Source of the DNA: Ornithinimicrobium pekingense DSM 21552
GTDB taxonomy: Bacteria; Actinomycetota; Actinomycetes; Actinomycetales; Dermatophilaceae
Reading direction: 5' to 3'
Assembly (NCBI RefSeq): GCF_000421185.1
Contig: NZ_ATWJ01000014.1
Span: 1 to 64,000 of the forward strand
Length of the DNA: 64,000 bases
Positions 1-64,000 of the stretch are shown here, one piece after another. Both the position numbers and the translations under genes were made by a program. The stretch's first letter is position 1; each line of letters begins with the position of its first letter. The notes below the pieces were generated by a model. That model was given only the letters and a program-made list of their open reading frames with translations. It did no database searches and was not told the DNA's origin.

Positions 1-47
1 ACAGCGGCAGAAGAGTGCGGATTCGTGGCAGCCGCTAAGGTCGCGTC

Positions 48-575
48 ATGAAGCCGTCGCCGGGGGAAGTCGCGTCACGAGTCACTGCCATTGTGGAGTC
101 GCCGTGGCCCCGACATCTCGAGGATGGTTTGCCCTGGCTGCAGTCGTTCGGTATCGACACGGACACAGCGGAGGAGACCCCGCGCCGGGGCGCCGACCGC
201 TCCTGGCACATGGCGGCGATGCCCTCCTGGGGAGCGGTCCGTGCAGGGTGGGGCACCTACCGGGACGAGTTCGCGGACATCTTCTGGTTCCTGTGGGACG
301 GCGAAAGCTCCGCTGATGTCCTACGGGCGGCCGACGACCTAGCTCGTGCCCTGACGGACGTCCATGGCGATCCTCGTGAAGTCACTGAGGCAACCCAGTA
401 CAGCGGAGGCTCCTGGTGGTGGCAGCTGGAGCAGCACAGCATCGAGATGTACGCCTACAGCGGCGCAGTCAACCCAGATGGCTACCCGACCGGGTCCCCC
501 TGCGTGCAGCTACAGATCGACCTCCGCGCAGTCGCTGAGCCGCGAGAGGCGGAAGCCCGTCGCACCCATGGGTAA
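48..575 (+). CDS. Hypothetical protein, 175 aa
   Basis: No function recognised. The predicted protein is soluble, has no signal peptide or membrane segment and is rich in Trp and acidic residues (a WFLWDGES stretch near residue 85 and SWWWQLEQ near residue 125). This style resembles small actinobacterial DUF proteins (DUF6301-like is a weak guess) and some immunity-type proteins, but no motif is decisive. ATG at 48 is the first in-frame start. It stands alone at the edge of the metal-resistance segment, and base composition looks less GC-extreme than the housekeeping genes further right, consistent with accessory DNA. Confidence that it is a gene is moderate; there is no confidence in a role. 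Confidence 0.6.
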   Translation: MKPSPGEVASRVTAIVESPWPRHLEDGLPWLQSFGIDTDTAEETPRRGADRSWHMAAMPSWGAVRAGWGTYRDEFADIFWFLWDGESSADVLRAADDLARALTDVHGDPREVTEATQYSGGSWWWQLEQHSIEMYAYSGAVNPDGYPTGSPCVQLQIDLRAVAEPREAEARRTHG

Positions 576-736
576 CCGACCACCGGCTTCCTGCGGCCAA
601 CGTCGAGACATGATTCCCACGGCGCACTGACGGTTCAGAACGCGCGACTCGCGGCATGAAGGGTGCTCGGTACTAACGGATCAGGGCCGTCCCGCCCTAC
701 GCGGGACCGATATCCGGCGACGTCAGGGGAGGGACT

Positions 737-997
737 GTGGGAAGGTCGGCTATGACTAGCTCGAGGGCTTCCGATCCATACAACGTGCTTGCCGCGATCG
801 ACGCCGCGGTCGAAAACCCGGTCATCCTCGTCCAGCTTCTGCACAGCTGCCGCGACCGCGATAGCGCTTTCGACATGCTCCAACGCGAGTTCGGCTGGAA
901 CGAGCATCAGGCGCGTGCGGTCATGGACATGCAGTTCCGCCGAGTCGTCGAAGAGGATCGGCAACTGATACGACGGCAACTGGAGGGCGACGACTAG
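737..997 (+). CDS. Small GyrA-like single-domain protein, 86 aa
   Basis: The stretch MLQREFGWNEHQARAVMDMQ followed by FRRV (about residues 52-75), with the preceding LLHSCRDRDSAF helix, resembles the region of DNA gyrase/topoisomerase IV subunit A around its conserved QAxAILDMxLRRL helix. No active-site Tyr domain, winged helix or beta-pinwheel is present, so it cannot be a topoisomerase. It could be a regulator or decoy of gyrase, or a remnant. GTG at 737 follows a GGGAGGG ribosome-binding-like stretch closely; ATG at 752 is the alternative. The similarity is my own pattern reading and needs a profile search. Confidence 0.55.
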   Translation: MGRSAMTSSRASDPYNVLAAIDAAVENPVILVQLLHSCRDRDSAFDMLQREFGWNEHQARAVMDMQFRRVVEEDRQLIRRQLEGDD

Positions 998-1283
998 ACC
1001 CGCCGCACACGGCATGGTGGGTGTTCCGGGCGAGATGCCTCGCCCAGGGAGAGCAACCGACTGGCGGCAATGTCGGACGCGCCGAAGGCTAGCGTCCTCC
1101 TGGCGGCAGATCCGTGCGTTGCCGGTGGCACTGGAAGTTGCATACCTATGCAGTGGGGAGGGCCTTGGGGGGTCTGCTGGCCCGTAGTTTCCTGTGCTCC
1201 AGTGGTTCGTCGTGTCCGAATGGGTCGTCTATCGGGACACTGTGACCCTTGCGATTGAGCCGGTTGCGCCGCGTCGGTATCTC
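998..1283. other. 286-bp gap before the P-type ATPase gene
   Basis: No convincing gene. It holds a 12-bp palindrome (GCATA-CC-TATGC, 1140-1151) and an inverted pair GTGTCC/GGACAC at about 1212-1240 next to the 3' end of the ATPase gene. These could be a terminator or a degraded mobile-element end; neither is established. Confidence 0.3.
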
Positions 1284-3719
1284 TCAGGGAGTGCCCCTGC
1301 GTCCAACGCTGCCGATGGCCTGGAACAGCAGGGAGGGTCGCCCGCCGACGGAGTTGATGAAGATGGTGGTGACGGACAGGGCCATCGCGACCATCGCCCA
1401 CACCGGGTACACCAGCCCGGTGGTGGCCAAGGGGATGCCGACACCGTTGAACAGGAACGCCAGGGCGACGTTCTGGCGGGTGCGGCGGTAGCTGGAGCGA
1501 CTGATCGTCCGGGCGGTGATGACCGAGCGCAGGTCGTCGCGCACGACGATGATGTCGGCGGACTCGACGGCGATGTCGGTGCCGCCGCCCATCGCGATGC
1601 CGACGTCGGCCTGCATGAGGGCGGGGGCGTCGTTGATGCCGTCCCCGACCATGACGACGCGGGTACCGTCGGCCTGGAGGTCTCGGACGATCTCGGCCTT
1701 GCCCTCGGGCAGCACCCCGGCGCGGACGTCTTCGATGCCGAGCTGGGCGGCGACGTGGCGGGCGGCGCGTTCGTTGTCGCCGGTGACCAGCACCGGGTCC
1801 AGGCCGGCGCCGCGCATCTGGGCCAGGGCCTCGAGGGCGTCAGCGCGGATCTCATCCCCCAGGGCGATCACCCCGAGCGGTTCGCTGTCGGCGGCCACGG
1901 CCACGACGGTTCGCCCGGCGGCCTCCAGTCTGTCGATGGCTGCAGCGAGTTGGTCCAGGTTCACGCCCCGCTCGGTGAGGAACCCGGGGCGTCCAACCAG
2001 GACGTCGCGGCCGGCGACGCGGGCCATCACACCGAAGCCGGTGACGGACTCGAAGCTCTCCGCGTCCGTCACGGCGAGACCCCGGTCGGTGGCGGCGTCC
2101 ACGATGGCGCGGGCCAGGGGGTGCTCGGAGGAGGACTCGGCAGCCGCGGCGGTGGCGAGCATGCCGCCCTCGTCGACCAGTGCCTCGATCTCCCGGACGC
2201 CGGGCCGTCCCTCGGTCAGGGTGCCGGTCTTGTCCAGCACGATGGTCCGGACCTGTCCGAAGGTCTGGAAGGCCTCCCCGGTGCGCATGATGATGCCTAG
2301 GTCGGCGGCCTCCCCCGCAGCGCGCACGATCGCCAGCGGCGCCGCGATACCCACCGCGCACGGGTAGCCCATCACGAGCACGCCGAGGCCGGCGAAGACT
2401 GCGCGGCGCACGTCGGGCTCCCCGGCCAGCAGCCACGACCCGGCCAGCCAGCCGAGCAGCGCGAGCGCGGCGACGATCAGCACGGTGGGTGTGTAGACCC
2501 GCAGCACCCGGTCGACCAGGTGCAGGATCCCGGGCTTGAGCGCCCGGGCATCCTCCACGTGGCGCACCACCTGGGCCAGGAAGCTGTCGGTCCCGACCCG
2601 GGTCACCTCCACCAGCAGGGTCCCGGAGGCGTTGATCGACCCGCCGACGACCTCATCCCCGACGGCCCGATCCACCGGTACCGACTCACCGGTAACCAGG
2701 GACAGGTCGACGGTGGAATACCCGTCGCTGACCCGCCCGTCGACCGGGATCCGCTCCCCCGGACGGACCCGTACTAGGTCGCCGGCAGCGACCTCGGCGA
2801 TAGGGACGTCGCGCTCGGCACCGTCGCGGACCACCCGGGCGGTGTCGGGCTGCAGATCGAGCAGCTTGCGCACCGCCTGACTGGAGCGGGTCTTGACCAG
2901 CAGCGAGAGCCACTCGGAGAAGATGTGGTAGTTCGCCACCAGCACGGTCACCGCGAAGAACGGCGCCGTCGGGTAGTCCGGCAGCAGGTTCGTCAGACCG
3001 ATGACGCCGCCGGCGATGCCCGCGAACGCGCCAACCTCCAGCAGCACGTGCTGATTCAAAATGCGCCGGCGCGCGGCCTGGTAGGCCATCCGCAGGATGT
3101 GCGGGGCGACCCCGAACACCACAGCCAGGGCCAGTGCCCCGGTGATTGACCCGGCTGCCGCGTCACCGATCAGCCCGGTCTCCCGGGCCGTGTAGGCCAG
3201 CGCAGCCGGGGCGATGATCAACAGCGCACCAAGAGCCGCGCGCGTCCTGCCGGCGGGACGCACGATGGCGTAGGACACCGGCACCATCAGGGCTACCACC
3301 GACGCCGGCACCAGCACCGACCAGATGCCGGAGACCTCCAGGATCAGCGCGATCGCGGCCAGGCTCGCCGCGACCGCGGCAAGCAGCCGCTTGCCCTCCC
3401 GGACGAGGTCGGCTTCCTCATCCTCGAACGGACGCAGCTTGCGCGGGTCGTACAGGTCGTAGCCAATGTCACGCAGCGTGGCCAGGATGTCCTCAGGTGC
3501 GATCAGCGCCGGGTCGTAGTCCACCAGCGCCTGCTCGTGGGTGAGGCTGACCGCGACCTGATCCACCCCCGCCTGGCGGCCCAGGGCCTTCTCGATCGTG
3601 CCGGTGCACAACGAGCAGTGCAGGCCCGCGATCCGAGCCCGAATCCGGGCGTGCCCGGCCAAGTGGCTCGGCTCCTCCGCCCACAGCTGCTCGGTACCGC
3701 TGTCGGCCGGAGCGGTCAT
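1284..3719 (-). CDS. Heavy-metal P1B-type ATPase with YPC motif, 811 aa
   Basis: Membrane pump expected to move a soft metal ion across the membrane with ATP. Visible in order: an N-terminal HMA domain with CSLC near residue 36, membrane helices, the actuator TGESVPV, the phosphorylation site DKTGTLT, the P1B signature [17 protein letters not shown], and C-terminal helices. The transmembrane metal site is unusual: the normal CPC is GYPCAVG, the usual YN of the next helix is FN (FLFNGVG) and the usual MxxSS is MALSV. Substrate therefore cannot be assigned to Cu, Ag, Zn or Cd by the standard motifs. The MerA gene 1.9 kb away suggests Hg(II), which is inference. It overlaps the upstream HMA gene by 4 nt and shares its MerR-type promoter. 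Confidence 0.9.
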
Positions 3720-3949
3720 CGAGACGGCCCCTGGATATCACCGGTGACCTGGTAGCCGGCGGTCTCTATCTGGGCCGCCAACGCTGCATGGTCGGTCACG
3801 GCCGAATCGAAACGCACCCGCACCTGGCCGGTGCGGTGGTCCGCGGTCGCCTCGCGGACCCCGTCCAGCCGGCGCAGCACCTTGCCCACGCGCTGTTCAC
3901 ACCCGCTGCACGTCATGCCCTCGACCTGCATGATCACGTTCTCCACCAT
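3716..3949 (-). CDS. HMA-domain metallochaperone, 77 aa
   Basis: A single heavy-metal-associated domain with GMTCSGC near residues 11-17, the two-Cys loop that binds a soft metal ion, in a ferredoxin-like fold of normal length. The role is probably to pass the ion to the N-terminal HMA domain of the ATPase, whose gene starts within its stop codon (ATGA overlap). ATG at 3949 is preceded by GGAGGAA (minus strand). Transcription should start at the MerR-type promoter at 4065-4096. CopZ-like and MerP-like labels are both possible; there is no signal peptide, so a periplasmic-type MerP is unlikely. Confidence 0.88.
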
Positions 3950-4064
3950 CTGTTCCTCCGGTAGCAGTAGTCACTGAGCCACGTGCCGTGACGCCTCGCA
4001 CAGACCGCCCTCGAGGGCCTCCTGCGAGGTCCCGCGCACGGGGTTGCTCGGCGATGATCAGACC

Positions 4065-4096
4065 ACGGTAGACCTTCCACTCGACTGGAAGGTCAA
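4065..4096 (-). promoter_or_regulatory. MerR-type promoter/operator of the HMA-ATPase operon
   Basis: On the minus strand there is TTGACC (4096-4091), a 20-bp spacer and TACCGT (4070-4065). The spacer holds a perfect inverted repeat GACCTTCC-N8-GGAAGGTC (4071-4094). An overlong 19-20 bp spacer filled by a dyad is the hallmark of MerR-family activation. The same dyad recurs before merA. Confidence 0.85.
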
Positions 4097-4126
4097 GTCC
4101 TCCTGTGCGGACACACCGCCGCTGTC

Positions 4127-4149
4127 GACCTTCCAGGCGCAGGAAGGCT
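4127..4149 (+). promoter_or_regulatory. Imperfect third MerR-type operator
   Basis: GACCTTCC (4127-4134), a 7-nt centre, then GGAAGGCT. It matches the operators at 4071 and 5536 except for one base lost from the centre and changes in the right arm. It lies 55 bp upstream of the broken Cys-rich metal protein gene and probably drove it. Decay of the site parallels decay of the gene. Confidence 0.6.
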
Positions 4150-4202
4150 CAGAGTGGGTATCGTCCGTATCCCCGCGCCTCAGGGGCCGACCGGAAGGAC
4201 CG

Positions 4203-4516
4203 GTGCCTCTCGTCGACAACCGCACCGAGCAGCTGATCAACGTCCTCGCCGAGTGCGTCGTCAAGTGCGAGGCGCGGGCGAACGACTGCGCCAGCCAGGG
4301 CAACGCCGACCTCGCTGGCTGCCTGACCCTGTGTGTCAGGCGTGCATCCCGCTGCTCGCCCGCGGCAGCCAGTTCTCCACCTAGCTGTGCCAGACCTTCG
4401 CCGACGCCTGCGAGCAGTGCGTGCAGGCGTGCGAGTGGACTGGCATGACCGAGTGTGCCGAAGCCGGCCGCAAGGCCGCCGAAGCCTGCCGTCAGATGGC
4501 TGGTGCCGCCACCTGA
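4203..4516 (+). pseudogene. Broken four-helix-bundle Cys-rich metal-binding protein
   Basis: Conceptual repair gives a protein of about 104 aa beginning VPLVDNRTEQLINVLAECVV, with the CxxxC-rich helices typical of four-helix-bundle copper-binding/storage proteins (DUF326 type). Reading is broken twice: a shift in the GTGTGT run at 4331-4336 moves the frame, and a TAG at 4382-4384 stands where CAG (Gln) would be expected. Expected Cys positions are also replaced (CEARAND, AEAGRKAAEAC). Two separate disruptions plus lost ligands argue for true decay rather than one sequencing error. GTG at 4203 follows AAGGAC. Confidence 0.75.
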
Positions 4517-4550
4517 CCCGCTCGCCCGGGGCGGCCGGTGCAGCCTCAGC

Positions 4551-4991
4551 TCAGGGTTGGGACTGCACCGGCGCCTCCACTTTCGCCTCCACCTTCTGCC
4601 GGACATGCTCGATGAGCTGGCAGGTGGTCCCCGCGTCCACCGGCGGCAGGTTGTCCGCCTCGGCGGCGAGCTCCACGAGTTGGCCGCGCAGGTCCTGTAG
4701 CTCGGTGATGCGCCGGTCGATCGTGCTCACCTGCGCGTCGAGCACCCCGCGGACATACGTGCAGGGCGCCTCGCCCCGCTCCCGGAACCCGAGGATCTCT
4801 TTGACCTCATCGAGAGTGACCCCGAGCCGCTGGGCGGTGCGGATGAACCGCAACCGGTCGACGGCGTCCTCGTCGTAGATGCGGTAACCCGAAGGGGTGC
4901 GCCCCGGGTCGGGCAGCAGCCCGATCGACTCGTAGTACCGGATCGTCTTCGGGTTCACGCCCAGCCGGCCAGCCAGCTCACCAATCCTCAT
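4551..4991 (-). CDS. MerR-family metal-responsive regulator, 146 aa
   Basis: N-terminal winged helix-turn-helix (MRIGELAGRLGVNPKTIRYY), dimerisation coiled coil at about 80-112 and a short C-terminal metal loop. Only two Cys are visible at metal positions, C77 (EAPCTYV) and C124 (TTCQLIEH, with a nearby His); the third Cys of the Hg-binding MerR triad is absent. That suggests a different ion or a Cys/His site. It is a separate paralogue from the regulator at 5109. Sites at 4071 and 5536 are plausible targets, but which regulator binds which site cannot be read from sequence. Confidence 0.85.
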   Translation of the reverse strand: MRIGELAGRLGVNPKTIRYYESIGLLPDPGRTPSGYRIYDEDAVDRLRFIRTAQRLGVTLDEVKEILGFRERGEAPCTYVRGVLDAQVSTIDRRITELQDLRGQLVELAAEADNLPPVDAGTTCQLIEHVRQKVEAKVEAPVQSQP

Positions 4992-5108
4992 CCCAACCTC
5001 CCGGTCACAACCTTACAGCCAGCGGGAAGGGTGGTCCCCGTTGACACGAGTCGGACCGGCCCACATGCGGAACGTTCTCGGTGCTGGCACCGGACGCCGC
5101 CGACGCGA

Positions 5109-5498
5109 TCAGAGGTAGCGGCAGACGGTCGTGGCGTCGCAGCTGGTCGGGTCGACCGTGGCGGCATCGTCGCGGAGGCGGGCGACGGTGTGCCGTAGTG
5201 CCTGCAGGTCGGCGATCTGGCGGTCCAGGTCGCCCAGGCGGGCCTCGAGCAGGTCTTGGACGTGCTGGCAGGGCGCGACTCCGGCGTCGCGGATGTCGAG
5301 GACCTGACGGATCTGGGCCAGAGTGAGCCCAGCGGTTCGGCTGCGGCGGATGAAGTCCAGGCGCGCCAGAGCCTCCGGGGCGTAGTCCCGGTATCCGCCG
5401 GCGGTGCGCTCGGGTGCGGGCAGGAGCCCGGCTTCTTCGTAGAACCGCAGCGTCTTGGTGGTGGTGCCGCTGACTTGGGCCAGCTCACCGATCCGCAC
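5109..5498 (-). CDS. merR: MerR-family regulator, probable Hg(II) sensor, 129 aa
   Basis: Winged helix at the N-terminus (MRIGELAQVSGTTTKTLRFY), a coiled coil, and three Cys at C77 (APCQHV), C120 and C126 (ending CRYL), matching the three-Cys arrangement of Hg-type MerR sensors. Divergent from merA, with the operator at 5536-5559 between them, so it should both repress itself and activate merA. Length is slightly short of proteobacterial MerR (144 aa) but normal for actinobacterial members. The Hg assignment rests on the Cys count and the neighbour, not on a direct test. Confidence 0.82.
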   Translation of the reverse strand: MRIGELAQVSGTTTKTLRFYEEAGLLPAPERTAGGYRDYAPEALARLDFIRRSRTAGLTLAQIRQVLDIRDAGVAPCQHVQDLLEARLGDLDRQIADLQALRHTVARLRDDAATVDPTSCDATTVCRYL

Positions 5499-5533
5499 GG
5501 TGACCCCTTGCTCGATCCTTTTCGATGTTCACC

Positions 5534-5565
5534 TTGACCTTCCCCTGTACTGGAAGGTCCATTGT
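5534..5565 (+). promoter_or_regulatory. MerR-type promoter/operator of merA
   Basis: TTGACC (5534-5539), a 20-bp spacer, then CATTGT (5560-5565). The spacer carries the dyad GACCTTCC-N8-GGAAGGTC (5536-5559), identical in both arms to the operator at 4071-4094. It lies between divergent merR and merA. Confidence 0.82.
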
Positions 5566-5602
5566 GACCTCTGGAGACGTGCGACGCGAAGGATGGTGTG
5601 AG

Positions 5603-7006
5603 ATGGGTGAGAACTACGACGTCGATCTGGCCGTGATCGGCTCCGGGGGTGCTGCCATGTCGGCGGCCATTGCGGCCAGCCAGGCCGGCAAGAGCGTTGT
5701 GCTGATCGAGCGCGGCGTCCTGGGTGGCACGTGCGTGAACATCGGCTGTGTGCCGTCCAAGACGCTCCTGGCGGCCGCCGGAGCGCGGCACGCCGCACTC
5801 ACCAACCCCTTCGCAGGCGCTCCAACGTCCGCCGGGCCGGTGGATCTGGGCGCCCTGGTCGCCCAGAAGGACGCGCTGATCGCGCGCCTGCGCGAGGCGA
5901 AGTACGCCGACGTGGCCGCCGCCTACGGCTTCGAGGTCCGCCCGGGCCAGGCCACCTTTCTGGACAAGGACACCCTGGCCGTCGACGGCCAGGCGCTGCG
6001 GGCCCGGGCCTACCTGATCGCCACCGGCTCCACCCCCGCCGTCCCGGACGTGACGGGCCTGGACTGCGTGGACTGGCTCACGTCCACCACGGCGATGGAG
6101 CTGCTCGAGCTGCCGGAGTCCCTGGTCGTCATCGGCGGCGGCTACGTCGGGATGGAGCAGGCCCAGCTGTTCGCCCACCTCGGCGCCCGGGTGTCGCTGG
6201 TCGGTCGCCTGGCGCCCCACGCCGAGCCGGAGCTGGCCCAGGGCCTTCGGGAGATCTTCGCCGACGACGGCATCAGCGTGGTCGAGGAGCACGCCACCGC
6301 GGTGGCCACTGACGTCGGCCCTTCAGGACAGGACGTCGTGGTGAGCACCGCCTCTGGCGCGCAGGTGCGCGGAGCACGGCTGTTGGTGGCCACCGGGCGC
6401 GTCGCGCGCACCGACGGTCTCGACCTCGCCGCTGCCGCGGTGGACGTGAACGAGCGGGGCTTCGTCGTGGTCAACGAGACCCAGCGCACCAGCAACCCGC
6501 GCATCTACGCCGCCGGTGACGTCTCGGGGGCCGCCCAGTACGTCTACGTCGCCGCCGCCGGCGGTCGGGCCGCCGCGCTGAACGCCCTGGCCGACGACGA
6601 CGGGGCCACGCCAGCACGCGTGGACTACACCGGTTTGCCTGCCGTCGTGTTCACCCGGCCCCAGCTGGCCTCGGCGGGGCTGACAGAGGAAGAGGCCCTC
6701 GCCCGCGGCCACGCGTGCGACTGCCGGGTCCTGGACCTGTCCGACGTTCCCCGGGCGCTGGTCCAGCACGACACCAGGGGCGCGGTGAAGCTCGTCGCTG
6801 ACGCCACTACCGGCAAGGTCCTGGGCGTGCACGCCCTAGCCGACGGCGCCGGGGAAATCATGCTGGCGGCCACCTACGCCATCAAGGCCGGCATGACCGT
6901 TGACGAGCTGGCTGACACCTGGGCGCCGTACCTGACCATGGCCGAGAGCCTTCGCATCGTCGCCGGCCTCTTCCGCAACCAGATGGCGACGTCCTGCTGT
7001 GCCTGA
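5603..7006 (+). CDS. merA: Mercuric reductase (MerA-type flavoprotein disulfide reductase), 467 aa
   Basis: Reduces Hg(II) to volatile Hg(0) with NADPH and FAD in the cytoplasm. Seen: the FAD Rossmann motif GSGGAAMSAA, the redox disulfide GTCVNIGCVPSK, the NAD(P)-binding VVIGGGYVGMEQA, YAAGDV for the second FAD contact, and the C-terminal vicinal pair SCCA, which in MerA passes Hg to the active site and separates it from lipoamide dehydrogenase. There is no N-terminal HMA domain. ATG at 5603 follows GAAGGA; an upstream in-frame ATG at 5525 lies in the operator and is rejected. Neither merB nor merT is in the window; the ATPase operon may supply transport. Confidence 0.92.
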   Translation: MGENYDVDLAVIGSGGAAMSAAIAASQAGKSVVLIERGVLGGTCVNIGCVPSKTLLAAAGARHAALTNPFAGAPTSAGPVDLGALVAQKDALIARLREAKYADVAAAYGFEVRPGQATFLDKDTLAVDGQALRARAYLIATGSTPAVPDVTGLDCVDWLTSTTAMELLELPESLVVIGGGYVGMEQAQLFAHLGARVSLVGRLAPHAEPELAQGLREIFADDGISVVEEHATAVATDVGPSGQDVVVSTASGAQVRGARLLVATGRVARTDGLDLAAAAVDVNERGFVVVNETQRTSNPRIYAAGDVSGAAQYVYVAAAGGRAAALNALADDDGATPARVDYTGLPAVVFTRPQLASAGLTEEEALARGHACDCRVLDLSDVPRALVQHDTRGAVKLVADATTGKVLGVHALADGAGEIMLAATYAIKAGMTVDELADTWAPYLTMAESLRIVAGLFRNQMATSCCA

Positions 7007-7410
7007 GACCCCTCGCGTCCACCCACCTCGACCCGGGGCGCGGCCGAGCACGGCGGACGCCGGGCCCTCGGTGCTGGTGTAGCCGTGCTGCGTCGGGCAC
7101 ACCTTGCTGTTGGTCGTCGGCGTCACCGTACCCCGATCAGTGGAGACAGGAGCGGTCGCTCCAAGGCCGCGCAGGTACTTCCGCATGCTGATGCGAACCT
7201 TCGTAACGGGTATGCAGCAGGCTGACCGCCCTCAATTCGGCGGAGTCGTGATGTCACGCACCTCGGTGGGGTCGTGATGTATCGCCCGCCGCACGACAGG
7301 ATCAGCCGTCGCCGGCTCGACGGACGACCAGGAGGGGCCCGGCCCCTCACGTGAAGGGCCGCCATGGCGGCCTGCGGCTCTCTGCTCGTCTCGCTCCCCG
7401 CGGCCCGGGG
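7007..7410. other. 404-bp non-coding segment at the edge of the metal island
   Basis: No credible gene. It contains a GC-rich potential hairpin just after merA (about 7045-7080) and a pair of 18-bp direct repeats (see 7237-7280). It separates accessory genes from the core-type genes prsW and orn, so it is a candidate right border of the acquired segment. Confidence 0.5.
7237..7280 (+). repeat. Two 18-bp direct repeats, 26 bp apart
   Basis: TCGGCGGAGTCGTGATGT (7237-7254) and TCGGTGGGGTCGTGATGT (7263-7280) differ at two positions. They could be binding sites of a transposase in a lost element or a tandem operator. No transposase gene is next to them. Confidence 0.6.
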
Positions 7411-8658
7411 TCAGACGCCCGGGACGAACACCCGCCGGTGCGCGGTGATCGTCTGCAGCAGGCGCTGCTCGCGGTGCAGCCACTCCGGGTCGGGACGCCC
7501 GCCCGGCTCGTTGTTGAGGTGCTTGCGGACCATCGCCAGCTCGCCGCTCTCGTCCTGGAAGGCGGTCATGGCCTGCTGGGCCCGTCTGCCGCCGGCACCG
7601 CGCGCCCAGCTGCGGGCGCGCCGCCGCTCCCCCGGGTCGGCCAGCATCGCGACCTCCGCGGGGGTGAACCAGCCGTTGATGCCGTAGCCGGTGAGGGTGT
7701 CGCGCAGGATCCGCGACTCCCTCCGCCGGGTCCAGCGCAGCAGGAGCAGGAAGGCGACGAAGAGGGGCACCTGGACGATGGCGAAGATGACCAGGTAGGC
7801 GTCGGCCGCCACGACCGCGCTGTAGTTCCACAGCGCGTGCAGGAAGACGGCCGCGGCGAAGCCCACCACGACGACCCAGGCCGAGGAGAGCCGGCGGCGG
7901 TGGGCGACCAGCCCCAGCGCCAGGCCGATGCACACGGTGAACATCGGGTGCGCGAACGGGCTGACCAGGCAGCGCATGATGAACAGCCCCACCAGCCCGG
8001 GCGTGCCCAGCTCCACGTAGGCCTGCCCCAGGTAGAGGATGTTCTCGACGAAGGCGAAGCCCGCCGCGACCAGACCGGCGTAGACGATGCCGTCGGTGAC
8101 GCCGTTGAACTCCCTGCGCGCCCGCCAGAAGATCAGCAGCACGCCCAGGCCCTTGGCCAGCTCCTCGGTCAGCGGGGCGAGCACGACCGCACCCAGGACC
8201 AGCGGGTCCTCGTGCAGCCCGGCGAAGAAGGCCACCCCCAGCTCGTTGAGCACCAGCGCGCCCAGGGTGGAGATCAGCGCACCCCACAGGAAGGCGAACC
8301 ACAGCAGGCGCGCCGGCTCCGCCTCCAGCCGGTCGACCCACAGGAACGTCGGGACCACGATGCCGATCGCGATCGAGGCGCTGACCAGGGCGAGGCCGGC
8401 GGCCGCGAGGCCGATCACGTCATACACGATCGCGCCCAGCAGCAGCGCCGCGATGCCGAAGACGGTGACGACGGCACTGGTGAGGACCAGCCGTCGGATG
8501 GCCGGGCGGCGCGTGACGTTGCGCGGCACCGGCGCCGAGGGCTGGAAGGTCATGACCTGGTGCCAGGGCGCCTGCTGCGCACCTCCCGACGGCTCCCGGG
8601 GCGGCGCTGCGGGGGTGTGCGGTGCGCCCGCGGGGGGCGGCGAGTGCGGCGGGAGCAT
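7411..8658 (-). CDS. prsW: PrsW-family intramembrane protease, 415 aa
   Basis: Multi-pass membrane protein of the PrsW glutamic-type intramembrane peptidase family (CPBP-like fold). Seen: a proline-rich cytoplasmic N-terminus, about eight hydrophobic helices, and the conserved EELAKG, FAFVENILY, HPMFT and HALWN motifs that form the catalytic site. The C-terminal 100 residues are soluble and basic. In Bacillus the family cleaves an anti-sigma factor; the substrate here is unknown. The start is set at ATG 8658 because TAGCCT lies exactly 7 nt upstream (8671-8666), the leaderless pattern used by many genes here; an in-frame start at 8688 is less likely. Divergent from orn. Confidence 0.88.
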   Translation of the reverse strand: MLPPHSPPPAGAPHTPAAPPREPSGGAQQAPWHQVMTFQPSAPVPRNVTRRPAIRRLVLTSAVVTVFGIAALLLGAIVYDVIGLAAAGLALVSASIAIGIVVPTFLWVDRLEAEPARLLWFAFLWGALISTLGALVLNELGVAFFAGLHEDPLVLGAVVLAPLTEELAKGLGVLLIFWRARREFNGVTDGIVYAGLVAAGFAFVENILYLGQAYVELGTPGLVGLFIMRCLVSPFAHPMFTVCIGLALGLVAHRRRLSSAWVVVVGFAAAVFLHALWNYSAVVAADAYLVIFAIVQVPLFVAFLLLLRWTRRRESRILRDTLTGYGINGWFTPAEVAMLADPGERRRARSWARGAGGRRAQQAMTAFQDESGELAMVRKHLNNEPGGRPDPEWLHREQRLLQTITAHRRVFVPGV

Positions 8659-8689
8659 GGCCGCGAGGCTATCGCGCACCCGCGCCAAC

Positions 8690-8704
8690 TAGGCTCGCCC
8701 CGTG
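8690..8704 (+). promoter_or_regulatory. Leaderless-type -10 element of orn
   Basis: TAGGCT at 8690-8695 lies 6 nt before the GTG start at 8702 with no ribosome-binding site between, the spacing expected for a transcript starting at the first base of the start codon. Confidence 0.6.
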
Positions 8705-9313
8705 AGTGGTGATGAGCGGATCGTGTGGATCGACTGCGAGATGACGGGCCTGGACACCCGGGCGGACGCCCTCGTGGAGGTGGCCTGCCTGGTCACCGAC
8801 TCCGAGCTCAACGTGCTGGGGGACGGCGTCGACGTCGTGATCCGGCCGCCCCAGGAGGCCCTGGACCAGATGGGCGACTTCGTGCGCGACATGCACACGC
8901 GCTCGGGCCTGCTGCCGCTGCTGGAGCAGGGCATCACCCTCGAGGACGCCCAGAGCCAGGTGCTGGACTACGTCCGCAGCCTGGTGCCGGAGGGGCGCAA
9001 GGCGCCGCTGGGCGGCAACACCGTCAGCACCGACCGCGTCTTCCTGGCGCGCGACATGCCCGAGCTCGAGGCCCACCTGCACTACCGGATCATCGACGTC
9101 TCCTCGATCAAGGAGCTCGCCCGCCGGTGGTACCCGCGCGCCTACTTCGCCTCGCCACCGAAGATCGGTGGTCACCGGGCGCTCGGGGACATCCTCGACA
9201 GCATCGCCGAGCTGCGCTACTACCGGGAGGCGGTGTTCGTGCCGCATCCGGGACTGGACAGCTCCTCGCTGAGGGAGATCGCCGGCCGGCACGCGCGCAA
9301 GCACCCGGGCTGA
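8702..9313 (+). CDS. orn: Oligoribonuclease, 203 aa
   Basis: 3'-5' exoribonuclease of the DEDDh family that finishes RNA decay by hydrolysing 2-5 nt oligos and linear pGpG. Seen: WIDCEMTGLD (first D and E), the GGNTVSTDR region, DVSSIKELARRWYP and the final IGGHRALGDI carrying the His and Asp. Length is normal. GTG at 8702. It stands alone between divergent prsW and the TetR operon and is probably housekeeping. Confidence 0.95.
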   Translation: MSGDERIVWIDCEMTGLDTRADALVEVACLVTDSELNVLGDGVDVVIRPPQEALDQMGDFVRDMHTRSGLLPLLEQGITLEDAQSQVLDYVRSLVPEGRKAPLGGNTVSTDRVFLARDMPELEAHLHYRIIDVSSIKELARRWYPRAYFASPPKIGGHRALGDILDSIAELRYYREAVFVPHPGLDSSSLREIAGRHARKHPG

Positions 9314-9337
9314 CCCTCCGCGGTCCTCTCGACACGG

Positions 9338-9377
9338 GCTGAACACGCGTGTAGCGTGCTGAACATGCGTTCAGCAC
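9338..9377 (+). promoter_or_regulatory. TetR operators and leaderless promoter of the exporter operon
   Basis: Two adjacent dyads: GCTGAACACGCGTGTAGC (9338-9355, imperfect) and GTGCTGAAC-ATGC-GTTCAGCAC (9356-9377). The start codon at 9365 is the centre of the second one. TAGCGT (9352-9357) serves as -10, 7 nt before ATG. Repressor bound here would block the start site directly, so autoregulation is likely. Confidence 0.72.
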
Positions 9378-10060
9378 GGACGTCGACGACGGCCTCCGAC
9401 GGCGACCTCACCGGGCGGGCCCGGATCCTCCAGGCGGCCGTCAACCGGTTCGCGGTCGACGGGACGGCGGCGCCCCTGCGGGCGATCGCCTCCGACGCCG
9501 GCGTGAGCGCCGGCCTGATCCTGCACCACTTCGGCTCGCGGGAGGGGCTGCGCGAGGCCTGCGACGAGCTGGTGCTGACGCAGATGCGCGAGAGCAAGAC
9601 GAGCGTCGTCGCACGGCCGTCCGGTGGCGCCGCGCTACTGGTCCAGCTCGCCCAGGTGGAGGGGTATGCCGCACTCGTCGGCTACGTGCTGCGCTGCCTG
9701 CAGGAGGGCGGGCCACGGCTGCGCACCCTCGTCGACCACATGGTCGAGGACGCCGTCGCCTACCTGCACGAGGGCGAGGCCGCGGGGACGGTGAGCCGCA
9801 GCCGTTTCCCGCAGGCCCGTGCCCGGTTCATGGTCGAGCAGGCGCTGGGCGCCCTGCTGCTGCAGCTGCCCGCCCAGCAGGACCGGCTGGACCTGCAGGA
9901 GCTGCCCCGGTGGCTGCGTGACTACTCCGAGCGCATCGTCGGGCCGGCCCTCGAGCTCTACACCGAGCCGCTGTTCACCGACAGCAGCCTCCTGGACGCC
10001 TACCTGTCGACCACCACGACCGCCGCACCGACCGACCACGAGAGAGCGAGCACCCCATGA
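9365..10060 (+). CDS. TetR-family repressor, 231 aa
   Basis: N-terminal TetR helix-turn-helix (RARILQAAVNRFAVDG, then APLRAIASDAGVSAGLILHH) followed by an all-helical ligand domain of normal size. First gene of a three-gene unit: its TGA overlaps the ATG of the ABC ATPase by 4 nt. It is therefore likely the local ligand-responsive repressor of the exporter, controlling the operon from the two dyads at 9338-9377. ATG at 9365 is chosen over a start at 9356 because of the leaderless-type -10. Confidence 0.85.
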   Translation: MRSARTSTTASDGDLTGRARILQAAVNRFAVDGTAAPLRAIASDAGVSAGLILHHFGSREGLREACDELVLTQMRESKTSVVARPSGGAALLVQLAQVEGYAALVGYVLRCLQEGGPRLRTLVDHMVEDAVAYLHEGEAAGTVSRSRFPQARARFMVEQALGALLLQLPAQQDRLDLQELPRWLRDYSERIVGPALELYTEPLFTDSSLLDAYLSTTTTAAPTDHERASTP

Positions 10061-10983
10061 GCGACATCGCCGTCGAGGTCCGTGACCTCGTCAAGACCTT
10101 CGGGTCCACCCGCGCGCTGGACGGTTTCGACCTGACGGTGCGCTCCGGGGAGGTGGCCGGCTTCCTCGGGCCCAACGGCTCGGGCAAGTCCACCACCATC
10201 CGGGTCCTCCTGGGCATGCTGCGCGCGGACGCCGGCACCGCCCGGGTGCTCGACATGGACCCCTGGCACGAGGCGGTGGCTGTCCACCGCCGGGTCGCCT
10301 ACGTCGCCGGGGACACCAGCCTGTGGCCCAACCTGACGGGAGGCGAGGCGATCGACGTCCTGACCCGCGGGCAGCGGGACGAGCGCCACCGCCGGCGGCG
10401 CGCCGAGCTGCTGGAGCGCTTCGAGCTCGACCCGACGAAGAAGGCCCGGACCTACTCCAAGGGCAACCGGCAGAAGGTGGCGCTCGTGGCGGCGCTGGCC
10501 GCCGAGGCCGACCTCTACCTGCTCGACGAGCCGACGTCGGGCCTGGACCCGCTCATGGAGTCGGTCTTCACCGAGGAGGTGCGGGCCCTGCGCGACGAGG
10601 GACGCACCATCCTGCTCTCGAGCCACATCCTGGCCGAGGTGGAGAAGCTGTGCGACACCGTGACGATCATCCGCGCGGGCCGGGACGTGGAGTCCGGGAC
10701 GCTGGCCGACCTGCGCCACCTGACCAGGTCGACCGTCACCGCGACCGTGCGCCCCGGCAGCGGGGCCGACGCCGGCCTCCTGGCCGCGCGTGCGGGCGTG
10801 CACGACTTCGCCGCAGACTCCGGCCGGCTGAGCTTCGACGTGGACGACACCCACGTCAACGACCTCCTCCCGGTGCTGGCCGCTCTCGGGGTGGAGAACC
10901 TGACGATCACCCCGCCCTCCCTCGAGGAGCTGTTCATGCGCCACTACGGCGACGACCTGAGCGAGGACGTGCAGGCGTCATGA
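10057..10983 (+). CDS. ABC exporter ATP-binding protein, 308 aa
   Basis: Nucleotide-binding subunit of a drug-type ABC exporter. Seen: Walker A GPNGSGKSTT near residue 40, a signature-like YSKGNRQKVAL (a variant of LSGGQ with KGN), Walker B LYLLDEPTSGLD and the switch His in LLSSHIL. The C-terminal about 80 residues are the accessory domain typical of antibiotic exporters of this type. Translation is coupled by ATGA overlaps on both sides (TetR before, permease after). Confidence 0.92.
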   Translation: MSDIAVEVRDLVKTFGSTRALDGFDLTVRSGEVAGFLGPNGSGKSTTIRVLLGMLRADAGTARVLDMDPWHEAVAVHRRVAYVAGDTSLWPNLTGGEAIDVLTRGQRDERHRRRRAELLERFELDPTKKARTYSKGNRQKVALVAALAAEADLYLLDEPTSGLDPLMESVFTEEVRALRDEGRTILLSSHILAEVEKLCDTVTIIRAGRDVESGTLADLRHLTRSTVTATVRPGSGADAGLLAARAGVHDFAADSGRLSFDVDDTHVNDLLPVLAALGVENLTITPPSLEELFMRHYGDDLSEDVQAS

Positions 10984-12635
10984 GCACCACCACCGCCCCG
11001 GGCACCCGACGCAGCGTCCGGAGCACCGCGCCGGCCGACCCGGAGGTCTTCGCGGGCACCGGTCGGCTGGTCCGTCTCTTCCTGCGCCTGGACCAGTTGC
11101 GGATCACGGTCTGGGGGCTGGCGTTCCTGCTGCTGATCGCCGGGTCGGTGGTCTCGCTCGAGGCGACCTACCCCACGCAGGAGTCGCTGCAGGCACGCGC
11201 CGCGCTCATGGACAACCCCTCGGCCATCATGATGACCGGGCCGGCCTTCTCCCTCGACAACTACACCTTCGGCGCGATGCTCGCCAGCGAGCTGTCGCTG
11301 TGGGTCTTCCTGCCGGCGGCGATCATGAGCGTGCTGCTGGCCGTACGCCATACCCGCGCCGAGGAGGAGGCCGGGCGGCTGGAGACCCTCAGGGCGCTGC
11401 CGGTCGGACGTTTCGCTCCCCCGACCGCCGCACTGGTGACGGTCGCGGTCGCCAACCTCGTCGTCGCGCTCGCCGTCGTCGTGGCTCTCGTGGGGACCGG
11501 CGTGGAGGTCGCCAGCTCGGTTGCGTTCGCCGTCGCGACGGCGCTGACCGGGCTGGTCTTCGGGGCGGTGGCCGCGGTCACCGCCCAGGTCACGGAGCAC
11601 GCCAGGGCAGCCTCGGGTATGGCGCTGGGCGCGATCGCGGTCGCCTTCCTCGTGCGCGGGGTGGGCGACGTCATCGACAACCAGGGCTCGTGGCTGTCGT
11701 GGCTCTCCCCCTTCGCCTGGGCGCAGCAGACGCGCCTGTTCGTCGACCTGCGGTGGTGGCCGCTGCTCGTCTCGGCCGCCGCGGTCCTGGCGCTGCTCGC
11801 GCTGGCGGTCACGCTGGCCCGTCGGCGTGACCTCGGGGCCGGGCTGCGCGTCCCGCGTCCGGGACCGTCGCAGGCCGCGGCCGGGCTGCTGTCCCCCGCG
11901 GGGCTGGCGCGCAGGCTGACCCTGGGGACGTTCGTGGCCTGGGCGATCGGCCTGTTCCTCTTCGCGATGGCGTTCGGTTCCCTGGCCACGGCGCTCGACG
12001 AGATGGTCGAGGACATGCCGATGGTCCAGGAGTGGATCGACATCGACGTCGAGGACCTCACGAGGTCCTTCTCGGCCGTCATGCTCGCCTTCCTGGCCAT
12101 CGGGCCGGCCGCCCTGCTGGTCTCGGCGGTGCTGCAGCTGCGCGGCGAGGAGCAGGCAGGGCGCGTCGAGGGGGTGCTGGCCACCGGCAGCTCGAGGGGC
12201 TCGCTGCTCGGCGGCTGGCTGGCCGTCGTGACGGCCCTGACGCTCGGCACCCTGGTCCTGCTGGGCCTGGGCGTCGGGGTGGGCGTGCTCACCGCCACCG
12301 GGGAGACCACCTGGGTCGGCGAGCTGACGGTCGCCTCGCTCGCCTACGTCCCGGCGACCCTGCTGCTGGGCTCCGTGGCCGTCGCCCTGCTGGGGCTGGC
12401 GCCCCGGTGGTCCGGGCTGGCGTGGGTGCCCGTGGTCTGGACCGCCATCGTCGTCTTCCTGGGGGACCTGCTCGACCTGCCGGGATGGGCCAGGGACCTC
12501 TCGCCCTTCGCCCGCACGCCGATGCTTCCGGGTGCGGACGTGGAGCTGACGCCGCTGCTGGTGATGGCGGGGCTGACGCTGCTTCTGACGGCGGTCGGGT
12601 TCGTCGGGCTCCGCCGCCGCGACATACCTGCCTGA
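10980..12635 (+). CDS. ABC exporter permease, polyketide-antibiotic type, 551 aa
   Basis: About twelve membrane helices in two homologous halves (residues about 30-275 and 300-550), the layout of the fused ABC-2 permeases annotated as tetronasin-type or polyketide-antibiotic exporters. ATG at 10980 overlaps the ATPase stop (ATGA). With the preceding TetR and ATPase it forms a complete inducible efflux pump; the substrate is unknown. A GC-rich hairpin terminator follows at 12649. Confidence 0.88.
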   Translation: MSTTTAPGTRRSVRSTAPADPEVFAGTGRLVRLFLRLDQLRITVWGLAFLLLIAGSVVSLEATYPTQESLQARAALMDNPSAIMMTGPAFSLDNYTFGAMLASELSLWVFLPAAIMSVLLAVRHTRAEEEAGRLETLRALPVGRFAPPTAALVTVAVANLVVALAVVVALVGTGVEVASSVAFAVATALTGLVFGAVAAVTAQVTEHARAASGMALGAIAVAFLVRGVGDVIDNQGSWLSWLSPFAWAQQTRLFVDLRWWPLLVSAAAVLALLALAVTLARRRDLGAGLRVPRPGPSQAAAGLLSPAGLARRLTLGTFVAWAIGLFLFAMAFGSLATALDEMVEDMPMVQEWIDIDVEDLTRSFSAVMLAFLAIGPAALLVSAVLQLRGEEQAGRVEGVLATGSSRGSLLGGWLAVVTALTLGTLVLLGLGVGVGVLTATGETTWVGELTVASLAYVPATLLLGSVAVALLGLAPRWSGLAWVPVVWTAIVVFLGDLLDLPGWARDLSPFARTPMLPGADVELTPLLVMAGLTLLLTAVGFVGLRRRDIPA

Positions 12636-12648
12636 CCCCGCACGCAGA

Positions 12649-12675
12649 AGACCCCCGGCCACCGGTCGGGGGTCT
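12649..12675. terminator. Bidirectional hairpin terminator
   Basis: AGACCCCCG (12649-12657), a 9-nt loop, then CGGGGGTCT (12667-12675), a perfect 9-bp stem. It lies 13 bp after the permease stop on one side and 23 bp after the tRNA-His 3' end on the other. Confidence 0.75.
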
Positions 12676-12698
12676 CCTCGTCCCTGAAGGACGGTCGG

Positions 12699-12771
12699 GG
12701 TGAGTGACGGGACTTGAACCCGCGACATCCGCGACCACAACGCGGCGCTCTACCTGCTGAGCTACACCCAC
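12699..12771 (-). tRNA. tRNA-His(GTG)
   Basis: Cloverleaf on the minus strand with acceptor GTGGGTG/CACTCAC, anticodon loop TTGTGGT (anticodon GTG) and T-loop GGTTCAAGTCC. G at 12772 is the template for the extra G-1 specific to tRNA-His, and the discriminator base is C73, also a His feature. CCA is not encoded. Confidence 0.97.
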
Positions 12772-12852
12772 CATGCTGCCCGCGTGCGGACAACGCGGAC
12801 CATCGTACCCCCTGCACGGCGGTGCTCCGAACCCGCGTCCGTCCCCGCGGTG

Positions 12853-13983
12853 TCAGCGGGCGTCGACGTCCCTGCCGCGGCCCGGGAGGCCGCGGTCCTC
12901 GCCCGCGTCGTCAAGGTCGCGGGCCGCCTCCATCCGCAGCTGTCGTGCCTCCTGCACGATCTTCTCGGACTTCTCGACCTTCTTCTCCGTGCCCTTGGTG
13001 TCCCGCGGCGGGAGCTGGATGGTCTCCTCCGCCGCCATGCCGGCGGCCAGCTCCCGGCCGCGCTCCAGCTCGGCGTCCAGCTCGGCCCCGAGCACCAGGA
13101 CGTTGTTGATGATGAAGATCAGCAGGAGGAGCACGATGACACCACCGATGGCGCCGTAGGTCTCGTTGTAGTTGCCGAAGTTGGCCACGTAGATCCCGAA
13201 CCCGGCTGCGGCGATGATGGCGACGACGACCGCGAGCGCGGCGCCGGGGCTGAGCCACCGGAACTTCGGCTGCCGGATGTTGGGCGTGCCCCAGTAGAGC
13301 AGCGCCACGATCGCGATGAGCATCAGCAGGATGAACGGCCACTTGGCGATGTTCCAGATGGTGTTGGCGGTCCCCGACAGGCCGATCGCCCCGAAGATCA
13401 GCTCGGAGACCGTCCCGGACAGGGTGATGGCCAGCACGATGGTCATGAGCATGACCAGGATGACCACGGTCAGGCCCACGAGCATCGGGCGCAGCTTCCA
13501 GACCGGACGGCCCTCCTCGATCTCGTAGACCTTGTTCATCATCCGGCTGAACGCGTTGACGTAGTTCGAGGCCGACCAGAGCGCCCCCAGCAGACCGACG
13601 ATCAGCAGGAGCCCGGCCCCACCGGAGTCCCCCATGGTGTTGAGGTAGCCCGTGACGGTGTCGATCGTCTCCTGCTGCAGGCCCAGCTCGCCGCCGAGGT
13701 CGGTCACGGCGGTCTGGGTCGCCTCGCCCTGCCCCAGGAAGCTCAGGCTGGTCGACAGCGCCAGCAGCATCGGGGCCAGGGACATGATCGCGAAGTAGGT
13801 CAACGCGGCGGCGAGGTCGGAGCCGCCGTCCTCGCCGAACTCCGCGACGGTCCGCTTCAGCACGCTCTTCCAGTGCGGCTTCGGCAGGTCGCCCGGACTG
13901 TCCGGACCGCGGTCGGCGGCCCGGTGGAACTCCTGGTCGTCATGGGCCCGGTCGAGCGTCTCTCGCTTCTCGCTGTCAGTCAC
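12853..13983 (-). CDS. YihY/virulence factor BrkB family membrane protein, 376 aa
   Basis: Inner-membrane protein with six long hydrophobic helices and the family hallmark DLAAALTYFAIMSLAPMLLA near residue 55, then ALWSASNYVNAFSRMMNKVY. The C-terminus is a charged cytoplasmic tail with a possible coiled coil (KGTEKKVEKSEKIVQEARQL). The family was once called RNase BN in error and has no settled biochemical role. GTG at 13983 is preferred since AAAACT lies 6 nt upstream; ATG at 14007 is the alternative. It sits between two tRNA genes on the same strand. Confidence 0.88.
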   Translation of the reverse strand: MTDSEKRETLDRAHDDQEFHRAADRGPDSPGDLPKPHWKSVLKRTVAEFGEDGGSDLAAALTYFAIMSLAPMLLALSTSLSFLGQGEATQTAVTDLGGELGLQQETIDTVTGYLNTMGDSGGAGLLLIVGLLGALWSASNYVNAFSRMMNKVYEIEEGRPVWKLRPMLVGLTVVILVMLMTIVLAITLSGTVSELIFGAIGLSGTANTIWNIAKWPFILLMLIAIVALLYWGTPNIRQPKFRWLSPGAALAVVVAIIAAAGFGIYVANFGNYNETYGAIGGVIVLLLLIFIINNVLVLGAELDAELERGRELAAGMAAEETIQLPPRDTKGTEKKVEKSEKIVQEARQLRMEAARDLDDAGEDRGLPGRGRDVDAR

Positions 13984-14010
13984 CTCGCCAGTTTTGCACG
14001 GGGACAACGA

Positions 14011-14037
14011 AGGGGCAGGTCGTCTCGACCTGCCCCT
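14011..14037 (-). terminator. Hairpin terminator of tRNA-Lys
   Basis: AGGGGCAGGTCG (14011-14022), a 3-nt loop, CGACCTGCCCCT (14026-14037): a perfect 12-bp stem 4 nt beyond the encoded CCA of tRNA-Lys on the minus strand. Confidence 0.8.
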
Positions 14038-14041
14038 CCAG

Positions 14042-14117
<76 letters not shown>

Positions 14118-14217
14118 GACAGCCGACAACTGTAGCAGCGCCCCGGCCCGGGTCCCAAAACGCCTCCGCCTGCCACAGGGTTCGGCGAGGTGCACGGCAT
14201 ACGTCAGGATGGGGCCC

Positions 14218-15270
14218 ATGCGCGCACTGGTGAAGCCGAACGCCGGACCCGGACTCGAGCTGCGGGAGGTGCCCGAGCCGGAGCCGGGCCCCGGCGAGGT
14301 CAAGATCCGGGTGCTGCGCGCCGGCCTGTGCGGCACCGACCTGCACATCGAGTCCTGGGACGACTGGGCGGCCTCGATGCTCGAGCCGCCGCTGGTGGTC
14401 GGGCACGAGTTCTACGGCGAGATCGTCGAGCTGGGCGAGGGGGTGCCGACCGACGACCGCTACGGGCTGGCGGTGGGTCAGCGGGTCTCGGTCGAGGGGC
14501 ACGTGGTGTGCGGGACGTGCCGCAACTGCCGGGCGGGCCGTCAGCAGATGTGCGTGCGCACGTCCAACCTGGGGGTGAACCGCGACGGCGCGTTCGCCGA
14601 CCACGTCGTGGTGCCCCATACCAACGTCTGGGTGCAGCCCGACCTGATCGACCCCGAGCTCGGCGCCCTCTTCGACCCCCTCGGCAACGCCGTGCACACC
14701 GCCCTGTCCTTCCCGCTCACCGGCGAGGACGTGCTCATCACCGGCGCGGGGCCCATCGGGGTCATGGCGACGGCGATCGCGCGCCACGCCGGCGCGAGGT
14801 ATGTCGTGGTCACCGACCTGTCGGACTCGCGCCTGGAGCTGGCGCGGCAGGCGGGGGCGGACGTGGTCGTCAACGTCGGCCGCGACCGGATCGCCGGTGC
14901 GCAGGAGCAGCTGGGCATGGTCGAGGGCTTCGACGTCGCGATGGAGATGTCGGGCAGCCCGCACGCGATGCGCGAGCTCATCGAGAACTGCACGCACGGC
15001 GGCAAGGTGGCCCTGCTGGGGCTGCCGCCGGAGTCGTTCGCCATCGACTGGGGCAAGGTCATCACCCACATGCTCACGCTCAGGGGCATCTACGGCCGGG
15101 AGATGTACGACACCTGGTACAAGATGACGTTCATGCTGCAGACGTCCGAGCAGCTGCGCGACCGGGTCCGCTCGGTCATCACCCACCGCTTCCCCGCCGA
15201 GCAGTGGCAGGACGCCTTCGACGCCGCCCGCTCGGGTGAGGTCGGCAAGGTCATCATGGACTGGAGCTGA
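14218..15270 (+). CDS. tdh: L-threonine 3-dehydrogenase, 350 aa
   Basis: Zinc-dependent medium-chain dehydrogenase that oxidises L-threonine to 2-amino-3-ketobutyrate with NAD+. Seen: catalytic zinc ligand C in [18 protein letters not shown], structural-zinc Cys cluster ([19 protein letters not shown]), the Rossmann motif [11 protein letters not shown] and a C-terminal [12 protein letters not shown]. Followed 10 nt later by kbl, the next enzyme. ATG at 14218 is chosen because CAGGAT lies 7 nt upstream; ATG at 14209 is possible. Confidence 0.95.
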
Positions 15271-15280
15271 GGAGAGAGAC

Positions 15281-16471
<1,191 letters not shown>

Positions 16472-16483
16472 CCACCCCTCTCC

Positions 16484-16611
16484 CGACCGACGACGCCGGG
16501 TGCACGCCCCACCCGCGACCGAGGACGCCGGGTGCACGCCCCACCCGCGACCGACGACGCCGGGTGCACGCCATACCTTCCACCGAGGACCGCGGGTGCG
16601 CGGTCACGCTG
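16484..16611 (-). repeat. 32-bp-period tandem repeat array A1 (4 units, minus orientation)
   Basis: Units start at 16484, 16516, 16548 and 16580, each exactly 32 bp and contiguous. Core on the plus strand is ACCGACGACGCC followed by GGGTGCACGCC. Units 1-3 are nearly identical; unit 4 is degenerate. The array begins 13 bp after the kbl stop and is inverted relative to array A2, from which it is separated by 17 bp. Confidence 0.93.
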
Positions 16612-16628
16612 AGGGGCCGGACGGAATG

Positions 16629-16756
16629 TGTACACACCACGTCGTCGGTCGGCCGGGAGCTGTACACACCGCGTCGTCGGTCGGCCGGGAGCTGTACACA
16701 CCACGTCGTCGGTCGGCCGGGAGCTGTACATACCACGTCCTCGGTGGGGATATACT
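16629..16756 (+). repeat. 32-bp-period tandem repeat array A2 (4 units, plus orientation)
   Basis: Units start at 16629, 16661, 16693 and 16725, 32 bp each. The core is TGTACACACCACGTCGTCGG then TCGGCCGGGAGC. The shared GTCGTCGGTCG tail shows it to be a diverged, inverted relative of array A1. The last unit carries GTCCTCGG in place of GTCGTCGG and runs into a TATACT -10-like sequence. Confidence 0.93.
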
Positions 16757-16769
16757 TGAAGGGTTGACA
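16751..16769 (+). promoter_or_regulatory. Possible promoter of the MFS gene at the repeat-array edge
   Basis: TATACT (16751-16756), an unusually AT-rich -10-like hexamer for this genome, is followed by TTGACA (16764-16769). The two are in the wrong order to form one promoter, so either may act separately. Weak evidence. Confidence 0.35.
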
Positions 16770-16819
16770 AAGGGTTTCGCGCGCCGGGTGGCTGGGACGG
16801 CGTGCACTGCACGAGAGGT

Positions 16820-18127
16820 GTGCCGCCCTTGTCACCCGTCCAGTCCTACCAGCGCCTCTTCGCGCTCACCGGGCCGCTCTACGTCCTGATCGCCTTCGTC
16901 GGACGCATCCCGCTGGCGATGTCCCAGATCGCCTCCCTCCTCGCGGTCACCGCGGCGACCGGCTCCTACACCGCAGGCGGCGTCACCGCCGGTGCCCTCG
17001 CCATCGCCAACGCGGTCGGTGCGCCCGTCGCCGGCAGCCTCACCGACCGGCTCGGCCAGCGGCCCGTCCTCCTCGTCCAGAGCGTCGTCGGCACCGTGGG
17101 GCTGGGCGTCCTGGCGTGGATGACGATGACGCACGAGGCGGGCGCGGCCTGGTGGCCGCTGCCGGTGGTCGCGGCTCTGGGCGGGGCGTTCGTCCCGCAG
17201 GTCGGGACCATGGCCCGGGTGCGCTGGCGCCCCATCAGCCGTCGCGGCAGCGACGACCCCCGCGTGATGGACGCCGCCTTCTCCTACGAGGGCGCGGCCG
17301 ACGAGGCGTCGTTCGTCCTCGGCCCGGCCGTCGTCGGGGTCATCGCCGCCGTCGTCGACCCCGTCGCCTCGCTGGTGGTCGCGGCCGTCCTGCTCGGCGC
17401 CTTCGGCACCTGGTTCGCCGTCCACCCCACCAGCGCCCTGGTCGGCCCCGCCCCGACCAGCTCGACCGCCGTGGCCCGCCTGCTGACGCCCGCGCTGGTC
17501 ATCCTCGCCGCCACCCAGCTGTCCATCGGCATGGTCTTCGGCTCGGTCCAGACCGGCACCTCGGTGCTGGCGACCGAGGCCGGCATGCCGGGGATGACTG
17601 GTCTGCTCCACGCCCTCCTGGGAGTGGGCAGCGTGCTCGCCGGGCTCGCGGTCGTGGCCGTGCCCGAGACCTTCCCGCACGCCCGGCGCCTGCGCGTCTT
17701 CACGACCGCGCTCGTCGTCCTGTCCCTGCCCCTGCTGCTCGTCGGCTCGCTCGCCGGGCTCACGCTCGCGCTGCTCGGCCTGGGTTTCGCGATCGCGCCG
17801 TCGATGATCACCACGTTCGCGCTCGCCGAGCGCATCACCTCCGTCCGCCGCCTCGGGGCGGCGATGACCCTGCTGGCCGCGGCCACGGGGGCCGGGTATG
17901 CGGTGGGTGCCGCCCTGGCGGGCCGGTTCGCCGACCTGGCCGGTCACCGTCCGGCCTTCGCCGTCACCGTGGGCGCGACCCTCCTGGCTGCGGGCCTGGC
18001 CTGGGGCGGAGCCCGGCGCCTGCGCGCCTCCGTGCAGGCGCGGACCGCCACCGACGGTGGCGAGGCGCTCGCGTCAGGCTCGGCAGGGCACTCCCCCGAG
18101 CCCGTGGACGCGCTCGCGCGTTCCTGA
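16820..18127 (+). CDS. MFS transporter, 435 aa
   Basis: Twelve predicted membrane helices in two halves; helix 2-3 loop GSLTDRLGQRP matches the MFS motif GxxxDRxGRR. It resembles uncharacterised actinobacterial drug-efflux MFS proteins with the mid-protein YEGAADEASFVLGPA segment. The substrate is unknown. GTG at 16820 follows GAGAGG; GTG 16802 and TTG 16829 are in-frame alternatives. The 32-bp repeat arrays form its upstream region. A bulged hairpin follows its stop. Confidence 0.85.
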   Translation: MPPLSPVQSYQRLFALTGPLYVLIAFVGRIPLAMSQIASLLAVTAATGSYTAGGVTAGALAIANAVGAPVAGSLTDRLGQRPVLLVQSVVGTVGLGVLAWMTMTHEAGAAWWPLPVVAALGGAFVPQVGTMARVRWRPISRRGSDDPRVMDAAFSYEGAADEASFVLGPAVVGVIAAVVDPVASLVVAAVLLGAFGTWFAVHPTSALVGPAPTSSTAVARLLTPALVILAATQLSIGMVFGSVQTGTSVLATEAGMPGMTGLLHALLGVGSVLAGLAVVAVPETFPHARRLRVFTTALVVLSLPLLLVGSLAGLTLALLGLGFAIAPSMITTFALAERITSVRRLGAAMTLLAAATGAGYAVGAALAGRFADLAGHRPAFAVTVGATLLAAGLAWGGARRLRASVQARTATDGGEALASGSAGHSPEPVDALARS

Positions 18128-18128
18128 T

Positions 18129-18159
18129 GCTCCCGTCGCCCGGGTAGCGGCGACGGAGC
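18129..18159 (+). terminator. Hairpin terminator after the MFS gene
   Basis: GCTCCCGTCGCC (18129-18140) pairs with GGCGACGGAGC (18149-18159) around an 8-nt loop with one bulged C. It lies directly after the MFS stop, between convergent genes. Confidence 0.6.
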
Positions 18160-18196
18160 AGGTCAGGCCGGGGTCGGACCCGGTCGAGACCCGGTG

Positions 18197-19093
18197 TCAG
18201 GCCCCGCAGCCCCCCGCACCGCAGGCGCACCCGCCGACGCGGCCGCCGCCGCACCCGTCGGTGTCGACCGCGGCCGAGGCGGCCGCCAGCTCCTGCGGCG
18301 TCAGCGGCTGCGCGCCGAGTCGCTCCCCCAGCTGGGCGAACACCTCCACCAGGCGGCGCACGTGCCACTGGTGCTCCTCCTGGGGGTGCTCGTGCACCTG
18401 GGCACCCGTGAGCCGGTCGGAGAGCCACACCGCGTGGCCGGCCGGGTTCACCGCCGAGTCCATCCCCCACCACACGTCGACCGGGCAGCGCACGTCCGCG
18501 GGGTCGACGCCCCAGGGCTCCTGGACCTGCACGAGGTCGAGGACGATCCCGTCGGCGCCGGCGTGGGCGCCGAGGCCGAGCTCGAGCTGGTCGCGCAGGA
18601 ACACCGGGTCCTGCAGGGCCAGCGCGTGCAGCATCCGCTGCTGCTCGTCCATGCCGCGGACCCACTCGTGCTGCTCCATGCCCGGACTGCCGGCGTCTGC
18701 CGCGCCCGGTGCCTGGGGCCAGACCAGGGTCAGTGCCGCCACCCGCTCGGGGTGGAGGGCCGCGAGCGCCAGCGCGGCAGGCGTGCCCCCACCACCGGCG
18801 AGGACACCGACCGGCCCCTCGATCCCGGCGTGGTCGAGCACGTCCAGCACGTCCTGGGCCAGCTCCCGGGCCGGGCGCGCCTCGCCGCCGGGCGTTTCTC
18901 CATACCCGGGCCTGTCGTAGGTGAGCACCCGCAGCCCCAGCGCGAGCAGCGCGTCGCGGGCGGGGGTCCCGCTGAAGCGCGAGCCCGGGGTGCCGTGCAG
19001 CGCCACGACGGGCAGGCCGTCCGCCGCGCCCTGGACGCGGTAGGCGATCCCGCTGGTCGTGGTGGTCGTGCCGTCGGCGGTGCTGGTCGTCAC
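18197..19093 (-). CDS. Alpha/beta-hydrolase-fold protein lacking the nucleophile, 298 aa
   Basis: Alpha/beta hydrolase fold with an oxyanion-type HGTPGSR near residue 34, DRPGYG near 60 and a C-terminal His-rich strand (HEHPQEEHQWHV). The nucleophile elbow, normally GxSxG, reads AGGGGTP near residue 100, so the Ser is absent; hydrolysis by the usual triad looks impossible. The last 20 residues are a Gly/Cys tail (DGCGGGRVGGCACGAGGCGA) with four Cys, unusual for the family and possibly metal-binding. GTG at 19093. Convergent with the MFS gene and 13 nt upstream of corA. Confidence 0.8.
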   Translation of the reverse strand: MTTSTADGTTTTTSGIAYRVQGAADGLPVVALHGTPGSRFSGTPARDALLALGLRVLTYDRPGYGETPGGEARPARELAQDVLDVLDHAGIEGPVGVLAGGGGTPAALALAALHPERVAALTLVWPQAPGAADAGSPGMEQHEWVRGMDEQQRMLHALALQDPVFLRDQLELGLGAHAGADGIVLDLVQVQEPWGVDPADVRCPVDVWWGMDSAVNPAGHAVWLSDRLTGAQVHEHPQEEHQWHVRRLVEVFAQLGERLGAQPLTPQELAAASAAVDTDGCGGGRVGGCACGAGGCGA

Positions 19094-19106
19094 GCGTCCC
19101 AGTGTC

Positions 19107-20090
19107 TCAGAGCCACCCGGACCGCTTGAACGACCGCCACAGGAAGACCACGACCAGCGCCATCACGGCCACCGCCAGCGGGTAGCCGGCCAGCCAGTGC
19201 AGCTCGGGCATGTGGTCGAAGTTCATGCCGTAGATCCCCGCGATCAGGGTCGGCACCGCGATCATGGCCGCCCAGGCGGAGATCTTGCGCATGTCGGAGT
19301 TCTGCTGCACGCCGATCTGCGACAGGTGCGTGGCCAGCACGTCCGAGAGCAGGGCGTCATAGCTCTCGATGTCGGCCAGCACCGTGGCGAGGTGGTCGGC
19401 GGTGTCGCGGAACTGCAGCCGCAGCTCCGGGGAGACCAGGCTGCCGTCGTCGTCGGCCAGGTGCTCCAGCGGGACGCGCAGGGGCAGCGCGGCGCGCCGG
19501 AACTCCAGGACCTCGCGCTTGAGGCGGTAGATCGTCGCCGAGTGGGAGGTGTTACCCCCGCCGAAGACGTCCCGCTCGATCTCCTCGAGGTCCCGGGCCA
19601 CCTCCTCGTCGATCTCCTGGTAGGTGTCGACGACCTTGTCGATGAGCCCGTGGAGCACCGAGACGGGGCCCTCGCGCAGCAGCTCCTGCTCGTGCTGCTC
19701 GAGCCGCTCACGGACGTGGTGCAGCGGGGCGACGTCGCCGTGGCGCAGCGTGGCCACGAAGTGCGGACCGATGAAGGCCATCAGCTCACCGGTCTCGATG
19801 TCGGAGGTCTCCTCGACATAGCGCAGGGTCCGGACCACGGCCAGCAGCGTGGAGTCGTAGACCTCCACCTTGGCCCGGTCGCTGCCGTCGAGGGCCTCCT
19901 CGACCGCCAGCGGGTGCAGGTCCAGCTCGGAGACGACGAAGTCGAACTCCTCGGGCGTGGGGTCCTTCAGCCCGATCCAGACGAAGTCGGCCGCGGGCGC
20001 GTCCTCGGCGCGCAGCCGCACCAGGGCGTCGCTGACGTCCGCGCACTCGTGGCGCTTCCCCTCCCGGTAGAGGGCCTGGTCGACGATCAC
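19107..20090 (-). CDS. corA: CorA-family magnesium/cobalt channel, 327 aa
   Basis: Mg2+ channel of the CorA/MIT superfamily. A soluble N-terminal domain (about 1-250) with a long stalk helix is followed by two C-terminal helices; the first ends in the defining GMN motif (GIYGMNF), and the protein ends with basic KRSGWL. Start GTG at 20090 is chosen because the protein then begins VIVDQALYREG, as relatives do; upstream in-frame sequence overlaps the GroES-like gene and looks non-coding. Confidence 0.92.
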   Translation of the reverse strand: MIVDQALYREGKRHECADVSDALVRLRAEDAPAADFVWIGLKDPTPEEFDFVVSELDLHPLAVEEALDGSDRAKVEVYDSTLLAVVRTLRYVEETSDIETGELMAFIGPHFVATLRHGDVAPLHHVRERLEQHEQELLREGPVSVLHGLIDKVVDTYQEIDEEVARDLEEIERDVFGGGNTSHSATIYRLKREVLEFRRAALPLRVPLEHLADDDGSLVSPELRLQFRDTADHLATVLADIESYDALLSDVLATHLSQIGVQQNSDMRKISAWAAMIAVPTLIAGIYGMNFDHMPELHWLAGYPLAVAVMALVVVFLWRSFKRSGWL

Positions 20091-20109
20091 GGCGTCCCCG
20101 GACGGCGGC

Positions 20110-20436
20110 TCAGAGGTAGAGCCCGGTGCCGGCGTCGGGCACCCGCTCGGCGGCGACGGCGTGGATGTCCCGCTCGCGCAGCAGCACGTAGTCCTTGGAC
20201 CCGAGCTCGACCTCGGCCCGCTCCTCGGGGTCGAAGAGCACCCGGTCGTCGAGCTGCACCTGACGGACGCTGGCACCGGTCGCCACCACCCGCGCCCAGG
20301 CCAGCCGCTTGCCGACGCTGGCGGTCGCCGGGATCACGATGCCGCCACCGGAGCGGCGCTCACCCTGCTCGCCCTCGAGGGACACCAGCACACGGTCGTG
20401 CAGCATCCGGATGGGCAGCTTGCCGGAGTCGCCCAC
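20110..20436 (-). CDS. GroES-family small co-chaperonin-like protein, 108 aa
   Basis: A GroES fold is suggested by LPIRMLHDRVLVSLEG at the start, the mobile-loop position GERRSGGGIVIPATA, RVVATGA and the terminal KDYVLLRERDIHAV. True GroES is about 97 aa and adjacent to groEL; this one lacks that context and is probably the divergent second GroES-like protein seen in actinobacteria beside DUF3618 genes. ATG at 20436 follows the DUF3618 stop by 9 nt, so they are likely co-transcribed. Confidence 0.82.
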   Translation of the reverse strand: MGDSGKLPIRMLHDRVLVSLEGEQGERRSGGGIVIPATASVGKRLAWARVVATGASVRQVQLDDRVLFDPEERAEVELGSKDYVLLRERDIHAVAAERVPDAGTGLYL

Positions 20437-20445
20437 CTGCGCGGG

Positions 20446-20724
20446 TCAGCCGCGGTAGAACGCGCGGCGCGCCAGGCCCAGCACCAGGGCGGTGCCTGCG
20501 ACGCCGCCGAGGACGTTGGCGACACGGTCGAGGCGCACGTTGCCCTGCTCGTCGAAGGCCGCGTCGTTGGCCTTGCCCTTGAGCGAGGCGATGGTGTTGG
20601 CCTTGATCGTCTGGGGGCTGACGCGGTAGGCGAGCTCGTCGACGCTGCGCGCCATCCTCGTGCGGGTCGCAGCGAGGTCTGCCTCGATCTCCTTGACGGA
20701 ACGTTGCTGCTGCTGTGCGGCCAT
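20446..20724 (-). CDS. DUF3618 protein, 92 aa
   Basis: Conserved motif IEADLAATRTRMARSVDELAYRVSP in two parts (residues about 12-36) is the DUF3618 signature; the C-terminus has one hydrophobic helix (LGGVAGTALVLGLA), so it is probably a small membrane-anchored protein. Function unknown. ATG at 20724 is preceded by AAGGACAC on the minus strand. First gene of the unit DUF3618-GroES-like-corA; divergent from bcp. Confidence 0.85.
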   Translation of the reverse strand: MAAQQQQRSVKEIEADLAATRTRMARSVDELAYRVSPQTIKANTIASLKGKANDAAFDEQGNVRLDRVANVLGGVAGTALVLGLARRAFYRG

Positions 20725-20814
20725 GTGCGTCGTGTCCTTGAGGTAGGTGAACAGCGGTTCTGCTGAGACGATAACGCAGAACACCTGCTCACGAACCTCA
20801 GGAGGTCACCTGCC

Positions 20815-21291
20815 ATGTCCCGCCTCGAGCCCGGTCAGCCCGCCCCCGGCTGGACCCTGCCCACCGCCGACGGTGGCGAGCTGAGCCTGTCCGACCTCGC
20901 CGGCCGGAAGGTGATCCTCTACGTCTACCCCGCCGCGATGACGCCCGGGTGCACGACGCAGGCGTGCGACTTCCGCGACAACCTCGCGGTGCTGCAGGAG
21001 GCGGGGTATGCCGTCGTCGGCATCTCCCCCGACCCGCCGGCCAAGCTGGCCAGGTTCGTCGAGAAGGAGGGCCTGACCTTCCCGCTGGTCTCGGACGAGT
21101 CCAAGGAGGTGCTGACCGCCTACGGTGCCTACGGGGAGAAGAAGAACTACGGCCGCACGGTGATGGGCGTCATCCGCTCCACCTTCGTCCTCGACGAGCA
21201 GGGCACGGTCGAGCTGGCCAGGTACAACGTCAAGGCCACCGGTCACGTCGCCATGCTGGCCAAGCAGCTCGGGGTCGCGCTGCCCGCCTGA
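20815..21291 (+). CDS. bcp: Bacterioferritin comigratory protein-type peroxiredoxin, 158 aa
   Basis: Thiol peroxidase of the PrxQ/Bcp class that reduces H2O2 and organic peroxides. Peroxidatic and resolving Cys are both in TPGCTTQACDFRD (CxxxxC, near residues 46-51), the one-helix disulfide of Bcp. YPAAMTPGC and the RSTFVLDEQG strand are typical. ATG at 20815 follows AGGAGG. Reduction probably uses thioredoxin. Single gene with its own site, divergent from DUF3618. Confidence 0.94.
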   Translation: MSRLEPGQPAPGWTLPTADGGELSLSDLAGRKVILYVYPAAMTPGCTTQACDFRDNLAVLQEAGYAVVGISPDPPAKLARFVEKEGLTFPLVSDESKEVLTAYGAYGEKKNYGRTVMGVIRSTFVLDEQGTVELARYNVKATGHVAMLAKQLGVALPA

Positions 21292-21316
21292 GGCCGTCGC
21301 CTACGCTGGTCCCCGC

Positions 21317-21399
21317 GCGCTCGTGGTGGAACTGGCAGACACGCAGGATTTAGGTTCCTGTGCTCCGGCGTGCGGGTTCGAGTCCCGCCGAGCGCACCA
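21317..21399 (+). tRNA. tRNA-Leu(TAG)
   Basis: Class II tRNA with acceptor GCGCTCG/CGAGCGC, anticodon stem-loop CAGGATTTAGGTTCCTG (anticodon TAG), a long variable arm (TGCTCCGGCGT), T-loop GGTTCGAGTCC, discriminator A and encoded CCA (21397-21399). Confidence 0.97.
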
Positions 21400-21463
21400 G
21401 CGTATGGCGTGCGCGCGCCGCGAGGGCATGGACGGTGCAGCGCCCAGCCACTAGCGTTCGGTC

Positions 21464-22270
21464 ATGGAACGCACCCCACGGCGGGCGCTGCCCGCACTTC
21501 TGACCACCCTGGCCGTCGCCGCCCCGCTGGCCCTCGCCGCCGGACCGGCGCAGGCCGCCCCGCCGGAGTACACCTACGACGCCCTGGGCGACTCCTACGC
21601 CGCCGGGTTCGGGCTCGCACCGGAGCAGGCGCACCCCTCCCTCCTGGACGGCCGGATGCGGATCGCGCTGGACGACGCGGCCGCCATTCCTGGGGCCACC
21701 GTCACGAGCCTGGCCGGTCAGCTGGCCGCGCTCGACGACGAGACCGACCTCGTCACGCTGTCGGTCGGGGGCAACAACCTCCCGTGGACCCAGGTGGTCC
21801 TGACGTGCGCAACGCAGCCCGACGAGGTGTGCCTCGGTGCCACCACTGGCGTCAGCGGAACGGTGGCTACGCAGCTGCCCGCTGGACTCGCGACGGCCTA
21901 CTCCTTCGTCAAGGCGGCGGCTCCTGGTGCACACGTCGTCGTCACCGGCTACCCGCGGTTGTTCTCCCCGGAGTACGGGGACTACACCGGCAGTGTGGGC
22001 CCGCTCTCCTTCACCATCTCGGTGGCCGAGCAGCACGCGATGAACGCCCTCGCCGACCAGCTGAACACCACCATCGCCCAGGTCGCGCAGGCGAGCGGGG
22101 TCCAGTACGTCGACGTGGCGACCCGCTTCGACGGCCACGGCATCAACGCCCCTGACGCCTGGATCGGCGACGCCGACGACCCGGAGGCGCTCCACCCCAC
22201 GGCCGAGGGCCAGCGCGCCTACGCCGCCGCCCTGACCGCCGCGATCAACCCGCGCGACCTGCGGCGGTAG
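21464..22270 (+). CDS. Secreted SGNH/GDSL-type esterase, 268 aa
   Basis: Signal peptide at residues 1-31 (RR, a hydrophobic core, then AGPAQAAPP with an AxA cleavage site). SGNH blocks: GDSYAAG (Ser, block I), the Gly near AGQLA, GGNN (block III Asn) and the DPEALHPT block V with Asp and His. It fits the actinobacterial secreted lipase/esterase group related to the Streptomyces SGNH lipase. The substrate is unknown. Leaderless-type TAGCGT (21452-21457) is 6 nt before ATG 21464. Confidence 0.9.
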   Translation: MERTPRRALPALLTTLAVAAPLALAAGPAQAAPPEYTYDALGDSYAAGFGLAPEQAHPSLLDGRMRIALDDAAAIPGATVTSLAGQLAALDDETDLVTLSVGGNNLPWTQVVLTCATQPDEVCLGATTGVSGTVATQLPAGLATAYSFVKAAAPGAHVVVTGYPRLFSPEYGDYTGSVGPLSFTISVAEQHAMNALADQLNTTIAQVAQASGVQYVDVATRFDGHGINAPDAWIGDADDPEALHPTAEGQRAYAAALTAAINPRDLRR

Positions 22271-22285
22271 GGCCTCAGCGTCGGC

Positions 22286-23200
22286 TCAGCCCCGGCGACC
22301 GTCCGAGGCCAGCCGCACCTCGCCGGCCACGGTCGTCACCACCTCGCCGCCGACCCAGGTCTGCCCGTCCCCCGTCTCGACGTGCACCCGTCCGTCGCGC
22401 CGCAGGCGCGTTCCCTGGCCGGCCACGTAGCGCCCGGGCAGCCTGCCGGCCTGGACGAGCCACTGGGCCAGGCCGGCGTTGAGGCTGCCGGTGACCGGGT
22501 CCTCCACCAGCTGAGCACCGTCGCGGAAGAAGGCCCGCACCTCCAGGTCCTTGCCCCCCGTCGACGGGTCGGCCCACCTGCCGGCCACCCCGACCGCCAG
22601 GCCGAGCGTCCCGTCCTGCACGTCGACGACGGGGAAGTGCTCCGGCACCGGCTCGACGGCCAGCACCGCCTCGGCGTCCGCGAGCTCGACCCCGACCCAC
22701 CCGGGGCCGTTGTCCACCCACTCCATCGCGACGACGTCGCCGGCGGACAGACCCAGGGCCGCGAGCACGCGCCCCCGGTCGGCGTCCTCGACCGGGCCGG
22801 AGCGCACGAGCGGGGGCCCTGCGAAGGCCAGCCGCGGCTCGCGACGGACGGTGACCAGCCCGGCACCGCACTCCTGCACGACCCGGTCCGGGTGCGCCGG
22901 CCGCCCGCCCGCCTCGAGCCAGGCGTGCGCCGAGCCGAGCGTCGGGTGACCGGCGAACGGCAGCTCGCCCCCGGGGGTGAAGATCCGCACCCGGTAGTCC
23001 GCGGCGGGGTCGGCGGGCGGCAGCAGGAAGGTGGTCTCGGACAGGTTCGTCCACCGCGCGAAGGCGGCGAGCGTCTCCTCGCCGAGCCCCTCGGCGTCGT
23101 GGACGACGGCGAGCGGGTTGCCCAGAATGCCGTCCCTCGCCCCCGGTGGCCCGAAGACGTCGACCTGGCTGAAGCGGCGCGGGAGGGCGGGGCGGTCCAT
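22286..23200 (-). CDS. PhzF-family epimerase/isomerase, 304 aa
   Basis: Two-lobed diaminopimelate-epimerase-like fold of the PhzF family. Seen: GNPLAVVHDAEGL, NLSETTFLLPP with the catalytic Glu, RIFTPGGELPFAGHPTLG and FFRDGAQLVEDPVTGSLNAGLA. The family includes isomerases of trans-2,3-dihydro-3-hydroxyanthranilate and many proteins without known substrate; no phenazine genes are near. ATG at 23200 has CAGGAT 6 nt upstream. Convergent with the SGNH gene. Confidence 0.9.
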   Translation of the reverse strand: MDRPALPRRFSQVDVFGPPGARDGILGNPLAVVHDAEGLGEETLAAFARWTNLSETTFLLPPADPAADYRVRIFTPGGELPFAGHPTLGSAHAWLEAGGRPAHPDRVVQECGAGLVTVRREPRLAFAGPPLVRSGPVEDADRGRVLAALGLSAGDVVAMEWVDNGPGWVGVELADAEAVLAVEPVPEHFPVVDVQDGTLGLAVGVAGRWADPSTGGKDLEVRAFFRDGAQLVEDPVTGSLNAGLAQWLVQAGRLPGRYVAGQGTRLRRDGRVHVETGDGQTWVGGEVVTTVAGEVRLASDGRRG

Positions 23201-23243
23201 GCCCCCATCCTGCCCGCTCGCGCGTGGGGCGGGCGGGGTCGGC

Positions 23244-24179
23244 TCAGACCACCCGCAGGCCGTGCTCGGGCACGCCCGGGGTCAGGACCTTCCAGGCCCG
23301 CCCCCACGTGCGGGCCTCCGCGACGACGGCGTCCACCATCTCGGTCGTGGTCAGGCAGAGCACGGTCGGGCCGGCGCCGGAGACGACCGCGGCATGGCCC
23401 AGCCCGCGCAGGGTGTCGACCGCGCCCATCGTCACCGGGTAGACCCCCCGCCGCTGCTCCTGGTGCAGCCAGTCCTGGGTCGCGTCGAGCAGGAGCGTCG
23501 GCTCCGCGGTCAGCGCGTGCACGAGCAGCGCGGACCGGCCCGCCTGGTGCACCGCGTCGGGCCGCGGCACGTGCGGCCCGAGGACGGCCCTGGCCACCGC
23601 GGTGTCCACGCGTTCCCGGGTCGGGACGAGCACCACCGGCACCACGTCGGTATGCAGCGTCGGGCGCGCCGTGCGCACCACCCGGGGCGAGGGCATCCAG
23701 GAGACGGTGAGCCCGCCGTAGACGGAGGCCGAGGAGTTGTCCGGGTGGCCCTCGGCGATGCCCGCGTGGGTGTTCACCAGGCCCAGGTCGGCCTCGGTCA
23801 GCTCGCCGCCGCGCGCGAGGGCGAAGCCCAGACCCAGCCCGCCGACGATGGCCGAGGCCGACGAGCCGAGCCCGGCCGACATCGGGATCCGGTTGCGGCA
23901 GGTCAGCCGCAGCCCGTAGCCGTCGAGCCAGCCCAGGCCGCAGGCCAGGAGCGCCTCGCGCATCCGCGCCGCCACCAGGTGGGTCTCGTCGCGCGGCAGG
24001 CTGTCGCGCCCCTCCCCCTCGAGCACCACCTGCAGTCCCGCGCCGGCGGGGAGCACCGTGACGTCATACCCGTCCTCGATGCCGAGCGCCAGGCCGACCG
24101 CGTCGAAGCCGGGGCCGAGGTTGGCGGTGCTCGCCGGGACCGTGACGGAGACCGAGCGGCCGGTCTCGGGCGCGGCCAT
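23244..24179 (-). CDS. thrB: Homoserine kinase, 311 aa
   Basis: GHMP kinase that phosphorylates L-homoserine in threonine synthesis. Seen: VPASTANLGPGFDAVGLAL (motif 1), the phosphate-binding IPMSAGLGSSASAIVGGL (motif 2) and AAVVSGAGPTVLCL (motif 3). Its ATG overlaps the thrC stop by one base (TGATG), so translation is coupled. hom, normally beside these genes, is absent from the window. Confidence 0.95.
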   Translation of the reverse strand: MAAPETGRSVSVTVPASTANLGPGFDAVGLALGIEDGYDVTVLPAGAGLQVVLEGEGRDSLPRDETHLVAARMREALLACGLGWLDGYGLRLTCRNRIPMSAGLGSSASAIVGGLGLGFALARGGELTEADLGLVNTHAGIAEGHPDNSSASVYGGLTVSWMPSPRVVRTARPTLHTDVVPVVLVPTRERVDTAVARAVLGPHVPRPDAVHQAGRSALLVHALTAEPTLLLDATQDWLHQEQRRGVYPVTMGAVDTLRGLGHAAVVSGAGPTVLCLTTTEMVDAVVAEARTWGRAWKVLTPGVPEHGLRVV

Positions 24180-25273
24180 CACTCCAGCCCGAGCGCCCCG
24201 GCGGCGCTCACGACGTCGACGCTGACGCGGACCGGCTCGATGTCGGAGCCGTCGGCGGTGCGCAGCGCCCACTGCGGGTCCTTCAGCCCGTGGCCGGTGA
24301 CGGTGCACACCACGGTCGCGCCGGCCGGCACCTTCCCGGCCACGTGCATCTTGAGCAGGCCGGCCACCGAGGCGGCCGAGGCCGGCTCGACGAAGATCCC
24401 CTCCCGCGAGGACAGCAGCCGGTGGGCGTCGAGGATCTCCTCGTCGGTCACCGCGTCGATCAGGCCGCCGGACTCGTCGCGCGCGGCCTCCGCCTGCCGC
24501 CACGACGCCGGGTTGCCGATGCGGATGGCGGTGGCGATCGTCTCGGGGTGGCTGACCGGGTGGCCCAGCACGATCGGCGCCGCGCCGGAGGCCTGGAAGC
24601 CCCACATCCGAGGACGCCGGGACGCGACCGCCACGCCGTCGGCGCCGGGCGCGGCGGAGTCGGCGTACTCGCTGTAGCCCTTCCAGTAGGCGGTGATGTT
24701 GCCGGCGTTGCCGACCGGCAGGCAGTGGATGTCCGGCGCGTCGCCCAGGGCGTCGACCACCTCGAAGGCCGCGGTCTTCTGCCCCTCGATGCGGGCCGGG
24801 TTGACCGAGTTGACCAGCTCCACGGGGTAGGCCTCGGCCAGCTTGCGCGCCAGGTCGAGGCAGTCGTCGAAGTTGCCGTCGACCTGGATGAGCGTGGCGC
24901 CGTGCGCGATCGCCTGGGAGAGCTTGCCCATCGCGATCTTGCCCTCGGGGACCAGCACGCCGCACGCCATGCCCGCCTTGGTCGCGTAGGCGGCGGCGCT
25001 CGCGCTGGTGTTGCCGGTCGAGGCGCAGATCACCGCCTTGGCCCCCGTGCGGGCGGCGTCGGAGATCGCGGCGGTCATGCCACGGTCCTTGAACGACCCG
25101 GTGGGGTTGAGGCCCTCGTACTTGACGTGCACCTGGGCACCCACGAGCGCCGAGAGGTGCTCGGCGGGGATGAGGGGGGTGCCGCCCTCGCGCAGCGTCA
25201 CGACGCGCTCGGTCACCGACGCGGGCAGACGGTCGGCGTACTCGGCGATCACGCCGCGCCACTGGTGCGCCAT
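24179..25273 (-). CDS. thrC: Threonine synthase, 364 aa
   Basis: PLP enzyme converting O-phosphohomoserine to L-threonine. Seen: [13 protein letters not shown], the PLP lysine in [39 protein letters not shown] for phosphate/PLP and the C-terminal [11 protein letters not shown] at 25273 follows GAGGACC. The unit thrC-thrB supplies threonine, while tdh-kbl at 14.2 kb degrades it. No T-box or attenuator was visible in the upstream 230 bp. Confidence 0.95.
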
Positions 25274-25507
25274 GGAAGGTCCTCTGCTCGGGCGGGGAGG
25301 GGCACGTCAAGGGTATGCGGTGCCGCCGGGCGGGCCGGGCGCGGCCCCGCAGATCTCGTCGGGCCGGGCACCGCGCCGGATCTGAGACAATGGTGGGGTT
25401 GGCCCGCCCCCGTCCCGGCCGATGAGCAGCGTTGGACGGGACGGCGCCCGCACGGCGGGCGGTCCGGCGAGGCACGTACTGGATTACAGCGAAGGGCAAG
25501 GTCAGGT

Positions 25508-26041
25508 ATGCGGTTCACCAGCGGTCAGGTCGTCGTCCACCCCCACCACGGCCCGGCGACGGTCACGGGGACCTTCTCCCGGACCGTCCGCGGCGAGGAG
25601 ATGCATTACCTGCAGCTGGTCGTCAAGCACAACGCGCTCGAGCTGGCGCTGCCGACTGCCAAGGCCGAGGAGCTGGGGATCCGGCCGGTGATGGGCGCCG
25701 GGAAGGTCGCCGAGATCTTCGACCGGCTGACCGCCGAGACCGGCTTCGAGGAGTCGCAGTGGTCGCGCCGCATCAAGCACAACGTCGACCGGCTCAACTC
25801 CGGCGACGTGCTGATCCAGGCCGAGCTCGTGCGCGACCTGACCCGCCGCGACGCGGACAAGGGGCTCTCGCTCGGCGAGCGCGACCTGCTGCGCGACGCC
25901 CGCCGCCCGGTCGTCGACGAGCTGAGCATCGTCCTCGACCTCCCGGCGGAGGAGACGCTGCGGGTGCTGGAGGCCGCCGTGACCGACGGGACGCGCCCCG
26001 ACCTCACCGGGCTCGACGACCGCCTGGCCTCCGCGAGCTGA
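25508..26041 (+). CDS. carD: CarD-family RNA polymerase-binding regulator, 177 aa
   Basis: Stabilises the open promoter complex with RNA polymerase. The N-terminal RNAP-interacting Tudor-like domain (VVVHPHHGPATVTGTFSR, then GEEMHYLQLVV) is followed by a helical DNA-binding domain with the conserved Trp in ESQWSRRIKHNVDRLNSGD, then the RRDADKGLSLGERDLL helix. Length matches mycobacterial CarD. The N-terminal half differs noticeably from standard CarD (HPHHG, not YPHHG), so it could be a second CarD paralogue. ATG at 25508 follows AAGG. Confidence 0.85.
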   Translation: MRFTSGQVVVHPHHGPATVTGTFSRTVRGEEMHYLQLVVKHNALELALPTAKAEELGIRPVMGAGKVAEIFDRLTAETGFEESQWSRRIKHNVDRLNSGDVLIQAELVRDLTRRDADKGLSLGERDLLRDARRPVVDELSIVLDLPAEETLRVLEAAVTDGTRPDLTGLDDRLASAS

Positions 26042-26053
26042 CGAGGGTCGACG

Positions 26054-26737
26054 TCAGGACGGTGCCAGCAGCGCCGTGACGTCCCTGGCGAGCGCCCGGA
26101 ACGCCTCGCCCCGGTGGGACACCTCGTGCTTCTCGGCGCTGGTGTGCTCGGCCAGCGTGCGCCCGTCCGGTCGCACGAGCAGGGGGTCGTAGCCGAAGCC
26201 GTTGGAGCCGCGGGGCTCGCGGCCCACCACGCCACGGCAGGTGCCCTCGCGCACGATCTCGGTCCCGCTCTCCCCTGCCCTCTCCCCCGGCAGCACCAGG
26301 GCCGCCGCGCAGACGAAGCCGGCGCCGCGGTGCGGCTCGGGAACGTCGGCGAGCTGGGCGAGCAGCAGGGTGTTGTTGGCCACGTCCTTGTCCGTCCCGG
26401 TCGCCTCGGCGAGCGGGCCGGCCCAGCGCGCGGAGAACACCCCCGGTGCCCCGCCCAGCACGTCGACCGCCAGCCCGGAGTCGTCGGCCAGCGCCGGAAG
26501 ACCCGTGGCGCGTGCGGCATACCTCGCCTTGAGCAGCGCGTTGTCGGCGAAGGTGACCCCCGACTCGACGACGTCCTCCAGGTCGGGGAACTCGTCGAGC
26601 CCGACGAGCTCGAGCCCGGCGGCGTCCAGGGCCTCGGCGAGGATCTCGCGCAGCTCGGTGACCTTGTGCGCGTTGCGGGTGGCCAGGACCAGGCGCCGGT
26701 CGGCCCCGTCCGCGGTGCGGCTGGTGTCGCCGCTCAC
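26054..26737 (-). CDS. rdgB: Non-canonical purine NTP pyrophosphatase (RdgB/HAM1), 227 aa
   Basis: Hydrolyses dITP, XTP and ITP to monophosphates, keeping deaminated purines out of DNA and RNA. Seen: [33 protein letters not shown], the active Asp in [25 protein letters not shown], and [11 protein letters not shown] at 26737 overlaps the rph stop (GTGA). The rph-rdgB pair is conserved in actinobacteria (Rv1340-Rv1341). Confidence 0.94.
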
Positions 26738-27534
26738 CAGGTCGGGGGGCCCTGGTCGACGGCGGCGCCGGCCTCGTGGGCGTCGGCCCCGCCGATGTCG
26801 TCCGCGCCGAGCGCGGCCTCCTGGCGGGCGGTCAGCTCGGCGCAGCCCTCGGCCGCGGCGTCGAGCATCGCGTCCAGCAGCTCGCGGTCGAAGGGGGCGC
26901 CCTCGGCCGTGCCCTGGATCTCGACGTAGCGCCCGTCCCCGGTCATCACGACGTTCATGTCGGTGTCGGCGGTGGCGTCCTCCTCGTAGTCGAGGTCGAT
27001 CACCGGCTCGCCGTCGACGATGCCGACGCTGACGGCGCAGACGGAGTTGGTCAGCGGCTCGGCGTCGGCGGCGATGAGCCCCTGCGCCCGGGCGGACTCG
27101 ACCGCGTCGACCAGGGCCACGAAGGCACCGGTGATGGCGGCGGTCCGGGTGCCGCCGTCGGCCTGCAGCACGTCGCAGTCGAGGTGGATGGTGTTCTCGC
27201 CCAGCGCCTCGAGGTCGATGACCGCACGCAGCGACCGGCCGATGAGGCGGCTGATCTCGTGCGTGCGCCCGCCGACGCGGCCCTTGACCGACTCCCGGTC
27301 GGAGCGGGTGTGGGTGGCGCGGGGAAGCATGGCGTACTCCGCCGTGGTCCAGCCCTGGCCGCTGCCCCTGCGCCAGCGCGGCACGCCCGCCTCGAACGAG
27401 GCCGCGCACAGCACCCGGGTCCGCCCGAACTCGACGAGCACGCTGCCCTCGGCGTGGTCGAGCCAGTTGCGGGTGATGCGGATCTCGCGGAGGTGGTCGG
27501 GGGCGCGGCCGTCGTGGCGGCTTCCGGTCGTCAT
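26734..27534 (-). CDS. rph: Ribonuclease PH, 266 aa
   Basis: Phosphorolytic 3'-5' exoribonuclease trimming tRNA precursors. Seen: [39 protein letters not shown], the [13 protein letters not shown] helix and [20 protein letters not shown]. The C-terminal extension ([16 protein letters not shown]) is of usual type. ATG at 27534 has TACGCT 7 nt upstream (27547-27542), a leaderless arrangement, which rules out the longer reading to 27726. Confidence 0.95.
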
Positions 27535-27620
27535 GCCGACCAGCGTAGTTGGTGCGGCCCCCCCGGCCGGGGCGGGCGGGATGGGCCACCCGCCCCGGCG
27601 GCCCCGAGCGGCGCAGGCGG

Positions 27621-28079
27621 TCAGGTCGAGGGGTGCGGCCGCGGCCGGGTCAGAGCCATCCCCCGGACCGCGAAACCTGCCGCGAGCGCCTCGCCGACGA
27701 TGCTCACGACCTTCTCGGGCGACCACAGCGGGTCGTACATCGAGGGGACCGGGCCGATCGCCGGCACGTTCACGAAGTGGTAGAGGATGACCGGGACGAG
27801 CGCGGACAGGGCGACCAGCAGCGCGAGCAGGTAGGCCCAGCGTCGCCCGGTCAGCAGCAGCACGAGCGAGGCGACGCCGGCCACGACGCCCTGGATCCGG
27901 AAGAGGTTGCCGCCGCCGATCCCGTCCGGCGCCGCGACGTCCATCACCGGGGCCATGCGCAGGTGGACGAAGGCGTCGACGGCAAGGCCGAGGACGACCA
28001 CGGCGCGCGTCACCAGCTCGGCCCGGCTGCCCACCCTCGTCGGCGCCTGCCTCGGTGCGGTCCTGGAGCCTGCGGTCAT
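27621..28079 (-). CDS. Four-helix membrane protein, 152 aa
   Basis: Four predicted membrane helices (about 25-45, 63-82, 85-108, 120-140) with a basic N-terminus; no enzyme motif. [13 protein letters not shown] segment precedes the last helix. Its ATG overlaps the stop of the cupredoxin lipoprotein gene (ATGA), so the two should act together, perhaps as a membrane partner for the copper protein. This is inferred from coupling only. Last gene of the sigma-factor unit. Confidence 0.7.
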
Positions 28080-28585
28080 GATCCGTCTCCTTCCACGACG
28101 AGCGTGCCGGTCATCGCCGGGTGGGGCGTGCAGTGGAAGGGGTACTCCCCCTCCTCGGTGGGTGCCGTGAAGGTCACCTCGGAGCCGGGCCCGACCACCA
28201 CGTCGAAGGCATCCCCCTCGTCCGCGGTGACCGTGTGCCCGACGCCGTCCAGGTTGCGGACCACGATCTCGGCACCCGGGGGCACCGAGTCCGGCAGGAC
28301 GTAGTCGAATCCCTCGATGACGATGACCTCGCGCCCGGTCGACGCGCCGGCATCGTCCTGCGTCGCGGTGGCGCCGTCCTGAGTGGCCGCGGTCCCACCC
28401 TGCGTGGCGGTGGCCGTGGCGGGGGGCTGTGCCCCGTACCCGAGGTCCGCCCCCGGCGCCGCGGTGTCCGCGTCACCGCCCTGGCTGCCGCACCCGGTGA
28501 GGAGCCCGGCCGCGAGCGCCAGGGCGGCCACGCGGGCCAGGACCGCCGGGGTGCGCGGTCCGGGGAGGCGGGGGGTGCCGTCCAT
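28076..28585 (-). CDS. Cupredoxin-domain lipoprotein, 169 aa
   Basis: Lipoprotein signal with lipobox LLTGC at about residue 31, a low-complexity Thr/Ala/Gln/Asp linker (repeats of ATATQ and AATQDG), then a plastocyanin-like domain. Type 1 copper ligands are all visible: His in GHTVTAD and the loop FHCTPHPAM with Cys, His and Met. It probably carries electrons or copper at the outer membrane face. ATG at 28585 lies 6 nt after CGTACC of an ECF-type promoter, so it is likely controlled by the adjacent sigma factor. Confidence 0.88.
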
Positions 28586-28591
28586 GGAGGT

Positions 28592-28619
28592 GGTACGGAG
28601 TCCGGCGGCAGAGGGATTG
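28592..28619 (-). promoter_or_regulatory. ECF-type promoter of the cupredoxin gene
   Basis: On the minus strand CAATCC (28619-28614), 16-bp spacer, CGTACC (28597-28592), 6 nt before ATG. It pairs with the promoter of the sigma gene at 29908-29936. Confidence 0.72.
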
Positions 28620-28621
28620 CG

Positions 28622-29329
28622 CTAGAGGACGGCGGTGGACCACACCGAGCCGGAGGGGCCCACCAGCTCGACGGCGGCGAGCGTCCCCGGGTCGGGCACG
28701 GCGACCACCCAGCTGTTGGGGCGGTCCTCGGCCAGGCTCCAGACCCCGACGTCCTCGGTGGTGCCGTCGGCGTGCCGCAGCCGGCAGGTGTAGGTCCGTC
28801 CGACCGGCCCGGAGGTCACGTCGATGACCAGCAGCGTGCCCTGGTCGCCGTAGCTCGGCGAGACCGTGCCCACGGTCTGCCCGTCCGCCGTCAGCAGGGG
28901 CGTCGCCCAGGGCGACGCGGGGTCCGGCTCGTCACGACCGAGGTATGCCGTCGCTCCGGCGCCCGCCGCGACGCCCAGCACGGCGGCCGCGGCGGCCCGG
29001 AGCACGGCCCGGCGGGAGGGCCCGGCGCCCGGCGGGACCGCGGAGCCCCCGGCCGACGTGTCCGGCCGGGGTGCGCCGTGGCGTGCCCGGGCGATGCGCT
29101 CCAGGGTCGCGGTCTCGAAGGCCGGTGGCGGAGCCACCCGCGGCACGGCCGGCAGCACCAGCTCGACCGCGCCGGCGAGGTCGTCGTAGGAGCGACGGCA
29201 GGCGGCGCAGGTGGACAGGTGGGTCGAGAGCCGCTCGGAGGTCTGCCGCTCCGCCTGGCCGAGCGCCAGCTCGACCAGCTCGTCCTCGTCCGGGCACGGG
29301 CCGGTGCGGGCGGGGGGCCGCTCACTCAT
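28622..29329 (-). CDS. RskA-like membrane anti-sigma factor, 235 aa
   Basis: Cytoplasmic N-terminal zinc-finger anti-sigma domain (HLSTCAACRRSYDDL: H-C-C of the ZAS motif at about residues 36-44), one membrane helix (RAVLRAAAAAVLGVAAGAGA, about 108-127), then an extracytoplasmic RskA C-terminal domain (TVSPSYGDQGTLLVIDVTSG) related to anti-sigma-K. It should hold the co-encoded sigma factor at the membrane until stepwise proteolysis. Its start overlaps the sigma gene by 8 nt. Confidence 0.88.
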   Translation of the reverse strand: MSERPPARTGPCPDEDELVELALGQAERQTSERLSTHLSTCAACRRSYDDLAGAVELVLPAVPRVAPPPAFETATLERIARARHGAPRPDTSAGGSAVPPGAGPSRRAVLRAAAAAVLGVAAGAGATAYLGRDEPDPASPWATPLLTADGQTVGTVSPSYGDQGTLLVIDVTSGPVGRTYTCRLRHADGTTEDVGVWSLAEDRPNSWVVAVPDPGTLAAVELVGPSGSVWSTAVL

Positions 29330-29900
29330 GGGTCGTCTCCATCGTGGCCCGCAGCCGGCGCAGGCCGGTGCGGATCCGGGTCTTGGCGGTGCCGAGCGGG
29401 ATCGACTCGCGCTCGGCCACCTCGGCGGCGGTGCAGCCGGCGAGCACGGCCAGCACCACGGCCCGGGCCTGCTCCGGCGCGATGCTGTGCAGCCGGCGCA
29501 CGGCCTGCTCGGTCTCCAGGCGGTGGACCGCGCTCTCCTGCAGGTCGGGCGCCTGGGCCGTGGTGTCCTGCACGAGCTGGTCGAGGATCAGGTCGTCGGT
29601 CGGGGTGCTGCGGCGGGCGCGCACGGCGTCGATCGCGGCGTTGCGGGTGATCGTCAGCAGCCAGGTGAGCACCGAGGCGCGGCGCACGTCATACCCGGCG
29701 GCTGCCGACCACGCCTTGACGAACACCTCCTGGCAGACGTCCTCGGCGAGCGCGGGGTCGCGCGTGATGCCCACCGCCATCCCGAAGACCGCGCCCTGGA
29801 ACCTGCGCACGAACGCGGCCGACACCGCCGGGTCGTCCAGCGCGAGCCCGGCCAGGAGGGCGGCGTCGTCGGCGCGGTCGGCGCGCGAGACGGGGGCCAT
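29322..29900 (-). CDS. ECF RNA polymerase sigma factor (SigK/SigL-like), 192 aa
   Basis: Region 2 (VRRFQGAVFGMAVGI, then LAEDVCQEVFVKAWSAA with the -10 binding helix) and region 4 (IAPEQARAVVLAVLAGCTAAEVAERESIPLGTAKTRI helix-turn-helix) are complete. RskA-type partner and cupredoxin target suggest an envelope redox or copper signal. ATG at 29900 sits 7 nt after CGTACT of its own ECF-type promoter, implying autoregulation; this rules out the longer reading to 29993. Confidence 0.92.
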   Translation of the reverse strand: MAPVSRADRADDAALLAGLALDDPAVSAAFVRRFQGAVFGMAVGITRDPALAEDVCQEVFVKAWSAAAGYDVRRASVLTWLLTITRNAAIDAVRARRSTPTDDLILDQLVQDTTAQAPDLQESAVHRLETEQAVRRLHSIAPEQARAVVLAVLAGCTAAEVAERESIPLGTAKTRIRTGLRRLRATMETTHE

Positions 29901-29907
29901 GCCTGAG

Positions 29908-29936
29908 AGTACGGCCGGCGGACCCTGCAGGGATTG
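29908..29936 (-). promoter_or_regulatory. ECF-type autoregulated promoter of the sigma gene
   Basis: On the minus strand CAATCC (29936-29931), 17-bp spacer, CGTACT (29913-29908), 7 nt before ATG. Compare the SigK-type consensus CCATCC-N16/17-CGAAT. The same two boxes precede the cupredoxin gene. Confidence 0.72.
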
Positions 29937-29937
29937 C

Positions 29938-30696
29938 TCAGACCCGGACGGTCTGCCCCGGCCGGGCCACCTCGACCTCGCCGGCCCAGGCACGCGACGC
30001 CTCGGCCACCGCGTCCTCCGTGCTCGTCCACGGCGGCAGGTGCGTCAGCATCAGCCGGCGGGCCCCGGCGTCGCGCGCCGCGGTGGCCGCCCGCAGGGCG
30101 GTCAGGTGCACACCGCGCCCGGTGTCGCGGCCCTCGAGGTAGGAGGCCTCGGACAGCACCAGGTCGGCGTCTGCCATGAGCGGGGCCAGGTTGGGGCAGG
30201 AGTCGGTGTCGCCGGTGTAGACCAGCACCACCCCGTCGGCCGCCACCCGGAACCCGAAGGTCGGCACCGGGTGCCACACCTCGTAGGGGGTGATGGTGAA
30301 GGGACCGAGCTCGAAGGGGGTCGCGTCGGCCAGGGTGCGGAAGTCCATGCCTCTCATCGCCTCCGGCCCGCCCACCCCGTAGGCCCGGGCCATGCGCTCG
30401 GCGGTGTTGTCCGGGCCGTAGACGGGCAGGTCGCCGTCGGCGGGGTGGGGACCGTGCTGGCGCAGCACCCGCAGCCCGGTCAGGTCCAGGCAGTGGTCGG
30501 GGTGCAGATGGGACAGGACCAGCGCGTCCAGCGTCATCGGGTCGGTGTGGCGCTGGAGCGTGCCGAGCGCGCCGGACCCGAGGTCGAGCAGCACCTGCCA
30601 GGTGCGGCCCCGGTGCTCGGCGCGGACGAGGTAGCAGCTGGCCGGTGACTCGGGGCCGGCCATCGACCCCGTGCACCCGACGATCGTCAGATCCAT
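29938..30696 (-). CDS. Metallo-beta-lactamase-fold hydrolase (Rv1339-like), 252 aa
   Basis: MBL fold with the zinc motif SHLHPDHCLD near residue 63, a second-site Asp in VYTGDTDSCPNL and the terminal His in MLTHLPPW. By sequence style and original neighbourhood (murI, rph, rdgB) it corresponds to the mycobacterial Rv1339 group, reported to hydrolyse cyclic nucleotides; RNase Z-like activity is an alternative. ATG at 30696; a GTG two codons earlier is possible. It ends 37 nt before the sigma gene start, so read-through into it is possible. Confidence 0.88.
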   Translation of the reverse strand: MDLTIVGCTGSMAGPESPASCYLVRAEHRGRTWQVLLDLGSGALGTLQRHTDPMTLDALVLSHLHPDHCLDLTGLRVLRQHGPHPADGDLPVYGPDNTAERMARAYGVGGPEAMRGMDFRTLADATPFELGPFTITPYEVWHPVPTFGFRVAADGVVLVYTGDTDSCPNLAPLMADADLVLSEASYLEGRDTGRGVHLTALRAATAARDAGARRLMLTHLPPWTSTEDAVAEASRAWAGEVEVARPGQTVRV

Positions 30697-30777
30697 GAGC
30701 ACATGGTGCCCGCTCGCAGGGCGTCGTGGACAGAGGTGACGTTCTTCAGAGCGGCGTGGGCAGGCAGCTGGCGCGGG

Positions 30778-31575
30778 TCAGGGCCGGTGAGCGACGACGA
30801 ACACGCGGCGGAAGGGCAGCACGACCCGGCCCTGCGCATCCGCGCGGTAGGCCTCCCGCAGGCGCGCCCTGAACTCTGCCTCGAAGCGGGGCCGCAGCTC
30901 CGGCGGCAGCGCCTGCATGGTCGGTCGGGCACCGGTGCCCGAGACCCAGGTGAAGACCGGGTCCTGCCCCTCCAGGACGTGCAGGTAGGTCGTCTCCCAG
31001 GCGTCCACCTGCCACCCCAGGTCCTGCAGCACGGTCAGGTAGGTGGCGGCGTCGTGGGCGTCGGGCGCGGCGACACCTGCGGTGTGCTCGGCGTAGTCGG
31101 GCTCCGCGGCGAGGTCGCGCCGGATCGTGTGGCTCGGCTCCTCGAAGTTGCCGGGCACCTGCATCGCGAACCACCCTCCGTCGGCCACCCGCCCGACCAG
31201 GGACGGGAGCAGGTCGAGGTGCCCGGGCACCCACTGCAGGGCCGCGTTGGTGACGAGGACGTCGGCCTCTTCGTCCGGCCGACCCTGACCGCCCTCCGCA
31301 CGACCCCGCCGGGCCCACTCCCTGATGTCCCCGAGCTCGGCCGTGACACCCCCGACGCCGGCCGCCCGCTCGACCATCTCGGCGCTGGAGTCGACCCCGA
31401 CGACGCGCGCCCCGGGCCAGCGGTCGACGAGGAGACGCGTGAGGTTGCCGGCACCGCATCCCAGGTCGACGACCGTGCGGGGCTCCCCGGCCCCGATCCG
31501 GGCGACCAGCTCGACGAAGGGCCGACCGCGCTCGTCGGCGAAGGTCAGGTAGCGGTCCGGGTCCCAGGTGTGCAC
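30778..31575 (-). CDS. tam: Trans-aconitate 2-methyltransferase, 265 aa
   Basis: SAM-dependent enzyme that methylates trans-aconitate, an inhibitory by-product of citrate-cycle aconitate. Seen: HTWDPDRYLTFADERGRPF at the start, SAM motif I VVDLGCGAGNLT, acidic VVGVDSSAEM, and NAALQWVPGH, all characteristic of Tam. GTG at 31575 follows AGGAGGAGC, so the upstream GTG at 31593 is rejected. A perfect 20-bp dyad lies 21 bp upstream. Confidence 0.92.
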   Translation of the reverse strand: MHTWDPDRYLTFADERGRPFVELVARIGAGEPRTVVDLGCGAGNLTRLLVDRWPGARVVGVDSSAEMVERAAGVGGVTAELGDIREWARRGRAEGGQGRPDEEADVLVTNAALQWVPGHLDLLPSLVGRVADGGWFAMQVPGNFEEPSHTIRRDLAAEPDYAEHTAGVAAPDAHDAATYLTVLQDLGWQVDAWETTYLHVLEGQDPVFTWVSGTGARPTMQALPPELRPRFEAEFRARLREAYRADAQGRVVLPFRRVFVVAHRP

Positions 31576-31596
31576 GTGGCTCCTCCTCGACACAAG

Positions 31597-31616
31597 TTAT
31601 CTTGACATCAAGATAA
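31597..31616 (-). promoter_or_regulatory. Perfect dyad operator upstream of tam
   Basis: TTATCTTGA-CA-TCAAGATAA, 9-bp arms, AT-rich in a very GC-rich genome. The form is that of MarR-family (UrtR/TamR type) operators. In Streptomyces coelicolor tam is controlled by the MarR protein TamR; no such gene is adjacent here. Confidence 0.75.
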
Positions 31617-31667
31617 TATCTCCCCCGGGGTGGACGCCCGCACGGGGTCGCGGGACAATCACCTGTC

Positions 31668-32795
31668 ATGCTGCCCGGCCGCAGTGAGCGCACCCGGATC
31701 CTCGAGCGGGTCCAGCAGGCGTGCGCCGTGGCGCAGGATCCGCTGGAGCTCCTGGAGCACGTCGCCGCGGTCGTGCGCCGCGCGGTCCCCTATGCCGCCG
31801 CCGGCTGGATCGTGGTCGACCCGGACACCATGCTGATGAACGGGGTCTACTCCGAGGACGTCGACCGCGACCTGCACCTGGAGCTGATCGCCCTGGAGCT
31901 CGGGCAGGACGACGTCAACAAGTTCTGGCAGATGGCGCGTCACGGCGTCGCGGCGGCGGCGCTCAGCGCGAGCACCGGCGGCGACCTCGGGCGCAGCGCC
32001 CGGTGGGCCCGCGTCTACGGGCCGCACGGCTACGGCGACGAGCTGCGGGCCGTGTTCGCGGGGAGCGGCGTCGCCTGGGGCCACGCGTGCCTGACGCGCC
32101 GGGCGGGCGAGCCCATGTTCGACCCCGAGGAGGTGCAGCTCCTCACCGCCCTGGCCCCCGCCGTGACAGAGGGGATCCGCCGGTGCTACCTGCACGACGA
32201 CCCCGCTGGCACGGACCTGGACGAGGACCGGGGATTCGTCGTGGTCGCCGACGACGGCTCGGTCGAGACGGTCAGCCCCCAGGTGACCCGGTTGCTGGGC
32301 GCACCCGACGACGCCGCCCTCGAGAGCACCATCGTCCTGCACCAGGTCGCCCAACGGGCCCGCGCCCTGGCCGCGGGCGGGGCGGACGGGCCCCCCGCCA
32401 TGGCTCGCACCCGCTCGCGCGACGGAGCCTGGCTCGTGGTCCGGGGCATCCGGGTCGCCGACCCACCGGACGAGACAGGTGCCGCACGGGCAGGAGGCGG
32501 CCGCACCGCGGTCGTGCTCGAGCCGGCGCACGGGGCCGACCTGGCCCCGATCCTGCTGGAGGCGCACGGCCTGACGCCCCGTGAGCGCGAGGTCACCCGG
32601 CTCCTGCTCCACGGCATGTCCACCGCACAGATCGCCCAGGAGCTGTGGATCAGCGCCGAGACTCTGCGCGGTCACGTGAAGGCGGTGTTCGCCAAGCTGG
32701 GGGTGTCGAGCCGGCCGGAGCTCGCCGCGCTGCTCTCGCACGAGCCGCGACTCCGGCTGCCGCCCGACGGGCCTGGCGACCGGCATACCCGGTGA
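31668..32795 (+). CDS. LuxR-family regulator with GAF-like sensor domain, 375 aa
   Basis: The C-terminal LuxR/NarL helix-turn-helix is clear (HGLTPREREVTRLLLHGMST then AQIAQELWISAETLRGHVKAVFAKLGVSSR, about residues 302-355). The first 200 residues form a probable GAF sensor (VAAVVRRAVPYAAAGWIVVDPDT, then ALAPAVTEGIRRC). No receiver domain, so it senses a ligand or state directly rather than a phosphate. Divergent from tam, with the 20-bp dyad between them. Its 3' end overlaps the convergent monooxygenase gene by 146 nt. Confidence 0.85.
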   Translation: MLPGRSERTRILERVQQACAVAQDPLELLEHVAAVVRRAVPYAAAGWIVVDPDTMLMNGVYSEDVDRDLHLELIALELGQDDVNKFWQMARHGVAAAALSASTGGDLGRSARWARVYGPHGYGDELRAVFAGSGVAWGHACLTRRAGEPMFDPEEVQLLTALAPAVTEGIRRCYLHDDPAGTDLDEDRGFVVVADDGSVETVSPQVTRLLGAPDDAALESTIVLHQVAQRARALAAGGADGPPAMARTRSRDGAWLVVRGIRVADPPDETGAARAGGGRTAVVLEPAHGADLAPILLEAHGLTPREREVTRLLLHGMSTAQIAQELWISAETLRGHVKAVFAKLGVSSRPELAALLSHEPRLRLPPDGPGDRHTR

Positions 32796-33852
32796 TGCCG
32801 GGACGGAAGACGTAGCCGACGAAACGCAGGCCGGGCAGCGACTCCTGCCCCGTGCGCACCAGGGGCATCCCCAGGTCGCCGAGCACCCCCAGGTGGCCGA
32901 CGAGCGGCTCCAGCCCGCGGTCGAACCCGGTGGCGGCGATGACGACGTCGGCGCCGACCGTGCGCCCGTCGCGCAGCCGCACACCGTCCTGCTCGAGGCC
33001 GACGGCCTCGGGCACCACCGTGAAGGCTCCCGCACGCAGCGCGTCGACCACCTCGCGGTCGACCATCGCGGTGCCCGCACCTCTGCTCATCAGGGCGGAG
33101 ATCGCCCCCTGCACCGGTTGAGGGAGCCCGTGCTCGGTCAGGTTGCCCACCACCCGGCGCGACATCGCGGCCAGCATCCGGTCGACCAGGCGCGTGGGCA
33201 GGTGCAGGAAGAGGGGTGTCGGCAGATCGGCCGGCAGGCCCCCCATCCGGCGGAGCAGGACGGTCGGCGGGGTGCGCACCGACAGGGTGACCCGCGCGGC
33301 ACCGTCCCGCGCCAGCTCGTGTGCGATCTCCAGCCCGGTCGACCCGGCCCCCACGACCACCACCTCGGCGCCGGCGAAGGGCGCCGGGCAGCGGTAGTCG
33401 GCGGAGTGCAGGAGGGTCCCGCCGAAGGCTGACGGGTCACGCGCCCAGGCCGGCAGCACCGGGCGGTTGGCCAGGCCCGTGGCCACCACCACCTGCCGGG
33501 TCGCCAGCGTGCCGCCGGACGTGCGGACCGACCAGCCCTCGGGGACGGGGTCGAGCCGTCGCACCTCCACCCCGGTGCGCACCGGAACACGGTGGCGCCG
33601 TGCGTAGGCGCGCAGGTAGCCCACGTACTGGTCCCGGGTGGGGAACTGTCCCCACGCCCGGGGGAAGGGCGCGCCCGGCAGCGCCGAGTGGATGCGGCTG
33701 GTGTTGAAGCGCAACGAGTCGTAGCGCGACGCCCACGCCGCGGCGACATCGCTGCCCTTCTCCAGGACCGTCGCGGGTATGCCGCGCGCGTTGACCTCCG
33801 CGGCGCACGACAGGCCCGCCGGACCGCTGCCGATGACGAGCACCTCGTCCAT
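32650..33852 (-). CDS. Flavin-containing monooxygenase-type oxidoreductase, 400 aa
   Basis: Two-dinucleotide-binding flavoprotein: FAD motif VIGSGPAGLSCAAE at residue 5, W-rich RAWGQFPTRDQYVGYLR, NADPH motif VVVVGAGSTGLEIA near residue 175 and the ATGFDRGL segment near 310. It resembles actinobacterial NAD(P)-binding FMO/CzcO-type proteins. The last about 45 residues (ARAARRAPAGSTPPAW onward) are basic, low-complexity and read antisense through the luxR helix-turn-helix. ATG at 33852 follows AGGGAGGGG. Substrate unknown. Confidence 0.85.
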   Translation of the reverse strand: MDEVLVIGSGPAGLSCAAEVNARGIPATVLEKGSDVAAAWASRYDSLRFNTSRIHSALPGAPFPRAWGQFPTRDQYVGYLRAYARRHRVPVRTGVEVRRLDPVPEGWSVRTSGGTLATRQVVVATGLANRPVLPAWARDPSAFGGTLLHSADYRCPAPFAGAEVVVVGAGSTGLEIAHELARDGAARVTLSVRTPPTVLLRRMGGLPADLPTPLFLHLPTRLVDRMLAAMSRRVVGNLTEHGLPQPVQGAISALMSRGAGTAMVDREVVDALRAGAFTVVPEAVGLEQDGVRLRDGRTVGADVVIAATGFDRGLEPLVGHLGVLGDLGMPLVRTGQESLPGLRFVGYVFRPGITGYAGRQARRAAAGVAARARAARRAPAGSTPPAWRTPPSRDRAESRR

Positions 33853-33949
33853 GGCCCCTCCCTGACCCGGCCGACGATCGGCCGTCCTCACCAGGCTGGC
33901 GCGCACCGCGGGCCGCGACCACCCCCCACCTGGGGGGTCCTGACCGAGC

Positions 33950-34774
33950 TCAGGCCTCGACCCGCTCCTCGGCACGGCCGACGAAGGCCTGGTGCACCTG
34001 GTCGACCTCCGGGCCGAGGAAGCGCCGGGCCAGGAAGGTGAACCCGTGCGGGTCGCCGGTGGTCAGCCACTGGTGCTGCGGCACCGCCCCGGCCGGGGCG
34101 AGCAGGTCGCCGTCGGTGAGCACCCGGAACAGGTCGGCGGCCGTGGCCGCGGCGGAGCTGACGAGCGTGACCTCCTCCCCGAGGACGTACTGGAGGGCCG
34201 ACGTCAGCAGGGGGTAGTGCGTGCAGCCCAGGATGAGGGTGTCGATCCGCTGCTCCTGCAGCGGCGCCAGGTAGTCCCGCGCCGTGGCCAGCACCTCCGG
34301 CCCGCTGGTGATGCCCGCCTCGACCAGCTCGACGAAGCGCGGGCAGGGCTGGGAGAAGACCTCCACCTGCGGCGGGGCGGCGACGAAGGCGTCCAGGTAG
34401 GCCCGCGACTGGTGGGTGGCCTGGGTGGAGATGACCCCGATCCGCCCGGAGCGCGTGAGCGACATCGAGCGGCGCACGGCGGGCCGGATGACCTCGACGA
34501 CGGGCACGGCATACCTCTCGCGCGCGTCGGCGAGGACCGCCGCGGAGGCGCTGTTGCACGCGATGACCAGTGCCTTGACCCCGTGGTCGACGAGCCGGTC
34601 GAGGCACTCCAGGGCGAAGCGGCGCACCTCGGCGATCGGCCGGGGCCCGTAGGGCGTGCGCGCGGTGTCGCCGAGGTAGAGCACCGACTCCTGCGGCAGC
34701 TGGTCGAGCACCTCGCGCGCGACCGTCAGGCCGCCGAAGCCGGAGTCGAAGACCCCGATCGGGGAGTCGGTCAT
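33950..34774 (-). CDS. murI: Glutamate racemase, 274 aa
   Basis: Cofactor-independent racemase making D-glutamate for peptidoglycan. Catalytic Cys pairs: ACNSASA near residue 73 and LGCTHYPLL near residue 183; also [12 protein letters not shown] at the start and [11 protein letters not shown]. Starts 10 nt after the FAH-type gene stop, so probably co-transcribed with it. In many actinobacteria it heads the murI-MBL-rph-rdgB cluster, which is split here. Confidence 0.96.
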
Positions 34775-34784
34775 GCGCCGCCGC

Positions 34785-35573
34785 TCAGTCGTCCGCGGAG
34801 GTGTCGGCCGAGACGAAGGGGTTGCTCAGCGAGCCGATCCCCTCGACCTCCACGACGCACCGCTGGCCGGCGGTGATCGGACCCACCCCGGCCGGGGTAC
34901 CGGTGAGGATGACGTCCCCGGGCAGCAGGGTGAAGGCCGCCGAGGCGTGGGCGATGATCTCGGCGACCCCGAAGATCATCTCGGCGGTCGTGCCGTCCTG
35001 GCGCACCTGACCGTCCACGGTCGCGGTGATCCGCAGGTCGGAGACGTCCAGGTCGGTCTCGACCCAGGGCCCCAGTGGCGTGAAGGTGTCCATGCCCTTG
35101 GCCCGTGCCCACTGGCCGTCACCGCGCTGCAGGTCGCGCGCGGTCACGTCGTTGGCCACGGTGTAGCCCAGGATGACGCTCTTCGCGTCCTCGGCGGAGA
35201 CGTCCTTGCACACGCGCCCGATCACCACGGCGAGCTCGGCCTCGTAGGAGATCTCCTGGGCGAACCCCGGGATGACCACGGGGTCGCCGGGGCCGCAGAC
35301 CGAGGTGTTGGGGATGAAGAACATCATCGGCTCGGTGGGCAGCTGGCTCCCCATCTCGCGGACGTGGTCGGCGTAGTTGCGCCCGATCGCCACGACCTTG
35401 CTCCGTGGGATGACCGGCGCCAGCAGCCGCACGTCCTCGACCTCGAAGGTCTCGCCGGTCAGCTCGATCCGGGTGTAGAGCGGGTCGCCGGAGATCTCGG
35501 CGATCTTCTCGCCCGCCCCGTCGACGAGGCCGAAGCGGGGGTCGTCCCCGGTGGTGAATCGGCAGATGCGCAT
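34785..35573 (-). CDS. Fumarylacetoacetate hydrolase-family protein, 262 aa
   Basis: FAH fold with the metal-binding set [19 protein letters not shown] and [13 protein letters not shown], plus [13 protein letters not shown] and the [13 protein letters not shown] loop. It fits the short bacterial FAHD class (oxaloacetate decarboxylase or acylpyruvase-like) rather than true fumarylacetoacetase. ATG at 35573 has TACCCT 6 nt upstream (35585-35580), a leaderless arrangement. Divergent from the glycosylase-like gene. Confidence 0.9.
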
Positions 35574-35630
35574 GGGCCAAGGGTATGGGGTGGGCGGGGC
35601 GGGTCCTCGGCCGACGTACCGTGGGACACC

Positions 35631-36494
35631 GTGCAGGTCCTCCCCGAGCAGGTATGGCGCGAGCGCGCCGCGGCGCACGCCGCTGCCGTCGAGCAGCTGT
35701 CGGCCGACCGGCTCGCCCGTCGGGTGCAGGGCCGCAGGCACCCGGTCGACGACTTCCTGTGGGAGTACTACGCCTTCCGTCCCGCGCAGCTGGCCCGCTG
35801 GCACCCCGGGGCCGGGGTCGGGCTGGAGGGGGCCACCGAGCGGGCGGGCTGGTCGTTCTACACGGTGGCCGACGGCACGGCATACCTCGACCTCGAGCGG
35901 TTCCGGGACCGGCGCGGCCGGGCCGTCGGCTTCGTGCGCGACCTGCTCACCGCGACCCTGTCGCGGCCCGGACGGTTCGGCTGCTTCGGCCTGCACGAGT
36001 GGGCGATGGTCTACCGCGCCGGAGAGGATGAGGTGCGGCACGGCGGGTGGCCGCTGCGGCTGGGCAGCGCCGGCACCGACGAGGTCGTCGAGACGCACAC
36101 GGTCGCCTGCTCCCACTTCGACGCCTACCGGTTCTTCACCCCGGACGCGGCACCGCGCAACACCCTGACCCCGACCCGGGAGGGCCAGCTGGCGATGGAG
36201 CAGCCCGGCTGCCTGCACGCCGGCATGGACCTCTACAAGTGGTGCTTCAAGCTGGCCCCCACGGTGCCCAGCGAGATCACGGTGGAGGCCTTCGGGCTGG
36301 CGCGCGACGTCCGCGAGCTGGACATGCGCGCCGCGCCCTACGACCTGCGCGAGCTGGGCTACGAGCCGGTGCGGATCGAGACGGCCGAGGGCAGGGCGGA
36401 GTACGCCCGGGCCCAGCGCGGCTTCACGGTGCGTAGCAACGCGCTGCGCCGCCGGCTGCTCGAGACCCTCGACGTGCTCGGCCCCGTGGGCTGA
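35631..36494 (+). CDS. Conserved actinobacterial protein annotated as 3-methyladenine DNA glycosylase, 287 aa
   Basis: Matches a widely conserved actinobacterial family often labelled 3-methyladenine DNA glycosylase. Seen: VDDFLWEYYAFRPAQLARWHPG near residue 40, FGLHEWAMVYR and HTVACSHFDAYRFFTPDAAP, then EQPGCLHAGMDLYKWCFKL. No helix-hairpin-helix or MPG fold is evident, so the label is transferred and unproven; the many conserved His, Asp and Cys suggest an enzyme or metal site. GTG at 35631 with TACCGT 8 nt upstream. Confidence 0.8.
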   Translation: MQVLPEQVWRERAAAHAAAVEQLSADRLARRVQGRRHPVDDFLWEYYAFRPAQLARWHPGAGVGLEGATERAGWSFYTVADGTAYLDLERFRDRRGRAVGFVRDLLTATLSRPGRFGCFGLHEWAMVYRAGEDEVRHGGWPLRLGSAGTDEVVETHTVACSHFDAYRFFTPDAAPRNTLTPTREGQLAMEQPGCLHAGMDLYKWCFKLAPTVPSEITVEAFGLARDVRELDMRAAPYDLRELGYEPVRIETAEGRAEYARAQRGFTVRSNALRRRLLETLDVLGPVG

Positions 36495-36515
36495 GCAGCG
36501 CCGCCACGCAGCGGG

Positions 36516-37616
36516 TCAGACCAGCTGGTACATCCAGCCGTGCCGGTCCTCGGCGCGGCCGTACTGGATGTCGAGCAGCTCCTGGCGCAGCGACATCGTC
36601 ACCTCGTGGCTCTGCGGCATGGCGACCTCGCCGCCGTTCCACGCGAGGCGGCCGACCGGCGTGATGACCGCGGCCGTGCCGCAGGCGAAGACCTCGGTGA
36701 TCTCGCCGCTGGCGACGCCCTCGCGCCACTCGTCGATGGTGAAGCGGCGCTCCTGCACCTGCAGGCCGCGCTCGCGGGCCAGCTCCAGCAGCGAGGAGCG
36801 GGTGACACCCGGCAGGATCGTGCCGGTCAGCTCGGGGGTGACCACCCGCCCGTCGGCGTAGAGGAAGAACAGGTTCATGCCGCCCAGCTCCTCGACGTAC
36901 CGGTGCTCCTGGGCGTCGAGGAAGACGACCTGGTCGCAGCCGTTCTCGATGCCCTCGGCCTGGGAGGCGAGGGAGGAGGCGTAGTTGCCGCCGCACTTGG
37001 CGGCGCCGGTGCCGCCGAGGGCCGCGCGGACGTACTGCTCGCTGACCCACAGGCTGACCGGCTTCAGGCCGCCGGTGAAGTAGGCCCCCGCCGGGGAGCA
37101 GATGACCGAGAAGAGGTAGCGGTTGCTCGGGCGGACCCCGAGCGCCTCCTCGGTGGCGATCATGAACGGGCGCAGGTAGAGCGAGGTCTCCCCCGACTCC
37201 GCCGGGGGCACCCATCCCTGGTCGAGGGTGACGACCTCCTTGATCGCGTCGAGGAACATCGTCGGCGGCAGCTCGGGCATCGCCAGCCGACGGGCGGAGG
37301 CGTTGAACCGCTCGGCGTTGCGCTCGGGCCGGAAGGTCCACACCGAGCCGTCGGCGTGCCGGTAGGCCTTCATCCCCTCGAAGATCTCCTGGGCGTAGTG
37401 GAAGACCGCCGCGGAGGGGTCCAGCTGGATCGGGCCGTAGGGCACCACGCGCGGGTCGTGCCAGCCCTGCTCCCTGTCCCAGTCGATGACCGCCATGTGC
37501 TCGGTGAACAGGCTGCCGAACCCGGGGTTCTCCAGCAGCCGGGCGATCTCCTCCGGCGAACGGCGCTCGCTGCGCTCGGTGACGGCGAAGGACGTGGACG
37601 TCGGCGTCGTGGTCAT
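36516..37616 (-). CDS. ilvE: Branched-chain amino acid aminotransferase, 366 aa
   Basis: Fold type IV PLP enzyme transferring amino groups between glutamate and the keto-acids of Leu, Ile and Val. Seen: FHYAQEIFEGMKAY, the PLP lysine in GAAKCGGNYASSLA, EELGGMNLFFLY, and EVFACGTAAVITPVG. Typical class II length. ATG at 37616 with TACGCT 7 nt upstream (37629-37624), so longer readings upstream are rejected. The preceding gene on the same strand is a degenerate reductoisomerase paralogue of the same pathway. Confidence 0.95.
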   Translation of the reverse strand: MTTTPTSTSFAVTERSERRSPEEIARLLENPGFGSLFTEHMAVIDWDREQGWHDPRVVPYGPIQLDPSAAVFHYAQEIFEGMKAYRHADGSVWTFRPERNAERFNASARRLAMPELPPTMFLDAIKEVVTLDQGWVPPAESGETSLYLRPFMIATEEALGVRPSNRYLFSVICSPAGAYFTGGLKPVSLWVSEQYVRAALGGTGAAKCGGNYASSLASQAEGIENGCDQVVFLDAQEHRYVEELGGMNLFFLYADGRVVTPELTGTILPGVTRSSLLELARERGLQVQERRFTIDEWREGVASGEITEVFACGTAAVITPVGRLAWNGGEVAMPQSHEVTMSLRQELLDIQYGRAEDRHGWMYQLV

Positions 37617-37651
37617 GGGGCCGAGCGTAGTCCGCTCCCCCGACGGTCGCG

Positions 37652-38542
37652 TCAGCGGATCCAGCTCATCATTGCCCGGACCCGCCGGCCGACGTGCTCC
37701 AGCGGGTGGGCGGCGCGGGCCGCGGCGCGGCGGCTCGAGGGCTCCTGCAGGGCGTCGCCCAGCGGCTGCCCCGCGGGTCCGTACTGGCTGGCGAACCCGG
37801 CCCCGTTGATCTGGTCCACGCGGGTCAACAGGTCGTGCACGACGGCGAGGTAGGCGACCTCCTCCTCGACGCCCCGGCGCACCAGCTCCTCGAAGGCCGC
37901 CTCGACCGCCTTGCGCAGCGGCGTGTGGACCCGCTCGTCGGCCAGCTCGAGAGCGGTGGCCTGGTGCTCGACGGTGGTGACGATGGCGCCCGAGCGCAGC
38001 GAGCCCATCGCGGCGGCGTAGGCCGTCAGGGTGGCCCAGGCGGCGCCGCTGCCGTCCCGGGCGACGGCCACCAGGGCCGGGCAGCCCCGTCCGTCGAGGT
38101 ACTCGTCCCGGATGCGGTGCCCGTCGCCGACGGCCCGCAGCATCGCCAGGTCGACGCCCTCGGGCACGCTGAGCGCACCGGGCAGCACCTGGGCGCCGGA
38201 GGTCACGATGACGAGGTCGCCGGGCTCGGTGTGCTCGTCGAGCAGCCGCTGCAGGTCGGCGGTGTCCATGGCGCCGGGGGCGGCGCTGCCGTCGTCGGCC
38301 TCCGGGACCAGCACGATGTCGCAGTGGTGGACGGCCTCCTCGGGCCGCGCCACGTTGAGTCCCTCCATCTCGGCGCTGGCCGCACGCCGGCTGTCCGGGT
38401 CGGTGCCGACCCACACGTCGACGCCGGAGTCGCGCAGGTTGAGCGCGTGCGCCTCCGCGACGGCGTCGTAGCCGAGGACGGCGACCTGCCGGTCCTGCAG
38501 CAGGGTCAGGTCGGCGGAGTCGGGGTCCAGCACGGTGCTCAC
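37652..38542 (-). CDS. Degenerate ketol-acid reductoisomerase (IlvC) paralogue, 296 aa
   Basis: Alignable with IlvC along its length: AHALNLRDSGVDVWVGTDPDS matches the N-terminal Rossmann region, and LVAVARDGSGAAWATLTAYAAAMG plus the C-terminal YLAVVHDLLTRVDQINGAG match the knotted domain. The NADPH loop GYGxQGxA is replaced by GYDAVAEA, and the region of the Mg-binding Asp/Glu (FGEQAVLCGG in IlvC) reads LADERVHTPL. Catalysis is therefore doubtful; a regulatory or structural role is possible. GTG at 38542 has TAGGGT 7 nt upstream (38555-38550). Confidence 0.75.
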   Translation of the reverse strand: MSTVLDPDSADLTLLQDRQVAVLGYDAVAEAHALNLRDSGVDVWVGTDPDSRRAASAEMEGLNVARPEEAVHHCDIVLVPEADDGSAAPGAMDTADLQRLLDEHTEPGDLVIVTSGAQVLPGALSVPEGVDLAMLRAVGDGHRIRDEYLDGRGCPALVAVARDGSGAAWATLTAYAAAMGSLRSGAIVTTVEHQATALELADERVHTPLRKAVEAAFEELVRRGVEEEVAYLAVVHDLLTRVDQINGAGFASQYGPAGQPLGDALQEPSSRRAAARAAHPLEHVGRRVRAMMSWIR

Positions 38543-38611
38543 GGGCTCCACCCTAAGCGCGCGCACCGCATACCTCGCCCGCGCCCACCCGGCCGTGCGC
38601 CCGGGTGGGGC

Positions 38612-39457
38612 TCAGCGCAGGAAGAGGCGGCGCAGGCGCACGGTCGTCAACCACAGGCCCGCAGCGGTCATGCCCAGGAAGTAGCCGACGTGGACCAGCG
38701 TCGCGCCGGTCAGGTGCCCGAACGACAGCTGGCGCATCAGCTCGACGCCGTGCCACAACGGCATCGCCATGACGAACCACTGGATCGCCTCGGGGTAGAC
38801 GGTGATCGGGTAGAGGGTGGCCGAGAAGAGGAACATCGGCAGCATGACGAAGTTGATGAGGTCCATCTGCTGGAACGTCGTCAGGTAGCTGGTGACGCCC
38901 ATCCCCAGCGCCGCGAAGCCGAGGGCGATGAGCACCGCGACCGGCACCATGAGCAGCGCCCACCAGCTGGTGACCAGGCCCATGACGGCCAGCACCCCGA
39001 GGAAGCCCAGGGCGTAGATGAACCCCCGGAACAGCGCCATGAGGATCTCGCCGAGGGCCACGTCGAGCGGCCCGAGGCTGGTCTGCAGCATCGCCTGGTA
39101 GAGCTTGGCGAAGCGCAGCTTGAAGAAGACGTTCCACGTCGAGTCGTAGATCGCGCCGTTCATCGCCGAGGTCGCCAGCAGCGCCGGGGCGATGTAGGCG
39201 GCGTACGGGATCGGCTCGCCGGCCGGGCCGGTGACGTCGCCCACCAGCCCGCCCATGCCGATGCCCATCGCCAGCAGGTAGAAGACCGGCTCGAAGAAGC
39301 CCGAGACCAGGATCATCCAGTTCTGGTTGCGGATGACGGTGAAGCCGCGCTCCAGGACCGCGGCCACGTTGCCCGAGGAGAGCGAGCGCAGGGGCAGGCG
39401 CCGGGTGTGCGGTGCCGCCAGGGTGGTCGTGGGCGGCACGGGTGCGGGGGTCGTCAC
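38612..39457 (-). CDS. ABC-2 type exporter permease (second subunit), 281 aa
   Basis: Six membrane helices of the ABC-2/NodJ class. Seen: ERGFTVIRNQNWMILVSGFF and ALLATSAMNGAIYDSTWNVFFKLRFAKLYQAML, PLWHGVELMRQLSFG near the last helix pair. Homologous to the neighbouring permease, so the exporter is a heterodimer. GTG at 39457 overlaps the neighbour's stop (GTGA). A proline/threonine-rich N-terminus (TTPAPVPPTTT) precedes helix 1. Confidence 0.9.
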   Translation of the reverse strand: MTTPAPVPPTTTLAAPHTRRLPLRSLSSGNVAAVLERGFTVIRNQNWMILVSGFFEPVFYLLAMGIGMGGLVGDVTGPAGEPIPYAAYIAPALLATSAMNGAIYDSTWNVFFKLRFAKLYQAMLQTSLGPLDVALGEILMALFRGFIYALGFLGVLAVMGLVTSWWALLMVPVAVLIALGFAALGMGVTSYLTTFQQMDLINFVMLPMFLFSATLYPITVYPEAIQWFVMAMPLWHGVELMRQLSFGHLTGATLVHVGYFLGMTAAGLWLTTVRLRRLFLR

Positions 39458-40326
39458 GAGCGCAGCCTCCGGGTGTAGAAGCGGACCGCCAGCATCAGCC
39501 CCGCGACGGTGCAGGCCAGCAGGAAGCCCACGTGCACGGTGAGCATCAGCGGGGACAGCGGCGCCCCGTAGGTGGCCAGCCGGGCCAGCTCGGTGCCGTG
39601 CCACACCGGCGAGATCCAGCCGATCCACTGCAGGTAGACCGGCATCACCGACAGCGGGAAGAAGGTGCCGGCGAAGAGGAACATCGGCATCACGACGAAG
39701 CGCTGGATGAAGGCGAACTGGAAGCCCTCGTCGGTCAGCGTCGCGGCGTAGGCCTGCAGCGGGGCGCCGAAGGCCGTCGCGGCGAGGACACCGACCGGGA
39801 TGACCAGGAACGACCAGCCGCTGGGCGCGGCGCCGAAGGCCAGCATGACGAGCCAGAAGATCGCCGCCTGCACCAGGAAGCGGATGACGACCGCCACGAG
39901 GTGGCCGAGGGCGATCTGGCCCGGGCTGACCGCGGTCGCCATCGGGGCGTAGTAGAGGCGCTGCCACTTGAACCCGGCCATCACGGGGTAGGTCATCTCG
40001 GCGGTCACCGACATCACCACGGTCGAGACCAGGAGGGCGGGGGCCACGAACGTCAGGTAGTCGACCCCGTCGACCGCCCCGACCCCGGAGCTGACCAGCG
40101 TGCCCAGCCCGATGCCCATCGCGACCATGTAGAGGAGGGGCTGGCCGACGGAGTAGAGCACGATCGGCCAGAAGTAGGCCCGCATGCCCCGCAGGACGGT
40201 CTCGGCGTAGTACCAGACCCCCCGGGCGCGGGCGCGCGCGGCCATGACGGCGTGCTCCGGCGCACGGCCGGAGTAGGCGAGCGCGGTGGCGTCGGCGTCG
40301 GCCTCGACGCGGGCGTGGTCAGTCAA
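39454..40326 (-). CDS. ABC-2 type exporter permease (first subunit), 290 aa
   Basis: Six-helix ABC-2 permease: RAYFWPIVLYSVGQPLLYMV, ALLVSTVVMSVTAEMTYPVMAGFKW and SPVWHGTELARLATYG, the last matching PLWHGVELMRQ in the partner. Overlaps the ATPase gene upstream by 8 nt and the second permease downstream by 4 nt. The set resembles NodIJ/daunorubicin-type exporters for lipids, glycolipids or drugs; cargo unknown. Confidence 0.9.
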   Translation of the reverse strand: MTDHARVEADADATALAYSGRAPEHAVMAARARARGVWYYAETVLRGMRAYFWPIVLYSVGQPLLYMVAMGIGLGTLVSSGVGAVDGVDYLTFVAPALLVSTVVMSVTAEMTYPVMAGFKWQRLYYAPMATAVSPGQIALGHLVAVVIRFLVQAAIFWLVMLAFGAAPSGWSFLVIPVGVLAATAFGAPLQAYAATLTDEGFQFAFIQRFVVMPMFLFAGTFFPLSVMPVYLQWIGWISPVWHGTELARLATYGAPLSPLMLTVHVGFLLACTVAGLMLAVRFYTRRLRS

Positions 40327-41245
40327 CGAGGCTCCTCCCGGTCAGCCGGAGGAAGACGTCCTCCAGGGAGGAGCGGCGCACGAGGGAGGTGACGGGGTGC
40401 AGGCCGCGGCGCCCGATCTCCTCCAGGGAGGCCTCGCCGTCGGCGGTGTAGATGAGGATGCGGTCGGGCAGGACCTCGTTGCGCACGCCCACGCCCTCCA
40501 GCTCGGCGACGACCCGTGCGTTGCGCTCGGAACCGAAACGCACCTCGACGACCTCACGGGTGGAGTGGTCCCGGATCAGCTCGCGCGGCGAGCCCTGCGC
40601 CATGATCCGGCCCTGGTCGACCACGATGAGCCGGTCGCACAGCTGCTCGGCCTCGTCCATGAAATGGGTCGTGACCACGAGCGTGGTGCCCGCCTCCTTG
40701 AGCCGGAAGAGCCGGTCCCACAGGATGTGCCGGGCCTGGGGGTCCAGGCCGGTGGTCGGCTCGTCGAGCAGCAGGATGCGGGGTTCGTTGACCAGGCCCC
40801 GGGCGATGGTGAGCCGGCGCTTCATACCCCCGGAGAGGTTGCCCACCTTCTCGGTCGCCTTGGCCTCGAGCTGGGCGAAGGCGAGCAGCTCCTCGGACTT
40901 GGGCAGCAGGTAGGAGCGGGGCAGGCCGAAGTAGCGGCCGTACATGACGATGTTCTCGCGGACCCGCAGCTCCTCGTCGAGGTTGTCCTGCTGCGGGATC
41001 ACGCCCAGGTGCGCGCGGACCTCGGGACCGTGGTCGGCGGGGTCCATCCCGAGCACCTGCAGCTCGCCGCCGGAGCGGTCGAGGGTGCCGCCGATCATCC
41101 GCATCGTCGTCGACTTGCCGGCGCCGTTGGGACCGAGCAGACCGAAGCTCTCCCCCGGCTGGACCTCGAAGTCGATGCCGTCGACGGCGGTGAAGTCGCC
41201 GTACACCTTGCGCAAGCCACGTGCGCTGATCACCGGTTCTGCCAC
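40319..41245 (-). CDS. ABC exporter ATP-binding protein, NodI/DrrA-like, 308 aa
   Basis: Walker A GPNGAGKSTTM near residue 42, signature LSGGMKRRLTIARG, Walker B LLLDEPTTGLDP and switch VTTHFMDEAEQLCD. The C-terminal 80 residues form a DrrA-type tail. GTG at 41245 has TAGAGT 8 nt upstream on the minus strand (41259-41254). It shares its upstream region, which holds repeat array B, with divergent nfo. First gene of the exporter unit. Confidence 0.93.
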   Translation of the reverse strand: MAEPVISARGLRKVYGDFTAVDGIDFEVQPGESFGLLGPNGAGKSTTMRMIGGTLDRSGGELQVLGMDPADHGPEVRAHLGVIPQQDNLDEELRVRENIVMYGRYFGLPRSYLLPKSEELLAFAQLEAKATEKVGNLSGGMKRRLTIARGLVNEPRILLLDEPTTGLDPQARHILWDRLFRLKEAGTTLVVTTHFMDEAEQLCDRLIVVDQGRIMAQGSPRELIRDHSTREVVEVRFGSERNARVVAELEGVGVRNEVLPDRILIYTADGEASLEEIGRRGLHPVTSLVRRSSLEDVFLRLTGRSLVD

Positions 41246-41294
41246 GTCGCAGGACTCTACGTCGGACGGCCGACAAACCTCCAACCCTTATCGA

Positions 41295-41374
41295 CCGACG
41301 ACGCCGTCTGCACGCCCCCACCCCCACCGACGACGGCGTATGTACGCCCCCACCACCACCGAGGACGGTCGTCC
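41295..41374 (-). repeat. 32-bp-period tandem repeat array B (2.5 units, minus orientation)
   Basis: Units start at 41295, 41327 and 41359, contiguous, period exactly 32 bp. Plus-strand core is CCGACGACGCCG followed by TGCACGCCCCCACC; the second unit has ATGTACG in place of CTGCACG. Same family and orientation as array A1. It lies between the divergent ABC-ATPase and nfo promoters. Confidence 0.9.
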
Positions 41375-41385
41375 GGTCCTCTGCC

Positions 41386-41401
41386 TAGAGTGGCGGGTAT
41401 G
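41386..41401 (+). promoter_or_regulatory. Leaderless-type -10 element of nfo
   Basis: TAGAGT (41386-41391), 7 nt, then ATG at 41399. No ribosome-binding site. Array B ends about 12 bp upstream, where the -35 box would lie. Confidence 0.6.
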
Positions 41402-42193
41402 ACGATCAGGATCGGTGCGCACGTGGACCAGGCCGACCCGGTGGCCGAGGCGCTCGCACGGGGCACGACGCTCGTGCAGCACTTCCTCGGCGACCCGCAG
41501 GGGTTCAAGGGACCGGAGGTCCGCTATCCCGGGGGCGCCCCGGCGCTGCGTGCCGCGGCGGAGGAGGCCGGGGTCGACCTCTACGTGCACGCGCCCTACA
41601 TCGTCAACGTCGCCACGACCAACAACCGCATCCGCATCCCGAGCCGCAAGCTCCTGCAGCAGCACGTCGACGCGGCGGCCGAGATCGGGGCCAAGGGGCT
41701 GATCGTCCACGGCGGGCACGTCAACAAGGGCGACGACCCGGCCAAGGGTTTCGACAACTGGCGCAAGGCGATCGAGGCGACGGACCTCACGGTGCCCGTG
41801 CTCATCGAGAACACCGCCGGTGGCGACAACGCCATGGCCCGCCGGCTGGAGCGGATCGAGGGCCTTTGGGCAGCGGTGCAAGCGGCGGACGGTGCGGAGA
41901 ACGTCGGCTTCTGCCTCGACACCTGTCACGCGTGGGCCGGAGGCATCTCGCTGACCGAGGCCGTCGAGCGGATCCACGCCATCACCGGCAGGATCGACCT
42001 CGTCCACGCCAACGACAGCCGGGACGGGTTCGACTCGGGCGCGGACCGCCACACCAGCTTCGGCGCGGGCCAGCTGGACCCCGATGAGCTGGCCAAGGTC
42101 GTCCGCGACGCCGGGGCGCCGGTGATCTGCGAGACCCCTGGTGGCCCCGAGGAGCACCAGGCCGACTTCGCCTGGCTCCGCGACCGGGTCTGA
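41399..42193 (+). CDS. nfo: Deoxyribonuclease IV (AP endonuclease, Nfo family), 264 aa
   Basis: Zinc-dependent AP endonuclease for base-excision repair, a TIM barrel. Seen: GAHVDQA at the start, DLYVHAPYIVNVAT, GLIVHGGHVNKG, VLIENTAGG, CLDTCHAWAGG and LVHANDSRDGFDSGADRH, then VICETPG, giving the His/Asp/Glu ligands of three zinc ions. Unusual setting: bracketed by repeat arrays B and C in inverted orientation. Confidence 0.93.
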   Translation: MTIRIGAHVDQADPVAEALARGTTLVQHFLGDPQGFKGPEVRYPGGAPALRAAAEEAGVDLYVHAPYIVNVATTNNRIRIPSRKLLQQHVDAAAEIGAKGLIVHGGHVNKGDDPAKGFDNWRKAIEATDLTVPVLIENTAGGDNAMARRLERIEGLWAAVQAADGAENVGFCLDTCHAWAGGISLTEAVERIHAITGRIDLVHANDSRDGFDSGADRHTSFGAGQLDPDELAKVVRDAGAPVICETPGGPEEHQADFAWLRDRV

Positions 42194-42197
42194 GGGC

Positions 42198-42420
42198 GCA
42201 CCACGTCCTCGGTCGGGTGGGGGGGGGTCGGGTGGAGGGCGTGCACCCGACGTCGTCGGTCGGGTGGAGGGCGTGCACCCGACGTCGTCGGTCGGGTGGA
42301 GGGCGTGCACCCGACGTCGTCGGTCGGGTGGAGGGCGTGCACCCGACGTCGTCGGTCGGGTGGAGGGCGTGCACCCGACGTCGTCGGTCGGGTGGAGGGC
42401 GTGCACCCGACGTCGTCGGT
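42198..42420 (+). repeat. 32-bp-period tandem repeat array C (6 units plus a degenerate leader)
   Basis: Six units starting at 42241, 42273, 42305, 42337, 42369 and 42401. The first five are identical 32-bp units: GTGCACCCGACGTCGTCGG followed by TCGGGTGGAGGGC; the sixth is cut at the array end. A degenerate copy with GTCCTCGG and a G9 run precedes them (42198-42240). The array fills the gap between the nfo stop and the convergent sixA stop at 42423. Confidence 0.95.
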
Positions 42421-42422
42421 GA

Positions 42423-42938
42423 TCAGGCCCGGGCGGTGTGGAAGGCGACGAGCCGGGCCTGGCCGCTGTCCAGCTCGGCCCAGTCGACGTCGAGGGTCAG
42501 CACCGCGCAGCTCGCCGTCGGGACGTGGTCCTCGACGGCGTCCAGCGCGCGTCGGTCGGAGCGCTGCTGGTCGGCGAGCCCCGCGGTGACGATGCCCATC
42601 ACCGGCTGGTGCCCCACCAGCCACAGCGTGGCCGTCTCCTCCGGCACCTCGCGGACGGCGTCGAGCACCTGGGCGGGGCCCCCGTCGTAGAGCCCGCGAC
42701 CACCCCATACCTCGACGTCGGGCACCCCGGCCCCGGCCAGCAGCTGCTCGGTCGTCTGCCGGGTGCGGGCCGCAGGCGATGACAGCACCAGGTCGGGCAG
42801 GAGCTCCTCCTCGGCGAGCCACCGGCCGAGCACCTGCGCGTCGGCCACGCCGCGCGGCGCGAGCTCGCGGGAGTAGTCACCCTGGGGGTGCGACTGCTCG
42901 GCCTTGGCGTGCCGGACGACGACGAGCGTGCGGGTCAT
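42423..42938 (-). CDS. sixA: SixA-type phosphohistidine phosphatase, 171 aa
   Basis: Histidine phosphatase superfamily, short branch. Seen: VVVRHAKAEQ (catalytic RHG variant) at residue 6, SSPAARTRQTTEQLL near 53 and VGHQPVMG with the second His near 108. SixA removes phosphate from His of phosphotransfer proteins. ATG at 42938 has TAGCGT 6 nt upstream (42950-42945). Its stop lies 3 bp after repeat array C, so the array could serve as a transcription end. Confidence 0.9.
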   Translation of the reverse strand: MTRTLVVVRHAKAEQSHPQGDYSRELAPRGVADAQVLGRWLAEEELLPDLVLSSPAARTRQTTEQLLAGAGVPDVEVWGGRGLYDGGPAQVLDAVREVPEETATLWLVGHQPVMGIVTAGLADQQRSDRRALDAVEDHVPTASCAVLTLDVDWAELDSGQARLVAFHTARA

Positions 42939-42971
42939 GCCCCCACGCTAGCGCCGGGCACCGCCCCCGCG

Positions 42972-43916
42972 TCAGCCCGTCGCGACCACGTGGTCCAGGC
43001 GCCCGTGGTCCCGGTATGCGGTGAGCTGGCGGCTCAGGTAGCGCCCCATCCGCGGGTAGGACGCGGGGGTGCCACCACCGACGTGCGGGCTGACCAGGAC
43101 CCCGGGCGTCGACCACAGCGGGTGGCCCTCCGGCAGCGGCTCGGGGTCGGTGACGTCGAGCGCGGCCCGCAGCCGCCCGGCCGCGCACTCGCGCTGCAGC
43201 GCCTCGTTGTCGACGACCGGGCCGCGGGCGACGTTGACGACGAGGGCGTCGTCGGGCAGCGCGGCGAGCGCGGTCGCGTCCACCAGCCCCCGCGTCGCGT
43301 CGGTGAGCGGGACCGCCACCGCGAGCACGTCAGCTCCCGGCAGCAGGTCGGTCAGCCGGTCGATGCCGTGCACCCGCTCGACCAGGTCGTCGCCGGCCCG
43401 CTCGCGGCTGGCCACCGCGACCACCTCGCACTCGGCTGCCACCAACCGCTGCGCGAGCGCCCGCCCGATCCCGCCGTAGCCCAGGACCACCACCCGGGAG
43501 TCGGCCAGTGAGCGGCGCTGCCCCGCGCCGGAGCGGTCCCAGCGGCCCTCGGACTGGGCCAGGACGTAGCCGGGAATCTCCCGCTGCGAGGCGAGCATGA
43601 GCGTCAGGGCCATCTCCGCGGTCGCCGTGTCGTGGACGCCGACGGCGTTGGCCAGGTCCACGCCGGCAGGGAGGTAGCGCAGCGCGTGCTCGAAGCCCGC
43701 GCTCGCCAGCACCACGCCCCGCAGCCCGGCGATCTCGTCGAGCCGGGTCATCCACCGGCCGGCCGTGAACGGCAGCGACAGCACGTCGACGTCGCGCCCG
43801 CCCCCGGGCGGCGTCTGCAGGTCCCGGGGGTCGTAGGGCAGCACCTCGACGCCCTCGACGGGGTCGAGGTGCTCGACGAACACGGTGGGAACGGCGACGG
43901 TCGGGGAGGAGGTCAC
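42972..43916 (-). CDS. D-2-hydroxyacid dehydrogenase family protein, 314 aa
   Basis: NAD-dependent oxidoreductase with VVVLGYGGIGRALAQRL (Rossmann) near residue 140, VNVARGPVVDNEAL with the catalytic Arg, DVTDPEPLPEGHPLW with the Glu and SPHVGGGT with the His. The specificity is unknown (glyoxylate/hydroxypyruvate or phosphoglycerate-like). GTG at 43916 is chosen because TAGCGT sits exactly 7 nt upstream (43929-43924); GTG at 43925 and 43943 are alternatives. Confidence 0.88.
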   Translation of the reverse strand: MTSSPTVAVPTVFVEHLDPVEGVEVLPYDPRDLQTPPGGGRDVDVLSLPFTAGRWMTRLDEIAGLRGVVLASAGFEHALRYLPAGVDLANAVGVHDTATAEMALTLMLASQREIPGYVLAQSEGRWDRSGAGQRRSLADSRVVVLGYGGIGRALAQRLVAAECEVVAVASRERAGDDLVERVHGIDRLTDLLPGADVLAVAVPLTDATRGLVDATALAALPDDALVVNVARGPVVDNEALQRECAAGRLRAALDVTDPEPLPEGHPLWSTPGVLVSPHVGGGTPASYPRMGRYLSRQLTAYRDHGRLDHVVATG

Positions 43917-43976
43917 CTGGCTCACGCTACGACGCTCCGTCACCACCCGGTCCAGGTGGGTCGGGTCTCGCCCGGC

Positions 43977-44053
43977 GTGCACGCCCCACTCACCTGAGTG
44001 CGCTGTGCGCCCACCCGCGGGGTATGGCGTGCACGACCCACTCACGTGAGTGG
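43977..44053. repeat. Two palindromic repeat units with 52-bp period
   Basis: Unit 1: GTGCAC (43977) then CACTCA-CC-TGAGTG (43987-44000). Unit 2: GTGCAC (44029) then the perfect palindrome CCACTCACGTGAGTGG (44038-44053). The GTGCACGCCCCAC part resembles the 32-bp family but the palindrome is new. It sits between the dehydrogenase gene start and the gatB stop. Confidence 0.85.
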
Positions 44054-44098
44054 CTTCCGCAGGCCGGGCGTCGGGTGAACAACCTTCCCGGCACGTCC

Positions 44099-45652
44099 TC
44101 AGCCCTCGACGCCCAGGGTGCTCAGGATCAGCTCGCGCGCCCGGGCGGCGTCGGCCTGGCCCCGCATCTCCTTCATCACCTGGCCGATGAGCGCGCCGAC
44201 CGCCTGCACCTTGCCGCCGCGGATCTTCTCGACGACCCCGGCGTTGCCCTCGATGACCTTGTCCACGGCGGCCTGCAGCGCGCCGTCGTCCTGGACGAGC
44301 TCCAGCCCGCGGGCGTCGGCGACCTCGGTCGGCGTGCCCTCACCGGCGACGACGCCCTCGACGACCTGGCGGGCCATCGAGTCGTTGAGCCGGCCCCCGG
44401 AGACGAGCGCGTCGAGCTCGGCGATGTGGGCCGGCGTCACGCCCAGCTCGGTCACGGCGACACCCTGGGCGTTGGCGCGGCGGGCCAGGTCGCCGGACCA
44501 CCACTTGCGGGCGGCGGCCGGCGAGGCGCCGGCCGCGACGGTCTCCTCGATCACGTCGACGGCACCGGCGTTGACGACGTCGCGCATCTCCAGGTCGGTG
44601 AAGCCCCAGTCGCCCTGCAGCCGGCGGCGGCGCACCGCCGGGTTCTCCGGCAGGGTGGCGCGCAGGCGCTCCACGTCCTCCCGGCTCGGCGCCACCGGCA
44701 CCAGGTCCGGCTCGGGGAAGTAGCGGTAGTCGTCGGCGTCGGACTTGGGTCGGCCCGAGGTGGTGATGCCGGTGTCCTCGTGCCAGTGCCGGGTCTCCTG
44801 GACGATCTTGTCGCCGGCGTCGAGGATCGCCGCGTGCCGGGTGATCTCGTAGCGCACCGCACGCTCGACCGAGCGCAGCGAGTTGACGTTCTTGGTCTCG
44901 GTGCGGGTGCCGAAGACCTCCGCGCCGATCGGCATGAGCGAGACGTTGGCGTCGCAGCGCATCGAGCCCTGCTCCATCCGCACGTCGGAGACGTCCAGGG
45001 CCTTCATCAGGTCGCGCAGCGCCGAGACGTAGGCCTTGGCCACCTCGGGTGCGCGCGAGCCGGCCCCGGTGATCGGCTTGGTGACGATCTCGATGAGCGG
45101 GATGCCGGCGCGGTTGTAGTCGACCACCGAGTAGTCGGCGCCGTGGATGCGGCCGGTGGCCCCGCCGACGTGCGTCGACTTGCCGGTGTCCTCCTCCATG
45201 TGCGCGCGCTCGATCTCGATCCTGAACGTCTCGACCCCCTCACCGTCCTCGGCCGGGATCTCGACGTCCATGTAGCCGTTGAAGGCGATCGGCTCGTCGT
45301 ACTGGCTGGTCTGGAAGTTCTTCGGCATGTCCGGGTAGAAGTAGTTCTTCCGGGCGAAGCGGCACCACTGCGCGATCTGGCAGTTCAGCGCCAGGCCGAT
45401 GCGGATCGCCGACTCGACGGCCGTGGCGTTGACCACCGGCAGCGCGCCGGGCAGGCCCAGGCACACCGGGCAGGTGCGCGTATTGGGCTCGGCGCCGAAC
45501 GACTGCGCGCAGCCGCAGAACATCTTCGTGGCGGTGGACAGCTCGACGTGGACCTCCAGGCCCATCACCGGCTCGTAGCGGGTCAGCACCTCATCGAAAG
45601 GAACGGTAAGGAACTCCGTAGCGGCGGCGGAGCCGCCAGTCGTCGCGGTCAC
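44099..45652 (-). CDS. gatB: Asp-tRNA(Asn)/Glu-tRNA(Gln) amidotransferase subunit B, 517 aa
   Basis: tRNA-binding kinase subunit of GatCAB, which converts Glu-tRNA(Gln) and Asp-tRNA(Asn) to the amide forms. Seen: [13 protein letters not shown], structural zinc Cys ([21 protein letters not shown]), [24 protein letters not shown] and a YqeY-like C-terminal tail domain. GTG at 45652 overlaps the gatA stop (GTGA) and follows GAGGAGG. Confidence 0.96.
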
Positions 45653-47235
45653 GCGCGCGCCTCCTCGGTCTCGTCGGAGCGGGTATGCGGTGCCGCCGCC
45701 GGTGCGCGCTCCGGCACCTCGGGCAGCCGCTCGATGACGAAGCCGCCCTGGGCCTCGGTGAGACGGGCCTCGAGAGCCGCGCCCACGGCATACATGCGCT
45801 GGTCCTCCATGGCGGGCGCGAGGATCTGGATGCCGACGGGCAGCCCGTCCTCCTCCGCCAGGCCCGACGGGATCGACATCCCGGGGACGCCGGCCAGGTT
45901 GGCCGGGATGGTGGCGATGTCGTTGAGGTACATCGACATCGGGTCGTCGAGCTTGTCGCCGATCCGGAAGGCGGTGGTCGGCGCGGTGGGGCTGACCAGG
46001 ACGTCGGCCTGCTCGAAGGCGGCGGCGAAGTCGCGCGCGATGAGGGTGCGGACCTTCTGGGCCTGGCCGTAGTAGGCGTCGTAGTAGCCGCTGGAGAGGG
46101 CGTAGGTGCCCAGGATGATCCGGCGCTTGACCTCGTCGCCGAAGCCGGCGTCGCGGCTGGAGGCCATCACCTGCTCGGCGCTGGGGCTGCCGTCGGGCTC
46201 GACCCGCAGGCCGTAGCGCATGGCGTCGTAGCGGGCCAGGTTGGAGCTCGCCTCGGACGGCAGGATCAGGTAGTAGGCCGCCATGGCGTAGGTGAAGTGC
46301 GGGCAGGAGACCTCGACGATCTCGGCGCCGAGGGCGCGCAGGTGGTCCAGCGACTCCTCGAAGCGCGCCTGCACCCCCTCCTGGAACCCCTCGCCGCCGA
46401 TCTCCCTGACGACGCCGACGCGCAGGCCGGTGAGGTCGCGGGTGCCGGTGGCCGCGGCGACGACCGGCGGGACCGGGGCGTCGATGCTGGTGGAGTCCAT
46501 CGGGTCGTGCCCGCCGAGGACCTCGTGGAGCAGCGCGGCGTCGGCGACGGTGCGGGCGCACGGGCCGATCTGGTCCAGGCTCGAGGCCAGGGCGATGATG
46601 CCGTAGCGGCTCACGCCGCCGTAGGTCGGCTTGGCCCCGACGGTGCCGGTGACGGCGGCCGGCTGGCGGATCGAGCCGCCGGTGTCCGAGCCGATCGCCA
46701 GCGGCGCCAGGAAGCCGGCGACGGCGGCGGAGGACCCGCCGCCGGAGCCGCCGGGGATGCGCTCGAGGTCCCAGGGGTTGCGGGTGGGGCCGTAGGCGCT
46801 GTGCTCGGTGGAGGAGCCCATCGCGAACTCGTCCATGTTGGTCTTGCCGAGGATCGGCATCCTGGCCTCGCGCAGCTTCGTGACGATCGTGGCGTCGTAG
46901 GGCGGCACGAAGTGCTCGAGCATGCGGGATCCGGCGGTGGTGGTCAGGCCACGCGTGCAGGCGATGTCCTTGACGGCGATCGGCACCCCGGCCAGGCGGG
47001 GCAGCTCCTCGCCGGCCGCCCGGGCCTCGTCGACGTTCGCCGCGGTGGCCAGGGCCCCCTCCGCGTCGACGAGGAGGAAGGCGTTGAGCGCGGGGTTGAG
47101 CCGCTCGATGCGGTCCAGGTGCGCCTGCGTCAGCTCCACGGAGGTGAACTCCCCCGCCGCCAGGGCGTCGGCCATCTGGACGGCGGTGAGCCGGGTCAGG
47201 TCGGGGTATGCCGTGCTGTCGGTGGTGGTCGTCAT
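45649..47235 (-). CDS. gatA: Asp-tRNA(Asn)/Glu-tRNA(Gln) amidotransferase subunit A, 528 aa
   Basis: Amidase subunit producing ammonia from glutamine. The Ser-cisSer-Lys triad is visible: [11 protein letters not shown] (Lys, about 77), [13 protein letters not shown] and [16 protein letters not shown] (Ser pair). C-terminal extension with [13 protein letters not shown] is species-type. ATG at 47235 follows GAGGAG and sits 2 nt after the gatC stop; GTG at 47241 is also in frame. Confidence 0.96.
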
Positions 47236-47237
47236 GC

Positions 47238-47534
47238 TCACTCCTCGTCCAGGATCCGCGGCACGCCGAAGCGCCCGTCCTCGGGGTCGGGCGCGTTGGC
47301 CAGCGCCTGCTCGGCGCTCAGGCTCGGACGCACCTCGTCGGGGCGGGTGACGTTGACCAGGGGCAGCGGGTGCGACATCGGCGGCACGTCGGCGGCGGCG
47401 ACCTCGTTGACCTGGCCGACCCAGTCGACGATCTGGTCGAGCTGGCCGGCGAGGGTGTCGAGCTCGTGCTCCTCGAGCTCGATCCGCGCCAGCATGGCGA
47501 CGTGCGCGACGTCGTCGCGGGAGAGGTTGGACAT
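47238..47534 (-). CDS. gatC: Asp-tRNA(Asn)/Glu-tRNA(Gln) amidotransferase subunit C, 98 aa
   Basis: Small belt subunit that holds GatA and GatB together. Seen: [22 protein letters not shown] at the start and [34 protein letters not shown] at the end, the family pattern. First gene of gatC-gatA-gatB. ATG at 47534 has TAGACT 7 nt upstream (47547-47542), a leaderless arrangement for the whole operon. Confidence 0.95.
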
Positions 47535-47613
47535 GGGTGCCAGTCTAAGGTCGGGAGGCCGACCGCCCGGACGGGCCCGGGAGCCGACAGCCGGGCTCGT
47601 GCGTCGCACCGTC

Positions 47614-48093
47614 ATGTCACCGTGGCCAGCCTCCGCGACCACCCGCGCCCTGCGTGCCGCCACCACGGCCGTCGTCGCGATGTCGCTCTCGTCCTGCACC
47701 TTCAGCAGCCCGGGCCGCGAGCCCGCGGAGGGACCGCTGGCCGAACGGCATACCTGGGGAGGCCTGTGTGCCGAGGGAGCGTGCTTCAGCACGCTGCTCG
47801 TGGAGGCTGACGGGACCTGGACCTACGAGGACGAGCGGGGATCGACGAGGGGCGAGCTGCGGCCGCGCCAGCTGGACCGGGTCCACGCCGCGGTCGGTGC
47901 CACCGACCTGGGGTCGGCTCCACGGCACGAGGGGCTGTGCGAGGCCGACCGGGACGGCACCTCGGTCCGGTACGGGTGGGCGGCACCGGACGGCTGGCGG
48001 ACGGCGTCCTCGTGCGAGGTGCAGGTGGACCCGCGGGACCCGCTGGTACGGGCGCTCCCGCCGCATACCCTCAGGAGTATCCTGGACCCATGA
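47614..48093 (+). CDS. Small putative lipoprotein, 159 aa
   Basis: N-terminal hydrophobic stretch TTAVVAMSLSSC with a lipobox-like LSSC (Cys at about 27), then a soluble domain with four further Cys (GGLCAEGACF, GLCEAD, SSCEVQ) that could form two disulfides outside the cell. No family recognised. ATG at 47614 or GTG at 47599. Its TGA overlaps the ATG of the next membrane protein gene, so they are coupled. Divergent from gatC. Confidence 0.7.
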   Translation: MSPWPASATTRALRAATTAVVAMSLSSCTFSSPGREPAEGPLAERHTWGGLCAEGACFSTLLVEADGTWTYEDERGSTRGELRPRQLDRVHAAVGATDLGSAPRHEGLCEADRDGTSVRYGWAAPDGWRTASSCEVQVDPRDPLVRALPPHTLRSILDP

Positions 48094-49169
48094 GCGAGAG
48101 CGGCATTCCGGGCCGCGTCGTGACGGCCCTCGTCGGTGCAGGGCTCGTCGACCCCCAGCGGGTCGACGCAGCCGAGTCCGTGGTCGAGCAGACGCTCGCC
48201 ACCCTTCCCCAGCAGGAGCAGGCAGCGGCCCGCCCGCGCGTCGGGCCCCGCCTCACCGAGGTGGGCGCCTACGCCGGGGCAGCACTCGTCGTGGCTGCCG
48301 TCATCCTGCTCGGCGCGCAGTACTGGGGCGACCTCAGCCCCCTGCAGCGCACCCTGCTGCTGGCGGCCGTGGCCGCCGTCCTCCTCGCCGGTGCGGTCAC
48401 GCTCGTCCGCGTGGCCGGCGGGTCGTGGCGCGCGCCGACCCGGGTGGGCCTGCGGGTCCGGCTGCTGGCCGGGACCCTCGTGGCTGCAGCCGCCGTCTCC
48501 GCCGGGGTGGCGCTGGGCAGCTGGGTCTACGACGCCACCGTCCCTCCGGCGTCCTTCGACGAGCACAACCTGTCGATGACAGCCGGCGTCGGGCTGGCGC
48601 TGGTCGTGCTGGTCGGTGGCTACCTGCTGGTGCCGTCGGTCCTGCTCCACCTGGCCCTCGGCGCCGCGACCGTGATGCTGCTGACGAGCGTCTGGCTCGG
48701 TGAGGGCGACGGACGCGAGCTCGTGCGCGGCGGGATCACCCTGGCCGTCGCGGGCGGCTGGCTGCTCCTGACCCGCCGGGGCTGGGCGGAGCGCACGGCG
48801 GGGTCCGGCGTGGGCGCGCTGCTCCTGCTCCTGGGTGCGCAGCTGCTGCTCGAGCACGACAACCCCGGTTGGGCGCACGGCGCGACCCTGGCCGTGGCCC
48901 TGGGGCTCTTCGGCCTGTACTGGTGGCGCGGCGAGTGGCCGTTCCTGGCTGTCGGGGTCCTCGCCCTGACGATGGCCGTGACCGAGGCGCTCGTCGAGTG
49001 GACCGAGGGCTCGCTCGGCGCCGGTGGCGCCGTGCTGGTGGCGGGCCTGACGCTGCTGGCCGCCTCGGGCGGCGCGGTCCTGCTGCGTCGCCGGCGCGAG
49101 CACGACCACGCCGACCGGCCGGACCGCCCGGGCCGCTTCCATCTCGGCCGACGCGAGCGGCACGCCTGA
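48090..49169 (+). CDS. Multi-pass membrane protein (DUF2157-like), 359 aa
   Basis: About ten hydrophobic helices after a soluble N-terminal helix bundle (VVTALVGAGLVDPQRVDAAESVVEQTL), the arrangement of DUF2157-like proteins; ends with an Arg/His/Asp-rich tail. No transporter or enzyme motif. Translation is coupled to the preceding lipoprotein gene by ATGA. A hairpin follows at 49205. Confidence 0.75.
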   Translation: MSESGIPGRVVTALVGAGLVDPQRVDAAESVVEQTLATLPQQEQAAARPRVGPRLTEVGAYAGAALVVAAVILLGAQYWGDLSPLQRTLLLAAVAAVLLAGAVTLVRVAGGSWRAPTRVGLRVRLLAGTLVAAAAVSAGVALGSWVYDATVPPASFDEHNLSMTAGVGLALVVLVGGYLLVPSVLLHLALGAATVMLLTSVWLGEGDGRELVRGGITLAVAGGWLLLTRRGWAERTAGSGVGALLLLLGAQLLLEHDNPGWAHGATLAVALGLFGLYWWRGEWPFLAVGVLALTMAVTEALVEWTEGSLGAGGAVLVAGLTLLAASGGAVLLRRRREHDHADRPDRPGRFHLGRRERHA

Positions 49170-49204
49170 GCGGTCCTCTCCCGCCCCTGCCGATGAGTCC
49201 GCGT

Positions 49205-49233
49205 CCTCTCACGGGTCTGACACCCGTGAGGGG
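49205..49233 (+). terminator. Hairpin terminator
   Basis: CCTCTCACGGGT (49205-49216), a 5-nt loop, ACCCGTGAGGGG (49222-49233): 12-bp stem with one G-T pair, 35 bp after the membrane protein stop. Confidence 0.65.
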
Positions 49234-49267
49234 CCGGACCGTCCGGCCGGGAGCACAGGAGACGACC

Positions 49268-50038
49268 ATGACCCGCCTGAGCAGCGTGATGCTGGGCACC
49301 ACCGACCCCGACCGGCTGCACGCCTGGTACACCGCGGTGGTGCCCCCCGAGACCGATGTCCGCATGGGCGACTACCGCATCCTGGGCTACGCCCGTGGGG
49401 TCTATCTGTTCATCGACCCCCGCGACGACGTGCAGCCTCGGCACCCCGACCCTGCCCGGACCATCCTCAACCTCGAGGTCGACGACGCCCGTGCCGTGGC
49501 CGCCCGGGTGGAGGAGCAGGGCGGGACCTGGGCGGCGCCGCTCGAGGACCGCGACGGCTGCCTCTTCGCCACCGCCAAGGACCCGGACGGCAACTACGTC
49601 CAGGTGATCCAGCTCAGCGACGCCGAGCGCGCCGCGATGCAGGGGACGGACGGACCCCTGCCCGGCGGGCTGCTCGCCGACGAGGCCTTCAGCAGCTTTG
49701 CGGTCGCCGACCTGGAGGCCGCCCGGCGGTTCTACGCCGGGACGCTCGGGCTGGACGTGCGGGAGGAGGCGATGGGGCTGCTGAGCATCGGCCTCGGCGG
49801 CACCCGGGTGATGGTCTACCCCAAGGAGGACCACGTCCCGGCGACCTACACCGTCCTCAACCTCCCGGTCGCCGACGTGGAGGCGGCCGTGCGCGCCCTC
49901 ACCGATCGGGGCGTGACGTTCCAGCGCTACGCCGGCTTCGAGCAGGACGAGCTGGGCATCGTCCGCGACGAGGGCCCGCAGATCGCCTGGTTCGCCGACC
50001 CGTCCGGAAACGTCCTCTCGGTGCTGTCACGGGTCTGA
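49268..50038 (+). CDS. Two-domain VOC (glyoxalase/dioxygenase-like) protein, 256 aa
   Basis: Two vicinal-oxygen-chelate domains: residues 1-118 (LGTTDPDRLHAWYTAVVPPE, ending TAKDPDGNYVQVIQL) and 133-250 (FAVADLEAARRFYAGTLGLDV, ending WFADPSGNVLSVLSRV). Metal ligands of glyoxalase I are not all conserved, so the role may be binding or resistance rather than catalysis. ATG at 49268 follows AGGAGACG. Single gene, convergent with the glutaredoxin-like gene. Confidence 0.88.
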   Translation: MTRLSSVMLGTTDPDRLHAWYTAVVPPETDVRMGDYRILGYARGVYLFIDPRDDVQPRHPDPARTILNLEVDDARAVAARVEEQGGTWAAPLEDRDGCLFATAKDPDGNYVQVIQLSDAERAAMQGTDGPLPGGLLADEAFSSFAVADLEAARRFYAGTLGLDVREEAMGLLSIGLGGTRVMVYPKEDHVPATYTVLNLPVADVEAAVRALTDRGVTFQRYAGFEQDELGIVRDEGPQIAWFADPSGNVLSVLSRV

Positions 50039-50040
50039 CC

Positions 50041-50055
50041 CCCTTCGTCGAAGGG
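50041..50055. terminator. Short bidirectional hairpin
   Basis: CCCTTCG-T-CGAAGGG between the stops of two convergent genes (VOC and glutaredoxin-like), serving both strands. The one-nt centre means the real loop is TCGTC-like with a 5-6 bp stem. Confidence 0.5.
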
Positions 50056-50060
50056 CTCCG

Positions 50061-50486
50061 TCACAAGGCCTGCAGACGCTCCAGCACCTTCGCCGGCCGG
50101 GGGTTCGTGTGCGGGACGCCGTCGATCACGACCGTGGGCACCGTCTCGTTGCCGCCGTTGACCTCCCGCACGTAGGCGGCGGCCTCCTCGTCCTGCCAGA
50201 TGTTCACCCAGGTGGCCTGCTCTCCCGCCGCCCCCAGGTGTCCCTTCAGGCGCTGGCAGAAGCCGCAGCCGGGCCTCCAGTAGATGACGACGGACCGCTC
50301 GGACTCGGGCATGGCGAGGACCTCCTGGTGGGTGGTGGTGCGCCCGCCCCGCCACGGGGCGGTCCACCACACGAGGGCGAGACCGCCGGCGGCGTAGGCG
50401 GCGGCGAAGAGCCAGTCACGCTGCCACACGGACGCCCCGACGACGGCCACCACGAGGGCGAGCAGGACGATCCACAGGCGGCGCAT
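50061..50486 (-). CDS. Membrane-anchored glutaredoxin/mycoredoxin-like protein, 141 aa
   Basis: Two N-terminal hydrophobic segments (LWIVLLALVVAVVGASV and LFAAAYAAGGLALVWW) then a thioredoxin-fold domain with the redox motif RPGCGFCQRL near residue 75 and cis-Pro ETVPTVVIDG. CGFC and the actinobacterial host suggest a mycothiol-dependent redoxin tethered to the inner face of the membrane, whereas Mrx1 is soluble with CGYC. ATG at 50486. Confidence 0.85.
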   Translation of the reverse strand: MRRLWIVLLALVVAVVGASVWQRDWLFAAAYAAGGLALVWWTAPWRGGRTTTHQEVLAMPESERSVVIYWRPGCGFCQRLKGHLGAAGEQATWVNIWQDEEAAAYVREVNGGNETVPTVVIDGVPHTNPRPAKVLERLQAL

Positions 50487-50510
50487 GCCCCCTAGTGTGC
50501 CAAGCCGGGC

Positions 50511-55262
<4,752 letters not shown>

Positions 55263-55266
55263 GTCC

Positions 55267-56397
55267 CTACCCTACGGTCGCGCCGGACGCGCGCCCGGCG
55301 CGGGCGATCGTGCCCGAGCCCACCACGCGGGTGCCGTCGTAGAGGACGACCGACTGACCGGGCGCGACGCCGCGGATCCGCTCGTCCAGGCGGACGGTGA
55401 GTCGGTCGGGGCTGCCGCCACCGCTCTCGACCTGCACGGTGGCCGGGTGCTCCTGGCCGTGGGCGCGCACCTGGGCCCCGACGCGCAGCTCCCCGGTCGG
55501 CGCCGGGCCGCACCAGCGCACGTGGTCGGCGGCGACCAGGTCCACGCCGAGCAGCTCCTCCGGGCCGACGACCACCGTGTTGGTGGTGGTGTCGGTGGAG
55601 ACGACATACCGCTTGGACCCGTCGGCGGGCGGCACCTTCAGCCCCAGGCCGCGCCGCTGCCCCACCGTGTAGCCGTGGGCGCCGCCGTGCTCCCCCAGCA
55701 CCGTGCCGTCGGGGTCGACGACCGGGCCCGGGCGTGACCCGAGCCGGTCCGCCAGCCAGCCGCGGGTGTCGCCGTCGGCGATGAAGCAGATGTCGTGGCT
55801 GTCGGGCTTCTTCGCCACCGAGAAGCCGCGCTCGGCCGCCTCCTGCCGGATCTGCGGCTTGGTGGTGTCGCCGAGGGGGAAGAAGGAGTGCGCCAGCTGC
55901 TCGGCGTCGAGGACGCCCAGGACGTAGGACTGGTCCTTGGCGGCGTCGACCGCGCGGTGCAGCTCGCGCCGCACACCGCCAGGGGCCGCGGCGTCGGGCA
56001 CCTCCACCACCTGGGCGTAGTGGCCGGTCGCGACAGCGTCGAAGCCCAGCGCCAGCGCCTTGTCGAGCAGCGCGGCGAACTTGATCTTCTCGTTGCAGCG
56101 CAGGCACGGGTTGGGGGTCCGGCCCGCGGCGTACTCGGCGACGAAGTCCTCGACGACGTCCTCGCGGAAGCGCTCGGCCATGTCCCAGACGTAGAACGGG
56201 ATGCCGAGCCGGTCGGCCACGCGGCGGGCGTCCCCGGCGTCCTCGAGCGTGCAGCACCCGCGCGCGCTCTCGCGCAGCGTGGCGGCGGACTGCGCCAGGG
56301 CGAGGTGGACGCCGACGACCTCGTGGCCGGCGTCGATCATCCGGGCGGCGGCGACGGCGGAGTCGACCCCGCCGCTCATCGCGGCGACGACCCTCAT
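55267..56397 (-). CDS. mnmA: tRNA 2-thiouridylase MnmA, 376 aa
   Basis: Adds sulfur to U34 of tRNA-Lys, -Glu and -Gln. Seen: PP-loop [12 protein letters not shown] at residue 7, catalytic Cys in [12 protein letters not shown] and [20 protein letters not shown], and the C-terminal tRNA-binding barrel ([11 protein letters not shown]). Sulfur should come from the cysteine desulfurase encoded 26 nt upstream. ATG at 56397 follows AAAGGAGGGC. Confidence 0.96.
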
Positions 56398-56423
56398 GCG
56401 CCCTCCTTTCGGGGGTATGCGGC

Positions 56424-57644
56424 TCACGCCCGGCTCCGGGAGGCGGCGTGGGCGCGGCGGGCGCGCTCGAGCGCCGGCGGCAGGGCGGCGAGAAAGGCGT
56501 CGACGTCGGCCCGCTCCGAGCCGTGCCCGAGGGTGAGCCGCAGCGCACCCCGTGCCTCGGCCTCCGGCACGCCCATCGCCAGCAGCACGTGGCTGGGGCG
56601 CGGGACGCCGGCCTGGCACGCCGAGCCGGTCGAGCAGGCGATGCCCGCCGCGTCGAGCAGGTAGAGCAGCGAGTCGCCCTCGCAGTCGGCCACGCGCAGG
56701 TGGACGTTGCCCGGCAGGCGGCCGGTGACGTCCCCCGGGGACCAGCGGCCGCTGACCGTGATGCCGTCGTCCAGGGCGAGCGCCCCCTCGATGAGCGCGT
56801 CGCGCAGGACCGACAGGTGCCGGGCGTGGCTGGCCTGGTGCTCGGCGGCGTGCGCGACAGCCTCGGCCAGGCCGGCGATCCCCGGGGTGTCCAGGGTGCC
56901 CGAGCGCAGCTGACGCTCCTGGCCGCCGCCGTGGGTCAGGGGCACCGGCGACTGGTCGCGGCCGGCCGTGAGCACGCCCACCCCCAGGGGGCCGCCGATC
57001 TTGTGCCCGGTCACGACGCCGAGGTCGACCGCGGACAGGTCGAGCGGGACCTGGCCGAGGGCCTGGACCGCGTCGGAGTGGAAGGGTATGTCGTGCTCGT
57101 GGGCCACGGCGGCCAGCTCGGGGACGGGCTGGACGGTGCCGACCTCGTTGTTGGCCCACATCACGCTCGCGAGAGCCACCGTGCCCGGGCCGCCGTCCGC
57201 CTCGATCGCGGCCGCCAGCGCCTGGGGGGTGACGACACCGTCGGCGTCCGGCTCGACCCACGTGACCCGGGCACCCTGGTGCCGGACCAGGTGCTCCACC
57301 GAGTCGAGCACGGCGTGGTGCTCCACGCCGGAGACGACCAGCCGGTCCCGACGGGCACCGCTGTCGCGGCCCGCGGCGAGGCGCGCGGCATACGTGCCCT
57401 TGACCGCGATGTTGTCCGACTCCGTGCCGCCAGAGGTGAAGATCACCTCGGAGGGCCGCACCCGCAACGCCTCGGCCACGCGCTCGCGCGACTCCTCGAC
57501 GACGCGGCGGGCCTCCCGGCCGGGGCTGTGCAGGGAGCTGGCGTTGCCGACCTGGCGCATGGTGCGCACCACCACCTCGACGACCTCGTCCAGCACCGGC
57601 GTCGTGGCGGCGTGGTCGAGGTAGACGGGGGTCGGAGTCAGCAC
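56424..57644 (-). CDS. iscS: Cysteine desulfurase, 406 aa
   Basis: PLP enzyme that takes sulfur from cysteine for tRNA thiolation and other uses. Seen: [26 protein letters not shown], the PLP lysine in [28 protein letters not shown], and active Cys in [12 protein letters not shown]. It forms a unit with mnmA, conserved as in mycobacteria. GTG at 57644 has TAGACT 6 nt upstream (57656-57651). Confidence 0.95.
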
Positions 57645-57727
57645 CGGACGAGTCTACGTGGGCGTGCGGGGAGCACCCGGCCGGACAGGGGCCGACGGGG
57701 GCCGGGGGCTGGAGGGGGCCGGACGCA

Positions 57728-57776
57728 GGACGTCCCGTGGGAGTGCCGGCATGCTCAGCACTCCCACGGGACGTCC
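57728..57776. terminator. Long hairpin terminator after etfA
   Basis: A perfect 19-bp inverted repeat (57728-57746 and 57758-57776; arms begin GGACGTCCCGTGGGAG) with an 11-nt loop, 11 bp after the etfA stop. No U-tract follows, as is common in actinobacteria. The loop includes GCATGC. Confidence 0.8.
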
Positions 57777-57787
57777 GCGGCGCGCGG

Positions 57788-58750
57788 TCAGCCCTTGCGC
57801 CTGCTGATCTCCTCGGTGGCCTGGGGCAGGACGGTGAAGAGGTCGCCGACGACGCCGTAGTCGACCAGCTCGAAGATCGGGGCCTCGGGGTCCTTGTTGA
57901 CCGCGACGATCGTCTTGGAGGTCTGCATGCCGGCGCGGTGCTGGATCGCCCCGGAGATGCCCGCGGCGACGTAGAGCTGCGGAGAGACCGACACACCGGT
58001 CTGCCCGACCTGGCTCGAGTGCGGGTACCAGCCGGCGTCGACCGCCGCCCGCGACGCGCCCACGGCGGCGCCCAGGGAGTCGGCCAGGGCCTCGACCGGG
58101 GCGAAGTCACCACCGGTGCCCCGGCCGCCGGAGACCACGATCGCGGCCTCGGTCAGGGAGGGGCGCCCGGAGGCGGCCTTCTCCTTGCGCTCGGTGATCC
58201 GGGCCGCCTTGGCGGCGTCGGAGACCTGCGCGTCGACCGCCTGGACGGTCGCCGCGCCGCCGCCGGTCTCCTCCACGGGGACGGAGTTGGGCTTGAGCGT
58301 GACCACCGGGCAGCCCTGGGCCACCACCGAGGTGACCGTGTAGGACCCGGCGAAGACGGACTGCACCGTCTGCACGCCGCCACCGTCGGCCGGGGCGACG
58401 TCGACGGCGTCGGTGACCAGGCCCGAGGAGGTCTTGATCGCCAGGCGGGCGGCGATCTCCTTGCCGTCGTTGGAGGAGGGCAGCAGCACCGCCGCCGGGG
58501 AGTGCTCCTGGACCAGCTGGGCGAGGACCTCGGCGGTCGGGGCGACCAGGTGCTCAGCCACCTCGGGCGACTCCACGGCATACACCGTGGTCGCGCCGTG
58601 CCGGCCGAGGACCTCGGCGGCGCCCTGGGCGCCGGCGCCGACGAACACCGCGGCCGGCTCGCCCAGGCGGGCGGCCGCGGTCAGGGCCTCGAGGGTGGAC
58701 TTGCGGACGTCGCCGTCGACGTGGTCGACCAGGACGAGAACTTCAGCCAT
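57788..58750 (-). CDS. etfA: Electron transfer flavoprotein alpha subunit, 320 aa
   Basis: FAD-carrying subunit that takes electrons from acyl-CoA and related dehydrogenases. The C-terminal FAD domain is clear: [74 protein letters not shown]. It lies 36 nt after etfB in one unit. The enoyl-CoA hydratase at 61 kb is a likely functional companion in beta-oxidation. Confidence 0.96.
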
Positions 58751-58786
58751 TGTGTCGTTGCTCCTGTGGGTCTCGTGGGTCGGGGG

Positions 58787-59575
58787 TCAGACGAACTTGC
58801 GGGAGGCCAGGAACTCGGCCAGCTTCGAGCCGCCGTCGCCCTCGTCGGTGACGACCTCACCGGCCGTGCGCGGCGGACGAGCGCTCACCTCGACAACCCT
58901 GGACCAGGCCGCGTCCAGCCCGACCTGGGAGGCGTCGACACCCAGGTCGGCCAGGCCCCAGGTCTCCACGGGCTTCTTCTTGGCCGCCATGATCCCCTTG
59001 AAGGAGGGGTAGCGCGGCTCGTTGATCTGGTCGGTCACGCTCACCACGGCCGGCAGGGAAGACTCGATCGTCTCGGAGGCGGTCTCGTCGTCACGGCGGA
59101 TCCGCACCGTGGAGCCCTCCACCGTCAGCTCGGAGGCGAAGGTCACCTGCGGCAGGCCCAGGCGCTCGGCCAGCATCGCCGGCACCACGGACATGACACC
59201 GTCGGTGGAGGCCAGCCCGGTCAGCACCAGGTCCACCGGCGCCTCCTCACCGATCTTCTTGATGGCCTCGGCCAGCACCAGGCTGGTCGCGACGGAGTCC
59301 GACCCGGCGATGGCCTCGTCGGTGACCACGACGCCCTTGTGCGCGCCCATCTGCAGCGACTTCTTCACCGCCGCGACCGCGTCCTCCGGGCCCATGGTCA
59401 GCACCGTGACCTCGCCCTCGCCGGCCTCGACCAGCTTCAGGGCCTCCTCGACCGCATACTCGTCCAGCTCGGACAGCAGCCCGTCCACAGCCTCGCGGTC
59501 GGTGGTGTTGTCAGCCTCGAAGCCCCGGTCACCCTGGGCGTCCGGCACGTACTTCACACAGACGACGATGTTCAT
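58787..59575 (-). CDS. etfB: Electron transfer flavoprotein beta subunit, 262 aa
   Basis: Partner of EtfA that binds AMP. Seen: MNIVVCVKYVPDAQGD at the start, LDEYAVEEALKLVEAGEGEVTVLTMGPEDA, DLVLTGLASTDGVMSVVPAMLAERLG and PAVVSVTDQINEPRYPSFKGIMAAKKKP, the EtfB signature. ATG at 59575 follows GAGGACG. Upstream on the minus strand TTGACG lies near a TGAC/GTCA dyad (about 59612-59640), possibly a regulator site. Confidence 0.96.
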   Translation of the reverse strand: MNIVVCVKYVPDAQGDRGFEADNTTDREAVDGLLSELDEYAVEEALKLVEAGEGEVTVLTMGPEDAVAAVKKSLQMGAHKGVVVTDEAIAGSDSVATSLVLAEAIKKIGEEAPVDLVLTGLASTDGVMSVVPAMLAERLGLPQVTFASELTVEGSTVRIRRDDETASETIESSLPAVVSVTDQINEPRYPSFKGIMAAKKKPVETWGLADLGVDASQVGLDAAWSRVVEVSARPPRTAGEVVTDEGDGGSKLAEFLASRKFV

Positions 59576-59657
59576 CTGTCACGTCCTCGTGGGTAGCGGA
59601 TGTTGTGTCGGTCCATCTTGACACCTGACGAGGACGTCAACGTACGCGCCCCCGGCC

Positions 59658-60434
59658 TCACCCGAGCAGGTGCACCCCCCAGGTGAGCCCCAGCAGCAGC
59701 AGCGTGAGGACCGGCAGGATGAGCGCACCCGCGATCCGTGCGCCCCCGCCGGGCCGCGGGCTCTGCCCGGGCGCGACGATCTGGTCACCGTCCGGCGGGG
59801 CGTCGATCCAGGCCGCGACCACGCTGGTCGCCATCAGCACCACCGCGACGAGGGCGACCGGGAGCACACCGACCTCGAACCAGGTGTCCCGCAGGAGCAG
59901 GAAGACCCCCACGAAGGCCCCGATGAGCACGACCGGGGTCAGCAGCGAGACCGCCACCCGGTGCTCCACCGCGACCCGGATCAACGGCGTGGGCCACCGC
60001 AGCACCGCACCCATGAGCGCGAGCAGGAGGAGGAGACCGACACCGTCGCCGACGGTGATGGCCAACGGTCCGCCCTCGAGCCAGCCGGTGAGGGCCCGCA
60101 CCGCCGCGAGCATCCCGACGAGGCCGGCGACGTTGCCCAGGACGGTCCAGCTGTTGATGCTCCAGCTCGGCTCCTTCCCGCTGCTGCGGGCGATCTCCCG
60201 GGCATAGGGCACCGGCTCGCCGAACGCCTCCAGCGCGCCCTCCCCCGACTCGGCGACGTGGCTGTCCACGGTGACCAGGGCGTCGCCGATCCGGTCGCCG
60301 GCGACGCCCAGCAGCCGCAGCTCGATGATGAAGTCGTCGCGCCAGCCCTTCTCGACGTGCGGGGCGATCTGGCCCGGGTCGCCGAAGACGCCGCCGCGGC
60401 CCTGACGCGTGCCGTTCTCCTGGATGTCGTTCAT
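59658..60434 (-). CDS. HAAS-type domain membrane protein, 258 aa
   Basis: The first about 80 residues are soluble and helical (WRDDFIIELRLLGVAGDRIGDALVTVDSHVAESGEGALEAFG), matching the HAAS signalling domain found in PadR-linked membrane proteins; then five or six membrane helices to the end. Its ATG overlaps the PadR stop by one base (TGATG), so it is the PadR target and partner. It may sense membrane state; this is inferred from the family context. Confidence 0.82.
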   Translation of the reverse strand: MNDIQENGTRQGRGGVFGDPGQIAPHVEKGWRDDFIIELRLLGVAGDRIGDALVTVDSHVAESGEGALEAFGEPVPYAREIARSSGKEPSWSINSWTVLGNVAGLVGMLAAVRALTGWLEGGPLAITVGDGVGLLLLLALMGAVLRWPTPLIRVAVEHRVAVSLLTPVVLIGAFVGVFLLLRDTWFEVGVLPVALVAVVLMATSVVAAWIDAPPDGDQIVAPGQSPRPGGGARIAGALILPVLTLLLLGLTWGVHLLG

Positions 60435-60784
60435 CAGCTTCTCCTTGCTGCGGGCGCACCGTCGAGCAGCGCGCGGGTGGTGGTGGTGAAGGACGCCCAG
60501 CGGGCGGCCAGGTCGGCCGCCTCCTGCCGTCCCTGAGGGGTGAGCGCGAAGTACTTGCGGCCGGGACCGCCCTCGCCGGGCCGCCACTCGACCTCGACGT
60601 GCCCGGCCTCCTCGAGGCGCCCGAGGAGCGGGTAGAGCGTGCCGCCCTTGACCGCCCCCAGCCCTGCCTCGGCGAGCCGCTGGGTGATGGCGTAGCCGTA
60701 GCTCGGGCCGTCCTGCAGGACGCGCAGGACGCACACCCCGAGGACGCCCCGCAGCCATTCGCTGGGCCACTGTTCGGTGTTCAT
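60434..60784 (-). CDS. PadR-family repressor, 116 aa
   Basis: Winged helix of the PadR type: LRGVLGVCVLRVLQDGPSYGYAIT near residue 10, KGGTLYPLLGRLEEAGHVE near 46 and GRKYFALTPQGR near 75, with a short C-terminal dimer helix. ATG at 60784 is 6 nt after TACGAT, so the transcript is probably leaderless, and the TGACTAGTCA dyad lies inside the promoter spacer, indicating autorepression. Confidence 0.9.
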   Translation of the reverse strand: MNTEQWPSEWLRGVLGVCVLRVLQDGPSYGYAITQRLAEAGLGAVKGGTLYPLLGRLEEAGHVEVEWRPGEGGPGRKYFALTPQGRQEAADLAARWASFTTTTRALLDGAPAARRS

Positions 60785-60819
60785 GACTAGATCGTACGCC
60801 TGACTAGTCAGATACGCAA
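60784..60819 (-). promoter_or_regulatory. PadR promoter and operator
   Basis: On the minus strand TTGCGT (60819-60814), 17-bp spacer, TACGAT (60796-60791), 6 nt, ATG. The spacer holds the palindrome TGACTAGTCA (60801-60810), and CTAGTCA recurs at 60784-60790 across the start. Confidence 0.75.
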
Positions 60820-60940
60820 ACTACTTACGGCTTCGAACACGTCCGACCCCCGTGCACCTCTGTCGTGTCACATCGGTCGTCGCAGCGACGCCTGTGACAC
60901 GAGAGATCCGCACGAGCGTGCTGGTGGACGGGTATGCAGC

Positions 60941-60974
60941 GAGGCCGGGCGCTCCCCTCGGAGCACCCGGCCTC
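60941..60974 (-). terminator. Hairpin terminator of the enoyl-CoA hydratase gene
   Basis: 15-bp arms 60941-60955 and 60960-60974 (GAGGCCGGG-GCTCC type) with a 4-nt loop. The single mismatch becomes a G-U pair only in the minus-strand RNA, pointing to termination of the enoyl-CoA hydratase message ending at 60996. Confidence 0.8.
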
Positions 60975-60995
60975 GTGGCGGGACGGACGGACCGG

Positions 60996-61796
60996 TCAGC
61001 GACCCTCGAAGGCCGCCTTGCCGGGACCCTCCTTGACGAAGGAGGTCATGCCGATCTCCCGGTCGGTGGTGGCGAAGACGCCGGCGAACTGCATCGCCTC
61101 GATCGCCAGACCCGTCTCCAGGTCGTTGTCGAGACCTCGGTCGATGGCCTCCTTGGCGGCGCGCAGCGCGAAGGCCGGCCCGTGCACGTAGCGCTCGACC
61201 CGGGCGACGGCGGCGGCGTAGGCCCCGCCCGCGGGGGCGACCTCGTCGACGAGGCCGATCCGGTGGGCCTCCTCGGCGTCGACCATCCGGCCGGTGAAGA
61301 CCAGGTCCTTGGCGCGGGAGGCGCCGACGAGGCGGGCGAGCCGCTGGGTGCCGCCGGCCCCCGGGATGACCCCGAGCAGGATCTCCGGCTGCCCGAGCTT
61401 GGCGTCCTCGGCCACCACGCGGAAGTCGCAGCACAGCGCCAGCTCGCAACCGGCGCCCAGGGCGTACCCCTCGATCGCGGCGACGGTCGGCTTGGGGATG
61501 CGGGCCACGGCGGTGAAGCACGCCTGGATGACCGGTGCGCGCTGGACCATGTCGGTGTAGGACATGCCCTGCATCTCCTTGATGTCGGCCCCGGCGGCGA
61601 AGACCTTCTCCCCGCCGTAGACGACGACCGCGGCGACCTCGTCGTCCTCGGAGACGAGGCGCGCGGCCTCACCGATGGCGTCCTGCACCTCGATCGACAA
61701 CGGGTTCATCTTCGGCCGGTCGATCCGGATCGTGGCGATGCTGGAGTCGATCTCGACCCGGACGAACTCGCTGGCGGTGCTGACCGTCCGGCTCAC
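60996..61796 (-). CDS. Enoyl-CoA hydratase/isomerase, 266 aa
   Basis: Crotonase-fold enzyme hydrating 2-enoyl-CoA. Seen: oxyanion-hole GEKVFAAGADIKEM near residue 65, GYALGAGCELALCCDFRVV near 110 and QPEILLGVIPGAGGTQRL near 135, which holds a catalytic Glu. GTG at 61796 overlaps the YbjN-type gene stop (GTGA). With etfBA nearby it suggests fatty-acid or amino-acid beta-oxidation. Confidence 0.92.
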   Translation of the reverse strand: MSRTVSTASEFVRVEIDSSIATIRIDRPKMNPLSIEVQDAIGEAARLVSEDDEVAAVVVYGGEKVFAAGADIKEMQGMSYTDMVQRAPVIQACFTAVARIPKPTVAAIEGYALGAGCELALCCDFRVVAEDAKLGQPEILLGVIPGAGGTQRLARLVGASRAKDLVFTGRMVDAEEAHRIGLVDEVAPAGGAYAAAVARVERYVHGPAFALRAAKEAIDRGLDNDLETGLAIEAMQFAGVFATTDREIGMTSFVKEGPGKAAFEGR

Positions 61797-62389
61797 TGCG
61801 GGTCACCGCCCGCCTGGCCCTCCTGACCCTGGCCGTCCTGACCCTGGCCGTCCTGCTGGCGCCCCTGGGTGCCGACCGACAGCCACGGGCCGACCTCCGT
61901 GCCCTCGGGCGCGTCCGCGGGCAGATCGGGCTGCTGGCCCTGCTCGGCCTGCGACTTGGCCACGACGTTGCGGTGCCACAGCGACAGGGCCTGCAGGATG
62001 AGGCCGGTCGCGATCTGCAGCTTGGCCTTGGGCTGCTCCTGGCGGGCGACGATCTGCTCGACGGCCAGCACCAGGTTGCCGCCCGCGATGCCGGCCTTGA
62101 CCAGGTTGACGCCCAGCGTGACGTCGTTGCAGCCGTTGAGACGCGTCAGCAGGTCGTCGGGCACGGTGCCGGCGACCTGCCACTGGCCGAAGACCCGCAT
62201 GATGTCGAACTGCTCGCCCTGGACGATCTTGACGAACATCCGCTGGTCCCTGACCTCGAAGGCGACGTCGCCCTCCTTGTCCAGGTCGGGGCTCATCTGC
62301 AGGTCCTGCAGCGCGTCGAGCACGCGGCCGGACAGCGGGCGCTCCTGCGGCGGCGGGGGGAAGTTGGGAAGCGACGTGGGATCGGTCAT
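61793..62389 (-). CDS. YbjN-domain protein, 198 aa
   Basis: A YbjN-like type III secretion chaperone fold (MFVKIVQGEQFDIMRVFGQW, then LLTRLNGCNDVTLGVNLVKAGI) in residues about 40-140; the tail is a Gln/Gly low-complexity region (GRQQDGQGQDGQGQEGQ). The family has no defined activity. ATG at 62389 has TACGTT 7 nt upstream (62402-62397). First gene of a two-gene unit with the enoyl-CoA hydratase; divergent from glgX. Confidence 0.85.
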   Translation of the reverse strand: MTDPTSLPNFPPPPQERPLSGRVLDALQDLQMSPDLDKEGDVAFEVRDQRMFVKIVQGEQFDIMRVFGQWQVAGTVPDDLLTRLNGCNDVTLGVNLVKAGIAGGNLVLAVEQIVARQEQPKAKLQIATGLILQALSLWHRNVVAKSQAEQGQQPDLPADAPEGTEVGPWLSVGTQGRQQDGQGQDGQGQEGQAGGDPQ

Positions 62390-62500
62390 GGGCACCAACG
62401 TACCCGTCGCCCTGCGGCCGCCCCAGCCGACCCGGGACGGGTACGGAGCATGCCGGGGTGGCCGCGTCCACGGCGCACGCGCGCTGCATACCCTGGCCCC

Positions 62501-64000
62501 ATGCCCGCCCCGCTCCGCCCCCGCCGCAGCCTCGAGACACCTCCCCCGCTGGGGGTGACGATGTCGGTGCTGGGCACGGAGGTGGCGGTCGTCGCGCGGC
62601 ACGCCACCGCCGTGGACCTGTGCCTCTTCACCGAGGGCAGCGAGAAGCGCCTGCCGCTGCGCCGCACCGCCCACGGCATCTGGTGGGACCTGGTCCCCGA
62701 CGGCGCGCTGGTGCCGGGCACCCGCTACGGCTTCCGGGTCGACGGGCCCTGGGACCCGCACGTCGGGCACCGGCACAACGCCGCCAAGCTGCTGCTCGAC
62801 CCCTACGGGCAGGCCGTGGACGGGTGGGTGCACTGGGAGCCGGAGGTCTACGGCCACGTGGTGGACGGGCGCGACCAGCACGACCACGACACCCGGGACG
62901 ACCGCGACTCCGCGCCGTTCGTGCCCCGCTCCGTGGTGGTGGACCAGGCCTTCGACTGGGGCGACGACGTGGCCCCGGCGGTGCCGTGGTCGGAGACGGT
63001 CGTCTACGAGGCGCACGTGCGCGGGCTGACCATGCGCCACCCCGCGGTCCCGCCGCACCTGCAGGGGACCTATGCCGCCCTGGCCCACCCGGCCGTCCTC
63101 GAGCACCTCACCGGGCTCGGGGTCACCACCCTGGAGCTGCTGCCGGTGCACGCCTTCGCCTCCGAGGCGGCGCTCGTGCAGCGCGGGCTGCGCAACTACT
63201 GGGGCTACAACTCCCTGGGCTTCTTCGCCCCGCACGCCGGGTATGCGGCCGCGAACGACCCCCAGGGCGTGGTCGACGAGCTCAAGGGCGCGGTCCGGGC
63301 GCTGCACGCGGCCGGCATCGAGGTCCTCCTCGACGTCGTCTACAACCACACCGCCGAGCAGTCCTCGCACAACGGGCCGACCCTGTCCTGGCGTGGCCTG
63401 GACAACCGGACCTACTACCGCCTCGACGACCGGGGCCGTGACATCGACGTCACGGGCACCGGTAACACCGTCGACCTGCGCGACCCGCTCGTGGTCCGGA
63501 TGGTGCTGGACTCGCTGCGCCACTGGGTGCAGGAGTTCCACGTCGACGGCTTCCGCTTCGACCTGGCGCCGGCGCTGGCCCGCGGCGACGACGGCTACCG
63601 CCCCGACCACCCCTTCCTCGTCGCGCTGCAGACCGACCCGGTGCTCTCGGGCGCCAAGCTGGTCGCCGAGCCGTGGGACGTCGGGGTCCACGGGTGGCGC
63701 ACGGGGCAGTTCCCGCCGCCGTTCGCCGAGTGGAACGACCGCTACCGCGACACCGTGCGCACCTTCTGGCTGGCCGACACCGGCCGCTCGCTCGCCGGGC
63801 AGCCAGGGCACGGCGTGCGCGAGCTGGCCACGCGCATCGCGGGGTCGGCCGACATGTTCGCCGCGGCCGACCGGGGGCCGGTGGCCTCGGTCAACATCGT
63901 CACCGCCCACGACGGCTTCACGATGGCCGACCTCACCGCCTACGAGACCAAGCACAACCTGGCCAACGGCGAGGACAACCGCGACGGCCACAGCGACAAC
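62501..64000 (+). CDS. glgX: Glycogen debranching enzyme GlgX, partial (500 codons, no stop in window)
   Basis: GH13 isoamylase-type enzyme that removes alpha-1,6 branches from phosphorylase-trimmed glycogen or maltodextrin. Seen: an N-terminal CBM48-like domain (GTRYGFRVDGPWDPHVGHRHN), RNYWGYNSLGFFAPHAGY, DVVYNHTAE, nucleophile Asp in DGFRFDLAPALARG, acid Glu in LVAEPWDVG and VTAHDGFTMADL. The reading frame runs off the window at 64000, so about 200 further residues are expected. Leaderless-type TACCCT (62489-62494) is 6 nt before ATG 62501. Confidence 0.94.
   Translation, partial: MPAPLRPRRSLETPPPLGVTMSVLGTEVAVVARHATAVDLCLFTEGSEKRLPLRRTAHGIWWDLVPDGALVPGTRYGFRVDGPWDPHVGHRHNAAKLLLDPYGQAVDGWVHWEPEVYGHVVDGRDQHDHDTRDDRDSAPFVPRSVVVDQAFDWGDDVAPAVPWSETVVYEAHVRGLTMRHPAVPPHLQGTYAALAHPAVLEHLTGLGVTTLELLPVHAFASEAALVQRGLRNYWGYNSLGFFAPHAGYAAANDPQGVVDELKGAVRALHAAGIEVLLDVVYNHTAEQSSHNGPTLSWRGLDNRTYYRLDDRGRDIDVTGTGNTVDLRDPLVVRMVLDSLRHWVQEFHVDGFRFDLAPALARGDDGYRPDHPFLVALQTDPVLSGAKLVAEPWDVGVHGWRTGQFPPPFAEWNDRYRDTVRTFWLADTGRSLAGQPGHGVRELATRIAGSADMFAAADRGPVASVNIVTAHDGFTMADLTAYETKHNLANGEDNRDGHSDN

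Follow-up and report, generated by a model that had tools for sequence, protein, structure and literature searches.

What are the inverted arrays of short tandem repeats that stand on both sides of an nfo-like gene in Ornithinimicrobium pekingense DSM 21552, and what might they do for the genome that carries them? The window, i.e. the whole 64-kb stretch of DNA that was analyzed, lies on contig 14 of this genome (G000; 3.85 Mb, 15 contigs), and an earlier note, made from its letters alone, had reported four arrays with a 32-bp period at two places within it. Tandem Repeats Finder recovered period 32 at 16484-16572, 16629-16745, 41294-41368 and 42226-42420, and the window holds 22 matches to the word ACGTCGTCGGT at up to one mismatch, where 3.6 would be expected, a number reached by 0 of 100 shuffles, confirming all four. 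Units are read here on the strand that gives ACCG first, opposite to the strand used in the earlier note, and genes are our own calls throughout.

Table 1. Repeat arrays and associated features in the 64-kb window (strand: the one reading ACCG first for arrays).
Feature	Coordinates	Strand	Description
C-rich, G-poor leader	16472..16485	+	Between the stop codon of an aminotransferase-type gene and array 1
Array 1	16486..16572	+	Three strong 32-bp units ('minus' block of the earlier note); degenerate continuation to 16611
Array 2	16627..16745	-	Four units; ACCG end toward the start of an MFS gene at 16820 (Pfam)
Array 3	41294..41348	+	Two strong units, degenerate third to 41374; between the start of an ABC gene and nfo
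nfo-like gene	41399..42193	+	Pfam AP_endonuc_2; reversed relative to conserved neighbors
Array 4	42191..42420	-	One unit 47 bp apart, plus six units at 32-bp steps

The positions and the period given earlier held, while the strong units of arrays 1 and 3 end before the extents first reported, the remainder being degenerate, and array 4, earlier taken as one regular block, keeps its 32-bp steps except at its offset first unit (Table 1). The layout of a minus-oriented block on the left and a plus-oriented block on the right, in the convention of that note, holds at both places. Core to core, arrays 1 and 2 are 54 bp apart. The gene ahead of array 1 is presumably kbl-like, and array 4 fills the space between the stop codons of nfo and of a histidine phosphatase gene (42423-42938; Pfam), reaching to within 2 bp of the latter; arrays 2 and 3, pointing toward the starts of the MFS and ABC genes, are exceptions to a tendency of the ACCG end to face a stop codon. 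An Rfam search of the window returned three tRNAs only, and no family match to the arrays.

Across the genome, the arrays form one dispersed family, whose unit consists of a 23-bp core (core A, ACCGASGACGYSGNGYGCACGCC) followed by a spacer of nine C-rich bases. Single core matches with up to three mismatches number 304 in G000, compared with 39 for a backward control pattern, and core pairs 32 bp apart number 138, compared with 0 for the control. Among the matches listed, G000 holds at least 55 arrays with 184 units (37 regions plus the window), counting two weak single units, one of which is the sole array of region L074; region L090 has no arrays. Successive units are 32 bp apart in 122 of 129 cases, 33 bp in six and 47 bp in one. 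With first units left out, spacers agree at 0.81 within arrays and 0.53 between them, and cores at 0.93 and 0.78, respectively, although the likeness of cores between arrays is partly imposed, because cores served to detect the arrays. Spacers of 9 bp that are alike within an array also set the family apart from CRISPR, with its long variable spacers and identical repeats. Array length varies, both here and in the relatives G118 and G121. In G000, many of the units most distant from the C-rich flank are of a ACGTCCTCGGT type (16/53 first units vs 5/53 last units).

Related genomes keep the step and carry other cores. At up to one mismatch, core A has more than five matches in none of the other 185 of 186 family genomes (53 genera; 30 congeners); a strict pattern of three core A units, blind to other cores, gave only two unrelated matches in the GTDB collection, which may omit the species itself. 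Matches in Gordonia and Thermoanaerobaculia are not members of the array family, and neither is the one match among viral contigs, identical in sequence to the Gordonia genome match; a plasmid search gave two nfo-like matches. A second core (core B, ACCGRGCGTCGCNYRTGGTTGCC) forms 32-bp pairs in 9 of 31 genomes of the genus, with 0 in the controls: its two-unit matches number 138 in G118 and 2 to 14 in the other eight. Together, G118 and G121 hold 62 arrays (five of them single units) with 214 units in 40 regions, stepping by 32 bp in 149 of 152 cases, and 5 of 11 G121 regions correspond to G118 array sites. A third core (core C, ACCGGMCGCGGCTTGTGGTTGC or a variant) makes up four intergenic arrays of period 32 within 320 kb of G113. 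In G116, the nearest of the sampled relatives as judged by nfo, 320 kb that include the counterpart of the window show no period-32 array. The three cores fall at three places on a two-gene tree, in which some nodes are weak, G116 is placed by nfo alone and G121 is left out. The earlier note had asked whether relatives would show random orientation and no 32-bp period, and the opposite was found: array-bearing relatives keep both and differ in the core. Its concern that the repeats might be confined to one assembly is borne out for arrays with the exact core, which among the 186 family genomes occur only in G000, and not for period and orientation, which recur in relatives.

The polarity of neighboring arrays is strict at short range. 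Whenever adjacent arrays lie less than 1.5 kb apart, a limit chosen in the analysis, they run toward each other in the ACCG-first reading, in 35 of 35 pairs from three lineages (14/14 in G000, 19/19 in G118/G121 and 2/2 in G113, where strands were read from consensus units); between 1.5 and 2.6 kb, pairs with other polarities are seen (L219, L209, L224 and L080, the last with an array inside a gene). The closest pairs, moreover, are spaced in a restricted manner. Core-to-core gaps below 60 bp measure 1, 1, 2, 2, 3, 3, 12, 12, 13, 13, 13 and 45 (= 13 + 32) bp in G118/G121, and 1, 12, 27, 33 (= 1 + 32), 33 and 54 bp in G000, so that 12/12 and 4/6, respectively, belong to a class of 1-3 or 12-13 bp modulo 32 (nominal p = 2e-10 and 0.007, for classes picked after the data were seen). 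The two classes are about one helical turn apart. Misfits are the 27- and 54-bp gaps of G000 and, beyond the 60-bp limit, the wider gaps of L215 (121 bp) and L097 (328 bp). The inner units of close pairs are no more identical to each other than random units, which argues that such pairs have neither been selected as hairpins nor arisen by recent inverted copying. The earlier proposal of a dispersed, oriented, constant-period family under a DNA-level constraint is supported.

Most arrays also hold a defined position relative to genes. Among 107 multi-unit arrays counted as intergenic, 78 turn their ACCG end toward a stop codon (38/50 in G000 and 40/57 in G118/G121; together p = 2e-6) and 29 face a gene start; between tandem genes only, the bias toward the sense direction is modest (39/59, p = 0.018). 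Genes followed by a sense array have no strong stem within 70 nt behind the stop codon (0/32 in G000, 0/29 in G118 and 0/7 in G121), compared with 25%, 25% and 18% of the other genes with room in these genomes and 30% in G116; pooled, this amounts to 0/68 vs about 31/128, the latter rounded from percentages. Rank tests of stem scores between array and other genes gave p = 0.0003 in G000 and p = 0.096, which is not significant, in G118. The absence is partly one of occupancy, because an array behind the stop leaves little room, but strong stems beyond the arrays are also rare (2/53 and 1/57). Orthologs of sense-array genes in G116 carry a strong stem in 5 of 10 cases, not clearly above the 30% baseline; two of these five keep their own stem before the array in G000, and at the other three, including the gene before array 1, G000 has an array instead. 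Six arrays start more than 60 nt behind the stop: four with a strong hairpin between, one with another repeat (L201) and the array of L081. The L201 repeat (~2925-3020, G118) is itself a tandem array, with a ~22-bp unit beginning ACCGGCCGCACGG.

The arrays themselves do not appear to act as RNA structures. Folding of 53 arrays on both strands found no conserved fold (mean z -0.44 and +0.11), and upstream partner arms for a hairpin, with 9-11 of 11 positions matched, occur at 14/53 arrays and at 142/1590 control places. Most of these 14 arms are simply the partner array of a close pair; the single-array exceptions are C10:30301, C11:91987 and C15:61468. An RNA polymerase pause consensus, considered as another candidate, fits cores A and B by eye, and was set aside, as chance in GC-rich DNA could give such a fit.

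One orthologous site links the three cores. Behind the gene of an ABC-transporter ATPase (L084), 32-bp arrays that read ACCG first in the sense of the gene are present in 10 of 29 congeners, with core A in G000, core B in eight genomes and core C in G113; G116 has no ortholog of this gene, and a match in G129 lies outside the comparison. In G121, the sense units were identified by eye, the repeat finder giving an opposite array further on. A hairpin, also judged by eye, stands between the stop codon and the array in 9 of the 10, i.e. here the array follows a hairpin and does not replace it. Either an old site was kept while the core was swapped genome-wide, or the site was colonized several times. 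Among the 36 G000 genes with a sense array, this one alone also has an array in the compared regions of G118/G121, a frequency that is near chance by itself. At the same locus (L084, 3719-4750) and at L224 (3389-4246), a gene is bracketed by inward-facing arrays, which have different cores in G000 and G118; we take this gene to resemble AbiEi/DUF559-type proteins, and its L084 copy in G000 has no Pfam match. In G113, the region behind this ABC gene holds two arrays, separated by ~1.1 kb.

The earlier statement that all arrays lie between genes is true of the window; elsewhere in G000, four were found in open reading frames. Two of them lie in an E2 acyltransferase, one in each linker beside its E3-binding domain (L095; Pfam domains at 7-79, 182-215 and 266-491), one is inside a called gene (L080), and one is in a stretch in frame with the beginning of a PP2C-phosphatase-like protein (L081); the last was counted as intergenic, since gene calling starts that gene later. 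All six 33-bp steps of G000 are in open reading frames, and the intergenic arrays of this genome hold to 32 bp. The link between the 33-bp step and reading frames belongs to G000, because the deviating steps of G118/G121 (two of 33 bp and one of 31 bp) are intergenic by our gene calls.

Taken together, a near-invariant step, a core that is largely uniform within a genome and specific to a lineage, free spacers and a phased dyad are what would be expected of a sequence-specific protein lined up on one face of the helix, while the position behind stop codons, the polarity and the missing hairpins suggest that transcription at gene ends is affected. We therefore favor, with confidence just short of an even chance, helix-phased sites for a postulated sequence-specific DNA-binding protein, which would co-evolve with the core and would mark or end genes. 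The 32-bp unit, at about three helical turns, would place the bound molecules on one face of the DNA, and since two arrays often meet tail to tail, at a dyad with a set spacing modulo one helical turn, the complex would probably be built symmetrically outward from there. Its likeliest task would be that of a polar boundary at the gene end, a roadblock-type terminator or insulator, perhaps assisted by Rho via the C-rich strand. The list of roles in the earlier note (protein-binding array, terminator, nucleoid site) had included such a reading. The four in-frame arrays count against a roadblock, which would be harmful there.

That note had also suggested that a mobile element captured nfo, and inverted arrays do flank single genes at several places, as would be expected of transposon ends with a gene such as nfo for cargo. 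Histidine phosphatase, nfo and ABC genes follow one another in one direction in G116 and G106 (the latter by eye), and from 7.4 kb on the window keeps the gene order of G116, except for genes that have no ortholog there, with nfo alone reversed, between the inverted arrays. Since nfo keeps the same two neighbors in both relatives, its capture can be dismissed, for this gene only, and its reversal is consistent with an inversion through recombination between the inverted arrays. Moreover, in 18 of 33 close pairs (G000 and G118/G121) fewer than 100 bp, containing no gene, separate the arrays, and the bracketed genes vary between loci and seem ordinary on inspection by eye (Pfam was applied to nfo and the L084 gene only), which leaves the transposon highly improbable. 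A selfish, mobile or locally amplifying satellite, inserting or surviving mainly behind genes and of no function to the host, deserves more weight, and we hold it to be unlikely, if marginally less so than the termination model considered next. It would account for the patchy distribution (arrays in G000, none in 320 kb of G116), for dispersed copies that reach even into protein linkers, and for the variable array length. Against it, sites persist between species (the 5 of 11 G121 regions shared with G118), cores are largely uniform genome-wide where spacers are local, and a RAYT-type transposase (Y1_Tnp), the only type searched, is absent from 16 of 16 genomes, with the control positive in 5 of 14. 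A little weight passes from the protein-binding reading to the satellite, because the link of 33-bp steps with reading frames holds in G000 only.

Arrays could also be Rho-dependent terminators, in which the C-rich, G-poor leader and the spacers serve as rut and arrays grow since a longer rut terminates better. The base composition is in keeping with this: sense leaders of G000 (n = 25) are 67% C and 15% G, vs 43% C and 37% G after 62 genes that lack an array, the short stretches from stop to array are overall 67-68% C and 12-15% G, vs 41-43% C elsewhere, and C exceeds G in the sense 3' regions of 30/31 G000 and 23/26 G118 array genes, vs 19/37 and 11/21 of the others. In addition, all 5 genomes checked have Rho, and translation would mask Rho-type arrays within reading frames. 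Nevertheless, the degenerate recognition of rut needs no 23-bp core, fixed 32-bp step or phased dyad, and the 3' regions of array genes are less structured in G000 only, those of G118 not differing significantly from non-array genes in G content (p = 0.27) and folding energy (p = 0.91). The C-rich flank is found on the ACCG side also at arrays that face gene starts or lie within genes; since it occurs without a gene end, this flank is part of the element, and it does not prove a rut site on its own. We consider Rho-dependent termination improbable as the primary explanation.

Helix-phased protein sites at gene ends, as we favor them, have their closest published kind in the constant-length, variable-sequence satellites of Bacillus, as these are portrayed in the main text of Subirana & Messeguer (PMC8161180). 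Those satellites, of 52 nt and 20-21 nt, are constant in length and species-specific in sequence, share short conserved words, and are dispersed in arrays of few units and variable length; the authors propose a protein that requires a constant repeat size, and regard constant-length, variable-sequence bacterial repeats as a puzzle without known function (PMC8161180). Our arrays are alike in a length that is fixed per group (32 bp in 122/129 and 149/152 steps, and in the four G113 arrays) and in a group-specific sequence with shared words (cores A, B and C). They differ in occurring in a GC-rich genus that is actinobacterial by gene content and, at 32 bp, fall outside both length classes of the Bacillus paper. 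Searching the main text of PMC8161180 turned up nothing on downstream or stop-codon position, orientation, termination or intergenic placement, and among the matches listed, open-license PMC papers contain no description of 32-bp arrays at gene ends. Position at gene ends, polarity, a phased dyad and cores that differ between lineages at one orthologous site are what the present arrays add to the Bacillus satellites.

Other systems share single traits with them. REP/BIME elements, which are associated with RAYT, are dispersed at the 3' ends of genes, come in inverted pairs and have species-specific sequences; our arrays differ in having no conserved hairpin (mean z near 0 for 53 arrays) and in genomes without a Y1_Tnp gene. 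The arrays of polar protein sites behind a gene that stop polymerase at eukaryotic Pol I terminators, i.e. the Sal boxes of TTF-I, offer a functional analogy, with no homology claimed, and the bacterial protein is only postulated. Rut sites, going by their description in PMC6407284, are stretches of RNA with C in excess of G and with C residues regularly spaced every 11-13 nt. The C-rich, G-poor stretch behind the stop codon resembles these, whereas a fixed 23-bp core, a 32-bp step and a dyad are foreign to them.

The arrays make the satellite puzzle testable, through their place at gene ends, their polarity, their helical geometry and one orthologous site at which the core differs between lineages, with period and direction kept. 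This points to a protein that should be recoverable by using the core as bait, and perhaps to gene termination or insulation by means other than a hairpin or a plain Rho site. It is conceivable, though we would put it well below the protein-binding reading itself, that the genus harbors an undescribed class of gene-end boundaries, in which tail-to-tail, phased 23-bp sites replace hairpin terminators and change together genome-wide with the specificity of a fast-evolving, postulated protein.

Several minor observations were made alongside. Within the window, called genes at 47599-50038 and 1284-7006 have no match in the compared stretch of G116, in a neighborhood that is otherwise collinear, and are possible insertions. 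The word ACGGCATACC (GGTATGCCGT) is enriched in intergenic DNA of G116 (L139-L154), with 24 occurrences in 37 kb; a wider pattern of this word also occurs in genes (41/70 matches). In two genomes from other families of the order, G399 and G499 (L159, 1486-1577; L163, 1498-1598), intergenic repeats made of 15- and 17-bp half-units contain CGTCCCCGG words; the half-units sum to 32 bp, and the period-32 matches at the order level look like such 15 + 17-bp repeats.
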